NCBI RefSeq assembly: GCF_030052995.1
Contig: NZ_JASJPW010000005.1
Span: 71,001 to 135,000 of the forward strand
From: Gemmobacter sp. 24YEA27
GTDB taxonomy: Bacteria; Pseudomonadota; Alphaproteobacteria; Rhodobacterales; Rhodobacteraceae
Direction of reading: 5' to 3'
DNA length: 64,000 nt
Shown here: positions 1 through 64,000 of the stretch, one piece after another
Layout: the number at the start of each line of letters is the position of its first letter
Numbering within the stretch: position 1 is the first letter of the stretch
The notes under the pieces: generated by a model
Database searches by the model: none
What the model was told of the DNA's origin: nothing
Seen by the model: the letters and a program-made list of their open reading frames with translations, nothing else
Translations under genes and position numbers: made by a program

Positions 1-1
1 C

Positions 2-913
2 CCGGCGATTGGCGTCGGGCCGGGCAATGCCCCGGTCTATGTCGATCCCGGCTGCGATCAGATGGTTGCGGCAAGGCGGATCATCGACAGCAAGGCTTTT
101 GATAATTCAGTGCTTTGCACCAATGAAAGCGTGCTGATCTCGCAGGAGCAGGATCGCAGCCGGCTGGAACGCGCGCTGCGGGCAGGCGGGGCACATATCT
201 GCAACGCGGCCGAGGTGGCGAAACTGCGCGACTGGCTGTTCCCGGGCGGGCATCTGAACACTTCCGCCGTGGGCAAATCGGCGGTCTGGATCGCAGGGCA
301 GGCGGGCTTGCGTGTGGTGGCCTCGACCCGGGTGCTGGTGGCACCGGTGGAGCTGGTCGGCATCGACGAGCAGCTGACGAAGGAAAAGCTTTGCCCGGTT
401 CTGGGCTGGGCCCTGGTCACCAATGCTGCCCATGGTGCAAGCATGGCGCAGATGATCCTGCGGATGAGCGGGGCCGGCCATTCCGCCGCGATCCATACCG
501 ACGATCCACAGCTGGCGCTCGATTTCGCAAGCGCGCTCTCGGTTTACCGCGTGGTGGTCAATGCGCCCTGTTCCCAGGGTGCCGCCGGTTTCGCGACGCA
601 TCTGGCGCCGTCCTTCATGATCGGCACCGGCTATTTCGGCCGGTCTTCCGTGGGCGAGAATATAGGGCCGCAGCATCTGGTTCACTGGACGCGGCTGGCC
701 TGGAATTCCGACCCCGCGATGAAGCCGGGCGATCTGAGCGGCCTGCGCCCCTCTTTCGAAGGGCCGGGCGCCACGCGCCCGCAACCGGTCGCCAGTGCCA
801 TTGCGCCGCCCGCTGCGACCAGCCGGCCCGCCGGCGAGGGCGGTGTCGACCGCGACCTGCTGCGCGAGCTTATTTTGCAGGAACTCCGTGATCTGACGAG
901 GGGCCAGTCGTGA
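2..913 (+). CDS. CoA-acylating aldehyde dehydrogenase of a microcompartment (PduP/EutE-like), 5' end outside the window
   Basis: This is the C-terminal part of an acylating aldehyde dehydrogenase that oxidises an aldehyde to acyl-CoA with NAD inside a BMC lumen. The reading frame is already open at base 2 and starts with the family motif GVGPGNAPVYVD, so the gene begins upstream; the in-frame ATG at 62 is internal. The likely catalytic Cys lies in VLCTNES (bases 116-118). After the catalytic fold comes a Pro/Ala-rich linker (about 775-840) and a terminal amphipathic helix, GVDRDLLRELILQELRDL, which looks like a C-terminal encapsulation peptide. The stop overlaps the GTG start of the shell gene, indicating translational coupling. 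The family is clear; the substrate (propionaldehyde-like) is inferred from the neighbouring kinase and SDR. Confidence 0.9.
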   Translation, partial: PAIGVGPGNAPVYVDPGCDQMVAARRIIDSKAFDNSVLCTNESVLISQEQDRSRLERALRAGGAHICNAAEVAKLRDWLFPGGHLNTSAVGKSAVWIAGQAGLRVVASTRVLVAPVELVGIDEQLTKEKLCPVLGWALVTNAAHGASMAQMILRMSGAGHSAAIHTDDPQLALDFASALSVYRVVVNAPCSQGAAGFATHLAPSFMIGTGYFGRSSVGENIGPQHLVHWTRLAWNSDPAMKPGDLSGLRPSFEGPGATRPQPVASAIAPPAATSRPAGEGGVDRDLLRELILQELRDLTRGQS

Positions 914-1524
914 CCGATCTTCGTGCCTTCATCTTTATCGACCAGCTTCAGCCGCAGACGCTTGCCTATACCTCCACCTGGATGCGGGGCACCCTGCCCC
1001 GCGCCCGGATGGCGGCGCAGATCATCGAGATCGCGCCGGGTCTCGATGTCGAGGCGCTGACCGACACGGTGCTGAAAAGCGCCGAGGTGCGGGCGGGCTT
1101 TCTGGTGGTCGAGCGCCAGTTCGGCACGCTGCAATTCCATGCCCGCTCGACCGCCGAAGTTCAGGCCGGGGCGGCGGCAGCGCTGTCAGCCATGGGCAAG
1201 ACGCGCGAGGATGCGGAAAAGCCGAAGATCATGGCGTCGAAGATCGTGACGCGGATCGATGACCAGCACGCGTTTTTGATGAACCGCAACAAGACCGGCT
1301 CCATGGTTCTGGCCGGAGAGAGCGTCTACCTGCTGGAATGCCAGCCGGCGGCTTACGCGATCCTCGCCTGTAACGAGGCCGAGAAAGAGGCGGATATCAA
1401 GGTCATCGACATGCGGATGATCGGCGCCAACGGGCGACTTTATCTTGCCGGAAGCGAAGCCGATGTCCGCAATGCCCGCGATGCGGCGGAACGCGCACTG
1501 CGTGAGGCAGGGGCGGGCCGATGA
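910..1524 (+). CDS. BMC-T tandem-domain microcompartment shell protein, first copy
   Basis: This 204-aa protein has two fused BMC domains, which normally form a trimeric pseudohexamer tile in the shell facet. The N-terminal half contains FIFIDQLQPQTLAY and QIIEIAPGL; the second half contains DDQHAFLMNRN, ACNEAEKEADI and MIGANGRLYLAG. The wording is very close to what I recall of the single T-type shell protein of the mycobacterial RMM/AAUM locus. It starts with GTG overlapping the TGA of the aldehyde dehydrogenase, and its own stop overlaps the next ATG, so the shell genes are tightly coupled. A paralogue follows at 2591. Confidence in the shell role is high; pore gating cannot be judged from sequence alone. 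Confidence 0.93.
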   Translation: MTDLRAFIFIDQLQPQTLAYTSTWMRGTLPRARMAAQIIEIAPGLDVEALTDTVLKSAEVRAGFLVVERQFGTLQFHARSTAEVQAGAAAALSAMGKTREDAEKPKIMASKIVTRIDDQHAFLMNRNKTGSMVLAGESVYLLECQPAAYAILACNEAEKEADIKVIDMRMIGANGRLYLAGSEADVRNARDAAERALREAGAGR

Positions 1525-1988
1525 GCGAGCTGCGTGCCCTGATCCGCGAGTTACTGTCCGAAGAGATCGCGGCGCTGCGCGCAGAGATCCTCGGCGGCGG
1601 CCCGGCGACCGAGCGCGTCGAGGTCGCGACCGGGGCCCAGCTGACCGATTTTGCGCTGACCATCGCGCGCCGCGCGCAGGAGCCGGGATTTCTGGCAGGG
1701 CTTGAAGCCGGGCAGATCCGGTTTGCACCTGTGGCGAGCGCCCCGACGCCGGTTGCGATGCGTGACTTTGCTGATCCCGCGGCCTCCGCGCCGCCGGTGG
1801 CCAGGCTGGTCACCACCGTTCCGGCGGGGATACCCGAATTGCGCAAAACCCTTGTCACCGAGCGCGACATCGCAGCCATCGGCGAGGGCGAGACGCGGCT
1901 GCGCATCACCAGGCAGGCGCGGCTGACACCTCTGGCGGGTGACGAGGCCCGCCGCCGCGGCATCAGGATCGAAAGGACACTGGCATGA
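1521..1988 (+). CDS. BMC-associated accessory protein with N-terminal encapsulation-like helix
   Basis: This 155-aa protein has no enzyme motif that I recognise. Its first 24 residues (MSELRALIRELLSEEIAALR) form an Arg/Glu/Leu amphipathic helix resembling the C-terminal tail of the aldehyde dehydrogenase two genes upstream. A low-complexity middle follows. The C-terminal third reads LVTERDIAAIGEGETRLRI and TPLAGDEARRRGIRIER, which resembles the short conserved segment of BMC accessory proteins such as the hypothetical gene of RMM loci. It uses ATGA overlaps on both sides between shell genes, so it is made together with the shell. A luminal scaffold or cargo-organising role is inferred; no catalytic function is claimed. 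Confidence 0.75.
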   Translation: MSELRALIRELLSEEIAALRAEILGGGPATERVEVATGAQLTDFALTIARRAQEPGFLAGLEAGQIRFAPVASAPTPVAMRDFADPAASAPPVARLVTTVPAGIPELRKTLVTERDIAAIGEGETRLRITRQARLTPLAGDEARRRGIRIERTLA

Positions 1989-2254
1989 TAAGGGCGCGCG
2001 TCAGCGGCAGGCTCTGGTCCACCCGCCATATCGGCACGCTTCCCACCGGGGCGCTGCTGGAGGTTGAGACCGAAACCGGCGCAAAACTGATTGCCTTCGA
2101 CCCTCTGGGCTGTGCCGAGGGCGAGGCTGTGCTGATCACCCAGGGCTCGGTTGCAGCCGCCTGGTTTACCGAACGCGCGGCGCCGGTTGACGCATTGATC
2201 ATCGGTTCCATCGACGAAGAATCTGCCGGGAAACCGGCTGCGAAACGCAAGTAA
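1985..2254 (+). CDS. BMC-P vertex pentamer (EutN/CcmL family)
   Basis: This 89-aa protein matches the EutN/CcmL family, whose pentamers cap the twelve vertices of a microcompartment. It shows the family opening (MIRARVSGRLWSTRH), the central GALLEVETETGAKLIAFDPLG with the typical V.D.LGAG-like turn, GEAVLITQGSVAAAWF, and the end VDALIIGSIDEES. The start overlaps the previous stop in an ATGA arrangement. It is the only pentamer gene visible, so the locus has at least one full set of H, T and P shell parts. The last ten residues are Lys/Ala-rich and probably disordered. Confidence 0.93.
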   Translation: MIRARVSGRLWSTRHIGTLPTGALLEVETETGAKLIAFDPLGCAEGEAVLITQGSVAAAWFTERAAPVDALIIGSIDEESAGKPAAKRK

Positions 2255-2266
2255 GGGAGTTCTCAA

Positions 2267-2548
2267 ATGGCTAATCTTGCAATCGGAATGATCGAAACCA
2301 GGGGTTATGTGCCGGCGCTTGCAGCGGCGGATGCCATGGTCAAGGCCGCCAATGTCGAAATCGTCGCCCGTAACGAGGTCGGCGGAGGCCTGGTTTCGGT
2401 CGTGGTGCGCGGCGATGTCGGCGCGGTGAAGGCCGCGACCGAGGCCGGGGCCGAGGCCGCGGCCCAGATCGGCGAAGTGACCGCCGTCCATGTTATCCCG
2501 CGCCCGCATGGCGATCTCGCAAAGCATTTCGACGCGCTTAAGGCCTGA
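2267..2548 (+). CDS. BMC-H hexameric microcompartment shell protein
   Basis: This 93-aa single-domain BMC protein (Pfam BMC, PduA/CcmK type) builds the hexagonal facets of the shell. It has the canonical opening [20 protein letters not shown], then KAANVEIV, the pore-loop region [19 protein letters not shown], and the end [13 protein letters not shown] good ribosome binding site (aagggag) precedes the ATG. It is separated by only 12 bases from the pentamer gene. Length and motifs fit the family; it is the only BMC-H in this window, and a second could lie upstream of base 1. Confidence 0.95.
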
Positions 2549-2590
2549 GCCGCGGCGGCCTCTTACAGAGACCCAGATAAGGATTGAGGT

Positions 2591-3214
2591 ATGACAGAGC
2601 TTCGCGTCTATCTTCCCATCGAGGATCTGCAGCCCCAGTTCGCGGCGTATCTGTCCTCGCCCACCCGGGCGAGGGGATATCCGCCCTTCCGGGGGCAGAA
2701 CTCGCTGATCATCGAGGTCGCGCCGGCTCTGGCGATCCACCGTGTCACCGATCTGGCGCTGAAGGCCGCCCCCGAAATGGAGCCGGGTATTCTTTATACC
2801 GAACGTCAGTTTGGTTTGCTGGAATTGCACGCTGACCGGATGGAGGATCTGACGGCTGCGGGCGAGGCGATCCTTGCCGGAATCGGCGCAAAACCCGATG
2901 ATCAGATGCGCCCGCAGATCCTGTATCACGATATCATCGAGGATCTGTCGGACCAGCATGCGATCATCCTCAACCGCTCGCGCGACGCCTCGATCCTGGT
3001 GCCGGGGGTTGCGCTGCTGATCTACGAAATGGCTCCGGCGCTTTTTGCCTGCGTGGCGGCGAACGAGGCGGAAAAGGCGGCCCCCAATGCGATTATCAAT
3101 GATGTACAGATGATGGGCGCAACCGGACGGCTTTTCATGTCCGGCACCGCCGAAGACATGCGGATCGCGCGTGACACCATCACCGCAAAACTGGAGGCGA
3201 TCACCGGACGATAG
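2591..3214 (+). CDS. BMC-T tandem-domain shell protein, second, divergent copy
   Basis: This 207-aa protein is a paralogue of the shell protein at 910. They share the LQPQ opening, IIEVAPAL, ERQFGLLELHA, SDQHAIILNRS, AANEAEKAAPNAI and MMGATGRLFMSG. It differs in the first pore region (SSPTRARGYPPFRGQN instead of a short Arg-rich loop), so the two tiles probably have different pores or partners. As I recall, characterised RMM loci carry one T-type gene, so the duplication is unusual. It ends the shell block, and a short hairpin follows before the transporter genes. Confidence 0.9.
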   Translation: MTELRVYLPIEDLQPQFAAYLSSPTRARGYPPFRGQNSLIIEVAPALAIHRVTDLALKAAPEMEPGILYTERQFGLLELHADRMEDLTAAGEAILAGIGAKPDDQMRPQILYHDIIEDLSDQHAIILNRSRDASILVPGVALLIYEMAPALFACVAANEAEKAAPNAIINDVQMMGATGRLFMSGTAEDMRIARDTITAKLEAITGR

Positions 3215-3219
3215 GCAAA

Positions 3220-3234
3220 AGGGCCGAAGGCCCT
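3220..3234 (+). other. Small GC hairpin between shell and transporter genes
   Basis: Arms agggcc and ggccct flank a GAA loop six bases after the stop of the second BMC-T gene. There is no T-run, so this is more likely an mRNA-stabilising or processing hairpin than a terminator. It could set different levels for shell and transporter messages. Confidence 0.35.
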
Positions 3235-3295
3235 CACTCAGGCCCGGGAGATGGATCAACCATCCGGGAGGCACCACCAACAAGGGAGACAGAAG

Positions 3296-4426
3296 ATGAT
3301 TACGAGACGTCAGTTCTCGCTGGGGGCGGCCGGTTTGGCTGGTCTTTCGGCGTTTTCGATGCCGGGCCGTGCGCTCGCAGACCGCAACAATCAGCTCAAT
3401 ATCCTGTGCTGGGAAGGCTATAACTCGGATACGGTGCTGAACCCGTTCCGCACGGCGCATCCCGGTGCCACGGTGCGCGCCGAAAGCGGCACCTCGGACC
3501 CCGAGATGGTCAACCGGCTGCGCGCGGGCGAAATCGGAACCTGGGATCTTATCAATGTCAATCAGCCCTGGGCACGGGGCGAGCTGAGTCGTGACAACCT
3601 GATCAGACCGCTGAACAAAGAGCGTTTCCTGCCCTGGTTCGACAAGATGACGCCGGAATTTGCCAGACCCTATGCGCTGGCTTTTGGCGAGAACGGTGAT
3701 CTTCTGGGCCTGCCGCAGCGCTACGGGCCGTTCTCTTTCGTGGTCAATACAGACAAGATCAGCCAGGAAAGTGCCGAGGAACAGGGCTGGAACCTGTTCT
3801 TTGATCCGGCGATGAAGGGCCGCTATGGCCTTCTGACCTATGACAACTGGAATGTGATCCATCTCTGCCTTGCCGCCGGACTTGATCCGTTCCGGCCGGT
3901 CGAGGGCGCCGATGCCGAAAAATTCGCCGAGACCTGCAGGCAGATCGTCGCCGGGGCACGGATGATGACCGATGATCTGGTGGCGATGAACACCGCGCTG
4001 ATCAATGGCGAGATCGACGCTTATTTCACCGGCGGTACCTATACCGCTTCGCCCGCCCGGTATGACGGGGCGACCTTCGTGCGCGCGATCACGCCGCGCA
4101 GCGGACCGGTCGAGGGCAAGGGTGGCGTTGTCTGGGTCGAGCTGACCTCGGCGGTGAACAACCCCGATCCCTCGTCGCTGGCCGAGGATTTCCTTGAATT
4201 CGTGCAACAGCCCGAAATCTGCAAGGCCGTGGCGTTTTCTGAGGGCACCTACAACCCGATTGCCCAGATGGGCAATCCCGAGGTCATGGCGCTGTTCGAC
4301 GACGAGATGCTGGAAGCGATCCAGTTCGACACCCTGGAAGACGAGCTGTCGCGCTGTCTCGAATTCGATGTCGTACCCTCTTACGACGCCCTGCTTGCGA
4401 CCTATGTCGCGGCAAGACGCGGCTGA
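3296..4426 (+). CDS. Polyamine/amino-alcohol-type ABC transporter substrate-binding protein (PotD-like)
   Basis: This periplasmic solute-binding protein (about 376 aa) belongs to the spermidine/putrescine (PotD/PotF) family. The start chosen is the ATG at 3296, preceded by aagggag; an upstream in-frame ATG at 3251 would add residues with no signal-peptide character. The N-terminus has a twin-arginine signal (TRRQFSLGAAGLAG) ending near ALADRNN. Mature motifs include LNILCWEGYNSD, GLPQRYGPFSFVVNTD and DAYFTGGTY, typical of PotD-type proteins. It begins a transporter set embedded in the BMC operon, so its ligand is probably the amino-alcohol or amine degraded in the compartment; that is inference. 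Confidence 0.9.
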   Translation: MITRRQFSLGAAGLAGLSAFSMPGRALADRNNQLNILCWEGYNSDTVLNPFRTAHPGATVRAESGTSDPEMVNRLRAGEIGTWDLINVNQPWARGELSRDNLIRPLNKERFLPWFDKMTPEFARPYALAFGENGDLLGLPQRYGPFSFVVNTDKISQESAEEQGWNLFFDPAMKGRYGLLTYDNWNVIHLCLAAGLDPFRPVEGADAEKFAETCRQIVAGARMMTDDLVAMNTALINGEIDAYFTGGTYTASPARYDGATFVRAITPRSGPVEGKGGVVWVELTSAVNNPDPSSLAEDFLEFVQQPEICKAVAFSEGTYNPIAQMGNPEVMALFDDEMLEAIQFDTLEDELSRCLEFDVVPSYDALLATYVAARRG

Positions 4427-4445
4427 GGCCCCGGCTTCAGCCATT

Positions 4446-4470
4446 CTGCCGGGCGCTCTCTGCCCGGCAG
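4446..4470 (+). terminator. Hairpin after the binding-protein gene, probable attenuator
   Basis: Arms ctgccgggc and gcccggcag flank a 7-base loop and are followed by tctttgctttccctt. This could be a weak intrinsic terminator or a 3' stabiliser. Such elements often raise binding-protein expression over the membrane components encoded downstream. Confidence 0.5.
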
Positions 4471-4502
4471 TCTTTGCTTTCCCTTAAAATCTGGAATGGA
4501 CG

Positions 4503-5591
4503 ATGGTTGCTCAGCCCTTCGTGCGGATCGAGAATGTCACCAAACGCTTCGGTCGCTTTACTGCGCTTGACCGGATCAGCCTCGATATTGCCGAGGGAGA
4601 ATTTCTGACCATCGTCGGCCCTTCGGGCAGCGGCAAATCCACCCTGATCCGGCTGCTGGTCGGCATTGACGACGTGTCTGACGGCACGATCAGTCTGAAC
4701 GGCACCCGCATAGACACCATGCCCGCGAACAAGCGCCCGACCTGTATGGTGTTCCAGTCGCTTGCTCTGTTCCCGCATATGAGCGTCGGCAGGAATATCG
4801 AATTTCCGCAAAAGCTGAAAAAGGTGACGCCAGAAGCGCGCAAGGCCCGCACGCTGGATCTGCTGCGGCTGCTGCGATTGCCGGAAGAGTATTATGGCAA
4901 GATGATCAGCCAGCTTTCGGGCGGCGAACGTCAGCGGGTCGCCCTGGCGCGGGCACTGGCCTTCGATCCGCAGATCATTGTCTTTGACGAGCCCCTGTCG
5001 GCGCTGGACTACCGGCTGCGGAAAACCCTGGAAAAAGAGCTGAAAGACCTGCACGCCCGCACCGGCAAGACCTTTGTCTATATCACCCATTCGCTGGAAG
5101 AGGCGATGGTGATGTCTGACCGCATCGCCATCATGAAGCAGGGCCGTTTCGAGCAGATCGCCGTGGCCGAGGAGATCTATTCCCGCCCGGTCAGCCGTTT
5201 CGTCGCCAGCTTCATGGGCGAGGTCAATCTGTTTGAAGCGCGCGAGGATAACGGGTTGGTCCGCTGGAAGGACCCGGGCGTCACCGCCGCCCCTGGCGCG
5301 CTGACCCTGCCGCAGGGCTGGCGCGGTGCGCTGATGGTACGACCCGAGCTGCTGCGGTTCATCGGCGATGGTATGTCTGCGGATTTCACCCTTTCCGGCA
5401 ATGTGGTGGCCGAATACGCGCTCGGCTCCCGCATCCAGTATTCGGTCGAGACCGGTGCCGGGACACTGATCACGGTTGAGCGGCCCTTTGAGGCGCGGCT
5501 TGCCTCGGGCACCGGCACGCCCGTCACCCTCGGCTGGGACCGGGACGCGGTCCATCCGATCCCTGAGGAGGTGGATCATGCACAGGCTTGA
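4503..5591 (+). CDS. ABC transporter ATP-binding protein (PotA-like)
   Basis: This 362-aa ATPase subunit belongs to the PotA/spermidine class and powers the importer. It has Walker A GPSGSGKST (near residue 40), the Q-loop MVFQSLALFPHM, the signature [15 protein letters not shown], Walker B IIVFDEPLSALD, and the H-loop YITHSLEEAMVM. A C-terminal regulatory TOBE region of about 110 residues follows, including GEVNLFEA and LMVRPELLRF. It overlaps the next permease gene by 14 bases, so the two are translationally coupled. Length and architecture are standard. Confidence 0.93.
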   Translation: MVAQPFVRIENVTKRFGRFTALDRISLDIAEGEFLTIVGPSGSGKSTLIRLLVGIDDVSDGTISLNGTRIDTMPANKRPTCMVFQSLALFPHMSVGRNIEFPQKLKKVTPEARKARTLDLLRLLRLPEEYYGKMISQLSGGERQRVALARALAFDPQIIVFDEPLSALDYRLRKTLEKELKDLHARTGKTFVYITHSLEEAMVMSDRIAIMKQGRFEQIAVAEEIYSRPVSRFVASFMGEVNLFEAREDNGLVRWKDPGVTAAPGALTLPQGWRGALMVRPELLRFIGDGMSADFTLSGNVVAEYALGSRIQYSVETGAGTLITVERPFEARLASGTGTPVTLGWDRDAVHPIPEEVDHAQA

Positions 5592-6432
5592 GGGACGGCT
5601 TGGCTTTCTGAGCGGCCTGCCGATCATCGTTCTGCTGCTGCTGGCCTTCATCATGCCGCTTTTCGTGGTGGCGGGCTTCGCCATCATGCCGCAAAAAGTA
5701 TTCGAGCTGACCCATCTCCCCGATTTTTCCTCTTTCGCGGTGATCTGGGAACAGGGCTATTACCGTTCGCTGCTGCGCTCGCTGGGGCTTGCCCTGATGA
5801 CCACGGTGATCCTGTTCATCGTCTGCTGGCCGCTGGCTTACGGCATGGCGAAGGTCTTCGGACGCTTTACCATCGTAATCACCCTGGCGGTCGTGCTGAT
5901 CCTTTTCGTGTCCGAGAATATCCGTCTGTTCGGCTGGAGCCTCTCTTTGATGAAGGGCGGATTGTTGGAGGGCTATCTGCGTTCGCTGACCGGGCTGAGC
6001 TTCGAGACACCGCTTTATGACTGGCCGGTGATCGTCTTTGGCATGGCCTATGTCTATTTCCCCTTCATGCTGTTTCCGCTGGCCCAGGGCATCAGCCTTG
6101 TCCCGGACGATGCCCGCCTTGCCGCCTCGGATCTTGGCGCGAGCCCGGCGCGCATCCTGTTCGAGATTGAAATGCCGCTGGCCGCACCCGGCATCATGGT
6201 GGGAAGCCTGCTGACCTTCGTCCTCTCTGCCGGTGCGGTAGCCGAGGCAAAGCTTTTGGGCGGGCGCTCGGTTGTGGTGCTGACCGATGATGTCGAAAGC
6301 GCCTTCACCTTCGCGCAGAACTGGCCGCTCGGATCGGCTCTGTCGCTGATGCTGATCGTCATTGTCGCCCTTCTGGTGCTGGTGCCGGTCAGCCGCGTAA
6401 ACCTTGATGCGATCATGGGGAGGAAACCATGA
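5578..6432 (+). CDS. ABC transporter permease (PotB-like)
   Basis: This 284-aa inner-membrane permease has six predicted transmembrane segments. It carries the EAA loop DLGASPARILFEIEMPLAAPG that docks on the ATPase. The start at ATG 5578 (MHRLEGRLGFLSG) follows gaggaggtgg, a strong ribosome binding site; longer upstream readings in this frame run antisense-like through the ATPase gene. The stop overlaps the next permease start in an ATGA arrangement. It belongs to the PotB/spermidine permease class and would pair with the following gene as a heterodimer. Confidence 0.92.
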   Translation: MHRLEGRLGFLSGLPIIVLLLLAFIMPLFVVAGFAIMPQKVFELTHLPDFSSFAVIWEQGYYRSLLRSLGLALMTTVILFIVCWPLAYGMAKVFGRFTIVITLAVVLILFVSENIRLFGWSLSLMKGGLLEGYLRSLTGLSFETPLYDWPVIVFGMAYVYFPFMLFPLAQGISLVPDDARLAASDLGASPARILFEIEMPLAAPGIMVGSLLTFVLSAGAVAEAKLLGGRSVVVLTDDVESAFTFAQNWPLGSALSLMLIVIVALLVLVPVSRVNLDAIMGRKP

Positions 6433-7222
6433 GAACGGTCTCCAACACCACCCGCATCGCGCTATATCTTTATGGGTTGCTGATCCTGCTGGTGCTTTAC
6501 CTGCCGCTGGTTTCGGTCGGCTTCGCATCGGTCTCGAAGGCGCGGTATCTGAGCTTTCCGGTCAACCGCTATACCAGTGAATGGATGGTCCAGGCGGTGA
6601 CCAGCCCGAACGTCCACGCCCTGGTGCTGACCTCGCTGAAGATCGCGGTGCTGGTGACCCTGCTGTCGATGATCCTCGGCTTCTTCGGTGCCCTTGCTTT
6701 CGCGCGTTTCCAGTGGCGGTATCGCCCGCTGTTCCAGAAGCTGATCCTGCTGCCGATTTTCTTCCCGCAAACGGTGCTGGGGCTTGCGCTGCTGATCTGG
6801 TTTTCGGCGCTTGGGGTTCAGCCCAGCTGGAAGACCGCCGTGATCGCGCATCTGGTCTGGATTGCGCCCATCACCACGCTGATCATCGCGATCCGCGCCT
6901 ATGCCTTTGATCCGGCGCTGGAAGAGGCGGCGCGGGATATGGGCGCCTCGACCTTTACAATCCTGCGCGAGGTGACGCTGCCCCTGCTGATGCCGGGGGT
7001 GATTTCTGCGGGGCTCTTCGCCTTTCTGCTGTCCTGGGGGAATTTCCCGCTCTCGCTCTTCACCACAGGGCTCGATTCAACTTTGCCCAAATGGCTCTAT
7101 GCCCGGATGGTCTCCGGCTACACGCCGCAGATCCCGCGCTTGGGGTTCTGTCGGTCGCCGGCTCGGCCACGCTGATGCTGATCGGGCTTCTGGTGTTGCG
7201 CTGGACACGAAAACGCGCCTGA
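6429..7222 (+). CDS. ABC transporter permease (PotC-like) with apparent C-terminal frameshift
   Basis: This is the second permease of the importer, with the EAA loop DMGASTFTILREVTLPLLMPG and the usual six-helix layout. The literal frame runs into an Arg/Pro-rich tail and stops at 7175. Adding one base after 7136 (ccg|cgc read as ccg gcg) restores GVLSVAGSATLMLIGLLVL, the expected last helix, ending at the TGA at 7220-7222. So one base appears to be missing in this sequence. If the deletion is real, the last membrane helix is lost and import may fail; if it is a sequencing error, the importer is intact. Confidence 0.82.
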
Positions 7223-7260
7223 CGCCGCGATAAAATCATAAAAATCAGGGAGAAAAACAG

Positions 7261-8040
7261 ATGCTGACGTCATTGCAGGGCCGGAGTGTCATCGTTACCG
7301 GCGGATCAAAAGGGATCGGGCGCGGCATCGCGCGGGTCTTTGCCCGGGCCGGTGTGAAACTGACCATTGCCGGGCGCGACAAGGTGGCGCTGGCGGCGGC
7401 CGTGGCCGAGATGAACGAGGCAGGGGCGACAGCCCGCAGCGCCGTCTGCGATGTGAGCGATTACGACCAGGTGCAGCGCATGGTCGATGAGGCGGCCGAA
7501 GCCCAGGGCGGGCTGCATGTGATCTGCGCCAATGCCGGATCCTTCCCGCAGGTGAAGATGGTCGATATGTCGCCCGCCGAATGGGACCAGATGATGGCGA
7601 ACAACCTGCGCTCGACCTTCCTCTGCGTCAAAGCCGCGATCCCGCATTTCGAACGGGCCGGCAAAGGCCGCGTGGTGGTCACCTCTTCGATCACCGGGCC
7701 GGTGACAGGCTATCCGGGCTGGTCGCATTACGGCGCGTCGAAGGCCGGGCAGCTTGGTTTCATCAAGACCGCCGCGATGGAGCTGGCGCGCTACAACACC
7801 ACGATCAACGCGGTGATGCCGGGCAATATCGTGACAGAGGGGCTTGAGGGGCTGGGCGCGGATTACCTGAAAACCATGGCCGCATCGATCCCGCTGAAAC
7901 GGCTGGGTGCCGTCGAGGATATCGGCAATGCGGCGCTGTTTTTCGCATCGGATGAGGCGGCCTATATCACGGGGCAGCAGATCATCGTCGATGGGGGGCA
8001 GATCCTGCCGGAATCCCTGGAAGCCATCGAGTCGATCTGA
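7261..8040 (+). CDS. SDR-family oxidoreductase, probable amino-ketone/amino-alcohol dehydrogenase of the BMC pathway
   Basis: This 259-aa classical short-chain dehydrogenase has the cofactor motif TGGSKGIGRG at the N-terminus, the NAG motif in CANAGSF, a catalytic Ser in TSSITG, and Tyr157/Lys161 in YGASK. The C-terminus has the common YITGQQIIVDGGQILPE. In the AAUM microcompartment loci of actinobacteria an SDR is proposed to interconvert aminoacetone and 1-amino-2-propanol; the same placement beside an APH kinase suggests that role here. Cofactor choice is not certain. It sits 38 bases after the transporter and 12 bases before the kinase, so it is probably co-transcribed. Confidence 0.88.
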   Translation: MLTSLQGRSVIVTGGSKGIGRGIARVFARAGVKLTIAGRDKVALAAAVAEMNEAGATARSAVCDVSDYDQVQRMVDEAAEAQGGLHVICANAGSFPQVKMVDMSPAEWDQMMANNLRSTFLCVKAAIPHFERAGKGRVVVTSSITGPVTGYPGWSHYGASKAGQLGFIKTAAMELARYNTTINAVMPGNIVTEGLEGLGADYLKTMAASIPLKRLGAVEDIGNAALFFASDEAAYITGQQIIVDGGQILPESLEAIESI

Positions 8041-8051
8041 GGGAGGGGCAC

Positions 8052-9059
8052 ATGGCCGGAGAGCAAATGCCGCTTCAGGAGGTATTGAAGCATCTGGAGC
8101 GCCTTGCGAATGACTCGCTGTCCCTTTGGCCGGTGCCGGAGGGGGCGACGGCGCGGCTGATCAATGTCTCGGAAAACGCGACCTATCTGGTCGAGGCCGG
8201 GGCGTATCGATCGGTCCTGCGCATTCACCGCCCGGCCTATCACACAAAACGCGGTATCGGCCAGGAACTGGCCTGGGCGCAGGCACTGGCCTCAAGCGGA
8301 CTGGTGCAGACGCCGCCGCCGATTGCCGGGCTGAACGGCGCTCTGGTCCAGGAGGGCCATAGCCCCGGCCTGCCCGATCCGCGTTTCATGGTGATGTTTC
8401 AGTTTGCCGAAGGCCGCCAGCCCGATGAGAACGAGGATCTGGTCGGCCCGTTTGAGCGCCTCGGCGCGATTGCGGCCCGCACTCATCTGCATTCCATGTC
8501 CTGGCCGCGCCCCGAGCCGCTGGAGCGGCTCCGCTGGGATTACGATGCCGTTTTCGGGCCAAAAGCGAACTGGGGCGACTGGCGCGCCGCGCCGAACGTC
8601 ACGCCTGGGCTGCAGGCGGTGCTGGAGGAGGTGGAACTGACGATCCGCCGCCGGCTGTCGGAGTTTGGCCAGGGACCGGAGCGCTATGGCCTGATCCATG
8701 CCGATATGCGGCTGGCAAACCTGCTGATTGAAGGTGAGAACACCACGCTGATCGACTTCGACGATTGTGGCCAGGGCTGGTATCTTTACGATTTTGCAAC
8801 CGGCGTCAGTTTCATGGAAGATCACCCCCAGGTGCCTGCCATGCGCGCCGCCTGGGTGCGCGGCTATCGCAGTGTCCGCCCGCTTTCCGATGCCGAAGAG
8901 CGCGAGATTGACACCTTCATCATGTTGCGCCGCATGGCGCTGCTGGCCTGGATCGGCAGCCATATCGAGGCCCCCGAACCCCAGGCCATGGCGCCGGATT
9001 TCGCCCGGGTCTCGGCCGAGCTTGGCCGCAGCTATCTGGCGCAGTTCGCCACGCAATAA
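8052..9059 (+). CDS. APH-fold small-molecule kinase, probable 1-amino-2-propanol kinase
   Basis: This 335-aa aminoglycoside-phosphotransferase/homoserine-kinase-like protein has the catalytic loop HADMRLANLL (His216, Asp218, Asn223) and the metal-binding IDFDDCG (Asp235-Asp237). The N-lobe has SENATYLVEAG and SVLRIHRP, the usual nucleotide-binding strands. In the mycobacterial AAUM locus the homologous family member is an (S)-1-amino-2-propanol kinase. Its product would then be split by a PLP-dependent phospho-lyase to an aldehyde, the substrate of the BMC aldehyde dehydrogenase. The lyase gene is not in this window. Substrate assignment is by context; the fold is certain. Confidence 0.85.
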   Translation: MAGEQMPLQEVLKHLERLANDSLSLWPVPEGATARLINVSENATYLVEAGAYRSVLRIHRPAYHTKRGIGQELAWAQALASSGLVQTPPPIAGLNGALVQEGHSPGLPDPRFMVMFQFAEGRQPDENEDLVGPFERLGAIAARTHLHSMSWPRPEPLERLRWDYDAVFGPKANWGDWRAAPNVTPGLQAVLEEVELTIRRRLSEFGQGPERYGLIHADMRLANLLIEGENTTLIDFDDCGQGWYLYDFATGVSFMEDHPQVPAMRAAWVRGYRSVRPLSDAEEREIDTFIMLRRMALLAWIGSHIEAPEPQAMAPDFARVSAELGRSYLAQFATQ

Positions 9060-9138
9060 TGTCTGTTGCCGCGTATCTAATGCAATCGGGTGACACACCG
9101 CCGCGTCAGCGCTCGCCGGTTCTGTGATGCGGGAGCAG

Positions 9139-9896
9139 TCAGGCCACCCGGCCATCGGCGAAGATCGCAGCAAGGATTTCGGCCTCGAATGCGGCCAGCC
9201 GCGCGTCTCCGCGTGGGCGTGGATGCGGTATGTCAATCACCACGTCATGCGCAATCCGGCCTGCGTCCAGCACGATCACCCGGTCGGAAAGCGCCACCGC
9301 CTCGGCCACGTCATGCGTTACCAACACGGCGGTAAAGCCGTCGTCACGCTTCACCTGCAGGATCAGATCCTGCATCACCAGCCGCGTCAGGGCGTCCAAG
9401 GCCCCCAGCGGCTCATCCAGAGCCAAAAGGCGGGGGCGGCTGACCAAAGCGCGCGCAAGGGCTACTCGCTGGCGTTGTCCGCCCGACAGGCTTGACTGCC
9501 AGTCCCCTGCTTTGCCCGGCAGCTGCACCTCGTACAGCGCGGCCTCGGCGAGGTCCCGCCGTGCGCGCGCGGCCCCCCTCCGGGTAAGCCGAGACTGACA
9601 TTGTCGATCACACTGGCCCAGGGCAGCAGTCGCGGTTCCTGAAACATCAGCCGGATCGACCCCAACTGATCCGCAACCGGCGCACCGTCCACCAGTACCT
9701 CGCCTCGCGACGGCGCATCCAGCCCGGTCAGCAGGCGCAACAGCGTGCTTTTTCCGCATCCCGACTTACCGACAATGGAGAGGAACTGACCCGCCCGGAT
9801 CGTCAGATCCAGCCGTGACAGGACTGTGTTGGCGCCAAAGCTCTTCTCGACCCCGGCCAATACGACCTCAGCCCCCTGCCGGTTATTGTCGGGCAT
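9139..9896 (-). pseudogene. ssuB: Sulfonate-type ABC transporter ATPase (SsuB-like), interrupted by an apparent one-base deletion
   Basis: This ATPase for an aliphatic-sulfonate importer would be about 252 aa. The N-terminal frame gives VEKSFGANTVLSRLDL, Walker [10 protein letters not shown] and the Q-loop [14 protein letters not shown]. The other frame gives [15 protein letters not shown], Walker [13 protein letters not shown] and [13 protein letters not shown]. The frames switch near 9580, within a run of six G on the coding strand (after NVSLGLPGG); one extra G would restore a continuous protein. The start at 9896 overlaps the permease stop by 14 bases. Everything else looks intact, so a sequencing error is as likely as real inactivation. 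Confidence 0.8.
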
Positions 9897-10710
9897 AAGC
9901 GGGATTCCAGGCCAGGGCACGGGTTTCCAGCGCGCGGGTAATCATGTCGGCGAGTTTGCCCAGCAGCGCATAGAGCAGAATGGACAGCACCACGACATCC
10001 AGCTGCATGAATTCGCGTGCCTGCATCGCCATATAGCCAAGGCCCGCACTGGCGGCCAGGGTTTCGGCGACGACAAGCACGAACCACATCAGGCCCAGAG
10101 CATAGCGCAGGCCGACGAATATCGTGGGCAGCGCGCCCGGAAATATCACCCGCAGAAAAAGACTGCGCTGTGACATTCCATAGGCGCGCCCCATCTCGAT
10201 CAGCTGGGGATCAACGTTGCGGACCCCGTGGAACGTGTTGATGTAGATCGGAAAGAACACGGATATGGCAACAAGGAACAGCCGCGCGGTTTCGCCCACC
10301 CCGAACCAGATGATCACCAGCGGGATCAGCGCCAGAATAGGAATGTTGCGGATCATCTGAACGGTGGTGTCGGTCAGCAGGGCCGACCGTTGCGATAGTC
10401 CGTTCGACAGCCCCAGGGCAAATCCCAGCAGGCCACCGATGGCCAGCCCGGCAAAAGCACGCAGCGCCGAAACCCCCAGATGCAGGAAGAGTTCGCCCGA
10501 AAGTGTCATTGTCCATGCCTTCGCCAGCACGGTGCTGGGTCTGGGCAGGATGCGGGTGGAGACCAGTCCGATATGGCTGCCGACCTCCCAGATCACCAGC
10601 ATCAGGACCGGAAGCAGGAAAGGCAGCCAGATCTCGGGTCGCAGGCGCCAGCCAGACCGTTTGGCCAGCTTGCTCTCTGCGAGGTCGTAGGATTGGTCCA
10701 CTACGGTCAT
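9883..10710 (-). CDS. ssuC: Sulfonate-type ABC transporter permease (SsuC-like)
   Basis: This 275-aa permease of the nitrate/sulfonate/taurine family has about six transmembrane helices after a charged N-terminus (RSGWRLRPEIWLPF). The EAA loop is GRAYGMSQRSLFLRVIFPGALP. Other family motifs are IPILALIPLVIIWFG and YMAMQAREFMQ. It forms an operon with the SsuB-like ATPase and diverges from the matching binding-protein gene at 11160, an arrangement that suggests a shared control region at 10711-11159. Confidence 0.9.
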   Translation of the reverse strand: MTVVDQSYDLAESKLAKRSGWRLRPEIWLPFLLPVLMLVIWEVGSHIGLVSTRILPRPSTVLAKAWTMTLSGELFLHLGVSALRAFAGLAIGGLLGFALGLSNGLSQRSALLTDTTVQMIRNIPILALIPLVIIWFGVGETARLFLVAISVFFPIYINTFHGVRNVDPQLIEMGRAYGMSQRSLFLRVIFPGALPTIFVGLRYALGLMWFVLVVAETLAASAGLGYMAMQAREFMQLDVVVLSILLYALLGKLADMITRALETRALAWNPAYARQ

Positions 10711-11159
10711 CTCGGCCCTTTGCAGATTCGGTGTCTCCCGGGTGCGGCCCGGACAGACGCCATTGCCCGATCAGCGTCGGGTTTATTGAACCGCAGGGTG
10801 GGGCATATTCCCCGGTCGGCCATTCTCTATTGCCCTTTCCGGAGAGCGCGGGCTTTGCGTTTTTTCGGGCCTGGACAGCAACATTCTTCTCAAATGCCCC
10901 GGCGGGTGCACAGGCACGGCAGGGGCGGGCCATTGTCGTTGCTGGTGATATGGAAAGGATGGTCAAAATAAATCTGTTATCTTTCCGATATTTAGGAGAT
11001 CGCATCTCTTTCGCGGCAGATCGTGACCAGACTGACATCGCCTGCGCGCGCATCTGCCTGGCTCCGGCTGTGCTCCGGCTTTTAAAATACGACCGCGAAA
11101 GTAGTTTATTTTCAGAAGCGGCCGCTGGTGCCGCGAACGAGACAGGTGGGAGATGAGAA
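10711..11159. promoter_or_regulatory. Divergent control region between ssuCB-like and ssuA-like genes
   Basis: These 449 bases lie between two divergent transport genes and must hold both promoters. Base composition drops toward AT-rich stretches at about 10960-11000 and 11080-11115. I see no convincing gene here and no clear operator dyad. A ribosome binding site (ggtgggagatgagaa) precedes the binding-protein gene. Confidence 0.5.
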
Positions 11160-12098
11160 ATGACGCTTAACAGACGGGACTTCGGACTGGTGGCAGCGGC
11201 CGCCCTTACCGCCTCGGTGCTGCCTGCGATGGCACAAACGAAAGAGATCCGTGTCGGCTTTCAGAAATACGGCACGCTTGTGCTGCTGAAAGGTCGGGGT
11301 CTTCTGGAGGAGAAGCTGGGCAAGCTGGGCTATTCGGTGACATGGCTGGAATTCGCCGCCGGTCCGCAGATGCTTGAGGCGCTGAATGCGGGCGCCCTGG
11401 ATATCGCGCAGACGGGCGAAGCGCCGCCTATTTTTGCTCAGGCTGCCGGGCCGCTGCTTAACTACCTGGCGTTCGAACCACCTGCGCCAAAGGGTGAGGC
11501 AATTCTTGTGCCTGCAGACAGCCCTGTCGCTTCGGTCGCCGATCTGAAGGGCAAGAAGGTGGCGCTGAACAAAGGGTCGAATGTGCATTTTCTCCTGGTC
11601 CGGGCCCTGGAAGCCGCGGGGCTGGCCTATGAAGATATTGAGACCGTCTTCCTGCCCCCCGCCGATGGCCGTGCTGCCTTTGAAACAGGCGCAGTCGATG
11701 CCTGGGTGATCTGGGATCCTTTCCAGGCGGCGGCCGAAACTGCGCTTGGGGCCAGGGTTCTGGCCAATGCCGAGGGCCTTGCGCCAAACTACCAGTTCTA
11801 TTTTGGCGAGCGCAGCTTCCTTGAGGGAAATACCGCAGTGGTGCCCGAGCTGATCGCGGCAATTGCCGAAACCGGGGCCTGGATCTCCTCGAACCCTGAC
11901 GCAGCAGCGGCGGAGCTGTCGCCTTCAACCGGGATTCCCGAGGATGTGCTGAAGATCGCCATCGGACGGCAAAGCTTTGGTGTCGGGCCGATCACAGACC
12001 AGGTCGTAGCCGATCAGCAGGCCGTGGCCGATACGTTCCACAAACTGGGCTTGCTGCCAAAGCCGATCACGGTTGCCGACGCCGTGTTCAGGGTCTGA
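11160..12098 (+). CDS. ssuA: Sulfonate-type ABC transporter substrate-binding protein (SsuA-like)
   Basis: This 312-aa periplasmic binding protein belongs to the SsuA/TauA/NrtA family. A twin-arginine signal (NRRDFGLVAAAAL) ends near AMAQTK. Mature motifs include IRVGFQKYGTLVLLKGRG, NAGALDIAQTGEAPPIFAQAA, VALNKGSNVHFLLVRALE and DAWVIWDPFQAAAE, which are diagnostic of aliphatic-sulfonate binders. It is divergent from ssuC and ssuB, so together they make a full importer. No desulfonating monooxygenase (SsuD) lies directly beside it; the flavin monooxygenase at 14688 belongs to a separate operon. Confidence 0.9.
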   Translation: MTLNRRDFGLVAAAALTASVLPAMAQTKEIRVGFQKYGTLVLLKGRGLLEEKLGKLGYSVTWLEFAAGPQMLEALNAGALDIAQTGEAPPIFAQAAGPLLNYLAFEPPAPKGEAILVPADSPVASVADLKGKKVALNKGSNVHFLLVRALEAAGLAYEDIETVFLPPADGRAAFETGAVDAWVIWDPFQAAAETALGARVLANAEGLAPNYQFYFGERSFLEGNTAVVPELIAAIAETGAWISSNPDAAAAELSPSTGIPEDVLKIAIGRQSFGVGPITDQVVADQQAVADTFHKLGLLPKPITVADAVFRV

Positions 12099-12289
12099 GC
12101 CAGGCGCCGGCCCGTCGGGCATTCCCGGATGGGTGCCGGCAGCAGCGTCTGGCGGCATCTTTTCCCCGCTCGGGATCGCCTTGATGGCGGAGATGGGTTT
12201 TGTACTTAGAACATCTGGCATTGCCTGGGGCACGGCGATGGTGTTCCGAAATTTGTCCCAAAGCATGGGTAAGAATCCTTTCTCATCGA

Positions 12290-12466
12290 TGATACGAATG
12301 TGCATTATCAAAGCATGCTCAGCGGTCAGGGGATCATGCTCGGGCAGTTGCACTTCTGAAGTCACAGATCGAATCCGGAGAGCTGATCCAGCCCTTTGAC
12401 ATTGCTCTGAATGAATATCGCTACTTGCTCGTCCACCTGCGGCGGCGTGAAGGATCCGGCGGTTAA
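12290..12466 (+). pseudogene. C-terminal remnant of a LysR/GcvA-type regulator, cut by an IS
   Basis: Reading on the plus strand gives HYQSMLSGQGIMLGQL, then after a one-base shift near 12355 gives SGELIQPFDIALNEYRYLLV up to TAA at 12464. Both pieces match the end of the LysR effector domain (AALAGQGVALG and GRLVRPFDIAL in GcvA-like proteins). The IS5 element starts at the next base, so this is the leftover of a gene damaged by IS activity. The 190 bases between ssuA and this remnant hold nothing else that I recognise. Confidence 0.6.
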
Positions 12467-13776
12467 CAGGCTGCTGATTTAGTCGCGTCCCGACGTCGCC
12501 TCTGGAATATGTTTCCCCTCTTTGCACTGCGAGAGGGGATCACGATGCGTGGCACGGACGAGGCGAGCGGTTCGCTGTTCAGCTATGTTGATCTGAAGAA
12601 ATGGATCCCGCCGCATCACCCGCTGCGCAAGATCCGGCAGGTCGTGAATGATGCCCTGTCGAGCATGATCATGGATTTCGACGCCGTTTAGGTTGACTTC
12701 GACCGCCCCTCGATTGTGTCGGAGCGGCTGATCCGGGCGGGCCTGATCCAGATCCTGTTCGCGATCCGGTCTGGGCGGCAGTTGATGGAACAGATGCAGT
12801 ATAATCTGCTGTTCCACTGGTTTTTGGGGCCTGGAATTGATGACCCGGTCTGGGTGCCGACTGTGTTCACGAAGAACCGTGACCGCCTGTTGAACACCGA
12901 GATGTCGCGCAAGGTCATGGCAGCCGTTCTTGCCCATCGCGAAGTGAAGCCGCTTCCGTCTGATGACCACTTCCCGGTCGATGGCACGCGGGTCAAGGGT
13001 GAGCTATCGAAGGCGCCACCGGTTCGGGCCCGGTGGCGAACGGCGTCGATGAAGAGCTTCGGGCCAAAGGTCGAAGGCCCGCAAGGCAATGATGATCCCG
13101 GCGATCCACCCGACTTTGACACTGCCGCCAATGACCCCCCGCCGCAACCGAGCCCGACCCGATGCCCCGCGCCAAATCCAGCCCCCGCAAGGCCGAAGTC
13201 GACTTCAGAGGTGAGACGCGTCCGAATGCAACTCACGCCTCCACGACGGATCCGGACGCGCGGCAGGCCGCGATCAACCCTTCGCCATGGGCCTCGAACC
13301 AGTGGCGGCACCATGGCACGACCACCGCCATTCGCCGGGCCGGACCCGGCGGCTGACGCCTGGCGCGGACAAGGGCTATGATGCGGCAGAGTTCGTTACC
13401 GACCGCGCCGGGCCTGTGTCACCCCGCATATCGCGCGGAAGTCGCGCTGTTCTGCCATTGATGGGCGCACAACCCGTCACAAGGGTTACACCATGTCTTT
13501 CCGGCACCGCAAAACGGATCGAAGAGGCTTTCGGCTGGGCCAAAATCGTCGGAGGCGCCGCCCAAACCGCCTTTCGAGGCATCGAACGCGCTCGTTGCCA
13601 GCTTCATCATGACGCCTGCCGCAGGAAATCTGGCCAGACAGTCGAAGCTAATCGCAGCTTGAACAGAAAATGGCGTTGCGAGAAGGCCAAACACGCCAGC
13701 CAAACCAGATGAACAAACCGGCCTCCTCGAACAGCAAAGAACAATCTCCTCAGCGCCGGACTAAATCAGCTCCCTG
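12467..13776 (+). mobile_element. Decayed IS5-superfamily element, copy 1 (1310 bp, TTAA target duplication)
   Basis: The ends are near-perfect inverted repeats: left caggctgctgatttagtc and right, read inward, cagggagctgatttagtc. They are flanked by TTAA at 12463-12466 and 13777-13780. Inside is a transposase beginning MRGTDEASGSLFSYVD with RQLMEQMQYNLLFHWFLG and DDPVWVPTVFTKNRDRLL. It has an in-frame TAG at 12689, frame breaks after VDGTRVKG (near 13005) and a missing catalytic middle part, so the protein cannot be made. A second copy with the same lesions lies at 36050. Confidence 0.88.
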
Positions 13777-13778
13777 TT

Positions 13779-14548
13779 AAGCTACAGCCTGTCCCTTCCG
13801 GTCGGTTTCGATCCTGTTGAAGTCGACCATGGCGTGGGGCAACCAGCCAGGGGCAATGTGTGGCCGCCGATGGTTGTAGAAGGTGATCCGAGATCCGATG
13901 GCGGCTTTTACGTGCGACCCGGTCTCCCGGGCCTGCTGGTAGACGCATTCATATTTCATAGACCGCCACAGGCGCTCTATGAAGACATTGTCGGTGCACC
14001 GCCCCTTACCGTCCATCGAGATGCGGGTACCGACGCGCGTCAGCCGGTCGGTCCAGGAGAAGGACGTGAACCTGCTGCTCTGATCGGTATTCATGATTCC
14101 GGGCGGCCAAAGCGGTGGATGGCCTCCTTCAGTATCCCGGCGCAGAAGTCTGCCGCAAGGGTGCTGGATATGCGCCGGGCCAGAGCCTTGCGGATGAACC
14201 AGTCCATGATGGCGACCAGATACAGGCCCTCCGCTGCATCGGCAGATAAGGGATGTCGGCACACCAGACCTGGCATGCAACGACCGGCCCGTCTCCTCGT
14301 CCAACTCCACCGCATGCTTCTTGCCGCCGTGCTCGAAGATCTCCGCTGCCCCGTCGAGCAGCGATTTCTTCCCCTGATGGATCAACGTCGGATGCACGCC
14401 GTAATCGGAGGCCAAATCCGACATCCTACGCTCGCCCTTTACGGCTTCCAGTGCCACGCCAACCGTGAAACCAGCGTCATGGTTCCTGCGCTTCCGCATG
14501 CCCGATCTCCTCATCCCTGGAGAACAGCAACCGTCAGATCGTAGCTTC
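13779..14548 (-). mobile_element. Internally deleted IS3-family element
   Basis: The minus strand reads an OrfA-like start (MRKRRNHDAGFTVGVALEAV, VHPTLIHQGKKSLLDGA) and then jumps to the end of OrfB (DNVFIERLWRSMKYECVYQ, ITFYNHRRPHIAPG). The central catalytic region is shortened and shifted. Related sequences containing agctac lie at both ends (13780 and 14541), suggesting that the whole element is about 770 bp against 1.2-1.4 kb for intact relatives. It abuts the right target duplication of the IS5 copy, so elements have inserted next to each other. It is not functional. Confidence 0.7.
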
Positions 14549-14687
14549 CGTCTTTGTCCGAATTTCGGGGAATAGCTCAATCAGATACGAGCCGCCAAAT
14601 CGCAGTCTTGTTTCCAGCTCTTACTGCCATGGAACAGAGCGTCAGGTCCGACGCCCTGACGCCACTGTGCCGCGCGATCTGGCCATC

Positions 14688-16036
14688 TCAGGCCGATTGC
14701 ACAAGGTGTCTTGCAGTGCCCAGATGGCCGGGTTTTGAAAGGCCGAGGTTCTGGCGCAGGGTTGCTCCCTCATATTCCGCGCGGAACAGACCCCTGCGAC
14801 GCAGCTCGGGCACCACATGGGCGATGAAATCCGTCAACCCACCGGGGAGAGTTGGCGGCATGATATTGTAGCCATCCGCCCCACCGGCAAGGAAGCGTTC
14901 CTCCAGCTGGTCAACGATATCGGACGCCGTGCCGACCAGCTGCCAGTGACCGCGTGCGCCCGCGATGCGCCGCGCCAGCTGGTTGATCGTCAGGTCCTCA
15001 CGCCGCGCGAGATCGAAAAGCAGCGCCTGGCGGCTCTTGCCGCCGTTGGTTTCCGGCAGCTCCGGCACCGGACCATCAGCCGGATAGGCGCTGAGGTCGA
15101 AGTCTCCGATCATGTAAGAGAGCTGCGCGATGCCCACCGAAGGGTGGATCAGTTCCTGCAATTCCGCGAACTTCTCCTGTGCTTCACTGCGGCTGCTGCC
15201 CACCACCGGGAAGACACCGGGCATCACTTTCAGATCGTCTGGCCTGCGGCCATATTTCGCAAGCCGCCCCTTCAGATCATTATAGAAGGCCACGGCATCG
15301 GCGGTCGTCTGCTGCGCGGTGAAGACCACTTCGGCGGTGCGGGCCGCAAGGTCCTTGCCCGGCTCAGACGATCCCGCCTGCACCACCACCGGATGGCCCT
15401 GGGGCGAGCGCGCCACGTTAAGCGGCCCTTTTACGTTGAAATGCGGGCCGCGATGGTTCAGCACATGTTGCTTGTCCGGGTCGTAATAAACGCCGTTTTC
15501 CTGATCGCGGCTGAAGGCGTCATCCTCATAGCTGCCCCAGAGGCCCAGCACGACATCGGTAAATTCCTCGGCACGCTCATAGCGCTGGTGATGCGGCAGA
15601 TGGCGTTCGGGCCGTAATTCGCGGCCTCTTCGTCGGTGTTCGAAGTCACTAAGTTCCAGCCACCCCGCCCTTCGCTGATCAGATCCAGCGATGCGAATTT
15701 GCGCGCCAGCGTATAGGGATCATTATAGGTGGTCGAGACCGTGCCAACGAGGCCTATCCTTTCTGTCACCGCCGCGAGGCCCGACAAAAGCGAGATCGGC
15801 TCAAAAAAGGCGGCACGGCTGAGGCGGGGGCCCACATCGCGGCTGGTATCTTTCACCGCCACGATATCATCGAGGAACAGAAGGTCGAATTTCGCAGCCT
15901 CCGCCTCCTGCGCGATTTTGGCATAGGCTTTGAAGTTCGCGCCGAGATCGGGCTGGGCGGAACCATGCCGCCAGGCGGCGACATGGTGGCCGGGTGCCAT
16001 AAGAAACGCGCCGAGTTTGATCTGTTTTTGGGTCAT
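14688..16036 (-). pseudogene. NtaA/SnaA/DszA-family FMN-dependent monooxygenase, one-base frameshift
   Basis: This bacterial-luciferase-like monooxygenase of the NtaA/SnaA/SoxA(DszA) group would be about 449 aa. The N-terminal frame gives KQIKLGAFLMAPGHH, FDLLFLDDIVAV and DLISEGRGGWNLVTS. The C-terminal frame gives VVVQAGSSEPGKDLAA and GGADGYNIMPPTLPGGLTDF. The frames meet near 15600, where one missing C (NYGPNA then HLPHHQRYERAEEF) explains the break. Such enzymes use reduced FMN and O2 to cleave C-S, C-N or similar bonds. It is the last gene of an ABC-importer operon, so it probably attacks the imported organosulfur compound. A paralogue is at 45988. Confidence 0.83.
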
Positions 16037-16048
16037 CTTTCTCTCCTG

Positions 16049-16879
16049 TCACTCAGCTGCGGTCAGGGTGTTTTGCAGGTAGGGCTGCGCCTGGTCTTCG
16101 GCGCGGCCCGGAATGTCATGGTCCAGCGCGGCAAGGATCTGGCGGCGCAGCGCCACGAAGGTATCGCTGGTGCGGTCTGCCCCCTCGCCCGGGGGGATCT
16201 GGACGATCTCGCGGATGCGGCCCGGATGGGGCTGCATCACCACCACACGGTCGGCGAGGGTCACGGCCTCTTCAACATCATGGGTCACGAGGATTGCGGT
16301 GATCTTCTCGGCATCGACGATCCGCCGCAGTTCCTCCTGCAAATGTCCGCGCGTCATCGCATCCAGCGCGCCGAAGGGTTCATCCAGCAACAGGACCGGC
16401 GGGCGCGGTGCGAGCGCGCGGGCAATCGCCACCCGCTGCGACATGCCGCCTGAAAGCTGGGCGGGCAGCGCGTCTTCGAATTCGGTCAGACCCACGAGGG
16501 CCAGATGCTCCCGCGCCCGATCCCGCCGAGTGGCTGCCGAAAGCCCGGATTTCTGCAGTCCTAATTCGACATTCTGCAAAGCGGTCAGCCAGGGGAAAAG
16601 CCGGTGCTCCTGGAACACAATGGCGCGCCCAAGTGTCGGCGGCCCCAGGCGCTTGCCATCCAACAGGATCTGGCCGCTATAGCGGTCCTCCAGCCCGACA
16701 ATCGCGCGCAGCAGGGTGGATTTCCCGCAGCCCGAGGCCCCGACCAGCACCACAAACTCGCCCGGCTCGACGGTGAGGGTAATGTCTTCCAGTGCGGTGA
16801 AGTAGCGGCCCGAAACGTTGAACTGCTGGGTCACGCCCAGGATCTCCAACCGGCCTGAATGGTTTGTCTTATCTGTCAT
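16049..16879 (-). CDS. Nitrate/sulfonate/taurine-type ABC transporter ATPase
   Basis: This 276-aa ATPase of the TauB/SsuB class has Walker A GASGCGKST, the Q-loop VFQEHRLFPWLTAL, the signature LSGGMSQRVAIARAL, Walker B VLLLDEPFGALD and the H-loop LVTHDVEEAVTL. It lies between the two permeases and the flavin monooxygenase in a five-gene minus-strand operon. Gaps are short (29 bases upstream, 12 downstream). The substrate is inferred to be an organosulfur compound from the adjacent monooxygenase. Confidence 0.92.
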   Translation of the reverse strand: MTDKTNHSGRLEILGVTQQFNVSGRYFTALEDITLTVEPGEFVVLVGASGCGKSTLLRAIVGLEDRYSGQILLDGKRLGPPTLGRAIVFQEHRLFPWLTALQNVELGLQKSGLSAATRRDRAREHLALVGLTEFEDALPAQLSGGMSQRVAIARALAPRPPVLLLDEPFGALDAMTRGHLQEELRRIVDAEKITAILVTHDVEEAVTLADRVVVMQPHPGRIREIVQIPPGEGADRTSDTFVALRRQILAALDHDIPGRAEDQAQPYLQNTLTAAE

Positions 16880-16908
16880 GGTCCTGTCCCTTTCGGTCAG
16901 CAGGCAGT

Positions 16909-17688
16909 TCAGTGATGGTTTTTCCAGCTCACGAGACGGCGCTCAGAAGCCTCTGCGATGCTGTTTATTGCAAAGCCGATGCCTCCCAACAGCAGCACGC
17001 CGACCATGACGAGATCCATCTCAAGCAGTTCCCGCCCGGCAGTCATCTGACTGCCGATCCCAGGGGCCACGGTCATGAAGTATTCCGCGCCCACGGTGGC
17101 CAGCCAGCCATAGATCAGCCCTAGGCGCAGGCCGGTGAAGATCTGTGGCAGCGCGGCGGGCAGGATCAGACGGCGCAACCGCGCAGCGGGGCCGAGGGCA
17201 TAGATCCGCGCCACTTCGCGCAAATGCTCGGGCACTTCGGCAGTGCCCTCCCAGGTGTTGATCACCACAGGGGTAAAGACGGCCATGCTTACGAAAACCA
17301 CCTTGGCCACCTCACCCGTGCCGAACCAGACAGAGATCAGCGGGATCCAGGCGAAAAGCGCGATCTGTTTCAGCACGTTGAAACTCGGGCCGAGCAGATG
17401 GCGCGCGAGACGGCTGCTGCCGATCAACAGGCCCAGCGGAATCGCGATCAGGCTGCCCGCCAACGCGCCGATCGCCAGGCGGGCAAGGCTTGCACCGATA
17501 TCGACCCTGAGTTCCCCTGCCGCCAGCATGGTGAAAAGGCGGGTGAAGACGAGGCTCGGTGCGGGCGAGAGGATCGGGTTCAGCAGACCTGCGCGAGCGG
17601 TGACCTCCCATATGATCAGGAGTGCTGCTGGCAGGATCAGCCCGACCGGCAGTTGGCGCGGGCGGCGGATGAAGGGAAGAGCGGTCAT
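16909..17688 (-). CDS. ABC transporter permease 2 of the organosulfur-type operon
   Basis: This 259-aa permease of the SsuC/TauC family starts MTALPFIRRPRQLPVG and has the EAA loop region RIYALGPAARLRRLILPAALPQ. The start is the ATG at 17688, which overlaps the stop of permease 1 in an ATGA arrangement. A longer in-frame reading that starts at 18303 runs out of frame through permease 1 and is spurious. Having two different permeases implies a heterodimeric channel, unlike the single SsuC at 9883. Confidence 0.9.
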   Translation of the reverse strand: MTALPFIRRPRQLPVGLILPAALLIIWEVTARAGLLNPILSPAPSLVFTRLFTMLAAGELRVDIGASLARLAIGALAGSLIAIPLGLLIGSSRLARHLLGPSFNVLKQIALFAWIPLISVWFGTGEVAKVVFVSMAVFTPVVINTWEGTAEVPEHLREVARIYALGPAARLRRLILPAALPQIFTGLRLGLIYGWLATVGAEYFMTVAPGIGSQMTAGRELLEMDLVMVGVLLLGGIGFAINSIAEASERRLVSWKNHH

Positions 17689-18524
17689 CTGGCCGTCCCT
17701 TTCCAGCGCAAAAGCCGCGCCTCGATCAGGGCCACGCCCGCGTCCAGCAGGAAGCCGATCACGCCTACGAGGATCATCGCCAGCAGCACATATTCCATCG
17801 CGAAAAGCTGGCGGCCCCAGACCATCAGATAGCCAAGCCCCTCGGAGGAGGCGAGCAGTTCCACCGCCACCAGCGCCAGCCAGGCGTTTGCCAGGCCATA
17901 GCGGATGCCTGAGAAGATGGTTGGAAGCGCGGCAGGCAGCACCACAAAGCGCAGCTGTTCCAACGGTGTGAAGGTCATGACCTGCCCTACCTCGCGCAGT
18001 TGCTGCGGCACGTTGCGGATGCCGGCATAGGTATTGACCGCCATAGGGATCATCGCAGCCTTGGCGATGATGACGACCTTCAGCCCTTCGCCAATTCCCA
18101 GAAACAGGATCAGCAGCGGGATCCAGCCAATCGGCGGCACCTGGGCAATCGCCAGGAACAGCGGATCGACATAGCGCCGCACCGTCTCGGATATTCCCAT
18201 CGCCGCGCCCAGAGGCAGGCCAATCACCGCACCGAGCAGAAAGCCCCAGAGCACGCGTTTCAGGCTGAAAAGGGTATGCATCTGCAGATCCCCCCTGTCC
18301 CACAACTCGCCTGCGGCGCTGATGATCGTGGTCGGCGCGGGCAGGATCTGCGGAGGCATCACGCCTGAGGCCGACGCCAGCGACCAGAAGGCCAGAAGGA
18401 GCAACGGGACGATCAGGCCGAGGAGCCAGCGCCCGAGCGCGGGCCCTGGGCGCGGCAGGGTGATCCGGCGCCAGAGTAATGGGCCAGCCCGATCCTCTGC
18501 CGGATCAAGGGGGATCTGCACCAT
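17685..18524 (-). CDS. ABC transporter permease 1 of the organosulfur-type operon
   Basis: This 279-aa permease starts with a basic segment (WRRITLPRPGPALGRW) followed by about six helices. It has the EAA loop GQVMTFTPLEQLRFVVLPAALP and YLMVWGRQLFAMEY near the end, typical of the nitrate/sulfonate/taurine permease family. It follows the binding-protein gene with only three bases between and is coupled to permease 2. The pair shares limited identity, as expected for heterodimeric subunits. Confidence 0.9.
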   Translation of the reverse strand: MVQIPLDPAEDRAGPLLWRRITLPRPGPALGRWLLGLIVPLLLLAFWSLASASGVMPPQILPAPTTIISAAGELWDRGDLQMHTLFSLKRVLWGFLLGAVIGLPLGAAMGISETVRRYVDPLFLAIAQVPPIGWIPLLILFLGIGEGLKVVIIAKAAMIPMAVNTYAGIRNVPQQLREVGQVMTFTPLEQLRFVVLPAALPTIFSGIRYGLANAWLALVAVELLASSEGLGYLMVWGRQLFAMEYVLLAMILVGVIGFLLDAGVALIEARLLRWKGTAR

Positions 18525-18527
18525 GGA

Positions 18528-19616
18528 TCAGGCCGTGAGCGGCTGGCCGTCAAGACCATAGGGCTGCCAGAAGCCGGCCAGACCCTGTTCTTTCAGCGCA
18601 GCCTCAAGGAAGCGCGGCTCGAACCAGTCGGCGGTGGGCCGCTCATTGCGGATCAGCTCCAGCTCACGCGCGCGCTTCTCCTGACCTGCGAAGCCCTCGA
18701 CAAGGAAGGGGTCGAGCAGCGGGCTGAGGCGGAATCGCAGCTCTTGCCCGTCATGGTCATTGACAAAGCCCTCGCGCGGGCGGCCGGTCAGCGCATAGGT
18801 GTCGATGACGTCCTCGCGCCGTGCCTCATCAGACCCCCAATGCGCCGCTTTGACAAAGCCATTGACGATGCGCTGCGTGATCTCGGGGTCCTCTCCGATA
18901 AAGGCTTCCTGGGCATGGATTATGGCGTGGCGCGTAAAGCGGCTGTCTTCCTTCGATGAGAAGATCACATTCGCAATGCCCTTAGCCTCAAGATCGTAGA
19001 GGTCTGCCTGACCGAAAGTTGCATCGATATCGCCCGAAACGATGGCCGCATTGGCCGAGGCGAAATCGAGGTTGATGATCTTCACGTCGCGCTCGGTCAG
19101 GTCATAGGCGGCGAGGATCTTGGCCGCCGCCAGATGCAGGTTGGTGCCGCGGAACAACCCGACATTGCGCCCTTTCAGATCGGCGGGCGTGGTAATGCCG
19201 CTGTCGGGGCGAGCCGCGATATAGATGTTCGAGCGCACATCCGAGCCAAGCAGGATCTTGGTATTCAACCCGTTCGACCTGCCCACGAGAGATGGCAGGT
19301 CGCCATGGAAGGCGAAATCTGCCTGGTTATTGGCCAGCGCCTCATTCACAGAAGGCCCTGCCCCCTTATGGAAGCTCCATTCGATCTTTACCGACGGATC
19401 ATCCTTGAACTCGGCATCCACAAAGCCGCGTGCATGGCCCAGAGGCGCAACCCCCGGTGCGGCAAACTGCTTATTGCCGACGCCAACCTCGGCAAAAGCC
19501 AGGCGCACGGTCACGGCGGTCTGCGCCCGGATAAGGCCCGGCGCGGCCAGTGCACCTGCAACAAGGGCAGAGGAAGCCGTCAGGAAGTGGCGGCGCGAAA
19601 AAGAAGAGGTCGACAT
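18528..19616 (-). CDS. ABC transporter substrate-binding protein (NrtA/SsuA-like) heading the operon
   Basis: This 362-aa binding protein has a twin-arginine signal (SRRHFLTASSALVAGAL, cleavage near IRAQT). The start at ATG 19616 is chosen because upstream in-frame readings to 19778 have no signal-peptide sense. Mature motifs are VRLAFAEVGVGNKQF, NNQADFAFHGDLPS, GRNVGLFRGTNLHLAA and DIDATFGQADLYDL. It is the first gene of the importer/monooxygenase operon that runs to 14688. The ligand is probably an organosulfur or related small acid, by context only. Confidence 0.9.
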   Translation of the reverse strand: MSTSSFSRRHFLTASSALVAGALAAPGLIRAQTAVTVRLAFAEVGVGNKQFAAPGVAPLGHARGFVDAEFKDDPSVKIEWSFHKGAGPSVNEALANNQADFAFHGDLPSLVGRSNGLNTKILLGSDVRSNIYIAARPDSGITTPADLKGRNVGLFRGTNLHLAAAKILAAYDLTERDVKIINLDFASANAAIVSGDIDATFGQADLYDLEAKGIANVIFSSKEDSRFTRHAIIHAQEAFIGEDPEITQRIVNGFVKAAHWGSDEARREDVIDTYALTGRPREGFVNDHDGQELRFRLSPLLDPFLVEGFAGQEKRARELELIRNERPTADWFEPRFLEAALKEQGLAGFWQPYGLDGQPLTA

Positions 19617-20017
19617 GCAATATCCTTTATTGCCGCCGGATGGCGGGTGCAGCGAGGCATGCCTGCCGCGCTGGCAGACATCGGAATTCCGGTGATCCGG
19701 GTCGGGAGGCGAATGCAGCCTGAAGATGAATGGGGTGTTTAAACCCGACTGATGTGATAGAGATTGATCGACCCACACAATCGAGGCAAGAGAGCCGATT
19801 TCTAAACTTACCGCCGGGGACAGTGCGTCTCTACTAGGCCTCCGACTTCAGTAGAACTCGCACGCGCCACCTGTGAACATGAGGCAGAGGGTCTGGCCGC
19901 GCAGTTCATCAATCTCTTCGGAAGCGATTTCCGGATCGCGCACCGCCTCGTGGCCGCATTTCTTTTGATCCGAAAACGCATCGTAGTAGTCGGAATTATA
20001 CGTAAGCGATGTCCCGG
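19617..20017. other. Upstream region of the organosulfur operon, otherwise unassigned
   Basis: The part nearest 19617 must hold the operon promoter. Further out, the minus strand of about 19848-20010 encodes a short protein-like stretch (HEAVRDPEIASEEIDELRG, then LCLMFTGGACEFY and a stop) without a start of its own. It adjoins the IS66 remnant and may be a gene fragment truncated by it. I do not recognise it. Confidence 0.35.
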
Positions 20018-20938
20018 TCACACGGTGACGGTGTAGTTCCACGAGAGCAGGTCGTCGATCTGGCCTTGTTTGTGACCTTTGACGATGACGGTGAGTGCGG
20101 CTGACAACCGTGCGTGGGTGTCGACACCGTTCATTTTGCGGTTCAGGGCGATGGGGCGGATTCCAGCCTCGAAGGCATAGAGATCGGGCATGAGGGTCAC
20201 CCCCTGCTGGGCGATTGGCGCGGGTCCGGTGCGGATGAGCTCGATCAGCTTGCGACGGGCCAATCGGCGAGCTGGATGCCGGACCGAACCGGCCCGCTGC
20301 AATCAGGCTTTTGCATCCCGAATATACATCCTCCTGCAGGATGCCGCCGAAGCCCTGCAAAATACGCTCGGCATGCTGCCCATCACCACCGGGGGCATAG
20401 GTGAAGGCAACGCCCGGTGGAGAGGTTCAACCCAGGGTCGGTCATCACGGGCCAAGGTCCAGAAGTATCCCGTCCTTGTCTTTCTTGCCCCGGGGCGAGG
20501 GTGGGGGCGCGGGTCTCCTCCATGCAGAGCGACCGTGGCCTCGGTTGCCATGCCTCCCGGGATCAGCCGCGCCGGTGCGGGGGGCTTGCATGACGCCATC
20601 GGTGCAGGAGCGGCAGGCGTACTTCGGACGACGGGGGCGATGGCGGGCAACTGGGCAGGCACGATGCCGAGCCGTTCCGACACAACCTCAGCGATTCAGT
20701 GCAAACAGCCACCGCAGGCACTGGTCAGACTGTTCGGCTCGATGACCTCTTCGATGCGCGGCAAGTGTTTGCGCAGCGATCCACGATGGGCTGCGCGCGG
20801 TTTGGCGGGGCGCCTGGCGGCGCGATCCTCGGCATCCGCTTCGGCGAGGATCACCGCCATAACCGTTTCCAGGTCCTCCAGCGCCAGTTCGAATTGGTCC
20901 AGATTGCTCTTCGCGGATTTCGGGGCTGTTTGAAGAGG
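20018..20938 (-). mobile_element. Decayed IS66-family element (tnpC remnant)
   Basis: Pieces in different minus-strand frames match the IS66 transposase in order. They are FELALEDLETVMAVILAEAD and RGSLRKHLPRIEEVIEP with a CGGCLH zinc motif (near 20700-20930), then PARLIPGGMATEATVA, RTKTGYFWTLARDDRPW-like sequence (20303-20683), and finally IRPIALNRK and IVKGHKQGQIDDLLSWNY (20030-20180). Large parts are missing and frames shift, so it is inactive. Confidence 0.8.
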
Positions 20939-20943
20939 TCGGG

Positions 20944-21328
20944 CTGAACCTGGCCTGTCGCGGGTTCTGCCGCCTGGTTCCGACGGATCCGGTTCCCGAT
21001 CATTTGACCTTCTCGATGACTCGCCATGGTCGGATCCGCGATTGCGATCTGCTGCCTCGGGTCGTCGAGACCGTTCTGGCACGCTGCAATGCGGAAGGGC
21101 TTGTTGGCGGCCGTCTGTTTGGGGCGGATGCCTTGCTGATCAAGGCCGATGCGGGCCGCTAACCCGGGCCGAAGACTGCTCCGCAGGCGAGATCATCAGC
21201 CGGGCTGCGCAGGAATACCTCGATACCTTTGATGATGCGGCCTCCGGCGGCGCGACAACGGTGGCCCAAGCGCCGCGCGTCAATCTGGTTGATCGGATGC
21301 CCTGTAGCTGGATCGGGCCCGGGTGACC
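20944..21328 (+). mobile_element. IS1182-type transposase fragment
   Basis: The plus strand reads LNLACRGFCRLVPTDPVPDH, LTFSMTRHGRIRDCDLL, CNAEGLVGGRLFGADALLIK and a stop at 21160. In another frame it continues with AAQEYLDTFDDAASGGAT. These are the N-terminal to middle motifs of IS1182-family transposases. Only about 380 bases remain, fused to the IS66 remnant, so this is debris. Confidence 0.7.
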
Positions 21329-21432
21329 AATGCCGTGCGACAGGGGCCCGAAGACAGCCAGAGGTTTGGGCCCCCGACCTTCCGCCCGATAAGGAGCCTG
21401 AAGGCCGGAAGATCAGCGGAGTTTCGGGTGGC

Positions 21433-22323
21433 TCAGCCTTTTGATGCCACTTCGCCGAAATAGCGGGCGGTTTCGGACAGGAAACCCTGGCCAAAGCCGC
21501 CATCCGTCAGGCTTTGCAGCGCGCCATAAACACCGCTTGCCGTCTGGTGACCGGCAGAGACGTCTTCGGCCATCTGGACATAATAGCTCAGATCCTTATG
21601 GGCATTCGAGATGAAGAACTTCATCTTCGAATTGTCGCCCTCCAACAGGAAGGGGCTGACCCGGTCGAATGCTGCGCCATAACCGCCGCCTTTCGCCAGA
21701 ACTTCGGTAAAGATCTCCGGCGAAATACCGCCGCGTTCGGCACAGGCCGCCGCTTCGCCGATCAGCGTCACCATGCCCAGCGAGCAGAAATTGTGCAGCA
21801 GTTTCAGCTTGTGGCCCGCCCCCGGCCCGCCCGCATGGAAGATGTTCTCGGCGAATGTCTCCAGCAGCGGGCGGATCCGTGCGAAAAGCTCCGGATCCGC
21901 GCCGACCAGCAGGTTAAGGCGCCCGGCTTCGGCCTCGAGCGGGGTGCGGGTCATTGGGGCATCCATGAAGAGCGCGCCGGCGGCCTCGGCCTGTTTCGCA
22001 ATCGCCTCGGTCGAGCTCGGGATCGCGGTCGAGCAGTCGATGATGACCGTGCCCTTTTTCACCGTTTTCAGGATGCCGTTCTCGCCCAGAAGCACGTCTT
22101 CGACCTGAGGCGTCCCGGAAACGCAGAGGATGATCACCTCGGACGCCGCCGCCAGATCATGCTTGTCAGCGAATTTCGCCGCGCCAAAGCCGAGAAGATC
22201 GCTACAGTCCTGGTTGCCCGGATGGTCGAGGAACCCAAGCGCCCAGCCCTTGGAAACCACGTTTTTCGCGATGCCATGCCCCATCAGGCCAACACCGATA
22301 ATTCCAGCTTTGAGATTGCCCAT
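21433..22323 (-). CDS. 3-hydroxyisobutyrate-dehydrogenase-family oxidoreductase
   Basis: This 296-aa beta-hydroxyacid dehydrogenase has the Rossmann motif GIIGVGLMGHGIA, the substrate loop region DAPMTRTPLEAEAGRL (normally DAPVSGG), and the catalytic Lys in GHKLKLLHN. It oxidises a beta-hydroxy acid with NAD(P). The substrate loop differs from true 3-hydroxyisobutyrate dehydrogenase, so the substrate is probably another C4-C5 hydroxy acid. It is the last gene of a minus-strand operon that begins with a TRAP transporter at 30057. Confidence 0.87.
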   Translation of the reverse strand: MGNLKAGIIGVGLMGHGIAKNVVSKGWALGFLDHPGNQDCSDLLGFGAAKFADKHDLAAASEVIILCVSGTPQVEDVLLGENGILKTVKKGTVIIDCSTAIPSSTEAIAKQAEAAGALFMDAPMTRTPLEAEAGRLNLLVGADPELFARIRPLLETFAENIFHAGGPGAGHKLKLLHNFCSLGMVTLIGEAAACAERGGISPEIFTEVLAKGGGYGAAFDRVSPFLLEGDNSKMKFFISNAHKDLSYYVQMAEDVSAGHQTASGVYGALQSLTDGGFGQGFLSETARYFGEVASKG

Positions 22324-22334
22324 GAGACCCCTCC

Positions 22335-23420
22335 TCAGGCCAGAGCGCGGCAGATCGCATCTGCCATTTCAGTGCATTTCGCATGGCCGCCCAGATCGCT
22401 CGGGACAGTTTCGCCCGCCGCCAGCACGCGGCCAACGGCGCTTTCGATACGGTCACCCGCCTCGGTCAGACGCGCATCACCTTTGCGGTCGCCCAGCCAG
22501 CGCAGCATCATCACCGCCGACAGCACGCTCGCCACCGGGCTTGCGATATTCTGCCCGGCAATATCCGGGGCCGAGCCATGCGCGCCCTGGAAGAGCGCGT
22601 AATCATCGCCGATTTCACCCGAGGGCGAGATCCCCATGCCGCCCACGGTCGCGGCACCCAGATCCGAGATGATGTCGCCGAACATATTCTCGGCCACGAT
22701 CACGTCATAGAAATCGGGGCGCTTCACCATATGAACGGTGATCGCATCGGCATAGGCATAGTCGATTCCGATATCGGGGTAGCCCTGATGCACCTCGTCG
22801 CAGATCTTGCGGAAGAAGGCATAGCTGCGCAGGATATTCGCCTTGTCGCAGACCGTGACCCGCGACTTGCCGTCACGCGGCGCGCCATTGCGCTTTTTCG
22901 CCAGATCAAAGGCGAATTTGGCCACCCGCTCTGTGCCCTTGCGGGTGATCACCAGGCTGTCCGAGGCAAATTCATCGCGCAAGACCACACCCGCGCCCCG
23001 GCTGGCATAAAGCCCTTCGGTATTCTCGCGGATGATGACGTAATCAATCCCGCCGCCGTCAAAGGCGCGCAGCGGTGACAGCACGCCCGGCAGCAGTTTC
23101 ACGGGGCGCACATTGGCATAAAGGTCGAGCCGGAACCGCAGTCGCAGGTGCAGGTCATTGCCGACTTCCGTCCCGTCCGGATAGACGACGCCCGGCAGAC
23201 CGGCAGCACCGTGCAGGATCGCATCAGCGGACCGGCAGGCGGCATAGGTGTCGTCGGGCAGCACATCGCCCGTCTTGACGTAGTGACCGGCACCGCCGTC
23301 AAACATCTGGAAGTCCAGCAGGTTTTCACCAACCGCCGCCTTCAGCACCCTGATCGTGGCGTCAGTGATCTCGGGGCCGATACCGTCACCGGCAATGGTC
23401 GCAATCGTGTAATTGGTCAT
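22335..23420 (-). CDS. Isopropylmalate/tartrate-type decarboxylating dehydrogenase
   Basis: This 361-aa member of the isocitrate/isopropylmalate dehydrogenase family oxidatively decarboxylates 2-hydroxy acids bearing a neighbouring carboxylate. Motifs are IATIAGDGIGPEI at the N-terminus, LYANVRPVKLLPG, IIRENTEGLYASRG, and the metal/NAD region NMFGDIISDLGAATVGGMG with FQGAHGSAPDIAGQNIASP. The operon context (TRAP importer, several dehydrogenases) argues for catabolism (tartrate/malate-like substrate) and not leucine biosynthesis. The gene lies 12 bases upstream of the hydroxyisobutyrate-type gene. Confidence 0.88.
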   Translation of the reverse strand: MTNYTIATIAGDGIGPEITDATIRVLKAAVGENLLDFQMFDGGAGHYVKTGDVLPDDTYAACRSADAILHGAAGLPGVVYPDGTEVGNDLHLRLRFRLDLYANVRPVKLLPGVLSPLRAFDGGGIDYVIIRENTEGLYASRGAGVVLRDEFASDSLVITRKGTERVAKFAFDLAKKRNGAPRDGKSRVTVCDKANILRSYAFFRKICDEVHQGYPDIGIDYAYADAITVHMVKRPDFYDVIVAENMFGDIISDLGAATVGGMGISPSGEIGDDYALFQGAHGSAPDIAGQNIASPVASVLSAVMMLRWLGDRKGDARLTEAGDRIESAVGRVLAAGETVPSDLGGHAKCTEMADAICRALA

Positions 23421-23438
23421 GTTGCAGATCCCCGTCGC

Positions 23439-24884
23439 TTACCAGTTGGTCGCGATATATTTGGCTTCCATGAATTCGAGCATCCCGTGATGCGCGCCTT
23501 CGCGGCCCAGCCCGCTTTGCTTGACGCCGCCAAACGGGGCCGCCGGGTCGGAGACCAGACCGCGGTTCAGCGCCAGCATCCCGGCTTCCAGCTTTTCTGA
23601 CACCCGCAGACCACGCGCCAGATCTTGCGTGTAGACATAGGCCACCAGGCCATATTCAGTGTCATTGGCGCGGCGGATGGCTTCTTCTTCGGTGTCGAAG
23701 GTGTAGATTGGCGCAACCGGGCCGAAGATTTCTTCGCGGGCGAGATCGGCGGAATCGGGCACGTCAGCCAGAACGGTGGCCGGGTAGAAATAGCCCTCGC
23801 CTTCAATCGCCTTGCCGCCGGTGGTTACGCGCGCACCTTTGGCCACCGCGTCATCGACCAGTTCGCCGACCTTTTTCACCGCAGCCGCATTTACCAGCGG
23901 GCCAAGATCGGTGGTTTCCTCGGCACCCGGGCCAACCCGCAAGGCCGCCATGCGTTCGGTCAGCCGGCGGGTAAACTCTTCGACCACACCGCGCTGTACA
24001 TAGATGCGGTTCGCCGCCGTGCAGGCCTCGCCGCCATTGCGCATCTTGGCAATCATGGCGCCCTCAATGGCCGCATCCAGATCGGCATCATCGAAGACGA
24101 CGAAAGGCGCATTGCCACCGAGCTCCATCGAGGAGTGGATCACCTGATCGGCGGCCTTGCGCAAAAGCACCCGGCCCACTTCGGTCGAGCCGGTGAAGGA
24201 CAGTTTGCGCACGCGCGGATCATCCAGCATCGCGTTCACGACCTGGCCGGTGGTTGAGGTGGTCAGCACATTGACCACCCCATCCGGCACGCCAGCCTCG
24301 GCGAGGATCGCGGCGACGGCATAGGCGGTCAGCGGCGTTTCGGTCGCAGGTTTCAGCACGCAGGTACAGCCAGCGGCCAAGGCAGGCGCAATCTTGCGGG
24401 TCGCCATAGCGGCGGGGAAGTTCCAGGGCGTGATCAGAAGCGAGACACCAATCGGCTGATATTGCACAAGAATCCGGTTCGCACCGGAAGGCGCCACCCC
24501 CAGATCGCCATGACCGCGCACGGCCTCTTCCGCGAACCAGCGGAAGAATTCAGCGGCATAGGCCACTTCGCCACGCGCATCTTTCAGCGCTTTGCCGTTT
24601 TCCAGCGAGATGAGACGCGCGAGCGCTTCGCCGTCGCGCACCATAAGCTCCCAGCATTTCCTGAGGATCTCGCCGCGCTGGCGGGCGGGGGTGGCGGCCC
24701 AGCCGGCAGCAGCAGCTGCGGCCGCGTCAACGGCGGCGATGGCATCTTCGGGCGCGGCATTGGCGACCGAGCCAACTACCGAGCCGTCAGAGGGGTTCGT
24801 GACGTCGATCCGGGTCGGGCGGGCGCCTTCGCGCCATTTGCCGCCGATAAAAAGGTCGGTCGGCCAGGTATTTTCTTGGGTCAT
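23439..24884 (-). CDS. NAD(P)-dependent succinate-semialdehyde dehydrogenase-like aldehyde dehydrogenase
   Basis: This 481-aa aldehyde dehydrogenase is closest to the GabD group. Motifs are LLITPWNFPAAMATRKIAPA, LSFTGSTEVGRVLL, the catalytic Glu in MELGGNAPFVVFDDADLD, the catalytic Cys in NGGEACTAANRIYV, and EEIFGPVAPIYTFD. It would oxidise a (semi)aldehyde made by the iron-dependent alcohol dehydrogenase next to it. Full length. A second, less similar aldehyde dehydrogenase lies at 30989 on the other side of the regulator. Confidence 0.9.
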   Translation of the reverse strand: MTQENTWPTDLFIGGKWREGARPTRIDVTNPSDGSVVGSVANAAPEDAIAAVDAAAAAAAGWAATPARQRGEILRKCWELMVRDGEALARLISLENGKALKDARGEVAYAAEFFRWFAEEAVRGHGDLGVAPSGANRILVQYQPIGVSLLITPWNFPAAMATRKIAPALAAGCTCVLKPATETPLTAYAVAAILAEAGVPDGVVNVLTTSTTGQVVNAMLDDPRVRKLSFTGSTEVGRVLLRKAADQVIHSSMELGGNAPFVVFDDADLDAAIEGAMIAKMRNGGEACTAANRIYVQRGVVEEFTRRLTERMAALRVGPGAEETTDLGPLVNAAAVKKVGELVDDAVAKGARVTTGGKAIEGEGYFYPATVLADVPDSADLAREEIFGPVAPIYTFDTEEEAIRRANDTEYGLVAYVYTQDLARGLRVSEKLEAGMLALNRGLVSDPAAPFGGVKQSGLGREGAHHGMLEFMEAKYIATNW

Positions 24885-24902
24885 CTTACGGTCCTCAGGG
24901 TC

Positions 24903-26114
24903 TCAGGCGGACGCCATGGCAGTGTCGAGAATTTCACGGATCGCCTGCGGCGACAGCGGGCGGGGGTTGTTTTCCACAAGGCGGGCCGCGTTCATCGACA
25001 GCGTCGCGATGGAATCGAGGCTGGCCTCCGTCACACCGATCTTGTCTATGGTGGCGGGCATGCCGATACGGGCGAACAGCGCAGACAAAGCCGCGATCAG
25101 CGCGTCAGAGGCTTTGGCATCCTCATCCGCAGCCGTCGCCACGCCGATCTCGCGCGCGATTTCAGCATAGTCGCCCGCCGCCACCGACGCGTTGAAACGC
25201 ATGGTGAAGGGCAGCAGCACGCCGACCCCAAGCCCATGCGCGGTATGGGTTTCCGCGCCGATCGGATATTGGATCGCATGGGCGGCAGCGGTGCCGGCCG
25301 AGCCGAATGCCAGCCCGGCAAGGGTCGAGCCGAGCATCACGGCCGAACGCGCTTCGATATTCTCCGGCTGGTTCACGGCGGTTTCCAGGTGATCAAAGAT
25401 CAGCCTGATCGCGCGCAGCGCATAGACATCGGAAAGCGTGTTCTTGCCGACGAAAACGCGGGTGACAGCCAGATCCGGCGTCGCCGCGCGGCTGACGGCG
25501 GCAAAGCCCTCAATCGCATGCGCCAGCGCATCGGCGCCGGAGATCGCGGTCAGGCCCTTCGGGCAGGTCACGGTCAGTTCCGGGTCGCAGATCGAGGTAT
25601 GGGGGATCAGTTCGGGGGACGAGATCCCCACCTTCATCACCCGCTCCGGATCGGCCAGAACGGCGACAGGGGTGGCCTCGGATCCGGTGCCGGCGGTTGT
25701 CGGGATCGCAATGATCGGGCGCACCGGGCCGGGGATCCTGAACTCACCGTAATAGGCAGACAGCGGGCCGGGAAAGGTCAGCAGCAGGCTCACAAGTTTC
25801 GCGAGATCAAGGCAGCTGCCACCGCCAAAGCCGATCACCATATCCGGGGCGAAATCCCTGTAGCGTTCGGCGCAGGTGGTGATGCCATCCAGCGGCAGTT
25901 CGGGCTGGGTTTCCGCGAAGACCTCGACCGTGACGCCATTGGCCTGCAAGTCGGCCACCAGCTCACCCAGGAGCGGCAGCCCGCCCAGGCGTTCATCGGT
26001 GCAGATCAGCGCGCGGGTGCCAAGGTCGCGGGCCAGCCGGCCCAGAGCCGCACGCTGGCCGGGGCCGAAAACAAGGCGCTGCGGGGCGCGGGTGACACCA
26101 TAATCGAACCGCAT
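24903..26114 (-). CDS. Iron-containing alcohol dehydrogenase
   Basis: This 403-aa group III (Fe-dependent) alcohol dehydrogenase has the NAD motif GFGGGSCLDLAKLV, IPTTAGTGSEATPVAV, and metal-ligand motifs ADALAHAIEGFAA, AAHAIQYPIG and THTAHGLGVGVLLP. It interconverts an alcohol and aldehyde or ketone. The following gene encodes an aldehyde dehydrogenase, giving an alcohol-to-acid pair. The substrate is unknown, and a maleylacetate-reductase-like role cannot be excluded by eye. Confidence 0.88.
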   Translation of the reverse strand: MRFDYGVTRAPQRLVFGPGQRAALGRLARDLGTRALICTDERLGGLPLLGELVADLQANGVTVEVFAETQPELPLDGITTCAERYRDFAPDMVIGFGGGSCLDLAKLVSLLLTFPGPLSAYYGEFRIPGPVRPIIAIPTTAGTGSEATPVAVLADPERVMKVGISSPELIPHTSICDPELTVTCPKGLTAISGADALAHAIEGFAAVSRAATPDLAVTRVFVGKNTLSDVYALRAIRLIFDHLETAVNQPENIEARSAVMLGSTLAGLAFGSAGTAAAHAIQYPIGAETHTAHGLGVGVLLPFTMRFNASVAAGDYAEIAREIGVATAADEDAKASDALIAALSALFARIGMPATIDKIGVTEASLDSIATLSMNAARLVENNPRPLSPQAIREILDTAMASA

Positions 26115-26159
26115 GACTTTACTCCTTTTTGCCCTGTCGGCAGGGCCGGTATTGACTGC

Positions 26160-27149
26160 TTATGAAAGCGCCTGAATGCGCTGCCAGACTTCGGTGGCGA
26201 CGGTCAGCCCGTCGTGGCCCGCGCGGTCACGGGTGACGGTGGCACGGTCGCCGGGGATGCGGACGGGCTGTGCCGGGTCGGCCGGCGCCGAATGGCGCAG
26301 CTCTTCCAGAAAGCCCGAGACCAGCGGCATGAAGCCCGAGGCAGGCTCCATCACCACGAAAAGATCGCCCTTGTTGCAGGGCTCGGTGGAATCAAGCGTG
26401 CCTTTCACGGCGGTGCCGATGGCCGATCCGGTCAGCGCCGATACCAGCACCTCAAACGCCAGCCCAAGGCCATAGCCTTTCGCGCCGCCAAAGGGGGCAA
26501 TCGCGCCGAGTTTGGCCGCATTCGGGTCGGTGGTCGGGTTGCCTTCGCCGTCCAGCGCCCAGCCTTCGGGGATCGGGGCGCCGCGATGGGCGTGGTCATG
26601 GATCTTGCCCATCGAGACAAGGCTTGTGGCCATGTCGAAGACAAAAGGCAGCGGCTCTGCCGGCACGCCGATGGTGATGGGATTGGTGCCGATCATCGCA
26701 TGCCGCCCGCCGTAGGGGTGAACCAGCGCCTCGGACACGGTCATGCCGAGCAGCACCTTGCCGTCACGTGCCAGCCTTTCGGCATAGAAGGCGAGCATGC
26801 CGAGATGGTCGCAATTGCGGATCGCCACCACACAGGAGCCGGTTTCAGCCGCCCTTGCGGTCGCGGTCTCTAGCGCGGCCAGGGCGACAACCGGGCCGAG
26901 CCCCTGTTCGCCATCAACATCCAGAAGCGCCTGGCCGCGCCAGGACTGCGCGCCGCGGGTCGCCGGATTGGTCACGCCATTCGCGACACGCTCGATCACG
27001 CGGGGCAGCCGCAAAAGACCATGCGAGGGCACGCCACGCATTTCGGCATCAAGCAACAGCTCCAGCTGGATTGCGGCGTGCTCGGGCGAAAGACCGCCTT
27101 TGGTCAGCGCGCGGATCGCGACAGATCGGATTTCCTCGACAGGGATCAT
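26160..27149 (-). CDS. Ldh-family (malate/L-lactate/ureidoglycolate type) NAD(P) oxidoreductase
   Basis: This 329-aa member of the LDH2/MDG family has the signature GVPSHGLLRLPRVIERV, DGEQGLGPVVALAALE, IRNCDHLGMLAFYAERL and IGTNPITIGVPAEPLPFVFDMATS. These non-Rossmann dehydrogenases act on 2-hydroxy acids such as malate, sulfolactate or ureidoglycolate, or on 2,3-diketogulonate. The ATG at 27149 (MIPVEEIR) is preferred over an in-frame TTG 33 bases upstream because other family members begin near here and gaagg precedes it. It directly follows the TRAP transporter genes. Confidence 0.87.
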   Translation of the reverse strand: MIPVEEIRSVAIRALTKGGLSPEHAAIQLELLLDAEMRGVPSHGLLRLPRVIERVANGVTNPATRGAQSWRGQALLDVDGEQGLGPVVALAALETATARAAETGSCVVAIRNCDHLGMLAFYAERLARDGKVLLGMTVSEALVHPYGGRHAMIGTNPITIGVPAEPLPFVFDMATSLVSMGKIHDHAHRGAPIPEGWALDGEGNPTTDPNAAKLGAIAPFGGAKGYGLGLAFEVLVSALTGSAIGTAVKGTLDSTEPCNKGDLFVVMEPASGFMPLVSGFLEELRHSAPADPAQPVRIPGDRATVTRDRAGHDGLTVATEVWQRIQALS

Positions 27150-27213
27150 GGGGTCAGCCTTCGTATCTGGGAGCGGCGGCAACCGGGGGAGCGCCGGTCG
27201 CCGCCTGGGTTAC

Positions 27214-28494
27214 CTATTGCGCCAGAGAGAGATCGCGGAGGAACAGCGATATCTGTGGCACATAGGTGATGAGCATCAGCGACAGAATGATCGCCGACAC
27301 CGGCCAGATCAGCGGTTTGAACATCCGCTGCACGGGGATCTTCGCAACCGATGCGGCAGCGAAGAGGTTCACCCCAAGCGGCGGCGTGATCATCCCCATG
27401 GCAAGGTTCACAATCATGATCATGCCGAAATGCACCGGGTCGACGCCATAAGCGATGGCAATCGGCGCAAGGATCGGCGCCAGCACCAGGATCGCCGCCG
27501 AGGTCTCGACAAACATGCCGATGACAAACAGCAGCAGGTTCACAAAGAGCAGGAAGGTGATCCAGCTCTCGAAACTATCCGAGGCCCAGGCGCCAACCAT
27601 TTTCGGCAGACCCGACATCGAGACGAGGAACGAGAACAACCCCGCCGCCGCGATGATCAGCATGACCGCGCCGGTCGAGACCACTGACTGGCGGAAGATT
27701 TTCGGCAGGTCAGAGAAGCTCAGCTCGCGATAGATGAACAGCCCGATCACAAGCGCGAGGAAGACGGCGACGGCCGCGGCTTCGGTCGGCGTGAAGATCC
27801 CGCCATAGATGCCGCCCACAATCACCACCGGCATCATCAGCGACCAGAAGGCGCTTGCGGCGGATTTCAGGAAGGGCTGGCGGTCATTGCCGTCATTCTT
27901 GCCATAGCCTTTCACGCGGCACCAGATCTGCGTCATCACGATCAGCGCAACGGCGATCAGGATGCCAGGGCCAATGCCGGCGATGAAGATCTGGGTGACC
28001 GAGGTTTCGGTTGAAACCGCGTAAAGGATCATGGGGATCGAAGGTGGCAGGATCACCCCAAGCTCTGCCGAGGCCGCCTGGATCGTGCCGGCGACCGGGG
28101 TCGGATAGCCGTGTTTTACCATGGCCGGGATCAGGATCGCCCCCACGGCGAAAGTGGTTGCGACAGAAGAGCCCGAGATCGAGGAGAAGATCATGCAGGT
28201 CAGCACGCAAGACGCGGCAAGCCCGCCTTGCACACCGCCAACCATAGATTTCGCGAAATCAACCAGCCGGCGCGACACGCCGCCATGGCTCATCAGATTG
28301 CCGGCAAGGATGAAGAAGGGGATCGCCAGCAGCGGAAAGCTGTCCAGCGCGTTGAACATCTTCTGCGGCACCACCATCAGCGGCAGATTGCTGAACATGG
28401 TGATGCCGAAAATGGCGGAAAGCGCGATGGCAACCGCCACCGGCACCGAAAGCGCGAAAAGAACGATCAGCGCGGATACGAGAGCGATATTCAT
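27214..28494 (-). CDS. dctM: TRAP transporter large permease (DctM)
   Basis: This 426-aa, 12-helix large membrane subunit of a tripartite ATP-independent periplasmic (TRAP) importer has SHGGVSRRLVDFAKSMVGG, SGSSVATTFAVGAILIPAM, ELGVILPPSIPMILYAV, and the C-terminal NLAMGMITPPLGVNLF. These are the usual DctM motifs. It uses the Na+ gradient to import an organic acid. It overlaps the DctQ gene in an ATGA arrangement. The operon context makes hydroxy acids the likely cargo. Confidence 0.93.
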   Translation of the reverse strand: MNIALVSALIVLFALSVPVAVAIALSAIFGITMFSNLPLMVVPQKMFNALDSFPLLAIPFFILAGNLMSHGGVSRRLVDFAKSMVGGVQGGLAASCVLTCMIFSSISGSSVATTFAVGAILIPAMVKHGYPTPVAGTIQAASAELGVILPPSIPMILYAVSTETSVTQIFIAGIGPGILIAVALIVMTQIWCRVKGYGKNDGNDRQPFLKSAASAFWSLMMPVVIVGGIYGGIFTPTEAAAVAVFLALVIGLFIYRELSFSDLPKIFRQSVVSTGAVMLIIAAAGLFSFLVSMSGLPKMVGAWASDSFESWITFLLFVNLLLFVIGMFVETSAAILVLAPILAPIAIAYGVDPVHFGMIMIVNLAMGMITPPLGVNLFAAASVAKIPVQRMFKPLIWPVSAIILSLMLITYVPQISLFLRDLSLAQ

Positions 28495-28976
28495 TCGGGC
28501 AACCTTTCATCCGCGACCGGGCGGAAATGGCCAAGGAGCACGCCCGGCAGCGCGCAGATGCAGCCAACAGGGATTGCCGAATAGAACCAGGCCATCGAGA
28601 CGCCGAGCATGGCGATCTTCTGGTTCGCAACCCGCATCGCCATCTGGATCCCGTACCAGGACATCACGAACAGAAAGACGAGCGTCAGCACAAAGACCGT
28701 CCAGAGCACCAGCGATTTGATCGGCGCCGGGACCACGTCGCGAATGAATTCCAGCGGAATCATTGCATTGAGGCGGAACCCGGCACAGGCGGCCATGAAG
28801 ACCATCCAGATCACCGTGCCGCGCGCCAGAATTTCGGTCCAGGCCAGCGAATGCCCGCCACCGAAACGCGACACCACCTGCAGGAAGACCAGAATTGCGG
28901 ATACGGCAAGCAATGCAGCCGCGATATTATGTGTAAGAGAGACAAACCTCTCTCCGGCGTGCACAAGCCTGCGCAT
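28491..28976 (-). CDS. dctQ: TRAP transporter small permease (DctQ)
   Basis: This 161-aa membrane protein has four hydrophobic helices. It carries SLAWTEILARGTVIWMVFMAA and the common ACAGFRLNAMIPLEFI segment of DctQ proteins. It links binding protein and large subunit function in TRAP importers. It lies 97 bases after the DctP gene and overlaps DctM, so all three parts are complete and in standard order. Confidence 0.9.
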   Translation of the reverse strand: MRRLVHAGERFVSLTHNIAAALLAVSAILVFLQVVSRFGGGHSLAWTEILARGTVIWMVFMAACAGFRLNAMIPLEFIRDVVPAPIKSLVLWTVFVLTLVFLFVMSWYGIQMAMRVANQKIAMLGVSMAWFYSAIPVGCICALPGVLLGHFRPVADERLPE

Positions 28977-29073
28977 CGCTCCTCCTCCATATGTTGTTGT
29001 GGGAGAGTGGGGTCGCGCCCCGGCGCGAGCCCTTCAGCAGGGCCTGTTCAGGCGGGGGCGCGACGGGCTCAGA

Positions 29074-30057
29074 TCACTGCTGTGCGGCGCGGATTTTCTC
29101 GAGCGTCTCGCTGCCATAGGTCGAGGTAAAGACGTCATAGACTGCGGAAACCGCCTCGGCGAAAGCTTCCTGGTCGACGGTTTCGATCACTTCCATGCCA
29201 TTGGCACGCAGCATTTCAAGGCCGCGCTTTTCGTCGTTTTCGACATAGGCGCGATTGGCGGCAACACCGGCGGCGGCCGCTTCACGCACCCAGCCCTGCT
29301 CTTCTTCGGTCAGCTGGTCCCAATGGACTTTCGACATCATGATCAGCGAGGGCGAATAGAAATGGCCGGTCAGGGTCGCGTATTTCTGCACTTCCCAGAT
29401 GCGGTTCGCGATGAAGATCGACATCGGCGTTTCCTGGCCGTCGATGGTGCCCTGTTGCAGCGCCGTGATGACCTCGTTCCAGGACATCGGCAGCGGTGCG
29501 GCCCCAAGCGCGGTGAAAGATCCCAGATGGATGTCATTTTCCATCGTACGGATCTTCATGTCCTTCATGTCTTCCGGGGTCTTGATCGGCTTTTTCGAAT
29601 TGGTGACATAGCGGAAGCCATTTTCGGCCCAGCCAAGCGCCATGATCCCGATCGGTTCGAAATCATCGAGCAGGTCCTGGCCAATCGGGCCGTCAAGGAT
29701 GGCGCGCGCATTGGCGTAATCTTTGAACAGGAACGGCAGGTCGAGAACATAGGTCGAGGGCACGAAACCACCGACCGGACCGGTCGAGGTGACACCCATT
29801 TCAATGGACCCGATCTGCATCCCCTCGAGGATCTCGCGCTCGCCGCCAAGCACGCCATTGGCTTTGATCTCGACAGTGAGATCACCGCCCGAAAGCTCTT
29901 CAATCTTTTCCTTGAATGCCTTGGCAGCCGCCCCGTAATGCGATTCTTCCGGCGGGGTCATCGCGATATTCAGGGTGCGGGCTTCAAGCGCGGTCCCAGC
30001 CAACATGGCGCAAGCCGAAACGGCAGAAAGCGCCAGAGCGCGGAAATTAAACGACAT
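29074..30057 (-). CDS. dctP: TRAP transporter substrate-binding protein (DctP)
   Basis: This 327-aa periplasmic binding protein of the DctP family has a Sec signal (LALSAVSACAMLAGTALEA). It contains IKANGVLGGEREILEGMQ, the ligand-binding Arg in KIRTMENDIHLGSF, and EVITALQQGTIDGQETP, the hallmark of carboxylate-binding TRAP proteins. It is the first gene of the minus-strand operon and faces the GntR regulator. The conserved Arg supports a carboxylate ligand; identity is unknown. Confidence 0.92.
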   Translation of the reverse strand: MSFNFRALALSAVSACAMLAGTALEARTLNIAMTPPEESHYGAAAKAFKEKIEELSGGDLTVEIKANGVLGGEREILEGMQIGSIEMGVTSTGPVGGFVPSTYVLDLPFLFKDYANARAILDGPIGQDLLDDFEPIGIMALGWAENGFRYVTNSKKPIKTPEDMKDMKIRTMENDIHLGSFTALGAAPLPMSWNEVITALQQGTIDGQETPMSIFIANRIWEVQKYATLTGHFYSPSLIMMSKVHWDQLTEEEQGWVREAAAAGVAANRAYVENDEKRGLEMLRANGMEVIETVDQEAFAEAVSAVYDVFTSTYGSETLEKIRAAQQ

Positions 30058-30133
30058 TTTATCCTCCCTGGGATGGCGGGACTCCCTCCAGAAACGCGCG
30101 CCACCCTTGTCATGATATCAACGTATGGACCGG

Positions 30134-30156
30134 AAAATCCGATACGATACGATTTT
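30134..30156. promoter_or_regulatory. Candidate GntR operator between dctP and gntR
   Basis: AAAATC and GATTTT form an inverted repeat separated by an 11-base spacer that itself carries direct CGATA repeats. It sits in the 156-base divergent region and is the only clear symmetric element there. FCD-type GntR proteins often bind such sites beside their own gene. The link is inferred. Confidence 0.4.
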
Positions 30157-30213
30157 AAGCTAGACATCCGATGCGGAAGGGTCAAGAGATTACGGACGGG
30201 GAGGAGACGGAAA

Positions 30214-30923
30214 ATGTCAGGGAAGACGCTTGGCCCACAATTATCTTCTGCGGCGCAGCACCCGCGCGAGAAGCATGTGTCGCAACCGCTCGGGATGAGA
30301 TCTACGATGCCTTGCTGGGCGATCTGATCTCGCTTCGGATTCCGCCGGGGGAAAGGCTCTCGGTCGATGCGCTGGCGCGTCATTTCGGCGTGTCGCAAAC
30401 GCCGATCCGGGCGGCGCTGATCCGGCTGGAATCCGAAGGGCTTGTGCAGCAGAAATTCAATTCCGGCTTTTCCGCCGCCCCCCTGCCCGAGGGCAGCCAT
30501 TTTCGCGATGTCTATGCCTTTCGCCGCATGATCGAGCCCGAACTGGCGGCGCTGGCGGCAGAGAAGGCAACCGCCGAAGACATCGCCGCCCTCGAAGCGC
30601 TTTGCGCCGAGATGCGCCACATCGCTGCCGAAAGCCGGCCCGATAATTTCGGCAGTTTTGCCGAGCGCGACAATGCCTTCCACGCCCGGATCGCCCGGAT
30701 CGCCGGCAACCAGGTCGCCGCCGAGGCGCTGGCGCGGCTCTATATCCATTCGAATCTGTTCCGCCTGCGCTATCACGCGACGATCACCACAAGCGCAGTC
30801 AGCGAACATATGGACTTGCTGGAGGCTCTCAGAAACAAGGACGCCGCAGCCGCAAGGGAAACCATGGCGCGCCACCTTGGCCATTCGAAAGACCGGGTCG
30901 AACCGTTCTTTATCGAAAGCTGA
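30214..30923 (+). CDS. GntR/FadR-family (FCD) transcriptional regulator with apparent frameshift near its start
   Basis: The winged-helix domain reads DEIYDALLGDLISLRIPPG, LARHFGVSQTPIRAALIRLE and GLVQQKFNSGF, followed by an all-helical FCD ligand domain (FRRMIEPELAALAAEKATAE, FAERDNAFHARIARIAGN). The best start is ATG 30214 behind a strong ggggaggag, but that frame (MSGKTLGPQLSSAAQ...HVSQPL) meets the DNA-binding frame only if one C is added near 30290, giving QPLRDEIYDALL. The literal 250-aa reading from 30171 has an unlikely N-terminus. It probably controls both the TRAP operon and the genes downstream, with a catabolic intermediate as ligand. Confidence 0.85.
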
Positions 30924-30988
30924 AACCCATCTGAAATCAGATACCTACGAGGCGCGTTGCCGCCTCTTGTCAGATATGGAGGAAAATC

Positions 30989-32449
30989 ATGGCACTTGAT
31001 CACCTGATGTGGATCGATTCCACGAAACTGTTCGTAAACGGCGCATGGGTCACGCCCGCGGGCGCTGAGACGATCCCGGTCGAGAACCCTTCGACCGGCG
31101 AAGTGATCGGGCAGATCGGACGCGGCACCCTGGCCGAGGTCGATGTCGCCGTCGCCGCCGCGCGCGGCGCGCTGAATGGCGAATGGGGCAAGCTGACCGC
31201 GACGCAGCGCGGCCGGATCCTGATGAAAATGTCCGCGCTGGTGCTGGAACGCGCCGAAGAGCTCGCAATGATCGAGACGCTGGATGTCGGCAAACCGCTG
31301 AACCAGTCGCGCAATGATTCCATCGCGCTCGCCCGCTATCTCGAATTCTACGCCGGTGCCGCCGACAAGCTGATGGGCACCACGATCCCCTATCAGGAAG
31401 GCTTCACCGTCTACACTTTGCGTGAACCGCATGGCGTTTGCGGCATCATCATCCCGTGGAATTACCCGATGCAGATCCTCGGGCGTGGTGTCGGTGCGGC
31501 GCTCGCGGCCGGGAATACGGTTGTGCTGAAGCCGGCAGAAGATGCCTCGCTTTCGTCCCTGGCGGTTGCCGCCATCGCGGCAGAGGCCGGCGTTCCGGCA
31601 GGCGTGATCAACGTGGTCACCGGCTATGGCCATGACGTAGGCGCGCATCTTTCGTCACATCCTGGCATCAACCATGTCTCCTTCACCGGCTCGGTCGGGA
31701 CGGGCGTGCGCATCCAGGAAGCGGCGGCGAAGAATGTCGTGCCGGTGACGCTCGAGCTGGGTGGTAAATCGCCGCATATCGTGTTCGACGATGTCGATCT
31801 GGAAAAAGCGATGCCGGTTCTGGTCGGCGCCTGTATGCAAAATGCCGGCCAGACCTGTTCGGCGGCTTCGCGCGTGCTGGTGCAGAAGGGCATCTATGAC
31901 GAGGTCAAGGCCCGCATGATCGCGATCTATGAGGGTCTGACGGTCGGTCCGGCGATTGAAAGCCACAATCTCGGCCCTGTCGTCTCGAAGAAACAGCATC
32001 AGATCGTCCAGGGCTTTATTGACCGGGGTCGCGCCGAACTGACCACCGCAGCCCAGGGTAAGCTGCATGCGGACGCACCGGCGGGCGGCAATTACATCCT
32101 GCCGACGCTCTTTTCGGAAGTCTCGCCCGACCACGCCCTGGCCCAGCAGGAGATTTTCGGGCCGGTGCAGGTTCTGATCCCCTTCGAGGATGAGGCCGAA
32201 GCCATCGCCATCGCCAATGGCACCGATTATGGCCTCGTAACCGGGATCTGGACCCAGGACGGCTCGCGTCAGCTGCGCATGGCGCAAAAGATCCATTCCG
32301 GCCAGGTCTTCATCAATAATTACGGTGCAGGCGGCGGGATCGAGCTTCCCTTTGGCGGTGTCGGAAAATCCGGCCATGGCCGCGAAAAGGGCTTCGAGGC
32401 GCTGAACGGCTTCACCCATATCAAGACCGTGACCATCAGCCACGGCTGA
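30989..32449 (+). CDS. NAD-dependent aldehyde dehydrogenase (betaine-aldehyde/phenylacetaldehyde-dehydrogenase-like)
   Basis: This 486-aa aldehyde dehydrogenase contains CGIIIPWNYPMQILGRGVGAAL, VSFTGSVGTGVRIQ, the catalytic Glu in LELGGKSPHIVFDDVDL, the catalytic Cys in NAGQTCSAASRVLV, QEIFGPVQVLIPF and PFGGVGKSGHGREKGF. It belongs to the ALDH2/BADH-like group, different from the GabD-like enzyme at 23439. It sits 65 bases after the regulator and is probably under its control. The substrate is unknown; the pair with the next gene suggests aldehyde oxidation within the same pathway. Confidence 0.9.
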   Translation: MALDHLMWIDSTKLFVNGAWVTPAGAETIPVENPSTGEVIGQIGRGTLAEVDVAVAAARGALNGEWGKLTATQRGRILMKMSALVLERAEELAMIETLDVGKPLNQSRNDSIALARYLEFYAGAADKLMGTTIPYQEGFTVYTLREPHGVCGIIIPWNYPMQILGRGVGAALAAGNTVVLKPAEDASLSSLAVAAIAAEAGVPAGVINVVTGYGHDVGAHLSSHPGINHVSFTGSVGTGVRIQEAAAKNVVPVTLELGGKSPHIVFDDVDLEKAMPVLVGACMQNAGQTCSAASRVLVQKGIYDEVKARMIAIYEGLTVGPAIESHNLGPVVSKKQHQIVQGFIDRGRAELTTAAQGKLHADAPAGGNYILPTLFSEVSPDHALAQQEIFGPVQVLIPFEDEAEAIAIANGTDYGLVTGIWTQDGSRQLRMAQKIHSGQVFINNYGAGGGIELPFGGVGKSGHGREKGFEALNGFTHIKTVTISHG

Positions 32450-32460
32450 GACCGATCCTT

Positions 32461-32486
32461 GCGGGCGCGTGAGAGGGCGCGCCCGC
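32461..32486 (+). terminator. Strong GC hairpin after the aldehyde dehydrogenase
   Basis: Arms gcgggcgcg and cgcgcccgc form a nine-pair stem just after the stop codon, followed by ccccttctc and no strong T-run. It is a partial terminator or 3' stabiliser. Confidence 0.45.
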
Positions 32487-32565
32487 CCCTTCTCATATCG
32501 CAACGGCAACCCCCTGCTTCCGCAGGCCGGTCCGCTGTTGCCGCGAACCCGCTGGGGACATCACC

Positions 32566-33393
32566 ATGACCAGAATAGCCTTGTTCGGCGCGGGCGGAAA
32601 AATGGGCACCCGCCTGACCCGCAATTTGCAAAAGACCGATTTCGATGTGGCCCATGTCGAGCTGTCACCCGAGGGCCAGCAGCGCCTGAAGGAAGACTTC
32701 GCGGTCACCTGTGTCGCGCCGGATGAAGCGATCATCGGTGCTGATGTCGTGGTGCTGGCGGTGCCCGATGCCGTGATCGGCAAGGTCGCAAGCCTTATCG
32801 TGCCAAAGCTCGCCAGTGGCACGGTCGTCATCTGTCTCGATCCCGCAGCACCTCATGCCGGCCACCTGCCGCCGCGCGACGATATCGCCTATTTTGTCAC
32901 CCATCCCTGCCATCCGGGCCTCTTCCGCAATGAGGACAGTGAGGCCGGCCGGCGCGATTTCTTTGGCGGCGTTGCGGCGCCCCAGGGCATCGTCAACGCG
33001 CTGATGCAGGGCAGCGAGGCGCAATATGCGCTAGGCGACGCGGTTGCCCGCGCGATCTTTGCCCCGGTTGCCCGCAGTCACCGCGTGACCGTGGAACATA
33101 TGGCCTATCTGGAGCCCGGGCTGACCGAAACCGTCTGCGCCTCGCTCGTCACCGTGCTTCGCGAAGCGATGGAAGAGGTTATCCGGCGTGGCATCGACCG
33201 CGACTGCGCCCGCGAATTCCTGCTCGGCCATATGAGCGTGCTGACCGCTGTGATGTTCGACGAGATCCCCGGCAAGTTTTCGGAGGCCTGCGAGAAGGCC
33301 ATTGAATTCGGGCGTCCGATGCTGATGCGCGACGACTGGAAAAAAGTGTTCGAACCCGAAGAAATCCGCGCCAGCATCGTGCGGATAACCTGA
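32566..33393 (+). CDS. D-apionate-oxidoisomerase-like NAD-binding protein (phosphogluconate-dehydrogenase C-terminal type)
   Basis: This 275-aa protein has a Rossmann start (IALFGAGGKMGTRL) and an ADVVVLAVPDAVIG strand. Its distinctive body reads YFVTHPCHPGLFRNE, RRDFFGGVAAPQGIV, HRVTVEHMAYLEPGLTETVCA, EFLLGHMSVLTAVMFDEIPG and the end DDWKKVFEPEEI. I recognise this as the ApnO/PGDH_C-like group, whose studied member oxidises and isomerises D-apionate. None of the other apiose/apionate genes are obvious here, so the true substrate may be a related branched or hydroxy acid. A 116-base gap with a hairpin separates it from the aldehyde dehydrogenase. Confidence 0.75.
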   Translation: MTRIALFGAGGKMGTRLTRNLQKTDFDVAHVELSPEGQQRLKEDFAVTCVAPDEAIIGADVVVLAVPDAVIGKVASLIVPKLASGTVVICLDPAAPHAGHLPPRDDIAYFVTHPCHPGLFRNEDSEAGRRDFFGGVAAPQGIVNALMQGSEAQYALGDAVARAIFAPVARSHRVTVEHMAYLEPGLTETVCASLVTVLREAMEEVIRRGIDRDCAREFLLGHMSVLTAVMFDEIPGKFSEACEKAIEFGRPMLMRDDWKKVFEPEEIRASIVRIT

Positions 33394-33407
33394 TCAGCCA
33401 GATGAAG

Positions 33408-33432
33408 CGGAGACCGGCTTTCCCGGTCTCCG
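33408..33432 (+). terminator. Hairpin terminator after the ApnO-like gene
   Basis: Arms cggagaccgg and ccggtctccg form a perfect ten-pair stem with a five-base loop, 15 bases after the stop. Only tatccc follows, so it is a weak intrinsic or Rho-assisted terminator. Confidence 0.5.
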
Positions 33433-33434
33433 TA

Positions 33435-33823
33435 TCCCGGCACCATACCTCAAGCCGCGTGCGCTCAGGATGAAGCCGGGCGCCATCACGTTTTGCAAGA
33501 TCACCGGGACCACATAGAACAGGATCAGCGAATTGGCCCTCAGGCTGCGCGGCTTTGGTGTCGCAAACAGTCGTCTGAAAAACCCGGCATAAAGCGCTTG
33601 GCCCATAGCGGCGCACGGACTTGCGGCAGGGAACATCAAAACCGGCGGCGCCAGTCCGAGAGTGGAAAAAGGCGACAAGGGCCAGATAGGCGCCGATCAT
33701 CGCGAGATCGCCATGGTCGATGTTCAAAAACCGCAACATGCCGTAAACGAAATTCTGCGCCGAAGCGACACGCGCATGGAGCGCACCCGAACAGAGCGCG
33801 GCAAAAAACAGGTGAGCTGCCAT
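33435..33823 (-). pseudogene. LivH-type branched-chain amino-acid ABC permease remnant
   Basis: The minus strand reads NFVYGMLRFLNIDHGDLAMIGAYLALVAFF, in pieces NFVYGMLRFLNIDHG and DLAMIGAYLALVAFF, the conserved N-terminal helix pair of LivH permeases. After a frame change it continues with QALYAGFFRRL and ILFYVVPVILQNVMA. The rest of the gene is missing, so only about 130 of 290 codons survive. It follows the LivK remnant on the same strand, as in an original liv operon. Confidence 0.7.
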
Positions 33824-33916
33824 CGGCCCCCGATTCGGATCTGAGAAGAACGGGCAGCGGTCAGGGCCGCCCGTGAACTGCCGGTGAATGTCGGTGCACT
33901 GAGCCGGGGATCTGCC

Positions 33917-34880
33917 TTACCAGGCGGTTTTCGGGCAGGAGTCCGGTGTCCGGATCTCTTGCGGCCAGAGCAGCTCGAGGGAGGCGTCCTGAATGTGCAG
34001 GAAGGTTGCCGGCGTCAGACTGTTCTCGACCCTCTCGAACGTCACCGGCCCGTTGATCGTGTCGAAGGTGGCCGCAGCGGTTTCCTAGCGCAGCGCCACG
34101 CGGTCAAAACCTGCCACAGCCACCACCTGTTCGAGGAATTCCCAACGACCAACAAGCGCGCGCCCTGTCGAGCGCATCAGGCGCCTCGCCAAATCTCGCG
34201 CAACAGGCGTCGAAAAAAGATCTTCGCCTTCCGCGAGGCGTCCTGTTTGGGCAAACAATGGCCAGCGGCGACGACAGTATCCGCAGCTGTCCCCATCGCC
34301 TTTTGAGAGGCGTCGATGATCGACACGACCAGAGCCAGGGCGAAATGTGCTGTCACCCCAGCTCTTTCGCCTGGCCTGTGAAGAGAAAAGCATCCGCCAG
34401 GCAACTCAGCGCGATCTCCGTATCCGGCGATGCGGCCTTCGACTGCGACAGGGGCGAGACATTTGCCATGATCGCGGCGGGGTGATCGCTTCGGATGCCA
34501 TCAGCTTTGCCAGTTCCACCCCGGCTTGTCGGGGATGACGGCTGTGGGGAACCAGATCTGGCCGGGCGCGTCCTAGCGCAGCCGCACCGAGGCCGCAGTA
34601 TTGCCGACCAGCGGAAACTGACAGCGGCTGAGAACCGGCGCAAGCGCAAGATGATCGGCGTCGACCACGGCGCGGCCAAAAGATCGACCTTGTTCTTGGG
34701 ATCAGGCGGTCAGGGATGCACGCCGCATTGGCAGGATTCAACGGATCGTCTGAAGCGATGAACTCGAGCGAGCGCTTTTTGCCGGCCACATCCAGGCCGA
34801 CGGCTGCGTTCGCCTCTTCGGCCCCGCGGTTACAGGCGTTCATCGGCGGCATTACACCCGCCCTGAAACTGAACATGGCT
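33917..34880 (-). pseudogene. LivK-type substrate-binding protein remnant
   Basis: The minus strand carries scattered pieces of a Leu/Ile/Val-type binding protein: the N-terminal GAEEANAAVGLDVAGKKRSL and ASDDPLNPANAA (about 34740-34870), several shifted middle segments, and the C-terminal INGPVTFERVENSL, FLHIQDASLELLWPQEI up to the stop at 33917. Frames change at least three times and in-frame stops occur, so no product is made. Together with the LivH piece it marks a lost amino-acid or amide importer. Confidence 0.65.
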
Positions 34881-34964
34881 GCATGAAGTCTACTTATGCG
34901 CCCGGTTAAAACGGGGAGGATAGCCCGGTCATCAGCTGATTTTCGCAACAGCGCCCGCCGGCTC

Positions 34965-35095
34965 ATCCGGGAAGATGCGTTGCGCGTCGTCTTTGAGCCG
35001 GCCGGCCCATACCATCGATTCATGGAAAAGACGCTGGCAGAAGCGAAGATTGACATGGTCAATGTGAACCCGCGCTATGGTCAGGACCCATTGAT
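34965..35095 (+). mobile_element. IS110-family transposase fragment
   Basis: The plus strand reads VVFEPAGPYHRFMEKTL and IDMVNVNPR, which match the conserved N-terminal RuvC-like region of IS110 transposases (FE.TG.YH and K.NP). Only some 40 codons remain before an IS5-type element begins. It is nonfunctional debris. Confidence 0.6.
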
Positions 35096-35098
35096 TAT

Positions 35099-35944
35099 GG
35101 CTTTGTTCGGTGATTCAGGAGGTGCCGGTAGGCCTTTCTGATGAGCAATCTATTCTGGCTGACAGACGCGCAGATGGCGCGGCCTGAACCCTTCTTTCCC
35201 AAGAGCCATGGCAAGCCGCGCGTCGATGATCGTCGTGTGCTGAGCGGCATAATCTCCATCAATTGCAATGGCTTGCGCTGGTGTGACGCGCCCCGTGAAT
35301 ACGGCCGGCCATAGGCCCTCTGCAACCGATGGAAGCGCTGGAGCCGGATAGGTGTGTTCACCCGTATCATGACCGGCCTGGCTGCCGAGGCTGCTGACGA
35401 GAAGACGATCATGATCGAGGTGAGCAGGCGAACGCCATGCGTTCGAGTGAGCCTGCGCAAGTATCTGAAAGCCCATCGCACGGCCTCCAGCCTGCTGGTG
35501 AAAAAGGGGGGCGTGGCAGGCTGATCGGGCGCACGAAAGGCGGCATGAATACAAAACTTCATGCCGTCGCCGATGCTCCGGGCCGCCCGATCCGCATGTT
35601 CGTCACCGCAGGGCCCGTCAGCGATTACATCGGTGCTGCCGCCATGCTGCGCAGCCAGCCGCAGGCAGAGTGGATGCTGGCCGACCAGGGCTATGATGCC
35701 GATTGGTTCAGAGATGCGTTAAAAGACAAGGGGATAAAGGCATGCATCCCCGGCCGGAAGGGCAGGAAGAAAGCCATCTGGCGCGACAAACGCCGCTATA
35801 AGCGCCGAAAGCGCATTGAGATCATGTTCGGCAGGCTCAAGGATTGGCGGCGGGTTGCGACAGGTGCCCCATCGTCTTTCTCTTGGCCATCGCACTCGCC
35901 GCAACCGTCCTCTTCTGGCTCTAATGTTAATGAGTCTGCAGCCG
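35099..35944 (+). mobile_element. Decayed IS5-family (IS427-like) element
   Basis: The transposase starts MSNLFWLTDAQMARPEPFFP at 35141, with SGIISINCNGLRWCDAPREY. A TAG-type stop interrupts it near 35312, and it resumes in other frames with GRTKGGMNTKLHAVADAPG, ADQGYDADWFRDAL and RYKRRKRIEIMFGRLKDWRR. The terminal FWL stop lies at 35922. These are the DDE motifs of the IS427 subgroup. Frame breaks make it inactive. Element ends are approximate. Confidence 0.78.
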
Positions 35945-36049
35945 AGCTCTGTCATGTTGGCAAATGGCGGAGTGAGAGCCTGATGCTGGTGACCCACTAC
36001 GACAAATGAGCCACTCCCCGTTCCTTCGACAGTTTTCGGGGATATTGAG

Positions 36050-37359
36050 CAGGCTTCTGATTTAGTCGCGTCCCGACGCCGCCTCTGGAGCATGTTTCCC
36101 CTCTTTGCACTGCGAGAGGGGATCACGATGCGTGGCACGGACGAGGCGAGCGGTTCACTGTTCAGCTATGTTGATCTGAAGAAACGGATCCCGCCGCATC
36201 ACCCGCTGCGCAAGATCCGGCAGGTCGTGAATGATGCCCTGTCGAGCATGATCATGGATTTCGACGCCGTTTAGGTTGACTTCGACCGCCCCTCGATTGT
36301 GTCGGAGCGGCTGATCCGGGCGGGCCTGATCCAGATCCTGTTCGCGATCCGGTCTGGGCGGCAGTTGATGGAACAGATGCAGTATAATCTGCTGTTCCAC
36401 TGGTTTTTGGGGCCTGGAATTGATGACCCGGTCTGGGTGCCGACTGTGTTCACGAAGAACCGTGACCGCCTGTTGAACACCGAGATGTCGCGCAAGGTCA
36501 TGGCAGCCGTTCTTGCCCATCGCGAAGTGAAGCCGCTTCCGTCTGATGACCACTTCCCGGTCGATGGCACGCGGGTCAAGGGTGAGCTATCGAAGGCGCC
36601 ACCGGTTCGGGCCCGGTGGCGAACGGCGTCGATGAAGAGCTTCGGGCCAAAGGTCGAAGGCCCGCAAGGCAATGATGATCCCGGCGATCCACCCGACTTT
36701 GACACTGCCGCCAATGACCCCCCGCCGCAACCGAGCCCGACCCGATGCCCCGCGCCAAATCCAGCCCCCGCAAGGCCGAAGTCGACTTCAGAGGTGAGAC
36801 GCGTCCGAATGCAACTCACGCCTCCACGACGGATCCGGACGCGCGGCAGGCCGCGATCAACCCTTCGCCATGGGCCTCGAACCAGTGGCGGCACCATGGC
36901 ACGACCACCGCCATTCGCCGGGCCGGACCCGGCGGCTGACGCCTGGCGCGGACAAGGGCTATGATGCGGCAGAGTTCGTTACCGACCGCGCCGGGCCTGT
37001 GTCACCCCGCATATCGCGCGGAAGTCGCGCTGTTCTGCCATTGATGGGCGCACAACCCGTCACAAGGGTTACACCATGTCTTTCCGGCACCGCAAAACGG
37101 ATCGAAGAGGCTTTCGGCTGGGCCAAAATCGTCGGAGGCGCCGCCCAAACCGCCTTTCGAGGCATCGAACGCGCTCGTTGCCAGCTTCATCATGACGCCT
37201 GCCGCAGGAAATCTGGCCAGACAGTCGAAGCTAATCGCAGCTTGAACAGAAAATGGCGTTGCGAGCAGGCCAAAAACGCCAGCCAAACCAGATGAACAAA
37301 CCGGCCTCCTCGAACAGCAAAGAACAATCTCCTCAGCGCCGGACTAAATCAGCTCCCTG
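36050..37359 (+). mobile_element. Decayed IS5-superfamily element, copy 2 (1310 bp)
   Basis: This is almost the same sequence, in the same orientation and of the same length, as the element at 12467. It has the same in-frame TAG (at 36272), the same frame breaks and the same missing middle part. I count only about ten base differences by eye, for example caggcttctg against caggctgctg at the left end. Flanks are tgag and taag, so a target duplication is not clean. The shared lesions show that the copies separated after the transposase had already died. Confidence 0.88.
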
Positions 37360-37967
37360 TAAGATCGCTCGGGGCTAAGCGCCGCCCTGGCGGTCGAGCT
37401 GCAACCGCGCGGCCCAGCGATGATTACCGCACCGATTTGCTGACCTGGAGCGACGAGCAGATCGGGCACCTGGCGCGCGGCATCTTGTGACATGAGCGCT
37501 TTGACGGCCGGAGAATGACTGCAGTCGTCCGCCTGCTGATGGACCTGTTCGACGGCATTGCGCTGCGTTCGCATGTGACCGAACCTCCCCAGATCGGGCT
37601 TTTGACTATGGCGATTGTTCCGGTTCTGACACCCGACGGCGCGCGCGGGTCCTGAAGCAAAATCCGACCCGCCGTGCAACAGGATGGCGGCAGAGCCCGC
37701 ATGGGTCATGGACGATTTCGACGCGGCGCGATCATGGTGCGCCTGTTGCATGCGACGGTATCTGCCGGCCCGGCAAGGATGTCTGAGCGAGGAATCCTTC
37801 CGGGCCCAGGGAACCGCCAAAGCCGCGCCCGCGTTACAGATTTACGAGGTCCGGGAGCCCGACGGTTGCTCTGGCACGGCAACAGAGCTGTCCACTGAAA
37901 CCGACATTCTCCGCCACTCCGGCCCCAAACGTCTGTCTTCGATTGGGATCATTCAGGGGGTTATGTC
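37360..37967. other. Unassigned 608-base region between IS copy 2 and the glucose dehydrogenase
   Basis: No reading frame here has protein-family character that I recognise. Short plus-strand pieces such as DYRTDLLTWSDEQIGHLA and RMTAVVRLLMDLFDG are broken by stops and may be gene debris. The last 100 bases must carry the promoter of the dehydrogenase gene; aggggg precedes its GTG start. Confidence 0.4.
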
Positions 37968-40385
37968 GTGTTTTCCATCATTATGGGTGCCATCTGCGGA
38001 CTTTTCGGCCTTTGGGTTCTGTGGCTCGGATACGGGCTGGCGGCTGCCGGAGGCAGCTGGTTCTATATCTTCATGGCGCTTGGCCTGATCCTGGCGGGGA
38101 TTGGGCTGATCCGGCGCCATCAGAGCGGTCTGGCTGTCTATGCCGTAACGCTGATCGTCACCTTCCTCTGGACACTATACGAGGTCGGTTTCGACAAATG
38201 GCAGTGGATCCCGCGCGGGGCGCTGCTCGTGGTCTTCGGCCTGATCCTTTGCATCCCGGTCTTCGCACGTGAGATCCGCGCGCAGTCGGGCCTGTCGGCC
38301 CCCGGCTATCCGCTGCTTGGCGGCACGGTGGCGGCGATCGTCGTGCTGGCGCTGGTCTCCTGGTTCATCGACCCGGCGCAGATCAAGGGCGCGCTGACAA
38401 AACAGGCCAATACCGGCGACGGGCTCGTCGACCCATCGGGCGTGGCCTATCCCGCAGAGGACTGGACGGCCTATGGCGGCACCAATCTTGGCCAGCGTTA
38501 TTCTGCGCTGAGGGATATCGACACGGGGAATGTGAAAGGGCTGACACTCGCCTGGGAACATCACACCGGGGATCTGCGCAAGGCGGACGAGGATTCCAAG
38601 GAATACACATTCGAGGCCACCCCGATCAAAGTGAACGGGCTTTTGTACTTTTGCACGCCACATAACATCATCCAGGCCCTGGTGCCAGAGACCGGCGCGG
38701 TGAAATGGTCTTTTGACCCGATGATGAAGCGCGACCCCTTCTATCAGCACCAGACCTGTCGCGGCGTCTCATGGAACGATTCCACTGGCTATACCGCGCC
38801 CGCGACAGACACGCCCGAGGCTCAGGCGGCGATCACTGCGGCTGTTGCGGAATGCCCGAAGCGCATCGTGGCCTCTTCGGTCGACGCGCGGCTTTACACC
38901 GTCAACGCCGATACCGGCGCGCTTTGCAGCACTTTCGGCGAGAATGGTTATGTGAACCTGCTGGACAGCATGACCGATACCGAACGGGCAAGCTATCAGC
39001 AGACCTCGGCGCCGTTGGTGACGAAGGATCTGATCATTCTCGGCTCGGCGATTGCCGATAACTACTATGAAAACAACCCCTCGGGCGTGATCCGCGCCTA
39101 TGATGTGCGCACCGGCAAGGTCGTGTGGAAATTCGATGCGGGCAAGCCCGGTGATACCGCACCTCTTGCCCCTGGTGAGACCTATGTGCCGAATTCCAAC
39201 GTCGCCTGGACGCAATTCGCGGCCGATGAGACGCTCGGGATGGTCTATATCCCCTTCGGCAATGCCTCGCCCGACCAGGTCGGCATTGCGCGCACGCCCG
39301 AACAGGAGGCCTTTGTCGATGCGCTTGCCGCGCTTGATCTGAAGACCGGCCAGCTGAAATGGAAGTTCCAGACCAGTTATCATGACCTCTGGGACCGCGA
39401 TAACCCCTCGCAGCCGGTACTTCTGAACCTGCCGAAGGATGGGGTGGATACGCCTGCGATCATCATCCCGACGAAAATCGGCAATCTCTGGGTGCTCGAC
39501 CGCCGTGACGGCACGCCGATCCTGCCGGTATCCGAAGTGCAGGTCTCAACTGACACCGATATTCCCGGCGAAAAACTCTCTGCCGTACAGCCGATGTCTT
39601 CGCTGACCTTCGCGCCTGCGCCTTTGCGTGAGGCGGATATGTGGGGGGCCTCGCCCATCGATCAGATCCAGTGTCGCACGACCTTTGTGTCGAACCGCTA
39701 TGACGGCAATTCCTGGACACCGCCGACCACCACCGGCTCGATCGTCTGGCCCGGCAATATCGGGGTCTTTAACTGGGGTTCGGTCGCGGTGGATCCGGTC
39801 AATAAATGGCTGATCGGCACACCGCAATATCTGCCCTATATCTATAAGCTCTATCCGCGTCCCGAAGGCGATCTGACGAAACCGATGTTCCAGGATGATA
39901 TGTCCGGGGGCGAGGCGAAACCGGGGAATGAGAACCTCGGCGGGCCCTATGCGGTTTCGATCCAGCATTTTCGCTCGGGCCTGGGCGTGCCCTGCAACAC
40001 GCCGCCCTGGGGTGTGCGGGTCGGCGTTGACCTGACGAATGGCAAAACCGCCTGGAAATATCGCAACGGTACTGTGGCCGGGCAGAAATTCATGGGTGTG
40101 AGCTTTCCGATCCCCTTCGAGATGGGGATGCTGGCGCATGGCGGCACGCTGACCACTGCGGGCGGTGTCGCCTTCACTGCGGCGGCGCTGGATGACATCA
40201 TGCGCGCCTATGACATGCAGACCGGCGAAACGCTGTGGAAGGTCAGACTTCCCGCAGGGGGCCAGGCCACGCCGATGACCTATCGCGGTGCTGACGGGAA
40301 GCAATATATCGTCGTCGCAGCCGGAGGTCATGGCTCGCTTGGCACCACGCCGGGGGATTCGGTTCTGGCCTACCGGCTGGAGTGA
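37968..40385 (+). CDS. gcd: Membrane-bound PQQ-dependent glucose dehydrogenase-family protein
   Basis: This 805-aa quinoprotein starts with about five transmembrane helices (residues 1-130), followed by a periplasmic eight-bladed propeller that binds PQQ. Motifs are DWTAYGGTNLGQRYSAL, FEATPIKVNGLLYFCTPHN, FDPMMKRDPFYQHQTCRGVS, the active-site region SYHDLWDRDNPSQP, and GQATPMTYRGADGKQYIVVAAGGH near the end. It oxidises glucose or another polyol or quinate-like substrate to the lactone and reduces ubiquinone. The GTG start has an aggggg ribosome binding site; the first ATG is 15 bases inside. PQQ synthesis genes are not in the window, and it stands alone. Confidence 0.9.
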   Translation: MFSIIMGAICGLFGLWVLWLGYGLAAAGGSWFYIFMALGLILAGIGLIRRHQSGLAVYAVTLIVTFLWTLYEVGFDKWQWIPRGALLVVFGLILCIPVFAREIRAQSGLSAPGYPLLGGTVAAIVVLALVSWFIDPAQIKGALTKQANTGDGLVDPSGVAYPAEDWTAYGGTNLGQRYSALRDIDTGNVKGLTLAWEHHTGDLRKADEDSKEYTFEATPIKVNGLLYFCTPHNIIQALVPETGAVKWSFDPMMKRDPFYQHQTCRGVSWNDSTGYTAPATDTPEAQAAITAAVAECPKRIVASSVDARLYTVNADTGALCSTFGENGYVNLLDSMTDTERASYQQTSAPLVTKDLIILGSAIADNYYENNPSGVIRAYDVRTGKVVWKFDAGKPGDTAPLAPGETYVPNSNVAWTQFAADETLGMVYIPFGNASPDQVGIARTPEQEAFVDALAALDLKTGQLKWKFQTSYHDLWDRDNPSQPVLLNLPKDGVDTPAIIIPTKIGNLWVLDRRDGTPILPVSEVQVSTDTDIPGEKLSAVQPMSSLTFAPAPLREADMWGASPIDQIQCRTTFVSNRYDGNSWTPPTTTGSIVWPGNIGVFNWGSVAVDPVNKWLIGTPQYLPYIYKLYPRPEGDLTKPMFQDDMSGGEAKPGNENLGGPYAVSIQHFRSGLGVPCNTPPWGVRVGVDLTNGKTAWKYRNGTVAGQKFMGVSFPIPFEMGMLAHGGTLTTAGGVAFTAAALDDIMRAYDMQTGETLWKVRLPAGGQATPMTYRGADGKQYIVVAAGGHGSLGTTPGDSVLAYRLE

Positions 40386-40495
40386 TCTCGGTGCTTTGCT
40401 GCATATGATGTGGTCCATGTGATCTGAAGACCGGCGCGCGGGGCGACCTGCGCGCCGTTTCGCCTTGCCATAGCTGTCAGAAGAAAGCCCTCCCC

Positions 40496-41533
40496 ATGGA
40501 TCGATTGCCACTGCAGTTTCAGCGCATGATGGCAGCGGGGCGTGATGCCCTGGCCGCCGCAACCGCCGGTGCGATTGCCTGGCTGCTGGCAAGCTGGCTG
40601 TTCGGCCATACCCATCCGGTTTTTGCCATGGTGACCGCAATTGTCTGCCTCGCGCCGGGCCTGCCCAATCACGGGCGGCAGGCGACCGGCATCATTCTGG
40701 GGGTGACCATCGGCATTCTCGTGGGCGAGGCGGCGCTGCAATTGCCTGTCTCGGGGATCGAGGGGCCGACCACGTCACTGTTGCGCATGATCGTGGCGAT
40801 TCTGCTTTCGATGATGGTCGGCGCGTCCTTTGGGCTGCCGGCGGTGGTGCCGATCCAGGCCGGGGTTTCGGCGGTGCTGGTGCTGGCAATGGGGGCGGAC
40901 AGCGCAGGCTGGCACCGGATGCAGGATGTGATCATCGGTGTGGGGGTCGGGCTTTTCTTCAGCCAGGTCCTGCTGACGCCAGACCCTTTGCGCCAGATCG
41001 ACCGCGCCATGAGCGAATTGCTGACCCGGATCGCGGGCGGGCTCGACCTCGCGGCTCAGGCCTTGCAGGACACAACCCCGCGCCGTGCCGAGATCGCGCA
41101 AAGCCATCTGTCGCGCGTTCAGGAAACCATCGGCGCGCTGCAAAACGGCATCGACAGCGCCAGGTACGAGGCGCGCTGGTCGCTGCGGGGGCGCATCGCG
41201 GCCAATCGGGTGCGGCGCGAGGCGGAACGTGTTGAGCATGACGCGATCCGGCTGGGCGCCTCGGCACTGCTGCTGGGCGATGCGCTGCTGGTGGCGATGC
41301 GCAACGGAAACACACCCCCTGCCGGGCTGGAGGCGAACCTGCGCCACCTTGCTGCCAGCTGCCGCGCCCGGATGAGCGGCACCGCCCCGCCCGACGCAGG
41401 CGTCGCCAGGACAGAGAGCTCCGACAGCGCCTGGTCCGCCGTCCTTGTGCAAATGCGCGCATTGGGCGCCATCCTTGGTGCGGGGCCCCGGCTTGACCAG
41501 GAGCGGGGCGAGGCATATCAGTTACCTGACTAA
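40496..41533 (+). CDS. FUSC-family (aromatic acid exporter-like) membrane protein
   Basis: This 345-aa protein has six N-terminal hydrophobic helices (GAIAWLLASWLFGHTHPVFAM, IILGVTIGILVGEAAL, MIVAILLSMMVGASFGLPA, VIIGVGVGLFFSQVLLTPDP), followed by a helical cytoplasmic domain with many Ala and Arg. This fits the ArAE/FUSC fold of AaeB-like efflux proteins. Its stop lies inside the dyad in front of marR, 20 bases from that gene, so it probably belongs to the same efflux unit as the MFS pump downstream. Confidence 0.8.
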   Translation: MDRLPLQFQRMMAAGRDALAAATAGAIAWLLASWLFGHTHPVFAMVTAIVCLAPGLPNHGRQATGIILGVTIGILVGEAALQLPVSGIEGPTTSLLRMIVAILLSMMVGASFGLPAVVPIQAGVSAVLVLAMGADSAGWHRMQDVIIGVGVGLFFSQVLLTPDPLRQIDRAMSELLTRIAGGLDLAAQALQDTTPRRAEIAQSHLSRVQETIGALQNGIDSARYEARWSLRGRIAANRVRREAERVEHDAIRLGASALLLGDALLVAMRNGNTPPAGLEANLRHLAASCRARMSGTAPPDAGVARTESSDSAWSAVLVQMRALGAILGAGPRLDQERGEAYQLPD

Positions 41534-41549
41534 CAAGTTAGCATGGTAA
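41522..41549. promoter_or_regulatory. 28-bp dyad in front of marR, candidate MarR operator
   Basis: The outer arms ttacc/ggtaa and inner arms ctaac/gttag share one centre (41535.5). The site overlaps the FUSC stop codon and ends four bases before the marR ATG. Position and size fit autoregulation by a MarR dimer. Because it lies inside the cluster, it would act on the marR-MFS-HlyD part. Confidence 0.6.
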
Positions 41550-41553
41550 GCAA

Positions 41554-41982
41554 ATGGAACCCCGGCCGCCGACCCTCGACCTCTTGCTCTATGTGATGCG
41601 CGAGCTGCGCCGCAATTACGACGCGCGCGCCGAAGAGCTGGGGCTGACGCTGGCCAGGACCCGGGTTCTGACCTCGCTTTCCAACATGGAAGGCGCCACC
41701 CAGGCCGAACTGGCCCAGGATCTGGGCATTGAGGCCCCCACGCTGAAACGTCAGATCGACGGGCTGGAAAAGCTTGGTTTCATCGAGCGGCGCGGCATGG
41801 ATGGCGATGCCCGCAAGCGGGCGCTTTTCCTGACCGACAAAGCCCGCTCTGCCGGGATCTCGCGTTTCGTGCGCGCGGTGCGGGCCGAACTGTTCGAGGG
41901 CATCACGCCCGAAGATCTGGCGGCCACAGACCGCGCCTTGCAACGTATGGCGGTCAATACTGCCAGGATCGGTGAGAAGTGA
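41554..41982 (+). CDS. MarR-family transcriptional regulator
   Basis: This 142-aa winged-helix protein has RNYDARAEELGLTLARTRVLTSL, the recognition region TQAELAQDLGIEAPTLKRQIDGLE, and the wing KLGFIERRGMDGDARKRALFLT. MarR proteins repress multidrug or aromatic-acid efflux genes until a ligand binds. It overlaps the MFS pump gene by an ATGA-type junction and is preceded by a 28-bp dyad, so autoregulated control of the pump is likely. Confidence 0.92.
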   Translation: MEPRPPTLDLLLYVMRELRRNYDARAEELGLTLARTRVLTSLSNMEGATQAELAQDLGIEAPTLKRQIDGLEKLGFIERRGMDGDARKRALFLTDKARSAGISRFVRAVRAELFEGITPEDLAATDRALQRMAVNTARIGEK

Positions 41983-43634
41983 CCTCCGCCCCTCAGCCCG
42001 GATCGGCTCAGGCCGGACCGCCGACCGCATTCGCCGGAATGAGCCTCGCCCGGGCTTTGCCGTTCTTTTGCGCCTCGGTGCTGATCGGTCTGGCGCAGGG
42101 CCTGGGCCAGGGCTTTGTCAGCGCCAATATTCCGCAGATTGCCGGGGATCTGGGTGTCAGCACCACCGATGCCAGCTGGCTGATGGCGGCCTATATGATC
42201 CCGCGCGCGACGCTGCCCCTGATGCTGATCAAAGTGCGCACCCAGTTTGGTCTGCGCCGCTTTGCCGAGGTCAGTATCGTGGTCTTTGCGGTGGTGGCTT
42301 TCTCAGCGCTCTGGATCTCGGATCTGCGCTCGGCGGTGGTGGTGCAATTCCTGTCAGGCTGCGCCGCGGCGCCGCTTTCGACGCTTGCCTTCCTTTACAT
42401 GCTGGAGCCGCTCAGCCCGCCCGATAAGATGAAATACGGACTTCCGGCGGTGATGGCGGTGATCCTGATCGGGCCCAATCTGGCGCGCGTCATCTCGCCC
42501 TCGCTGATCGGAGATGGCGGGCTGGCGGGCGTGCATTTCGCGGCGCTTGGCCTTGCGCTGATGTCGCTTGCGGTGGTCTGGGTGCTGCCGCTGAAACCAC
42601 AGCCGCGCGAGAAGGTGATCGAAGCCGGGGATTTCCTCAGCTTCGCGCTGATTTCCTTCGGCTTTTCCGCTATTGTCATCAGTTTTGTGATGGGGCCAAT
42701 CCATTGGTGGTTCGATGCGCCCTGGATCGGCTGGCTGCTGGCGGGGGCGGTGATCTCGCTGACACTCGCGGTGATCATCGAGCTGGGGCGCCGCGCGCCG
42801 CTGGTCGATTTCCGCTGGCTCGCGACCCCGGCCATGCTGCATCTGACGCTGACGCTTTTGCTGTTCCGGCTGGTTCTGTCGGAACAAAGCACCGGGGCGC
42901 CCCGGATGTTCCAGGTTCTGGGCGTGGCGCCCTCGCAGATGGAAAGCCTGTTTCTGGTGATCTGTATTGCCGCGATGATGGGCGGCCTCGCCTGTGTCGC
43001 CTGGATGAAACAGACCCGCGAGCCGGCGTTTCATGCGGCGGCGCTGGTGCTGATCGCGGCGGCGACGTTCCTCGATTCACAGGCAACGGTCCTGACCCGG
43101 CCCGAACAATTCCTGATCAGCCAGGCCCTGATCGGCTTTGCCTCGATGCTGTTCATGCCGCCCGCGATGGTGATGGGGCTGATGGCCGCGCTGAAAAAGG
43201 GGCCGAATTATCTTCTGTCCTTCATCATCGTCTTCATTGCAACCCAGAGCCTTGGCGGCGTGATCGGATCGGGGATCTTCACCACCTTCACCACCCATCG
43301 CCAGACCTTCCACCTCGCCACCCTGACCGAACAGCTCTCCGCCAGCGACCCGCTGATGCAAAGCGTGATGGCGCAGGGCACCGCGCTTTTTGCCACCCAA
43401 AACCCGGATCTCGCGGCGGACCGGCTGCAAACCCTGTCGCAGCTGATGACCGAGGCCGGGCGCCAGGCCTGGGTCATGGCCTATAATGATGCCTATTTCC
43501 TGACCTTTCTCATCGCGCTGACCGCGCTTGCGGCGCTGGTCCTGCATGTGCTGCGCGACTGGATCTGGGCCAGGATGAACGCCGCATTCGGTGCAAAACC
43601 CGAAATCTCCTCTCCCCCTTCAGAACAGAGCTGA
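41979..43634 (+). CDS. MFS drug/organic-compound efflux transporter (DHA2, EmrB-like)
   Basis: This 551-aa protein has about 14 transmembrane helices. It carries the family motifs near GFVSANIPQIAGDLGVSTTDASWLMAAYMI and the Arg in VRTQFGLRRFAEVSI, typical of 14-helix DHA2 exporters such as EmrB. The start overlaps marR. The next gene encodes its membrane-fusion partner, so they form a two-part inner-membrane/periplasmic pump, perhaps with an outer-membrane channel encoded elsewhere. Confidence 0.9.
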   Translation: MTSAPQPGSAQAGPPTAFAGMSLARALPFFCASVLIGLAQGLGQGFVSANIPQIAGDLGVSTTDASWLMAAYMIPRATLPLMLIKVRTQFGLRRFAEVSIVVFAVVAFSALWISDLRSAVVVQFLSGCAAAPLSTLAFLYMLEPLSPPDKMKYGLPAVMAVILIGPNLARVISPSLIGDGGLAGVHFAALGLALMSLAVVWVLPLKPQPREKVIEAGDFLSFALISFGFSAIVISFVMGPIHWWFDAPWIGWLLAGAVISLTLAVIIELGRRAPLVDFRWLATPAMLHLTLTLLLFRLVLSEQSTGAPRMFQVLGVAPSQMESLFLVICIAAMMGGLACVAWMKQTREPAFHAAALVLIAAATFLDSQATVLTRPEQFLISQALIGFASMLFMPPAMVMGLMAALKKGPNYLLSFIIVFIATQSLGGVIGSGIFTTFTTHRQTFHLATLTEQLSASDPLMQSVMAQGTALFATQNPDLAADRLQTLSQLMTEAGRQAWVMAYNDAYFLTFLIALTALAALVLHVLRDWIWARMNAAFGAKPEISSPPSEQS

Positions 43635-43638
43635 CGCC

Positions 43639-44670
43639 ATGAGCCGTTCCTTCTTTGTGCCCACCATTATCGCCGGGGTGATTGGCCTCGCGGGGCTGTT
43701 GCTGGTGCTTTTCGCCTGGCATCTGCCGCCTTTCGCACCCTCGGCCCCCACCACTGAAAACGCCTATCTGCGCGGTCGGGTCACCACGATCTCCCCGCAG
43801 CTGTCCGGCTATATCGCGAAAGTGGAGGTCCAGGATTTCCAGGAAGTGCGCGAGGGCGATGTGATCGCGGTGCTTGACGACCGCATCTACCGCCAGAAAC
43901 TTGCCCAGGCCGAAGCCGGGCTGGCCGGCGCAAAAGCTGCGATGGAGGTCGCGGTGCAGAATGTGCGCTCGGCCGAGGCGGTGCTGAAATCGGATGCGGC
44001 GGCGCTGGCCTCGGCCGATCTCGCCGTGGAAACCGCGCGGTCCGACAACAGCCGCACCACATCGCTGCGCGAACGCGGCGTGGCGACCGAGGCGGCGCTG
44101 GAACAGACCGAACTTGCGCTGCAAAAGGCGCTGACCGCCCAGACCCAGGCTCAGGCCACGATGGATGTGCAGCGCGAACAGCTCGCCAATGCGAAGGTGC
44201 AGATCGCAAGTGCCCAGGCCCAGATCGACAATGCCAATGCCGCCGTGGAACTCACCCGGATCGACCTCGGGAACACCGTGATTCGCGCGCCGGCTGCGGG
44301 AAAGCTGGGGCAAATCGCGGTCCGGGTCGGGCAATATGTCTCGCCCGGCACCGCGCTGGTCTCGCATGTCGGCCAGGATCTCTGGCTGATCGCGAATTTC
44401 AATGAGAGCAGCCTGAACAGTCTCGCCGTCGGCCAGAAGGTGCGCTTCAGCGTCGATGCGCTGCATGGCCAGGTCTTTACCGGCGTGATCGAGAGTTTCT
44501 CGCCTGCCACCGCCTCGGAATTCAGCCTGATCGCCGGCACCAATGCCACCGGCAATTTCACCAAGATCGCACAGCGTGTGCCGGTCCGGATCAGGATTGA
44601 CCCTGGGCAGGCGCGGGCCGAACTGCTGGCACCGGGCTTTTCGGTGGTCGCCTCGGTGCAGCCGGACTGA
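43639..44670 (+). CDS. HlyD-family membrane-fusion protein (EmrA-like)
   Basis: This 343-aa periplasmic adaptor has one N-terminal membrane helix (TIIAGVIGLAGLLLVLFAW). A lipoyl-like half-motif (GRVTTISPQLSGYIAKVEV, VLDDRIYRQKLAQAEAGL) comes next, then a long coiled-coil hairpin and a second half (IRAPAAGKLGQIAVRVGQYVS). A beta-barrel domain with LWLIANFNESSL follows. The start is ATG 43639, just after the MFS gene; an upstream in-frame start overlaps that gene. It would link the EmrB-like pump to an outer-membrane channel. Confidence 0.9.
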   Translation: MSRSFFVPTIIAGVIGLAGLLLVLFAWHLPPFAPSAPTTENAYLRGRVTTISPQLSGYIAKVEVQDFQEVREGDVIAVLDDRIYRQKLAQAEAGLAGAKAAMEVAVQNVRSAEAVLKSDAAALASADLAVETARSDNSRTTSLRERGVATEAALEQTELALQKALTAQTQAQATMDVQREQLANAKVQIASAQAQIDNANAAVELTRIDLGNTVIRAPAAGKLGQIAVRVGQYVSPGTALVSHVGQDLWLIANFNESSLNSLAVGQKVRFSVDALHGQVFTGVIESFSPATASEFSLIAGTNATGNFTKIAQRVPVRIRIDPGQARAELLAPGFSVVASVQPD

Positions 44671-45577
44671 CGCGGGATGGCTTTCTGCCCCCGCAGGCGA
44701 CTTTTCAATGAAGCGATGGATCTCTCGATCGGGATCGAACGCCAGCACCAGAACCGTGAGCCCCGGGCGCGGAGCCGGGGCCGGCTGCGCCCAGAGCACC
44801 GATTACCGCGCGGTCTGGCATGAGGTGATGGAGGTCGACGGCCCGGCGGGAGCGAATTGCAGCTCGCCCTGGAAGATCCGAGGCTGCGACGCCGCAACCT
44901 GCTTCTGGGCATGCTGAGGCCACCGGATGCAGGGGCCTGGCCGACACGGACATTACAAACAGAATGGCCGAGCTGCAGCCCGTCGTCCTGCCTGATGGCA
45001 GTCGTGGGACACCTGGCCCGCGCAGCCGTGTTGCGCTTGACTTAGACGGGAGCAGGCGGCGGGTGCCCCGGCCCTTGCTGGGCGCCGCGCCGGCAACGGC
45101 GATCCTCGGCGCCATCGGCCAGCTCCCCCCCGTACTGGAACGGGGTTCGGCCGGCAGCGGTCTTTCCTCGCGGTTGGATGGCACGCTCAGTAGTGAGCCG
45201 GGCCCCGAGGCGGGCGACGCGGATAGCGCAGGCGGCGGTGCCGCGCAGCTTCTGGGCACCATCCCGCCCGGCGGTACTGGCGGGCGGGGTTTGAACAGGT
45301 AGACCGACACGGAGTTTCCCAACCCCGAAGCCGTTGACATCATAAGGGCCGAAGTGCTGTACGACCATAAGCTGACCAAGCCGTCGGATAACTTCAAAGG
45401 CAGCACCGTCAGAGTGCATGATATCCTGCTTTCGGGCAAAAGCTCGGGTTTCCGGCTCAGGGTCTCGGCCAGCGTCAATACCACCGCTCCGGAACTCTGG
45501 CGGTCTTCCGCGCTGAGCCGGCATGAGGCGGTGCGCCAGACATCCTGGCGCGTGGCTTCGGCCTCGCCCGGCCCTGG
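44671..45577. other. Unassigned 907-base region
   Basis: No intact gene is visible between the adaptor and the ArsR gene. Several overlapping frames stay open in the GC-rich DNA but lack family motifs, plausible starts or good ribosome binding sites. The part at 45300-45560 has coding-like character on the minus strand (AFARKQDIMHSDGAAFEVI, LMVVQHFGPYDVNGFGV) but I cannot assign it. It may be the relic of an older gene. Confidence 0.4.
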
Positions 45578-45868
45578 TCAGAGAGCGGCCAGGGCGTTGC
45601 GGAAGGCGGCGATCACCGCCTCGTCCCGGCGATAGAACACCCATTGTCCGATCCGCTCCCGCACGATCAGCCCCGCCGCCGTCAGCACCGCAAGATGTGC
45701 CGAGACCGAAGATTGCGCGAGGCCGCAGCGCGCGAATTGCCCGGCGCAGATACCCAGATCATGGGGCAGCGCCTGGTCGGGGAAATGTTGCTCCGGCGTG
45801 CGCATCCAGGCCAGCATCTGCCGCCGCGCCGGATGCGCCAGGGCCTTCAGGATCAGATCCTCATCCAT
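45578..45868 (-). CDS. ArsR/SmtB-family transcriptional regulator
   Basis: This 96-aa winged-helix protein begins LILKALAHPARRQMLAWM and has the recognition helix GLAQSSVSAHLAVLTAAG and wing LIVRERIGQWVFYRRDE. Two Cys residues (ICAGQFARCG) lie just before the recognition helix, a place where thiol-sensing ArsR proteins carry reactive Cys. It is divergent from the flavin monooxygenase gene, and AT-rich dyads lie between the two. It probably represses the divergent sulfur-related genes. Confidence 0.9.
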   Translation of the reverse strand: MDEDLILKALAHPARRQMLAWMRTPEQHFPDQALPHDLGICAGQFARCGLAQSSVSAHLAVLTAAGLIVRERIGQWVFYRRDEAVIAAFRNALAAL

Positions 45869-45912
45869 GTCCGCACCTCTGCCGGGTCTCTCTCAGGAGA
45901 TCAATTCTGTCT

Positions 45913-45956
45913 TATATCGTAAAAATCCGATATATCATTTTACAAATCCCGATATA
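45913..45956. promoter_or_regulatory. Candidate ArsR operator array in the divergent promoter region
   Basis: TATATCG and CGATATA form a 7-bp inverted repeat with an 8-base spacer (45913-45934). A third CGATATA half-site lies at 45950-45956. This is the typical AT-rich dyad for ArsR/SmtB dimers. The array is placed between arsR and the monooxygenase gene, about 30 bases from the latter's start. Confidence 0.6.
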
Positions 45957-45987
45957 AACTCTGCCCGTCTTTAGCAGGAATGTCATC

Positions 45988-47319
45988 ATGAGCCGTGACC
46001 GTCAGCTTCACCTCGGCGCCTTCATGCGGCCGGTCTCGCTGCATACCGGCGCATGGCGCTATCCCGGTGCCTGGCCGGATGCGAATTTCAACCTCCGCCA
46101 TCTGACCTATATGGCGCAAAGGCTCGAGGCGGCGAAGTTTGACGCCTTTTTCATGGCCGACCACCTTGCCGTGCTGAATATGCCGGTCGAGGCGCTCAGG
46201 CGCAGCCATACCGTCACCTCGTTTGAACCCTTCACGCTGTTATCCGCGCTGGCGGCGGTGACGGAACGGATCGGGCTGATCGCGACGGCCTCGACCAGCT
46301 ATGACGAGCCCTATCACGTCGCGCGGCGCTTTGCCTCGCTGGATCATATTTCCGGCGGGCGCGCGGGGTGGAACATCGTCACCACTTCAAACCCCGATGC
46401 GGCCCTGAATTTCGGGCGCGAAGACCAGCCTGACCATGCCGACCGCTATGCACGGGCGCGGGAGTTCTATGATGTGGTGACCGGGCTCTGGGACACGTTT
46501 GCCGATGATGCCTTCACGCGTGACCTGCAAAGCGGCCAGTATTTCGACCCGGGCCGGATGCATGTGCTGGGACACAAAGGGCCAGAGCTTTCGGTGCGCG
46601 GACCGCTGAACATCGCGCGGCCTCCGCAGGGCTGGCCAGTGATCGTGCAGGCCGGCGCCTCCGAGCCCGGTCGCCAGCTTGCGGCGGAAACCGCCGAGGC
46701 GGTGTTTGCCGCGCCGCAAAGCCTCGCCGATGGACGCGCCTTTTATGCCGATGTGAAAGCGCGGGCGGTGGCGGCGGGCCGGGCGCGCGAAGATATCGTG
46801 ATCCTGCCCGGCGCCTTTGTGATCGTGGGCGAGACCATTGCCGAGGCAAAGGCGAAACGTGCCGCGCTTGACAGTCTGGTCTATTCTGAAAGCGCCATCG
46901 CGTCCCTGTCGATCGCGCTCGGGCTTGATGCATCGGGCTTTGACCCGGATGCGCCTTTGCCCGAGGATCTGCCCGAGACCAACCAGTCGAAATCCAGCCG
47001 CGACCGGGTGATCGCAATGGCCCGAAGCGAGGGGCTGACCGTTCGTCAGCTGGCGCAGCGACAGGGCGGCTATTCCGGCCTCTCTTTCATCGGCACACCC
47101 GCAAGCATCGCCGATGAAATGGAGGAATGGCTCGACCAGGGCGGCTCTGACGGGTTCAACATCATGTTCCCCTTCCTGCCGGCGGGGCTGACCGATTTCA
47201 CCGATCAGGTGGTGCCGGAACTGCAACGCCGCGGCCTTTTCCGTCGCGACTATGAAGGGACAACGCTGCGCAACCACCTTGGCCTGAAGCGCCCGCCGAA
47301 CCGGTTCTTTCCGGCCTGA
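45988..47319 (+). CDS. NtaA/SnaA/DszA-family FMN-dependent monooxygenase
   Basis: This intact 443-aa luciferase-like monooxygenase has RQLHLGAFMRPVSLHTGAWR, FDAFFMADHLAVLNMP, SLDHISGGRAGWNIVTTSNP, VIVQAGASEPGRQLAAETAE, and SDGFNIMFPFLPAGLTDF. It is a paralogue of the frameshifted enzyme at 14688. It needs FMNH2 from a partner reductase, which is not in the window. Neighbours (ArsR, MetY, importers) suggest it releases sulfur from an organosulfur compound. The exact substrate cannot be read from sequence. Confidence 0.9.
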   Translation: MSRDRQLHLGAFMRPVSLHTGAWRYPGAWPDANFNLRHLTYMAQRLEAAKFDAFFMADHLAVLNMPVEALRRSHTVTSFEPFTLLSALAAVTERIGLIATASTSYDEPYHVARRFASLDHISGGRAGWNIVTTSNPDAALNFGREDQPDHADRYARAREFYDVVTGLWDTFADDAFTRDLQSGQYFDPGRMHVLGHKGPELSVRGPLNIARPPQGWPVIVQAGASEPGRQLAAETAEAVFAAPQSLADGRAFYADVKARAVAAGRAREDIVILPGAFVIVGETIAEAKAKRAALDSLVYSESAIASLSIALGLDASGFDPDAPLPEDLPETNQSKSSRDRVIAMARSEGLTVRQLAQRQGGYSGLSFIGTPASIADEMEEWLDQGGSDGFNIMFPFLPAGLTDFTDQVVPELQRRGLFRRDYEGTTLRNHLGLKRPPNRFFPA

Positions 47320-47327
47320 ACCGGCGT

Positions 47328-48347
47328 TCAGCCGTTCCCGGCCAGCCCCGCCCTGAGCAGATCGCCGTGATGGGCATGCGCCACATCGGGATGCGAGCGC
47401 AGGCGGCTTTTCAGATGGTTCAGCCCGACATTACGAAAGAGCGGGTTCAGCGGGTCGACCGTCAGCCCGCGTTCGCGGCTTTTCAGCGCATCTGGCAGCG
47501 GCAGGACCGGGATTTCGGCATCGTAATGCGCGCCTAGGAAGAAGGCGTAGGAAAACCGCTCCACCCCAGGCGGCGGGGCGATCACGTCATGCACATCCGC
47601 GCGCACGAAGCCATTGGTCGCCAGCTCTAAAAGCTCGCCCGAATTGATCACGAATGTGCCCGGCAGCGGCGGCACCCTGATCCAGTCTCCCTCAAGCGTC
47701 TGAACCCGCAGCCCCTCGACCTCGTCTTGCAAGAGAATGGTGATGATGCCGCCATCCTTATGCGCGCCGACCCCCTGATCGGTTTCGGCCACATCGCGCC
47801 CCGGATAGCGGATCAGTTTCAGAAGCTGGGTCGGCTGCGGGTCGTAAACCGCGCGGAACGCCTCCGCCTCGAGGCCAAGCGCCAGCGCAATCGCCTGCAA
47901 AAGGTCGATCCCAAGCGCCGTCACCCGCTCCTGATAATCCAGCACCACCGGTTTCAGATCGGGCAGCGCGTCGGGCCATTGGTTTGGGCCATGCAGCCGG
48001 CTCCAGGGATCTGTACCATCCGGGAGGGGCTCGCCTTCGGTGTTGAAATCGATCTGCTCACGCCAGTCCTGCTCGCCGCGCGTGTGTTCCAGCCCGGCGC
48101 GGTTATAGCCGCGAAAATGCGGCGACTTCACCATCTCGACCGCCAGCTTATCCGCCTCGGGCAGCGCAAAAAACGCCCGTGACAGGCGTTTGAGATCCTG
48201 GATCAGCGTCTCGGGGACATCATGGCCGGTCAGGTAGAAAAACCCGTGATCATGAAGCACCGCGCGCAGTTCCTCAACGAAAGAGGCACGCGCGTCAGGC
48301 CCGGCATGGAAACGCGAGACATCGAGAATGGGAAGGGTGCTGGACAA
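47328..48347 (-). CDS. 2-oxoglutarate/Fe(II) oxygenase of the isopenicillin-N-synthase-like family
   Basis: This 339-aa protein has the N-terminal dioxygenase region (LRAVLHDHGFFYLTGHDVP) and the catalytic domain with the iron ligands in GAHKDGGIITILLQ (HxD) and RADVHDVIAPP (His). An RxS motif (ERFSYAFFLG) binds 2-oxoglutarate. The start is TTG at 48347, chosen because aggag lies six bases upstream and no ATG occurs nearby. It converges with the monooxygenase gene and follows metY. Function in organosulfur oxidation is inferred. Confidence 0.87.
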   Translation of the reverse strand: MSSTLPILDVSRFHAGPDARASFVEELRAVLHDHGFFYLTGHDVPETLIQDLKRLSRAFFALPEADKLAVEMVKSPHFRGYNRAGLEHTRGEQDWREQIDFNTEGEPLPDGTDPWSRLHGPNQWPDALPDLKPVVLDYQERVTALGIDLLQAIALALGLEAEAFRAVYDPQPTQLLKLIRYPGRDVAETDQGVGAHKDGGIITILLQDEVEGLRVQTLEGDWIRVPPLPGTFVINSGELLELATNGFVRADVHDVIAPPPGVERFSYAFFLGAHYDAEIPVLPLPDALKSRERGLTVDPLNPLFRNVGLNHLKSRLRSHPDVAHAHHGDLLRAGLAGNG

Positions 48348-48443
48348 TGTGGGCTCCTGATCCGGCGCATGGCAAGGTAAGATGCGGGGAGAGGGAGGGC
48401 CCTCCCCGCCCCGGGGTTTACGCCCGGGTTTCGCGGCGGGACT

Positions 48444-49766
48444 TTACGCGGCCTTGCGGTCGCGATTGCCCGATGCCGCCGCAAGAGCCTGCTTCAGATC
48501 GGCGATGATATCCTCCGGATGCTCGATCCCGATCGAAAGCCGCACATAGCCCGGCGTGACGCCTGCGGCCTGTTGTTCAGCCCCGGTCAGCTGCTGATGC
48601 GTGGTCGAGGCCGGATGGATCGCGAGACTGCGCGCATCGCCGATATTCGCCACGTGATGGAAAAGCTGCAGCGCGTCGATAAAGGCGCGGCCGGCATCAA
48701 CGCCGCCTTCCAGCTCGAACCCGATCAGCGCACCATAGCCGCCTTCCAGATAGGTATCGGCGCGGCGCCGGGCCTCGCCGCCTTGCAGGCCGGGATAGAT
48801 CACCTGGGTCACACCTGGCAGCGCGGCCAGCACATCCGCTACCTGACGGGCGTTTTCATTGTGCTGGCGGATGCGCAAAGGCAACGTCTCCAGCCCCTGC
48901 AACGTCAGGAAGGCGTTTTGCGGCGCGACCGAGGCGCCGATGTCACGCAGCAGCTTGACCCGCGCGCGCAGCACATAGGCGATGGGGCCAAGGGGTTTCG
49001 AAGCCTCGGTCCAGATCGCGCCGTGATAGGCGGCATCGGGCTGGGTCAAAAGCGGGAAACGGGCGGCGTGGGCCTCCCAGTCGAAATTGCCGCCATCAAT
49101 GATCGCGCCGCCAATCGCGGTGCCATGACCGCCGATATATTTCGTTGTCGAATAGACCACCACCGCTGCGCCATGTTTCAGGGGCTTTGCGGTCAAAGGC
49201 GCCGCCGTATTGTCGAGGATCAGCGGCACGCCGAGCTTGCGGCCCAGCTCGGCCACTTCCGCGATCGGGAAGACCTGGAGCTTGGGGTTCGGCAGCGTCT
49301 CGCCAAACCAGGCGCGGGTTTTGTCGTCAGTCGCTTTGGCGAAATTCTGCGGATCGGCCTGATCCACGAACCGCACCTCGATGCCGAACTGCTTCAGCGT
49401 ATTCGACAACAGCGTGACCGTGCCGCCATAGAGATCAGTCGAGGAGACGATATTGTCGCCGGCCTGGGCGATATTCGTCAGCGCGAAAAACGTCGCGGCC
49501 TGCCCCGAGGCCAGAGCCAGCGCCGCCGCGCCGCCCTCGATCTGCGCGAGCCGGGTTTCCAGCGCGTCAGTCGTCGGATTGCCGATGCGGGAATAGATGT
49601 TTCCCAGCTCCTCTAGTGCGAACAGACGCGCGGCATGGGCGGTATCGTCAAACTGGAAGCTGGTATTCTGGTAGATCGGCACCGCGAGCGAGCCGGTCGC
49701 CGGGTCGGTGCGCCAGGTGCCGCCATGCAGGGCGAGCGTCTCGGGGTGCAGGCTGGTCGTCGCCAT
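48444..49766 (-). CDS. metY: O-acetylhomoserine sulfhydrylase-type PLP enzyme (MetY)
   Basis: This 440-aa Cys/Met-metabolism PLP enzyme starts MATTSLHPETLALHGG. It has QFDDTAHAARLFALEELGNIYSRIGNPTTDALE in pieces (YSRIGNPTTDALE), the substrate region SSTDLYGGTVTLL, the PLP Lys in VVVYSTTKYIGGHG, and SLAIHPASTTHQQL near the end. It makes homocysteine from O-acetylhomoserine and sulfide. The ATG at 49766 is preferred over an upstream in-frame start because gaaagg lies before it. Placed among oxygenases and importers, it would assimilate sulfide released from scavenged compounds. Confidence 0.92.
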   Translation of the reverse strand: MATTSLHPETLALHGGTWRTDPATGSLAVPIYQNTSFQFDDTAHAARLFALEELGNIYSRIGNPTTDALETRLAQIEGGAAALALASGQAATFFALTNIAQAGDNIVSSTDLYGGTVTLLSNTLKQFGIEVRFVDQADPQNFAKATDDKTRAWFGETLPNPKLQVFPIAEVAELGRKLGVPLILDNTAAPLTAKPLKHGAAVVVYSTTKYIGGHGTAIGGAIIDGGNFDWEAHAARFPLLTQPDAAYHGAIWTEASKPLGPIAYVLRARVKLLRDIGASVAPQNAFLTLQGLETLPLRIRQHNENARQVADVLAALPGVTQVIYPGLQGGEARRRADTYLEGGYGALIGFELEGGVDAGRAFIDALQLFHHVANIGDARSLAIHPASTTHQQLTGAEQQAAGVTPGYVRLSIGIEHPEDIIADLKQALAAASGNRDRKAA

Positions 49767-50194
49767 CGGGATCATCCTTTCTGGTGGATCAGGGGGTCGG
49801 GCAACGGCCCGCAAGGTGAGATGGGACCAGCATCGTCAAATCATCACGATTGTTTCAATCGTCTTATCAGGGGCGTTCAGGGAAGGAGATTTCCTTCGCC
49901 CCTGCCCCGGCAGGAGAGTTGATCTTTTCTGCGCGAAACCGCCCCGGAACGGGAAGAACCACAGAGAATTTCTTTGCCTGGCATGGCCGCGCAGCCTGTA
50001 TCTGACGTGATTCGAAAAGCAGCGCCGGCGGGCGGCAGCAGAATTATTCTCCGCGCCGTCCCTGCGGCGAAAGAGAGCTGCTCTTCAGTCGCATAATTAC
50101 AGAAATATCATGTAAATCAGCAAGATACTTGATATAATTCAGGCTCCGCGCTCGGATTGGCTCATGAAACCGGCAGATATCGGAGCATCTTTCC
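49767..50194. promoter_or_regulatory. Divergent region between metY and the amino-acid importer
   Basis: These 428 bases carry two promoters. The metY side has a GC-rich leader with hairpin potential (cgggccgttgcccg near 49800). The importer side has a dyad at 50106-50134 with arms TATCA..GTA and TAC..TGATA centred at 50120, a candidate operator about 60 bases before the gene. It resembles the ArsR-site sequence only in being AT-rich. No gene is visible. Confidence 0.4.
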
Positions 50195-51220
50195 ATGAGC
50201 TATGAACGACTTTTCGGCCGCACCCTGCGCGGTCTTGCAGCAGCAGCGGCACTTGCCGCAACTGCCCTTCCCGCGACCGCAGGCGGCACGCTGGACGCGA
50301 TCAAAGAGCGCGGCGTGATCAAGGTCGGTGTCGGCACCACACCGGGTTTCTTCTCGCCCGACAGCGAGGGCAAATGGCAGGGCTTCTTCATTGATTATGG
50401 CCGGGCGCTCTCGATCGCGGTCTTCAATGAAGACGGCAAGGTGGAGTTCACCAATTCGTCGCCGCAACAGCGCCTGCCCGCGCTTCAGGCCGGCGAATTT
50501 GACATCCTCCTGTCGGGCGTCACCGTCACAATCAACCGCGCCTTCAATCTCGGCTTCCATTTCGGGCCGACGGTGTTTTATGACGGCCAGGGCATCCTTG
50601 CGCGCAAGGAGCTTGGCGTGACCTCGGCGGCAGAGCTCGACGGCGCGGTGATCGGGGTGCAATCGGGCACCACGGGCGAGCTGAACATCGCCGATTTCTT
50701 CCGCAAATCCGGCCATGAATTCACGCCGGTCACCATCGAAGACACATCGGAATTCATCGCAGCCCTTGAATCGGGCCGGGTCGATGCGATCACCCAGGAC
50801 AGCTCGGATCTCGTGGGCAAGCTGCAACAGCTGAAGAACCCCGATGACTATGTTCTGCTGCCCGAGCGCCTGTCGAAAGAGCCGCTCGCGCCTGCGATCA
50901 AGGCCGGTGATGACCAATGGCTCGAAATCGTCAACTGGACCGTCTATGCCACGATCCAGGCCGAGGAATGGGGCATTACATCGGCCAATGTCGACGAGTT
51001 CCTGAAATCGGAAGATCCGGCGATCCAGCGCTTCCTCGGGGTTGATCCGTCTTTGGCCGAGGCCATCGGGTTCAAGCCGGACTGGGCCTATAAGATCATC
51101 AAGACCGTGGGCAATTACGGCGAGATCTATGAGCGCCATCTGACGCCGCTGGGCTGGAAGCGCGGCTATAACGACATCTGGACCAATGGCGGGCTGCTCT
51201 ATTCGCCGCCCTTCCGCTGA
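50195..51220 (+). CDS. Polar amino-acid ABC transporter binding protein (AapJ-like, family 3)
   Basis: This 341-aa periplasmic protein has a signal peptide (LRGLAAAAALAATALPATA). The mature part starts GTLDAIKERGVIKVGVGTTPGFF, with FDILLSGVTVTINRAF, GVQSGTTGELNIADFF and ESGRVDAITQDSSDLVG, the family 3 (AapJ/general L-amino acid) pattern. It heads a three-gene set with two permeases. Being next to metY suggests a sulfur-containing amino acid or related ligand, which is inference. Confidence 0.9.
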   Translation: MSYERLFGRTLRGLAAAAALAATALPATAGGTLDAIKERGVIKVGVGTTPGFFSPDSEGKWQGFFIDYGRALSIAVFNEDGKVEFTNSSPQQRLPALQAGEFDILLSGVTVTINRAFNLGFHFGPTVFYDGQGILARKELGVTSAAELDGAVIGVQSGTTGELNIADFFRKSGHEFTPVTIEDTSEFIAALESGRVDAITQDSSDLVGKLQQLKNPDDYVLLPERLSKEPLAPAIKAGDDQWLEIVNWTVYATIQAEEWGITSANVDEFLKSEDPAIQRFLGVDPSLAEAIGFKPDWAYKIIKTVGNYGEIYERHLTPLGWKRGYNDIWTNGGLLYSPPFR

Positions 51221-51234
51221 GCAGGTCAACAAAG

Positions 51235-52419
51235 GTGAGCATCCCCCTCCGTGAGGCAGGGCCCAATGAGGCAGGGCGGGGCCGGTCACCGCATCGGCGC
51301 GGGGTTATCCCCGCGCTGGTCGCATGGTGGGGGCCGCGCCCCTATACCCAGCTGGCTCTGGTCCTGGTGATCCTGGCCGGGCTTTGGCTTTTGGGCCAGA
51401 ACATCGCCGCCGCGCTGGAGAAAGCCGGGATCTCGCCCGGCTTTGCCTTTCTCACGCGCGCCGCGAGTTTCCAGATCGGCGAGAGCGTGATCCCCTTCTC
51501 CGCCGGTGACACCTATCTGCGCGCCATCGGTGTTGGCGTGATCAACACGCTGCGTGTGGCCGCAGTGGGCTGCGTGCTGGCGGCTTTCCTCGGGACGGCG
51601 CTTGGGGTTCTGGGGCTGATGGGGAACCCGCTTCTGACCCGTCTGGTCAGGATCTATGTCGAGCTGATCCGCAACACGCCGCTGTTGTTGCAGCTGTTCT
51701 TCTGGATCGCACTGGCGCGCAACCTTCCGGGGCCGAAACAGGCGGTGCATGGGGGTGGTATCTGGCTGACAAATCGCGGCGTCTATGTCCCCGCGCCGGT
51801 GGTCGAGGCTGGCTGGCTCTGGCCGCTTCTGGCCTGCGCGGTCGTGATCATCGCCGTGCTGGCGCTCCGCCGGTTTGCCAGGGTGAGGCGCGGCACCTGG
51901 CCCGTTGCCCTGACGCTGATCGCCGGCATTTTCTGGCAGGCAGGCCTCAGCTTTGACATCCCCGCGCTCAAGGGGCTCAACGTGCGGGGCGGGCTGACGC
52001 TGTCGCCGGAATATGCCGCGCTTCTGATCGCGCTGGTCGTGAAATTCTCGGCCGCGATTGCCGAGATCGTGCGCGCCGGCATCCTTTCCGTCCCAGAGGG
52101 CCAGCGTGAAGCCGCCCGCGCCATGGGCCTGTCCGACTGGCAGATCATGCGCCTTGTGGTCCTGCCGCAGGCGCTCCGGGTGATCGTGCCGCTGACCACT
52201 TCGGTCTTTCTTGATCTGACCAAGGATTCGAGCCTCGCCGTCGCGATCGGCTATCCCGATCTCGTCTCGGTCCTGAATACCACCGCGAACACCACCGGCC
52301 AGGCCATCGAGGCAGTCCTGATCATGGCGGGGACCTTCCTCATGCTCAACCTATGCGTGGCCGCGCTGATGAACCATTACAACCGCCGCGTCGCGATGCG
52401 CGGAGAGGGGCGCAGATGA
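51235..52419 (+). CDS. Polar amino-acid ABC transporter permease (AapQ-like)
   Basis: This 394-aa permease has a GTG start at 51235 with aaagg nearby. It has an N-terminal extension and a central insertion typical of AapQ, about eight hydrophobic helices, and the permease motifs VELIRNTPLLLQLFFW and the EAA loop ARAMGLSDWQIMRLVVLPQALRV. It overlaps the next permease by an ATGA junction. It pairs with AapM as a heterodimer. Confidence 0.9.
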   Translation: MSIPLREAGPNEAGRGRSPHRRGVIPALVAWWGPRPYTQLALVLVILAGLWLLGQNIAAALEKAGISPGFAFLTRAASFQIGESVIPFSAGDTYLRAIGVGVINTLRVAAVGCVLAAFLGTALGVLGLMGNPLLTRLVRIYVELIRNTPLLLQLFFWIALARNLPGPKQAVHGGGIWLTNRGVYVPAPVVEAGWLWPLLACAVVIIAVLALRRFARVRRGTWPVALTLIAGIFWQAGLSFDIPALKGLNVRGGLTLSPEYAALLIALVVKFSAAIAEIVRAGILSVPEGQREAARAMGLSDWQIMRLVVLPQALRVIVPLTTSVFLDLTKDSSLAVAIGYPDLVSVLNTTANTTGQAIEAVLIMAGTFLMLNLCVAALMNHYNRRVAMRGEGRR

Positions 52420-53489
52420 GCGTGATTTTTATGAATTATCGCAGCCGCGACCTGGTGGCGCCCTTGTGGCGCAGCCTTGCGGGCGGGCCGCTGAACACCG
52501 TGCTGACGCTGGCCTCGGTGCTGATGCTGGCGCTGATCCTGCCGCCTTTGATCCATTGGGCGGTTACCGACGCTGTCTTCAGCGGCACGCAAGAGGAATG
52601 CCGCGCCGCCAGCGGTGCCTGCTGGGCATTCCTGCGCGCCAAGGCGCGGTTCATCCTTTTCGCCTTCTATCCGGGCGAGCATCTCTGGCGGCCGATCCTT
52701 GTGATCGTAGCACTGCTGGGTCTGATGGTGGCATCGGCGCTGCCGCGCTTCTGGGGGCCGTACCTGATCCTCGCCTGGCCGGTCACGCTGGCACTGGCCT
52801 GGGCGCTGATGGCGGGCGGGACATGGACCGGGGGGATCCTCACGCGGGTCTCGCTGAACGACTGGGGTGGGCTGCCGGTGACGCTGCTGGTGTGGTCGAC
52901 CTGCATGGCCTTTGCCTTTCCGGCGGCTGTGCTTCTGGCGCTGGCGCGGGCCTCGGATATGGGCGGGCTTCGGCTGATTGCGGTCACCTATATTGAGGTG
53001 ATGCGCGCCATTCCGATGGTTGCGATCCTGTATTTCGCCATGCTGATCCTGCCGCTGGCTTTGCCGCAGGGTGTGATCCTGGATAAGCTGATCCGCGCCA
53101 CGATCATGGTCGCTTTGTTCTGGACCGCCTATCTGGCAGAGGTCGTGCGGGGCGGGCTGCAAACCGTTGGCCCGGGCCAGGCCGAGGCGGCACAGTCACT
53201 CGGGCTGGGCTATTGGCGCATCATGCAACTGGTGGTGCTGCCCCAGGCCCTGCGCCAGGTGATCCCGGGGCTGGTCAATCTTGGCATCGGCTTTCTGCTG
53301 GCGACCTCGCTGCTGGCGGTGATCGGCGCGTTTGATCTTTTGAACACCGCCCGGGCCTCGACCACTGACACGCAATGGCTGGGGTTTTACGATGAGGCCT
53401 ATGTCTTCGCGGCCCTGATCTATTTCCTGCTCTGCTATGGCGGCTCGCGCTACAGCCGCTGGCTGGAAACGCGGCTACGCCGGCGATGA
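52416..53489 (+). CDS. Polar amino-acid ABC transporter permease (AapM-like)
   Basis: This 357-aa permease starts at ATG 52416 within the ATGA overlap; an upstream in-frame start is antisense-like. It shows VMRAIPMVAILYFAML, the EAA loop AQSLGLGYWRIMQLVVLPQALRQ, and a C-terminal STTDTQWLGFYDEAYVFAALIYF, all typical of AapM. No ATP-binding gene (AapP) follows within the next 170 bases. The set is therefore incomplete here and would need an ATPase from elsewhere. Confidence 0.9.
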   Translation: MSVIFMNYRSRDLVAPLWRSLAGGPLNTVLTLASVLMLALILPPLIHWAVTDAVFSGTQEECRAASGACWAFLRAKARFILFAFYPGEHLWRPILVIVALLGLMVASALPRFWGPYLILAWPVTLALAWALMAGGTWTGGILTRVSLNDWGGLPVTLLVWSTCMAFAFPAAVLLALARASDMGGLRLIAVTYIEVMRAIPMVAILYFAMLILPLALPQGVILDKLIRATIMVALFWTAYLAEVVRGGLQTVGPGQAEAAQSLGLGYWRIMQLVVLPQALRQVIPGLVNLGIGFLLATSLLAVIGAFDLLNTARASTTDTQWLGFYDEAYVFAALIYFLLCYGGSRYSRWLETRLRRR

Positions 53490-53662
53490 CCCTGTGCCCG
53501 CCGCAAGAGGGAATTTCCCCCGGCCCATATAGCCAGACATGGCTGTGCCAGCCGGAGGGTGGTCTTCGAAATCCTGTTCCCCCGGCCCTGATCTATCCTC
53601 TGACCTGATCCATTACGGCTCCCGGTTACCCCTTCCCTTCTTAACAAAAGCGAACCCGCATT

Positions 53663-54685
53663 ATGACAGCATCCCTTCGAAACGGCCTTTCGCGCCGCAC
53701 CCTTCTGACAACCGGCGCGGCGGCGGCGGGCCTTGGCGCGGCCGGGCTTTCGACCGGGATCAGCACACGCCGCGCCATGGCCGGCAACCTGACCAAAATC
53801 AAACTTGAATGGACCGAAGTGGCCGCCTGCCACGCCCCGGTCGGGTTCGCGCTGGAAAAGGGCATTTTCGAGAAACACGGGCTGGATGTGGAACTGTTCT
53901 ACCAGGGCGCCAGCGGCCAGACCCTGATCCAGGCCCTTGCCACCCGCAAGGCCGAGGCCGGGCCGGGTCTGCTTTATGACTGGCTGAAACCGATCGAGCA
54001 GGGCTTTGACGTCAAACTTTTCGCCGGGTCGCATGGCGGCTGCCAGAGCATCCTGACACCCCAGGACAGCGGCATCAGAACGCTGGAGGATCTGCGCGGC
54101 AAAACCATCGGCACCTTTGATGTGATGTCGCCCTCGCGCGTGGCATTTTCGGTCGCGCTGAAGAAAGCCGGGCTTGACCCCGATCAGGATGTGACCTGGA
54201 AGGTCTTCCCCTTCGATCTGGTGGCCGAGGCCGTGCTGCGCGGCGAGGCGGACGCGCTGGCGCATATGGATCCCTGGGCTTACGGCTGGGAAAAAGAACA
54301 CAAATTCCACCGCGTCGCCGATACCCAGACGCTCAGTTTCCAGGATCGGGTCTGCTGTGTGCTGGGTGTGAACGGGGATTATTATGAGAGCAATAAAGAC
54401 GCGCTGAAACGCGTCGCCGCAGCCAATCTCGAGGTGCATCAGTATACCGCCGCCCATCCCGACGAGGTCGCGCAATGGTATTTCGACACTTTGCGCCCCG
54501 GCATGTCGGTCGAGACCCTGACCGAGGTTCTGGCCTCCTTCACCTATCACGAGCACTGGTTCGGCGACAAACTGCGCGATGAGGTCAGACGCGGTTATGA
54601 GGATCTGAAGCTGACCGGCGTGGCCGATGCCTCGACCGATCCGGAAGAGATCGCCAGCCGCATCACCATCGACATTTTCGCCTGA
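53663..54685 (+). CDS. Nitrate/sulfonate-type ABC transporter substrate-binding protein
   Basis: This 340-aa binding protein has a twin-arginine signal (LSRRTLLTTGAAAAGLGAAGL). The mature region reads KIKLEWTEVAACHAPVGFALEKGIFEKHGL, with LIQALATRKAEAGPGLLYDWL, GKTIGTFDVMSPSRVAFSVALKKAGL and GEADALAHMDPWAYGW. It belongs to the NrtA/SsuA/TauA superfamily. It heads a three-gene importer (binding protein, permease, ATPase). The ligand is not evident. Confidence 0.88.
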   Translation: MTASLRNGLSRRTLLTTGAAAAGLGAAGLSTGISTRRAMAGNLTKIKLEWTEVAACHAPVGFALEKGIFEKHGLDVELFYQGASGQTLIQALATRKAEAGPGLLYDWLKPIEQGFDVKLFAGSHGGCQSILTPQDSGIRTLEDLRGKTIGTFDVMSPSRVAFSVALKKAGLDPDQDVTWKVFPFDLVAEAVLRGEADALAHMDPWAYGWEKEHKFHRVADTQTLSFQDRVCCVLGVNGDYYESNKDALKRVAAANLEVHQYTAAHPDEVAQWYFDTLRPGMSVETLTEVLASFTYHEHWFGDKLRDEVRRGYEDLKLTGVADASTDPEEIASRITIDIFA

Positions 54686-54816
54686 CCCCTGACTGGACGA
54701 CCCGGAATGAGCGATCTGCCTGAAATCGGGCGGGGGTTTACGCCTCCGCCACCCGCCTGCCCCTGCCCATCTGGCGCGACGGCCTGCTGGCCGCGCTGGC
54801 CTGGGGTTCGGTCTCG

Positions 54817-55695
54817 GTGGCGACACTGATCCTGCCTGATGTCATCCAATGGGGGGCGACCGGCACCTTCGCCGCGCTCACGGGCACGATCGCCGCGATC
54901 TTCCTCGCGCTGGCCTTCACCGTGCCGCCCGGGCAGCGCAGCACCCTGACGCATTACGGCCCCTGGTTTATCGTGCTGGGCCTGTGGCTTTTGCTGTGGG
55001 AGGTGATCACCGCAAAGCTCGGCTGGTTGCCTAAGCCGTTCTTTTCACCGCCCCAGGGTCTGTTGCATGTCTATATGACCGACTGGGACCGGCTTTTGAT
55101 CTGTATCGCCTATACCGGGCGGCTTTGGGGGCTGGGCTTTTTCATCGGCATCTCAGCAGGCTTTCTGGCCGGGGTGGGTCTGGGCTGGTCAAAGAGGTTC
55201 GCCTATTGGGGCATGCCGGTGCTGAAACTGATCGGACCGGTGCCTGCCAGCGCCTGGATCCCCTGCGCCTTTTTCATCTTCCCCTCGACCTTTCAGGCCT
55301 CGGTGTTTCTGGTGGCACTGGCCTCGGGGATCCCGGTCGCGATCCTGACGGCATCGGGGATATCCCAGGTCAACCGCTCATTCTACGATGTGGCGCGGAC
55401 GCTTGGCGCGAGCAACCGCTGGCAGGTGACCAAGATCGCCATTCCGGCGGCGCTGCCCAATGTGTTTGTCGGGCTGTTCATGGGGCTTTATTACAGCTTT
55501 GCCGTTCTGGTGGTGGCCGAAATGCTGGGCGCGAAATTCGGCCTCGGCTGGTATCTGCAGTTCAACACGGCCTATTCGGCCTATGCCAATGTCTATGCCG
55601 CGCTGATCGTCATGGCGCTGATCTGTGCCGGGCTGGTGAAGCTGTTGTTCCTGATCCGGGACCGGCTGCTGGGCTGGCAAAAGGGGATCCTCTGA
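54817..55695 (+). CDS. ABC transporter permease (nitrate/sulfonate type), true start probably 54707 before a one-base deletion
   Basis: This permease of at least 292 aa has GPWFIVLGLWLLLWEVITAKL, LIGPVPASAWIPCAFFIFPS and the EAA loop ARTLGASNRWQVTKIAIPAALPN. The open frame begins with a GTG at 54817 and no good ribosome binding site. The likely start is ATG 54707 (MSDLPEIGRG), 22 bases after the binding-protein gene. Its frame joins the main frame only if one G is added to the G run at 54732-54736, giving RLPLPIWRDGLLAALAWGS. So a base is probably missing. The end overlaps the ATPase start. Confidence 0.85.
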   Translation: MATLILPDVIQWGATGTFAALTGTIAAIFLALAFTVPPGQRSTLTHYGPWFIVLGLWLLLWEVITAKLGWLPKPFFSPPQGLLHVYMTDWDRLLICIAYTGRLWGLGFFIGISAGFLAGVGLGWSKRFAYWGMPVLKLIGPVPASAWIPCAFFIFPSTFQASVFLVALASGIPVAILTASGISQVNRSFYDVARTLGASNRWQVTKIAIPAALPNVFVGLFMGLYYSFAVLVVAEMLGAKFGLGWYLQFNTAYSAYANVYAALIVMALICAGLVKLLFLIRDRLLGWQKGIL

Positions 55696-56462
55696 TGTCT
55701 GCTGTCACCCCCGTCGGGCTGCGCTTCGACCATGTCTCGCATGGGTATGATATCGGCGGCGCGCTGTTGCCGGTGCTGGAGGATGTATCCCTCGACATAG
55801 CGCCCGGCGAATTCGTCGCATTGCTGGGCCCATCCGGCTGCGGCAAGTCTACCCTTCTGCGGCTTGCGGCCGGGCTGGAACTGCCGCGCGCGGGTGAGGC
55901 GCTGGCCGGCGGCGCGGCGATCACCGGCCCTGGCCCCGAACGCATCCTCGTCTTTCAGGAAGCCACCCTTTTCCCCTGGCGCACCGTGCGCCGCAATGTC
56001 GAAGCCGGCCCCGAAGCGCGCGGCGAGCTGGCCGCAAAGCAGGCCCGCGTCGATGAGGCGCTGCGTCTCGTCGGCCTTGAGGCTTTCGGCGCGGCCTACC
56101 CGCATCAGCTGTCCGGCGGCATGGCGCAGCGCGCCGCGATTGCCCGCGCGCTGGTCAATGACCCGCGCCTCTTGTTGCTGGATGAACCGCTGGGCAAACT
56201 TGACAGCCTGACACGGCTCAATCTGCAAAAGGATCTGATCCGCCTCTGGCAGGATCGTGGCTTTACCGCCCTTCTCGTCACCCATGATGTTGAAGAGGCG
56301 CTGTTGCTTGCCGATCGGGTGGTGCTGTTCTCGCCGCGCCCGGCCCGCATCATCGAGGAACTGCGGGTTGACCGCCCGCATCCCCGCCGCCGCGATGACC
56401 CCGTGCTGATTGCGCTGAGAACGCGGCTTCTTGCCAGCCTCGGAGTTCTGGAGGATGTCTGA
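55695..56462 (+). CDS. ABC transporter ATPase (nitrate/sulfonate type)
   Basis: This 255-aa ATPase has Walker A GPSGCGKST, the Q-loop VFQEATLFPWRTV, the signature LSGGMAQRAAIARAL, Walker B LLLLDEPLGKLD and the H-loop LVTHDVEEALLL. The start ATG at 55695 overlaps the permease stop by one base; a much longer upstream reading in the same frame runs through the permease gene and is spurious. It completes the importer with 53663 and 54817. It is overlapped by a small membrane-protein gene. Confidence 0.92.
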   Translation: MSAVTPVGLRFDHVSHGYDIGGALLPVLEDVSLDIAPGEFVALLGPSGCGKSTLLRLAAGLELPRAGEALAGGAAITGPGPERILVFQEATLFPWRTVRRNVEAGPEARGELAAKQARVDEALRLVGLEAFGAAYPHQLSGGMAQRAAIARALVNDPRLLLLDEPLGKLDSLTRLNLQKDLIRLWQDRGFTALLVTHDVEEALLLADRVVLFSPRPARIIEELRVDRPHPRRRDDPVLIALRTRLLASLGVLEDV

Positions 56463-56757
56463 CCGTCTGCGACCGGTCTGGGTGCTGGCTGTCGGAGCCG
56501 GACTTATCCTCCTCGCCCTCATGTGGTGGTATGTGATTTTCGGCACCATCGTCAGCGAGGGCTACGGCAAATACAGCCAGGCCGCGCCCTGCCTCTGGGG
56601 CACATCGGGCTATACCTGCCAGCTGATGCTGTCGCTTTGCAGCGTTGATTACCTGCTGATCCCGAAAGCCTACCGTCCGGAGCTGTTCCAGACAGGCGTC
56701 TTACTGATGCTGTCCGGCGGGCTTTTTGCGGCGCTGCAGCGCAGCCGACGCATGTAA
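56455..56757 (+). CDS. Small two-helix membrane protein at the end of the ABC operon
   Basis: This 100-aa protein of unknown function starts at ATG 56455 (MSDRLRPVWVLAVGAG), overlapping the ATPase gene by eight bases. One helix (VLAVGAGLILLALMWWYVIFG) is near the N-terminus and a second (GVLLMLSGGLFAAL) near the C-terminus. Three Cys residues lie between them (APCLWGTSGYTCQLMLSLCS). I recognise no family. The overlap implies co-translation, so it may be an accessory subunit of the importer or a membrane sensor. Confidence 0.6.
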   Translation: MSDRLRPVWVLAVGAGLILLALMWWYVIFGTIVSEGYGKYSQAAPCLWGTSGYTCQLMLSLCSVDYLLIPKAYRPELFQTGVLLMLSGGLFAALQRSRRM

Positions 56758-57576
56758 GATTGACACCCACTTCCGTTTATTAAGCCCAGCCCGGCTTCGG
56801 CCCCATGTCCTGGCCGAAAGCCCGCCTGGTGACGCATCGGCGTTTTTGCAGAGGTCAGGCACCAGCCGGACGCGCCCCTTTCCCAGCTGAGCCCATGCCA
56901 CGCGTTCGATCCCGGCGGTGCCGGGAGCGTTGAAGCAGTTGATCAGTGCAACGCGGATCCGGATGTCGGCTGTCTGGCGATCACTGCATCAAAGACCACC
57001 CTGGTCAGCGCGGGCGGCTCCGGAAACCTCATGTCAGCCAGGTCAGCCCGTCCTTTGCAATCTGGAAACGCTTCCGGTTCATCGCGCGACAGCCCGCATG
57101 TCGCGACGATTTAGTCCCATGTGATTTGGCAGACCATGGTCTCAAATGCGCCGAACCCAAGAGTATGTGCTTCGATGAACTTGTCGTTGAGCACGCGGGT
57201 CTCGGCGGCCGCCTGTGAGATAGCCTGCCTCTGGCATCTTGCCGGTTCTGTGCGTCTGATATGGGGGCTGGAGCCACTGTTCCGGCCACCGCTGGCCGGT
57301 CGTGCTAGCGATATGACTGCCTCCGGGCATTCGCGGCAGAAATCGCTTACCCGGGTCGGTCAATGCGCTCGTTCAGCGTCAATGGCCGCTGCCGTTATTG
57401 CCGCGCGAAACATGCTGCACTGTGCCAGAAGATCTCCGCATGCCTTTCCGGGGTAGGGGACGCTGGACGTTCGGGCGGTGGAGATTATGGAAATCGCATT
57501 GGGATACTGAGGGTAACAGAGGCGCTGGAGGGCCGGCAATGAGAGGATGATAAGACATCTCCATTGATGTGCCCAT
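56758..57576. other. Unassigned 819-base region
   Basis: This stretch lies between two convergent transcription units. Several frames stay open for 60-110 codons but none shows family motifs, and they are rich in Arg/Pro/Ala as in shadow frames. Minus-strand fragments near 57030-57130 (RAMNRKRFQIAKDGLTWLT) have some coding character but no start. I see no RNA gene or repeat. Confidence 0.4.
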
Positions 57577-58515
57577 TCATGCCGTTGCCCGCGCATGCCG
57601 ACGTATAAACTGCGGAGGCTGGCCAAGAACCCGAAGAAAGGCCCGTCGCATACGTTCGCGATCGGCGAAGCCGGTTTCAGAGGCGATTGCGTCAAGGGAA
57701 TGCCGACCATCTTCTATCATCAGTCTGGCCGCTTCGACGCGAAGGTGCTCGATTGCCTTTGCGGGCGTCTGTGCCGTTTCTGCGCGAAACGCCCTGCTGA
57801 ATTGACGCGGGCTGAGGCTGGCCGCCTGCGCCAGCTCCTCGACCGAGAGAGTGTCCTTCAGATTTCGTCTCGCATGATCAAGAGCGCGCTGGATTCGATC
57901 CGATTTCGGCTCAAGCTCCAGAAGTGTCGAGAATTGCGACTGGCCGCCTGCACGGCGATGGTAGACCACCAGTTTGCGCGCTACTGATCGCGCCGCTTCG
58001 ACACCATGGTCATTTTCGATCATGGCGAGAGCGAGATCGATGCCAGCGGTCATGCCAGCCGACGTCCAGACCGGACCGTCGGTGATATAGATCCGGTCCT
58101 CCTCGACCTTCACGGCCGGGAACCGCGTCTGCAACTCCTTCGCGAAATGCCAATGGGTCGTCGCCCGCCGGCCGTCGAGTATACCCGCTTCCGCCAGTAC
58201 AAAAGCGCCCGTGCAGGGTGCGGCCATCCTTCTGACCGTCTTCATGGATCGCAGCAGGAATTCGGTGAGCGCGGGCGTGACCGGTTCGATCTCAGTCCCC
58301 GCCCCGATGATGACGGTATCGAATGGGAATTTGCCAAAGGCTACGGTCTCGACGCCGAACCCGGCGGAGGATTGTACCAGGCCGCCATTCTCGGAGAGCA
58401 ACGAGATTCTGTAGGCAGATGTGCCCAGAGCATGATTTGCGATTTCGAATGCGGTGATGACCGCAAAGCTCATGACCTGAAAGCCAGGAAAGACGACGAA
58501 GCCGATTGTGTGCAT
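57577..58515 (-). CDS. GlxA-family transcriptional regulator (DJ-1/PfpI plus AraC domains)
   Basis: This protein of about 312 aa has an N-terminal DJ-1/PfpI-like domain (TIGFVVFPGFQVMSFAVI, TVIIGAGTEIEPV, APCTGAFVLAEAGILDGRRATTHW) and a C-terminal AraC DNA-binding domain (DTLSVEELAQAASLSPRQFSRAFRAE, HSLDAIASETGFADRERMRRAF). The start at 58515 (MHTIGFVVFPG) matches relatives; an upstream in-frame ATG at 58566 would add 17 residues. It is divergent from an SDR gene, which it probably regulates. Confidence 0.9.
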   Translation of the reverse strand: MHTIGFVVFPGFQVMSFAVITAFEIANHALGTSAYRISLLSENGGLVQSSAGFGVETVAFGKFPFDTVIIGAGTEIEPVTPALTEFLLRSMKTVRRMAAPCTGAFVLAEAGILDGRRATTHWHFAKELQTRFPAVKVEEDRIYITDGPVWTSAGMTAGIDLALAMIENDHGVEAARSVARKLVVYHRRAGGQSQFSTLLELEPKSDRIQRALDHARRNLKDTLSVEELAQAASLSPRQFSRAFRAETAQTPAKAIEHLRVEAARLMIEDGRHSLDAIASETGFADRERMRRAFLRVLGQPPQFIRRHARATA

Positions 58516-58636
58516 GAGGGATGTGCTCACTGTCTGAAATAGGTGGTTATATGACATTTTAGACATAAATGAAAGAGGCTATACCGTCATCATGTGAAGC
58601 TCGCGATCAGTCGCCGCGGATAGTAAGGAGATTACC

Positions 58637-59431
58637 ATGACAACAAGTGACAAGGGCACGGCGGTCGTTACCGGTGCCTCAAGCGGAATCGGCGCGATCT
58701 ATGCCGACCGCCTGAGCCGTCGGGGCTATAATTTGATCCTGGTGGCACGCAATCGCAGTCGCCTCGACGCTCTCGCCAGGAATATCGCAGACAATACCGG
58801 CCGGTCCGTTGAAATCGTCACTGCGGACCTTCGAAATAAGGCCGACATCTCGCGCGTCGAAGAGCTTTTGCGGACAGATGTCAGTATCACGGCGCTCGTC
58901 AACAATGCCGGGATGGGTGCGACCGGCCCGCTTCTGAGCTCCGACATCGACACGATGGACAAGATGATCGCCTTGAACGTCAATGCACTCACGCGGCTGA
59001 CCTATGCAGCAGTACCAGGCCTGGTCGCCCGAGGCGGCGGCACAATTATAAACATCGCCTCCATCGTCGCAATCGCGCCAGAATTGCTGAACGGCGTCTA
59101 TGGCGCGTCCAAGGCTTTCGTGCTGGCCTTCAGTCAGTCACTTCGGCATGAGCTCGAAGACAAAGGCGTCAGGGTCCAGGCGGTTCTGCCAGGTGCGACC
59201 GCGACGGATTTCTGGGAACTATCGGGCACTCCGGTCGAACATCTGCCGTCTGAGATCGTCATGACTGCGGAAGCGATGGTCGACGCCGCGCTTGCGGGCT
59301 TCGACCAGGGAGAGTTCGCGACCATACCATCGCTGCCTGACGCTTCCGATCTCGCTAACTATGAAGCCGCGCGCCAGAAGCTGATGCCGAACCTGTCACG
59401 AAGCGTTCCGGCGGCTCGATACACGTTGTGA
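58637..59431 (+). CDS. SDR-family oxidoreductase
   Basis: This 264-aa short-chain dehydrogenase has the cofactor motif TGASSGIGAIYAD, LVNNAGMGATGP, a catalytic Ser in INIASIVA, and Tyr155/Lys159 in VYGASKAFVLAF. It resembles the DltE/ketoacyl-reductase-like subgroup (SLRHELEDKGVRVQAVLPGATAT). A ribosome binding site (aaggag) precedes the ATG. GlxA-type regulators next to single SDR genes are common; the substrate is unknown. It is transcribed away from the regulator. Confidence 0.88.
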   Translation: MTTSDKGTAVVTGASSGIGAIYADRLSRRGYNLILVARNRSRLDALARNIADNTGRSVEIVTADLRNKADISRVEELLRTDVSITALVNNAGMGATGPLLSSDIDTMDKMIALNVNALTRLTYAAVPGLVARGGGTIINIASIVAIAPELLNGVYGASKAFVLAFSQSLRHELEDKGVRVQAVLPGATATDFWELSGTPVEHLPSEIVMTAEAMVDAALAGFDQGEFATIPSLPDASDLANYEAARQKLMPNLSRSVPAARYTL

Positions 59432-59549
59432 CGCCTTCGCACGAACGAGCTGAGCTTCAGCTTTTCTAAGGGATGGCTGGTCTTTTGGTCGGTCGGCGCG
59501 TCACCGCCTGTCTCAAGCCATCCAGGAGAGCCCCACAGGGAGTAGCTCA

Positions 59550-59781
59550 CTGCGCGGCCGCGTCGAGGACGGCAAATCCGGCAGTGGCCTCTGCAATGGC
59601 TACGATGTGGTGAAGAAGTTCGATGGCCGTGGCGAGGCCGTACGCAGTGATCGCACCATCAACGAGGCCGCAGTCGTGCGCCGCATTTTCCGTGACTGTG
59701 CCGTGGGCAAGTCCTCCGGGACCATCGCGATGGCTCTGAACCGCTAAGGCATCGCTGGCCCCTTCGGGCAGCGAATGGGGG
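59550..59781 (+). pseudogene. Serine site-specific recombinase fragment
   Basis: The plus strand reads LRGRVEDGKSGSGLCNGYDV, RGEAVRSDRTINEAAVVRRI and FRDCAVGKSSGTIAMALNR before a TAA at 59745. GIAGPFGQRMG then follows in the same frame. This is the middle (recombinase Pfam) region of large serine recombinases. N- and C-terminal parts are missing, and an IS3 element begins right after it. Confidence 0.7.
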
Positions 59782-59833
59782 TGCTCTGCTCCCTTGGTTA
59801 GGACCGCCGCGATCTGGAGTTTCGCGGCTCTGA

Positions 59834-60688
59834 TCACGGAGGCGGGCTGGCTGCGCCACCGGGAATATGCAGGTTGATCGGCACGTTGTAACCGATCGCA
59901 CTGTGAGGCCTGACCTCGTTGTAGTCTCTGCGCCAAGCCTCCAACTTTTCGCGCGCATCCGCAAGGTCCATGAACCAGTGGGCGTTCAGGCACTCCGCCC
60001 GCAGCTTGCTGTTGAACGCCTCAATGAAGCCATTGTCGGTGGGTTTCCCCGGTCGGGAGAAGTCCAATGTGACACCATTGGCATAGGCCCACAGATCCAG
60101 GTCGCGGGAGATAAACTCGCTGCCGTTATCGACCCTGATCGTCTGCGGGTAGCCGATCTGCCGACAGACCCGTTCGAGCGTCTGAACCACATCCTCGCCC
60201 CGGTAAGCAAATCGGGGATCCGTCGCCGGGCAATAACGCGAATGGATATCCACGATGGTCAGGATCCGCAGTTTCTTGCCCAGGGCGAGCTGGTCATGGA
60301 CAAAATCCATCGCCCAGACCTCGTTCGGTCCGGAGGCCTCCTGTCGGTCCTCGCGCAGCCTCGTCTTCACCCGGCGCTTCGGATGCCTGTTGCGCAGCTG
60401 CAGGCCCAACTCATTGTAAATCCTGCGTGTCTTCTTGATGTTCACCTGCCAGCCCTCCCGCCGCAGCAGCACATGGATGCGCCGGTAGCCATAGCGCACA
60501 CGCGTTTCGCAGATCTCGCGGATCCGCAGTTCGAGGCCGGCCTGCCCGGTGCGACGGGATTTGTAATGGTAGCTCGAAGTGTCGAACCGCAGCGCCTGGC
60601 AGGCCCGTCGGATCGAGACACCCCAGTCAACCAGAAGCCCGTCAACAAGCTTGCGCGTCCGGACAGGCCTCAGAGCTTTCGGCGGATG
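59834..60688 (-). CDS. IS3-family transposase OrfB (catalytic part, made by -1 frameshift)
   Basis: The DDE integrase has WAMDFVHDQLALGKKLRIL, VDNGSEFISRDLDLWA and FIEAFNSKLRAECLN, giving the catalytic D, D and E. An HTH_21-type segment (RRTGQAGLELRIREICETRVRYGYRRIHVLL) precedes it. The frame is open from about 60688, where it overlaps the end of orfA, so OrfAB fusion by -1 frameshifting is expected. It ends before the left inverted repeat. The sequence looks intact. Confidence 0.87.
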   Translation of the reverse strand, partial: HPPKALRPVRTRKLVDGLLVDWGVSIRRACQALRFDTSSYHYKSRRTGQAGLELRIREICETRVRYGYRRIHVLLRREGWQVNIKKTRRIYNELGLQLRNRHPKRRVKTRLREDRQEASGPNEVWAMDFVHDQLALGKKLRILTIVDIHSRYCPATDPRFAYRGEDVVQTLERVCRQIGYPQTIRVDNGSEFISRDLDLWAYANGVTLDFSRPGKPTDNGFIEAFNSKLRAECLNAHWFMDLADAREKLEAWRRDYNEVRPHSAIGYNVPINLHIPGGAASPPP

Positions 60689-60936
60689 ACGTCCTGCAGC
60701 ATCTCGCGGTCGAGCGTCAGGTCCGCCACGATCTTCTTCAGCCGTGCATTCTCGTCCTCAAGCGCCTTCAACCGCCGCATCTCATCGGGAAGCAACCCGC
60801 CATAACGCTTCTTCCAGTTGAAGTATGTGGCCTGGCTGATCCCCGCCTTGCGGCAGATCTCGGCAACAGGCGTGCCTTCCTCGCCCTGCTTCAGAATGAA
60901 CGCCTTCTGCGCTTCCGTGAACTTCGATGCCTTCAT
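60670..60936 (-). CDS. IS3-family transposase OrfA (DNA-binding part)
   Basis: This 88-aa helix-turn-helix protein reads MKASKFTEAQKAFILKQGEE, EICRKAGISQATYFNWKKRYGG, then a leucine-zipper-like segment LKALEDENARLKKIVADLTL. This is the standard OrfA of the IS407 group. It overlaps orfB in the -1 frame. It starts about 80 bases inside the element. Confidence 0.9.
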   Translation of the reverse strand: MKASKFTEAQKAFILKQGEEGTPVAEICRKAGISQATYFNWKKRYGGLLPDEMRRLKALEDENARLKKIVADLTLDREMLQDVIRRKL

Positions 60937-61104
60937 CGTCTTCAGCTCCTCTCCCAGCCAGGGAAAACTAGCCGAAAACTCCAGCTTAAGACGGTCCAGT
61001 TTCCAGGGGGCAGAGCAGGGGGCAGGTCATGACCTCCGCCGATTTCCCGCTACGGTTTCCGCGCAAGTGCTTCCGATATGCTTCCGGATGTTTTGGGCTC
61101 AAAT

Positions 61105-61131
61105 GCAAAAGACCTCCCGAAGGAGGCCTAA
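61105..61131 (-). terminator. Intrinsic terminator of the rRNA operon
   Basis: Read on the minus strand, arms ggcctcc and ggaggtc flank a TTCG tetraloop and are followed by TTTTGC. It lies 25 bases downstream of tRNA-fMet and ends the rRNA transcript. Confidence 0.85.
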
Positions 61132-61155
61132 TACACTGATATCTATCAGTAATTC

Positions 61156-61232
<77 letters not shown>

Positions 61233-61299
61233 GCCGTTATCCCCTCGGGGTTAGTATGAGGGGATTTGTATCGTATTGGAGAGAGAAGTCTCTGATCAG

Positions 61300-61416
61300 G
61301 TTTGGCGGTTACCTACTCTCCCACGTCTTGAGACGCAGTACCATTGGCGTAGAGGCCCTTAACGGCCGAGTTCGGGATGGGATCGGGTGTTTAGCCACCA
61401 CTATGACCACCAAACC
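61300..61416 (-). rRNA. 5S ribosomal RNA
   Basis: The minus strand shows the paired ends GGTTTGGTGG and CCGCCAAACC with the conserved CCCGATCCCATCCCGAACTC core and GTGGGAGAGTAGGT near the 3' end. Length is about 117 bases. It lies between 23S and tRNA-fMet. Confidence 0.95.
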
Positions 61417-61540
61417 GGAACAGAGACTTGCGGATTTGATCCGCGAACATCGATGTATTGTTCAGGTCTGTACGACTTTTGGTGCTTGTATATGGCTGTC
61501 TGTCGGTTAGCGAAGGTTTATGCCTTGCTTTTACCGGATC

Positions 61541-64000
<2,460 letters not shown>

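Follow-up and report, generated by a model that had tools for sequence, protein, structure and literature searches.

The closest described relatives of the locus reported here are the RMM1/AAUM (Aut) loci of Mycobacterium smegmatis and Rhodococcus, which likewise encode four shell proteins, an aldehyde dehydrogenase (ALDH), an SDR and an APH-fold kinase, and which provide the best solved relatives. On plasmid pRHL2 of Rhodococcus jostii RHA1 the order ALDH-T1-accessory-P-H-T2 is identical to that of our locus, down to the accessory slot, which is occupied by a 145 aa protein. RMM1 loci carry an amino acid/GabP-type permease (Axen 2014, in the portion cited here; Ravcheev) and a GntR regulator (the same portion of Axen 2014), whereas our locus has an ABC importer and a DeoR regulator. 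A puzzle of RMM compartments, set out in that portion of Axen 2014, is the lack of any locus gene with an evident role in regenerating NAD+ or CoA. RMM loci in Proteobacteria have already been published. The RMM2 locus of Paracoccus yeei TT13, from the same host group, contains a diol dehydratase according to the cited part of Asija 2021. Two further systems resemble parts of our locus. Plasmid At of Agrobacterium fabrum C58 (ATU_RS25070-25115) encodes a binding protein, a FabG-like SDR and a kinase that are 54, 60 and 43% identical to ours, together with a DeoR regulator, but it has no shell genes within the 25 kb read. The four importer subunits belong by profile to the same fold family as the E. 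coli PotABCD spermidine importer.

Gene content and shell type of the locus

The window, i.e. the whole stretch of DNA analysed, comprises 64,000 nt of contig NZ_JASJPW010000005.1 of Gemmobacter sp. 24YEA27, and coordinates are window positions on the forward strand unless given otherwise. Positions 1..9059 hold 12 genes, all plus-strand open frames identified from the frame list and family profiles. Two further genes lie to the left of the window.

L003:13115-13900, minus strand, outside the window: DeoR-type regulator, divergent, beyond the class III PLP enzyme
L003:14052-15332 (G000:C5:69052-70332), plus strand, outside the window: class III PLP enzyme, proposed aminopropanol-phosphate phospho-lyase
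1..913, plus strand: acylating aldehyde dehydrogenase, 3' part (522 aa in total; start 655 bases left of the window)
910..1524, plus strand: BMC-T1, double-stacked trimer type, counterpart of mycobacterial MSM0275
1521..1988, plus strand: accessory protein with an N-terminal encapsulation-peptide-like helix and a C-terminal motif weakly resembling PF15953 (PDU_like)
1985..2254, plus strand: BMC-P vertex protein, counterpart of MSM0273
2267..2548, plus strand: BMC-H facet protein, counterpart of MSM0272
2591..3214, plus strand: BMC-T2, counterpart of MSM0271
3296..4426, plus strand: PotD-like substrate-binding protein with an RR-type signal (likely start 3296; longest frame from 3251)
4503..5591, plus strand: PotA-like ATPase (the NCBIfam PhnT2 model scores nearly as high)
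5578..6432, plus strand: PotB-like permease 1 (likely ATG 5578; longest frame from TTG 5476)
6429..7175, plus strand: PotC-like permease 2 (C-terminal end frameshifted relative to its relatives)
7261..8040, plus strand: SDR, counterpart of mycobacterial S-1-amino-2-propanol dehydrogenase (6ci8/6ci9)
8052..9059, plus strand: APH-fold kinase, counterpart of mycobacterial (S)-1-amino-2-propanol kinase (6ef6)

The frames and family profiles agreed with the gene list and common direction given in a first-pass annotation of this DNA. Its description of the genes as mostly overlapping applied to four junctions with 4-base overlaps (ALDH/BMC-T1, BMC-T1/accessory, accessory/BMC-P and permease 1/permease 2), but the remaining junctions were short gaps; a further overlap, of permease 1 with the ATPase, hinges on which start permease 1 uses. 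The same annotation had predicted a class III aminotransferase-like enzyme just upstream of base 1. This signature enzyme of RMM loci was found there, spanning -1948 to -668 relative to window base 1 and stopping 12 bases 5' of the dehydrogenase frame (L003:15345-16913).

Each shell protein had its best natural solved relative in M. smegmatis: MSM0275 for BMC-T1 (268 bits; next 162), MSM0271 for BMC-T2 (285; next 151), MSM0273 for BMC-P (96; next 26) and MSM0272 for BMC-H (123). The next natural protein scored 107.5 bits against BMC-H, the narrowest margin of the shell set, and the tandem fusion 6ner scored 180 bits spread over two copies. In a BMC-T tree that included R. jostii T2, which the program flagged as a long branch, and from which MSM0271 was absent, T1 shared a clade with the R. 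jostii T1 protein and MSM0275, and T2 paired with its R. jostii counterpart (support 100/99 each). Judged by sequence, all four shell proteins are of the RMM type, and the suggestion that the locus is a proteobacterial version of RMM/AAUM gained support. A CcmP-like NCBIfam label on both BMC-T proteins raised the question of a carboxysome; this candidate was rejected, as the label is merely that of the nearest model and RMM proteins score far higher. A search of the 5.08 Mb genome with PF00936 gave two matches, both within the RMM locus.

The PduL-type phosphotransacylase (PF06130) of complete-core metabolosomes of the PDU/EUT type gave no match in this genome at E 0.001 and was above cut-off in none of 14 genomes. 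The ALDH is predicted to be of the acylating type and to end in an encapsulation-peptide-like helix, as expected for RMM. A helix motif occurred in the C-terminal 40 residues in 69 of its 77 relatives; among 78 relatives of the accessory protein, 63 had it in the N-terminal 40. PF15953 matched 14 of 24 accessory family members at E values up to 5 and under the cut-off (best 0.00041; window protein 0.024). The locus thus appears to encode an RMM/AAUM-type metabolosome. Because the ABC importer and DeoR regulator replace the ancillary permease and GntR regulator, we class it as an RMM variant rather than as RMM1 proper.

The importer, SDR and kinase

The RMM gene set, whole or partial, was found in 80 loci of other genomes. 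This recurrence indicates more than chance, and the idea of a compartment locus confined to the Gemmobacter host was rejected. The distribution was sporadic: at E 1e-40, BMC-T1 was present in 6 of 198 genomes of a family sample, and it was present in 11 of 385 genomes of a class sample (own genome counted in both). In one of the six family-sample genomes, G439, the BMC-T protein (39% identity) is probably of another type.

A six-gene block, consisting of the binding protein, ATPase, two permeases, SDR and kinase, was complete in 45 of the 52 loci in which BMC-T1 is flanked on each side by 8.4 kb or more. The other seven were without all or part of it (L013 and L044 at locus edges), and the less covered loci L020, L034, L058 and L083 had little or none. 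Where block and shell module were both whole (54 loci), the block lay on one strand in every case and in one order in 53, and was situated downstream of the shell module in 26, upstream in 25 and on the opposite strand in 3. Eleven of 16 BMC-T1 genomes from unbiased samples also carried the binding protein; at E 1e-50 it was missing from G176, G185, G279, G357 and G439. The importer, SDR and kinase also occurred without shell genes beside another class III PLP enzyme, as in A. fabrum C58, with SDRs at 60-75% identity. Gene order shows the importer-SDR-kinase block to be a conserved unit separate from the shell genes, and its six genes appear to serve uptake and activation of the fuel.

The first-pass annotation had linked the kinase and SDR to aminopropanol metabolism, and homology searches agreed. 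The kinase matched 6ef6, which we take to be the mycobacterial (S)-1-amino-2-propanol kinase, with 266 bits (next 52). The SDR matched 6ci8/6ci9, presumably the mycobacterial S-1-amino-2-propanol dehydrogenase, with 311/310 bits, but the SDR match is less telling since the runners-up, 3pk0 (285) and 3rih (271), score close. By homology, then, the locus contains the aminopropanol kinase and dehydrogenase characteristic of RMM. The SDR was found in 65 of the 80 loci and together with the kinase in 64; one of the two occurred alone in L041 and L029. No helix motif was detected on the SDR or kinase by a pattern scan whose pattern was composed after viewing the ALDH and accessory termini, such that other signals could escape it. 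Given that the importer, SDR and kinase travel together apart from the shell and that the SDR and kinase lack the motif, a testable answer to the cofactor puzzle is that they work outside the compartment.

The importer had been called polyamine-type, a designation that held for its family but not for its pocket. PotA, PotB, PotC and PotD were the best NCBIfam models, but scores were far below the PotABCD cut-offs (31.5 bits against 582 for the binding protein), and the window importer lacks the full polyamine pocket. We compared 27 binding proteins at positions that presumably contribute to polyamine binding in PotD. In this distant alignment W34, Y37 and W255 were retained and Asp168 mostly so, whereas Glu171 was Asn in 27 of 27 and S83, Y85, W229 and Y293 were altered in all. 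A polyamine compartment was rejected as the leading interpretation in view of these pocket changes, and 'polyamine-type' is used for the importer family only. The retained residues and best models leave the explanation that an ordinary polyamine importer lies here by coincidence; with the altered pocket, the low scores, its position beside shell genes in 45 of 52 well-covered loci and its association with the SDR and kinase in shell-less loci, we consider this most improbable. We found no published description of a conserved ABC importer at RMM loci. The system is a candidate route by which alpha- and gammaproteobacteria, including marine genera such as Roseovarius, take up a small amino alcohol or amino ketone. 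Permease 2 is 248 aa compared to 264 in a related locus (L004), because a one-base gap near 7135 changes the frame of its end; either the gene is truly damaged or the draft assembly is wrong at this point.

The class III PLP enzyme and the proposed pathway

The class III PLP enzyme was found in 76 of the 80 related loci and DeoR in 34. Against solved structures it scored 163 bits with 4ppm and 108 bits with 6tor, and it was nearest to ArgD/PigE/putrescine aminotransferase models, ArgD being best. As had been predicted, an enzyme of the class is present upstream; the protein lies outside the ethanolamine-phosphate phospho-lyase subfamily, so its lyase role is one that we infer. The Glu and Arg residues of the ArgD type were replaced in 72 of 72 full-length rows, including the window's own enzyme, which speaks against ArgD-type use of 2-oxoglutarate. 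Seven class III proteins of the same genome served as controls. Both residues are present in ArgD (L125) and in L126, and L127 has the Arg alone; the pair is missing from L128, L130, L131 and L132. As the loss also occurs in these other proteins, a phospho-lyase is favoured but not proven by the loss alone.

The alternative is a true transaminase yielding methylglyoxal or lactaldehyde, as in the schemes of Axen 2014 (in the portion cited) and Ravcheev 2019. Transaminase models fit the enzyme best at family level, and with four of the seven controls also without the pair, its loss is compatible with transamination using pyruvate. However, the nearest family, represented by the genome's own ArgD, keeps both residues, and a transaminase would leave the kinase without a clear role. 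In the shell-less loci, moreover, the kinase is coupled with a PRK06148/PRK06149-type enzyme (L117), to which the enzymes of C58 and CFBP5877 are 56-60% identical (C58: 56%, and 26% to the window's enzyme). We regard the transaminase as unlikely; the clade may instead have turned from transaminase into lyase.

The helix motif was found on none of 76 PLP enzymes, so that placement of the enzyme in the lumen is presumed. The R. jostii pRHL2 enzyme carries a targeting helix but belongs to another subfamily, being 24% identical to the window's enzyme and nearer to the shell-less type. Protein searches for an actinobacterial counterpart returned proteobacterial proteins among the named rows of the best 120, most rows being nameless.

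The most likely explanation for the locus, to which we assign a probability of roughly 0.58, is an RMM/AAUM metabolosome in which a C3 amino alcohol or ketone is taken up, activated in the cytosol, and cleaved and oxidized in the shell. We infer the following substrate, chemistry and location. The PotABCD-like importer would bring in aminoacetone or 1-amino-2-propanol. Reduction of aminoacetone to (S)-1-amino-2-propanol by the SDR and phosphorylation of the latter by the kinase would both take place in the cytosol. The aminopropanol phosphate ester would then pass into the shell. There, propionaldehyde would arise by elimination of ammonia and phosphate, catalysed by the class III PLP enzyme, and would be converted to propionyl-CoA by the acylating dehydrogenase.

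An ethanolamine version of this pathway (import, phosphorylation, cleavage to acetaldehyde, then acetyl-CoA) uses identical chemistry with one carbon fewer. The ALDH piece scores highest with acetaldehyde dehydrogenase models, and in the R. jostii plasmid locus an ethanolamine permease is encoded, with no SDR match exceeding 45 bits. Nevertheless, ethanolamine would leave the SDR roleless despite its frequency in RMM loci and its persistence in shell-less ones, the best solved relatives of kinase and SDR are aminopropanol enzymes, and the diol dehydratase of some related loci fits propionaldehyde. An ethanolamine pathway is thus rather doubtful. The first-pass reading largely holds. Of the conditions that would have refuted it, two (no such enzyme upstream, shell proteins grouping elsewhere) did not materialize, and the third, unrelated kinase and SDR substrates, was examined through homology.

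Diol dehydratase and possibly exchangeable gene sets

Unlike RMM2, our locus is without a diol dehydratase, matches in the genome being on contigs 2 and 4 only. The methylmalonyl-CoA mutase family is present. Sixteen of the 80 related loci have the dehydratase, whose reaction would likewise yield propionaldehyde, and P. yeei with RMM2 was reported to grow on 1,2-propanediol. The shell might on these grounds serve chiefly 1,2-propanediol by way of a dehydratase encoded elsewhere, with the amino alcohol block secondary. Yet the contig 2 enzyme is unlinked to the RMM locus, adjoins its own importer frames and has no targeting helix by eye, and the remaining 64 loci, many of them cut short, showed no dehydratase. 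A primary role in 1,2-propanediol use is very unlikely.

Beyond the amino alcohol pathway favoured above, we tentatively suggest, as a plausible generalization, that the RMM shell, PLP enzyme and ALDH form a general short-chain-aldehyde module with exchangeable feeding cassettes. The PLP lyase and dehydrogenase alone would lie inside the shell, and reduction and phosphorylation would occur in the cytosol next to uptake. If true, this would answer which enzymes the RMM shell encloses. The cassettes would be the importer-SDR-kinase block, the diol dehydratase of 16 of the 80 related loci and, in a few others, an amidase together with a sugar-type importer.

Layout and type of the microcompartment locus

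The window spans 71001-135000 on a contig of 157,587 bases, in a genome of 5.08 Mb and 12 contigs. A search of this genome with PF00936 gave two matches, both within the RMM locus. The gene order, from upstream of base 1 to 9059, is:

First half: DeoR-type regulator (divergent), class III PLP enzyme, acylating aldehyde dehydrogenase (ALDH), BMC-T1, accessory protein (1521..1988, + strand), BMC-P, BMC-H, BMC-T2
Second half: PotD-, PotA-, PotB- and PotC-like proteins, SDR, APH-fold kinase

The proteins were matched to sequences of solved structures. BMC-T1 was closest to MSM0275 (268 bits, next 162), BMC-T2 to MSM0271 (285 bits, next 151) and BMC-P to MSM0273 (96 bits, next 26). For BMC-H, MSM0272 was the closest natural protein (123 bits, next 107.5), and a tandem fusion scored 180 over two copies. 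A tree of 51 BMC-T rows joined BMC-T1 to MSM0275 and Rhodococcus jostii BMC-T1 with support of 100/99, and BMC-T2 to R. jostii BMC-T2, also at 100/99, although the latter was flagged as a long branch of unsure placement. MSM0271 was left out of this tree; four carboxysome and other BMC rows were included and were separate from BMC-T1 and BMC-T2. The kinase was closest to 6ef6 (266 bits, next 52), titled 'Aminoglycoside phosphotransferase', which we take to be the M. smegmatis aminopropanol kinase. The SDR was closest to 6ci8 and 6ci9 (311 and 310 bits), titled '3-oxoacyl-[acyl-carrier-protein] reductase' and presumably the M. smegmatis aminopropanol dehydrogenase; this match is less telling because 3pk0 and 3rih followed at 285 and 271 bits. 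On R. jostii RHA1 plasmid pRHL2 the order ALDH-T1-hypothetical-P-H-T2 equals that of the window. In contrast to RMM1, the permease and GntR regulator named for that type are replaced. From the best matches of shell, kinase and SDR, the BMC-T tree and the pRHL2 gene order, the locus can be assigned firmly to RMM/AAUM by the sequences of its shell and enzymes. The first-pass annotation had proposed both the RMM-type shell and the AAUM-type kinase and SDR, and the sequence comparisons support both.

The best named BMC-T1 relative, at 98% identity, came from Xinfangfangia pollutisoli (listed under Paracoccaceae), so the source organism is probably a near relative of this species. At the end of permease 2 (window about 7135-7175), a one-base gap relative to locus L004 shifts the frame, as it does relative to other relatives, and takes away a conserved C-terminal stretch; this is either a lesion or a draft-assembly error. 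Beyond the locus, translations revealed frames on both strands resembling a sulfonate/taurine-type ABC importer (ATPase, permease and binding protein; 9139-12098) and a transposase-like frame (13777-14580).

The importer block with and without a shell

A BMC-T1 alignment scan of the genome collection yielded 244 relatives, the best 80 of which were kept as loci. Most were labelled alpha- or gammaproteobacteria or plain Proteobacteria; the labels of a few MAGs (Comamonas, Sulfurimonas, Neomarinimicrobiota) possibly reflect binning errors, and L062, L063 and L065 give near-equal identities. By blastp thresholds, these best 80 loci contained ALDH and BMC-T1 (80 each), accessory protein, BMC-P, BMC-H and BMC-T2 (79 each), PLP enzyme (76), SDR and kinase (65 each), the permeases (62 each), binding protein (59), ATPase (58) and DeoR (34). 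SDR and kinase occurred together in 64 of the 80, whereas L041 has only the kinase and L029 only the SDR.

Contig ends cut many loci, and 52 have at least 8.4 kb on each side of BMC-T1. The complete six-gene block (binding protein, ATPase, two permeases, SDR and kinase) was found in 45 of these 52; it was absent from L008, L011 and L081, partial in L041 (kinase only) and L047 (SDR and kinase), and partial at the locus edge in L044 (three genes) and L013 (five). Among less covered loci it was absent from L020, L034 and L058, and L083 had only the binding protein, on the other strand. Block order was determined in the 54 loci that show PLP enzyme, ALDH, BMC-T1, BMC-T2 and all six block genes. 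The block lay on one strand throughout, and the order binding protein-ATPase-permease-permease-SDR-kinase held in 53, L051 having its permeases swapped. Of the 54 blocks, 26 were downstream and 25 upstream of the shell genes, and three were on the opposite strand; in one locus, L025, a shell-side frame was scored inside the block by frame ends. As a selection-free check, the family and class genome samples were searched with BMC-T1 (E 1e-40) and the binding protein (E 1e-50). BMC-T1 matched in 16 sampled genomes, 11 of which also matched the binding protein; the others were G176, G185, G279, G357 and G439 (BMC-T 39%). On these sequence comparisons, we conclude that an importer block beside the RMM shell is the rule among these relatives and not a local accident.

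In the portions of the literature consulted, RMM1/2 are described from Actinobacteria alone (Axen 2014), the Aut type also from Firmicutes (one genome) and Proteobacteria (two, Verminephrobacter eiseniae being named), with a permease and, in the proteobacterial cluster, no kinase (Ravcheev 2019), and RMM2 from Paracoccus yeei (Asija 2021). Neither Axen 2014 nor Sutter 2021 contains 'ABC transporter' in its main text, though their supplements may list one, and no description of the importer block was found in literature listings and abstracts. RMM in Proteobacteria is therefore already known; the importer block beside it is apparently undescribed.

Binding-protein homologs (E 1e-50) occurred in 14 of 198 family-sample and 15 of 385 class-sample genomes, 28 genomes in total. 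Wider stretches were taken from 13 of the 28, one of which (L122) was a shell locus. L117 and L118 have importer genes together with an SDR that shares 68-75% identity with that of the window; a kinase (42%) and a class III enzyme are encoded divergently from them. L115 has importer, kinase (45%) and class III enzyme side by side. The other nine stretches contained importer genes with other or unassignable neighbours and no kinase match. Thirteen Agrobacterium records of the plasmid collection matched both binding protein and kinase; two were examined, A. fabrum C58 and the similarly arranged CFBP5877. The order is:

A. fabrum C58 plasmid At: kinase, class III enzyme, fabG (opposite strand), PotD-like protein, ATPase, two permeases, isochorismatase-like, hypothetical, DeoR

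The C58 SDR shares 60% identity with that of the window; for the C58 class III enzyme the values are 26% to the enzyme of the window and 56% to that of L117. Co-occurrence of importer, SDR and kinase is thus not tied to a shell. In Antarctobacter, a homolog at 45% identity to the binding protein adjoins a glutamine-synthetase-like gene; the wider binding-protein family would thus also serve other compounds.

The binding protein was compared with E. coli PotD, a distant alignment (31 bits), in 27 sequences: that of the window, 20 shell-linked and six not shell-linked. All 27 retain PotD W34, Y37 and W255 and have Glu for D257 and Asn for E171; the protein of the window, 19 of 20 shell-linked and five of six other sequences retain D168, and the S83, Y85, W229 and Y293 positions are altered. 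These are positions of the PotD ligand pocket; a plausible ligand is an amine other than spermidine.

Some RMM shells have other neighbours. L008 and L011 lack the block and have a double-ATPase sugar-type importer by profile; L058, also without the block, has one judged from a 510-aa ATPase frame alone. All three have a related amidase (the other two at 70% and 56% to L011), and the kinases of L011 and L058 are distant. The sugar-type importer and amidase may form a further upstream cassette that supplies the same shell. In the Rhizobium sp. L1K21 RMM locus (L041:2587-6066), an amino acid permease, an alpha/beta hydrolase and a block-type kinase (55%) replace the ABC importer.

The PLP enzyme and the putative shell cargo

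A phospho-lyase of class III had been predicted upstream of base 1. A class III enzyme is present there, ending 12 bases before ALDH, but family models did not place it in the ethanolamine-phosphate phospho-lyase group; its nearest families were ArgD, PigE and putrescine aminotransferase. L117 encodes, without a shell, an enzyme of PRK06148/PRK06149 type. That of the R. jostii RMM locus is closer to this type, with 45% identity to the L117 enzyme and 46% to that of C58 against 24% to that of the window.

All 72 full-length shell-linked PLP enzymes, that of the window included, have E(T/S)IPAT(Y/A)G in place of EPxQGExG, and in their C-terminal motif Gln takes the place of Arg (VLQFKPG; two have ILQFKPG). 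In ornithine aminotransferase, the Glu and Arg of these motifs bind 2-oxoglutarate. Both are present in ArgD of the same genome (EPIQGEGG and VLRLLPA) and in a second class III protein (EPVQGEGG and VVRFLAP). Loss of the pair is not special to the PLP enzyme, since among other class III proteins of this genome L127 has the Arg only and L128, L130, L131 and L132 are without the pair. The enzyme may therefore transaminate with an amino acceptor other than 2-oxoglutarate. However, both residues are replaced in all 72 although the nearest family keeps them, which speaks against ArgD-type transamination. Together with the kinase and the shell-less pairings of kinase and class III enzyme, this favours a lyase over the transaminase schemes of Axen 2014 and Ravcheev 2019.

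Among sequences with clear terminal letters, 69 of 77 ALDHs carry an encapsulation-peptide-type helix motif within their last 40 residues, and 63 of 78 accessory proteins carry one within their first 40. The pattern was fitted to these two families; it occurred at neither end of 76 PLP enzymes, 63 SDRs or 65 kinases, and shuffled termini gave about zero. The last 31 residues of the R. jostii RHA1 PLP enzyme (L084:16294-17901) are those of ALDH, helix included, so this protein looks like cargo. It is of the shell-less type, unlike that of the window, and adjoins a duplicated T1-accessory-P-H stretch; the shared end may be a by-product of local duplication. From the motif pattern, the R. jostii enzyme and the independence of the block from the shell, we infer that PLP enzyme and ALDH would lie inside the shell and SDR and kinase outside. 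The accessory protein C-terminus gave weak PF15953 matches in 14 of 24 members.

Product and diol dehydratases

No PduL-type phosphotransacylase exceeded the cut-off in 14 genomes (one weak match lay below it, in G586), as described for RMM. Methylmalonyl-CoA mutase, which acts on propionyl-CoA, had two family matches in the window's own genome; such proteins are common among genomes and lend weak support.

Diol dehydratase makes propionaldehyde from 1,2-propanediol, and the aminopropanol route would give the same aldehyde. A diol dehydratase homolog was found in the fetched stretch round the shell genes in 16 of the best 80 of 244 loci (L013, L017, L019, L021, L023, L025, L033, L037, L040, L044, L048, L049, L056, L057, L073 and L075), which by gene content is an RMM2-like arrangement in Proteobacteria. 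The window's own genome encodes diol dehydratase large and small subunits on contig 2 (L155:4151-12698), in a cluster whose SDR is 61% identical to that of the window. By eye, translations there also contain an iron-type alcohol dehydrogenase-like frame and ABC importer frames. A further diol dehydratase lies on contig 4 (L156:8800-16700), together with a kinase and a PRK06149-type class III enzyme; these are split over several frames and adjoin sugar-type ABC importer frames.
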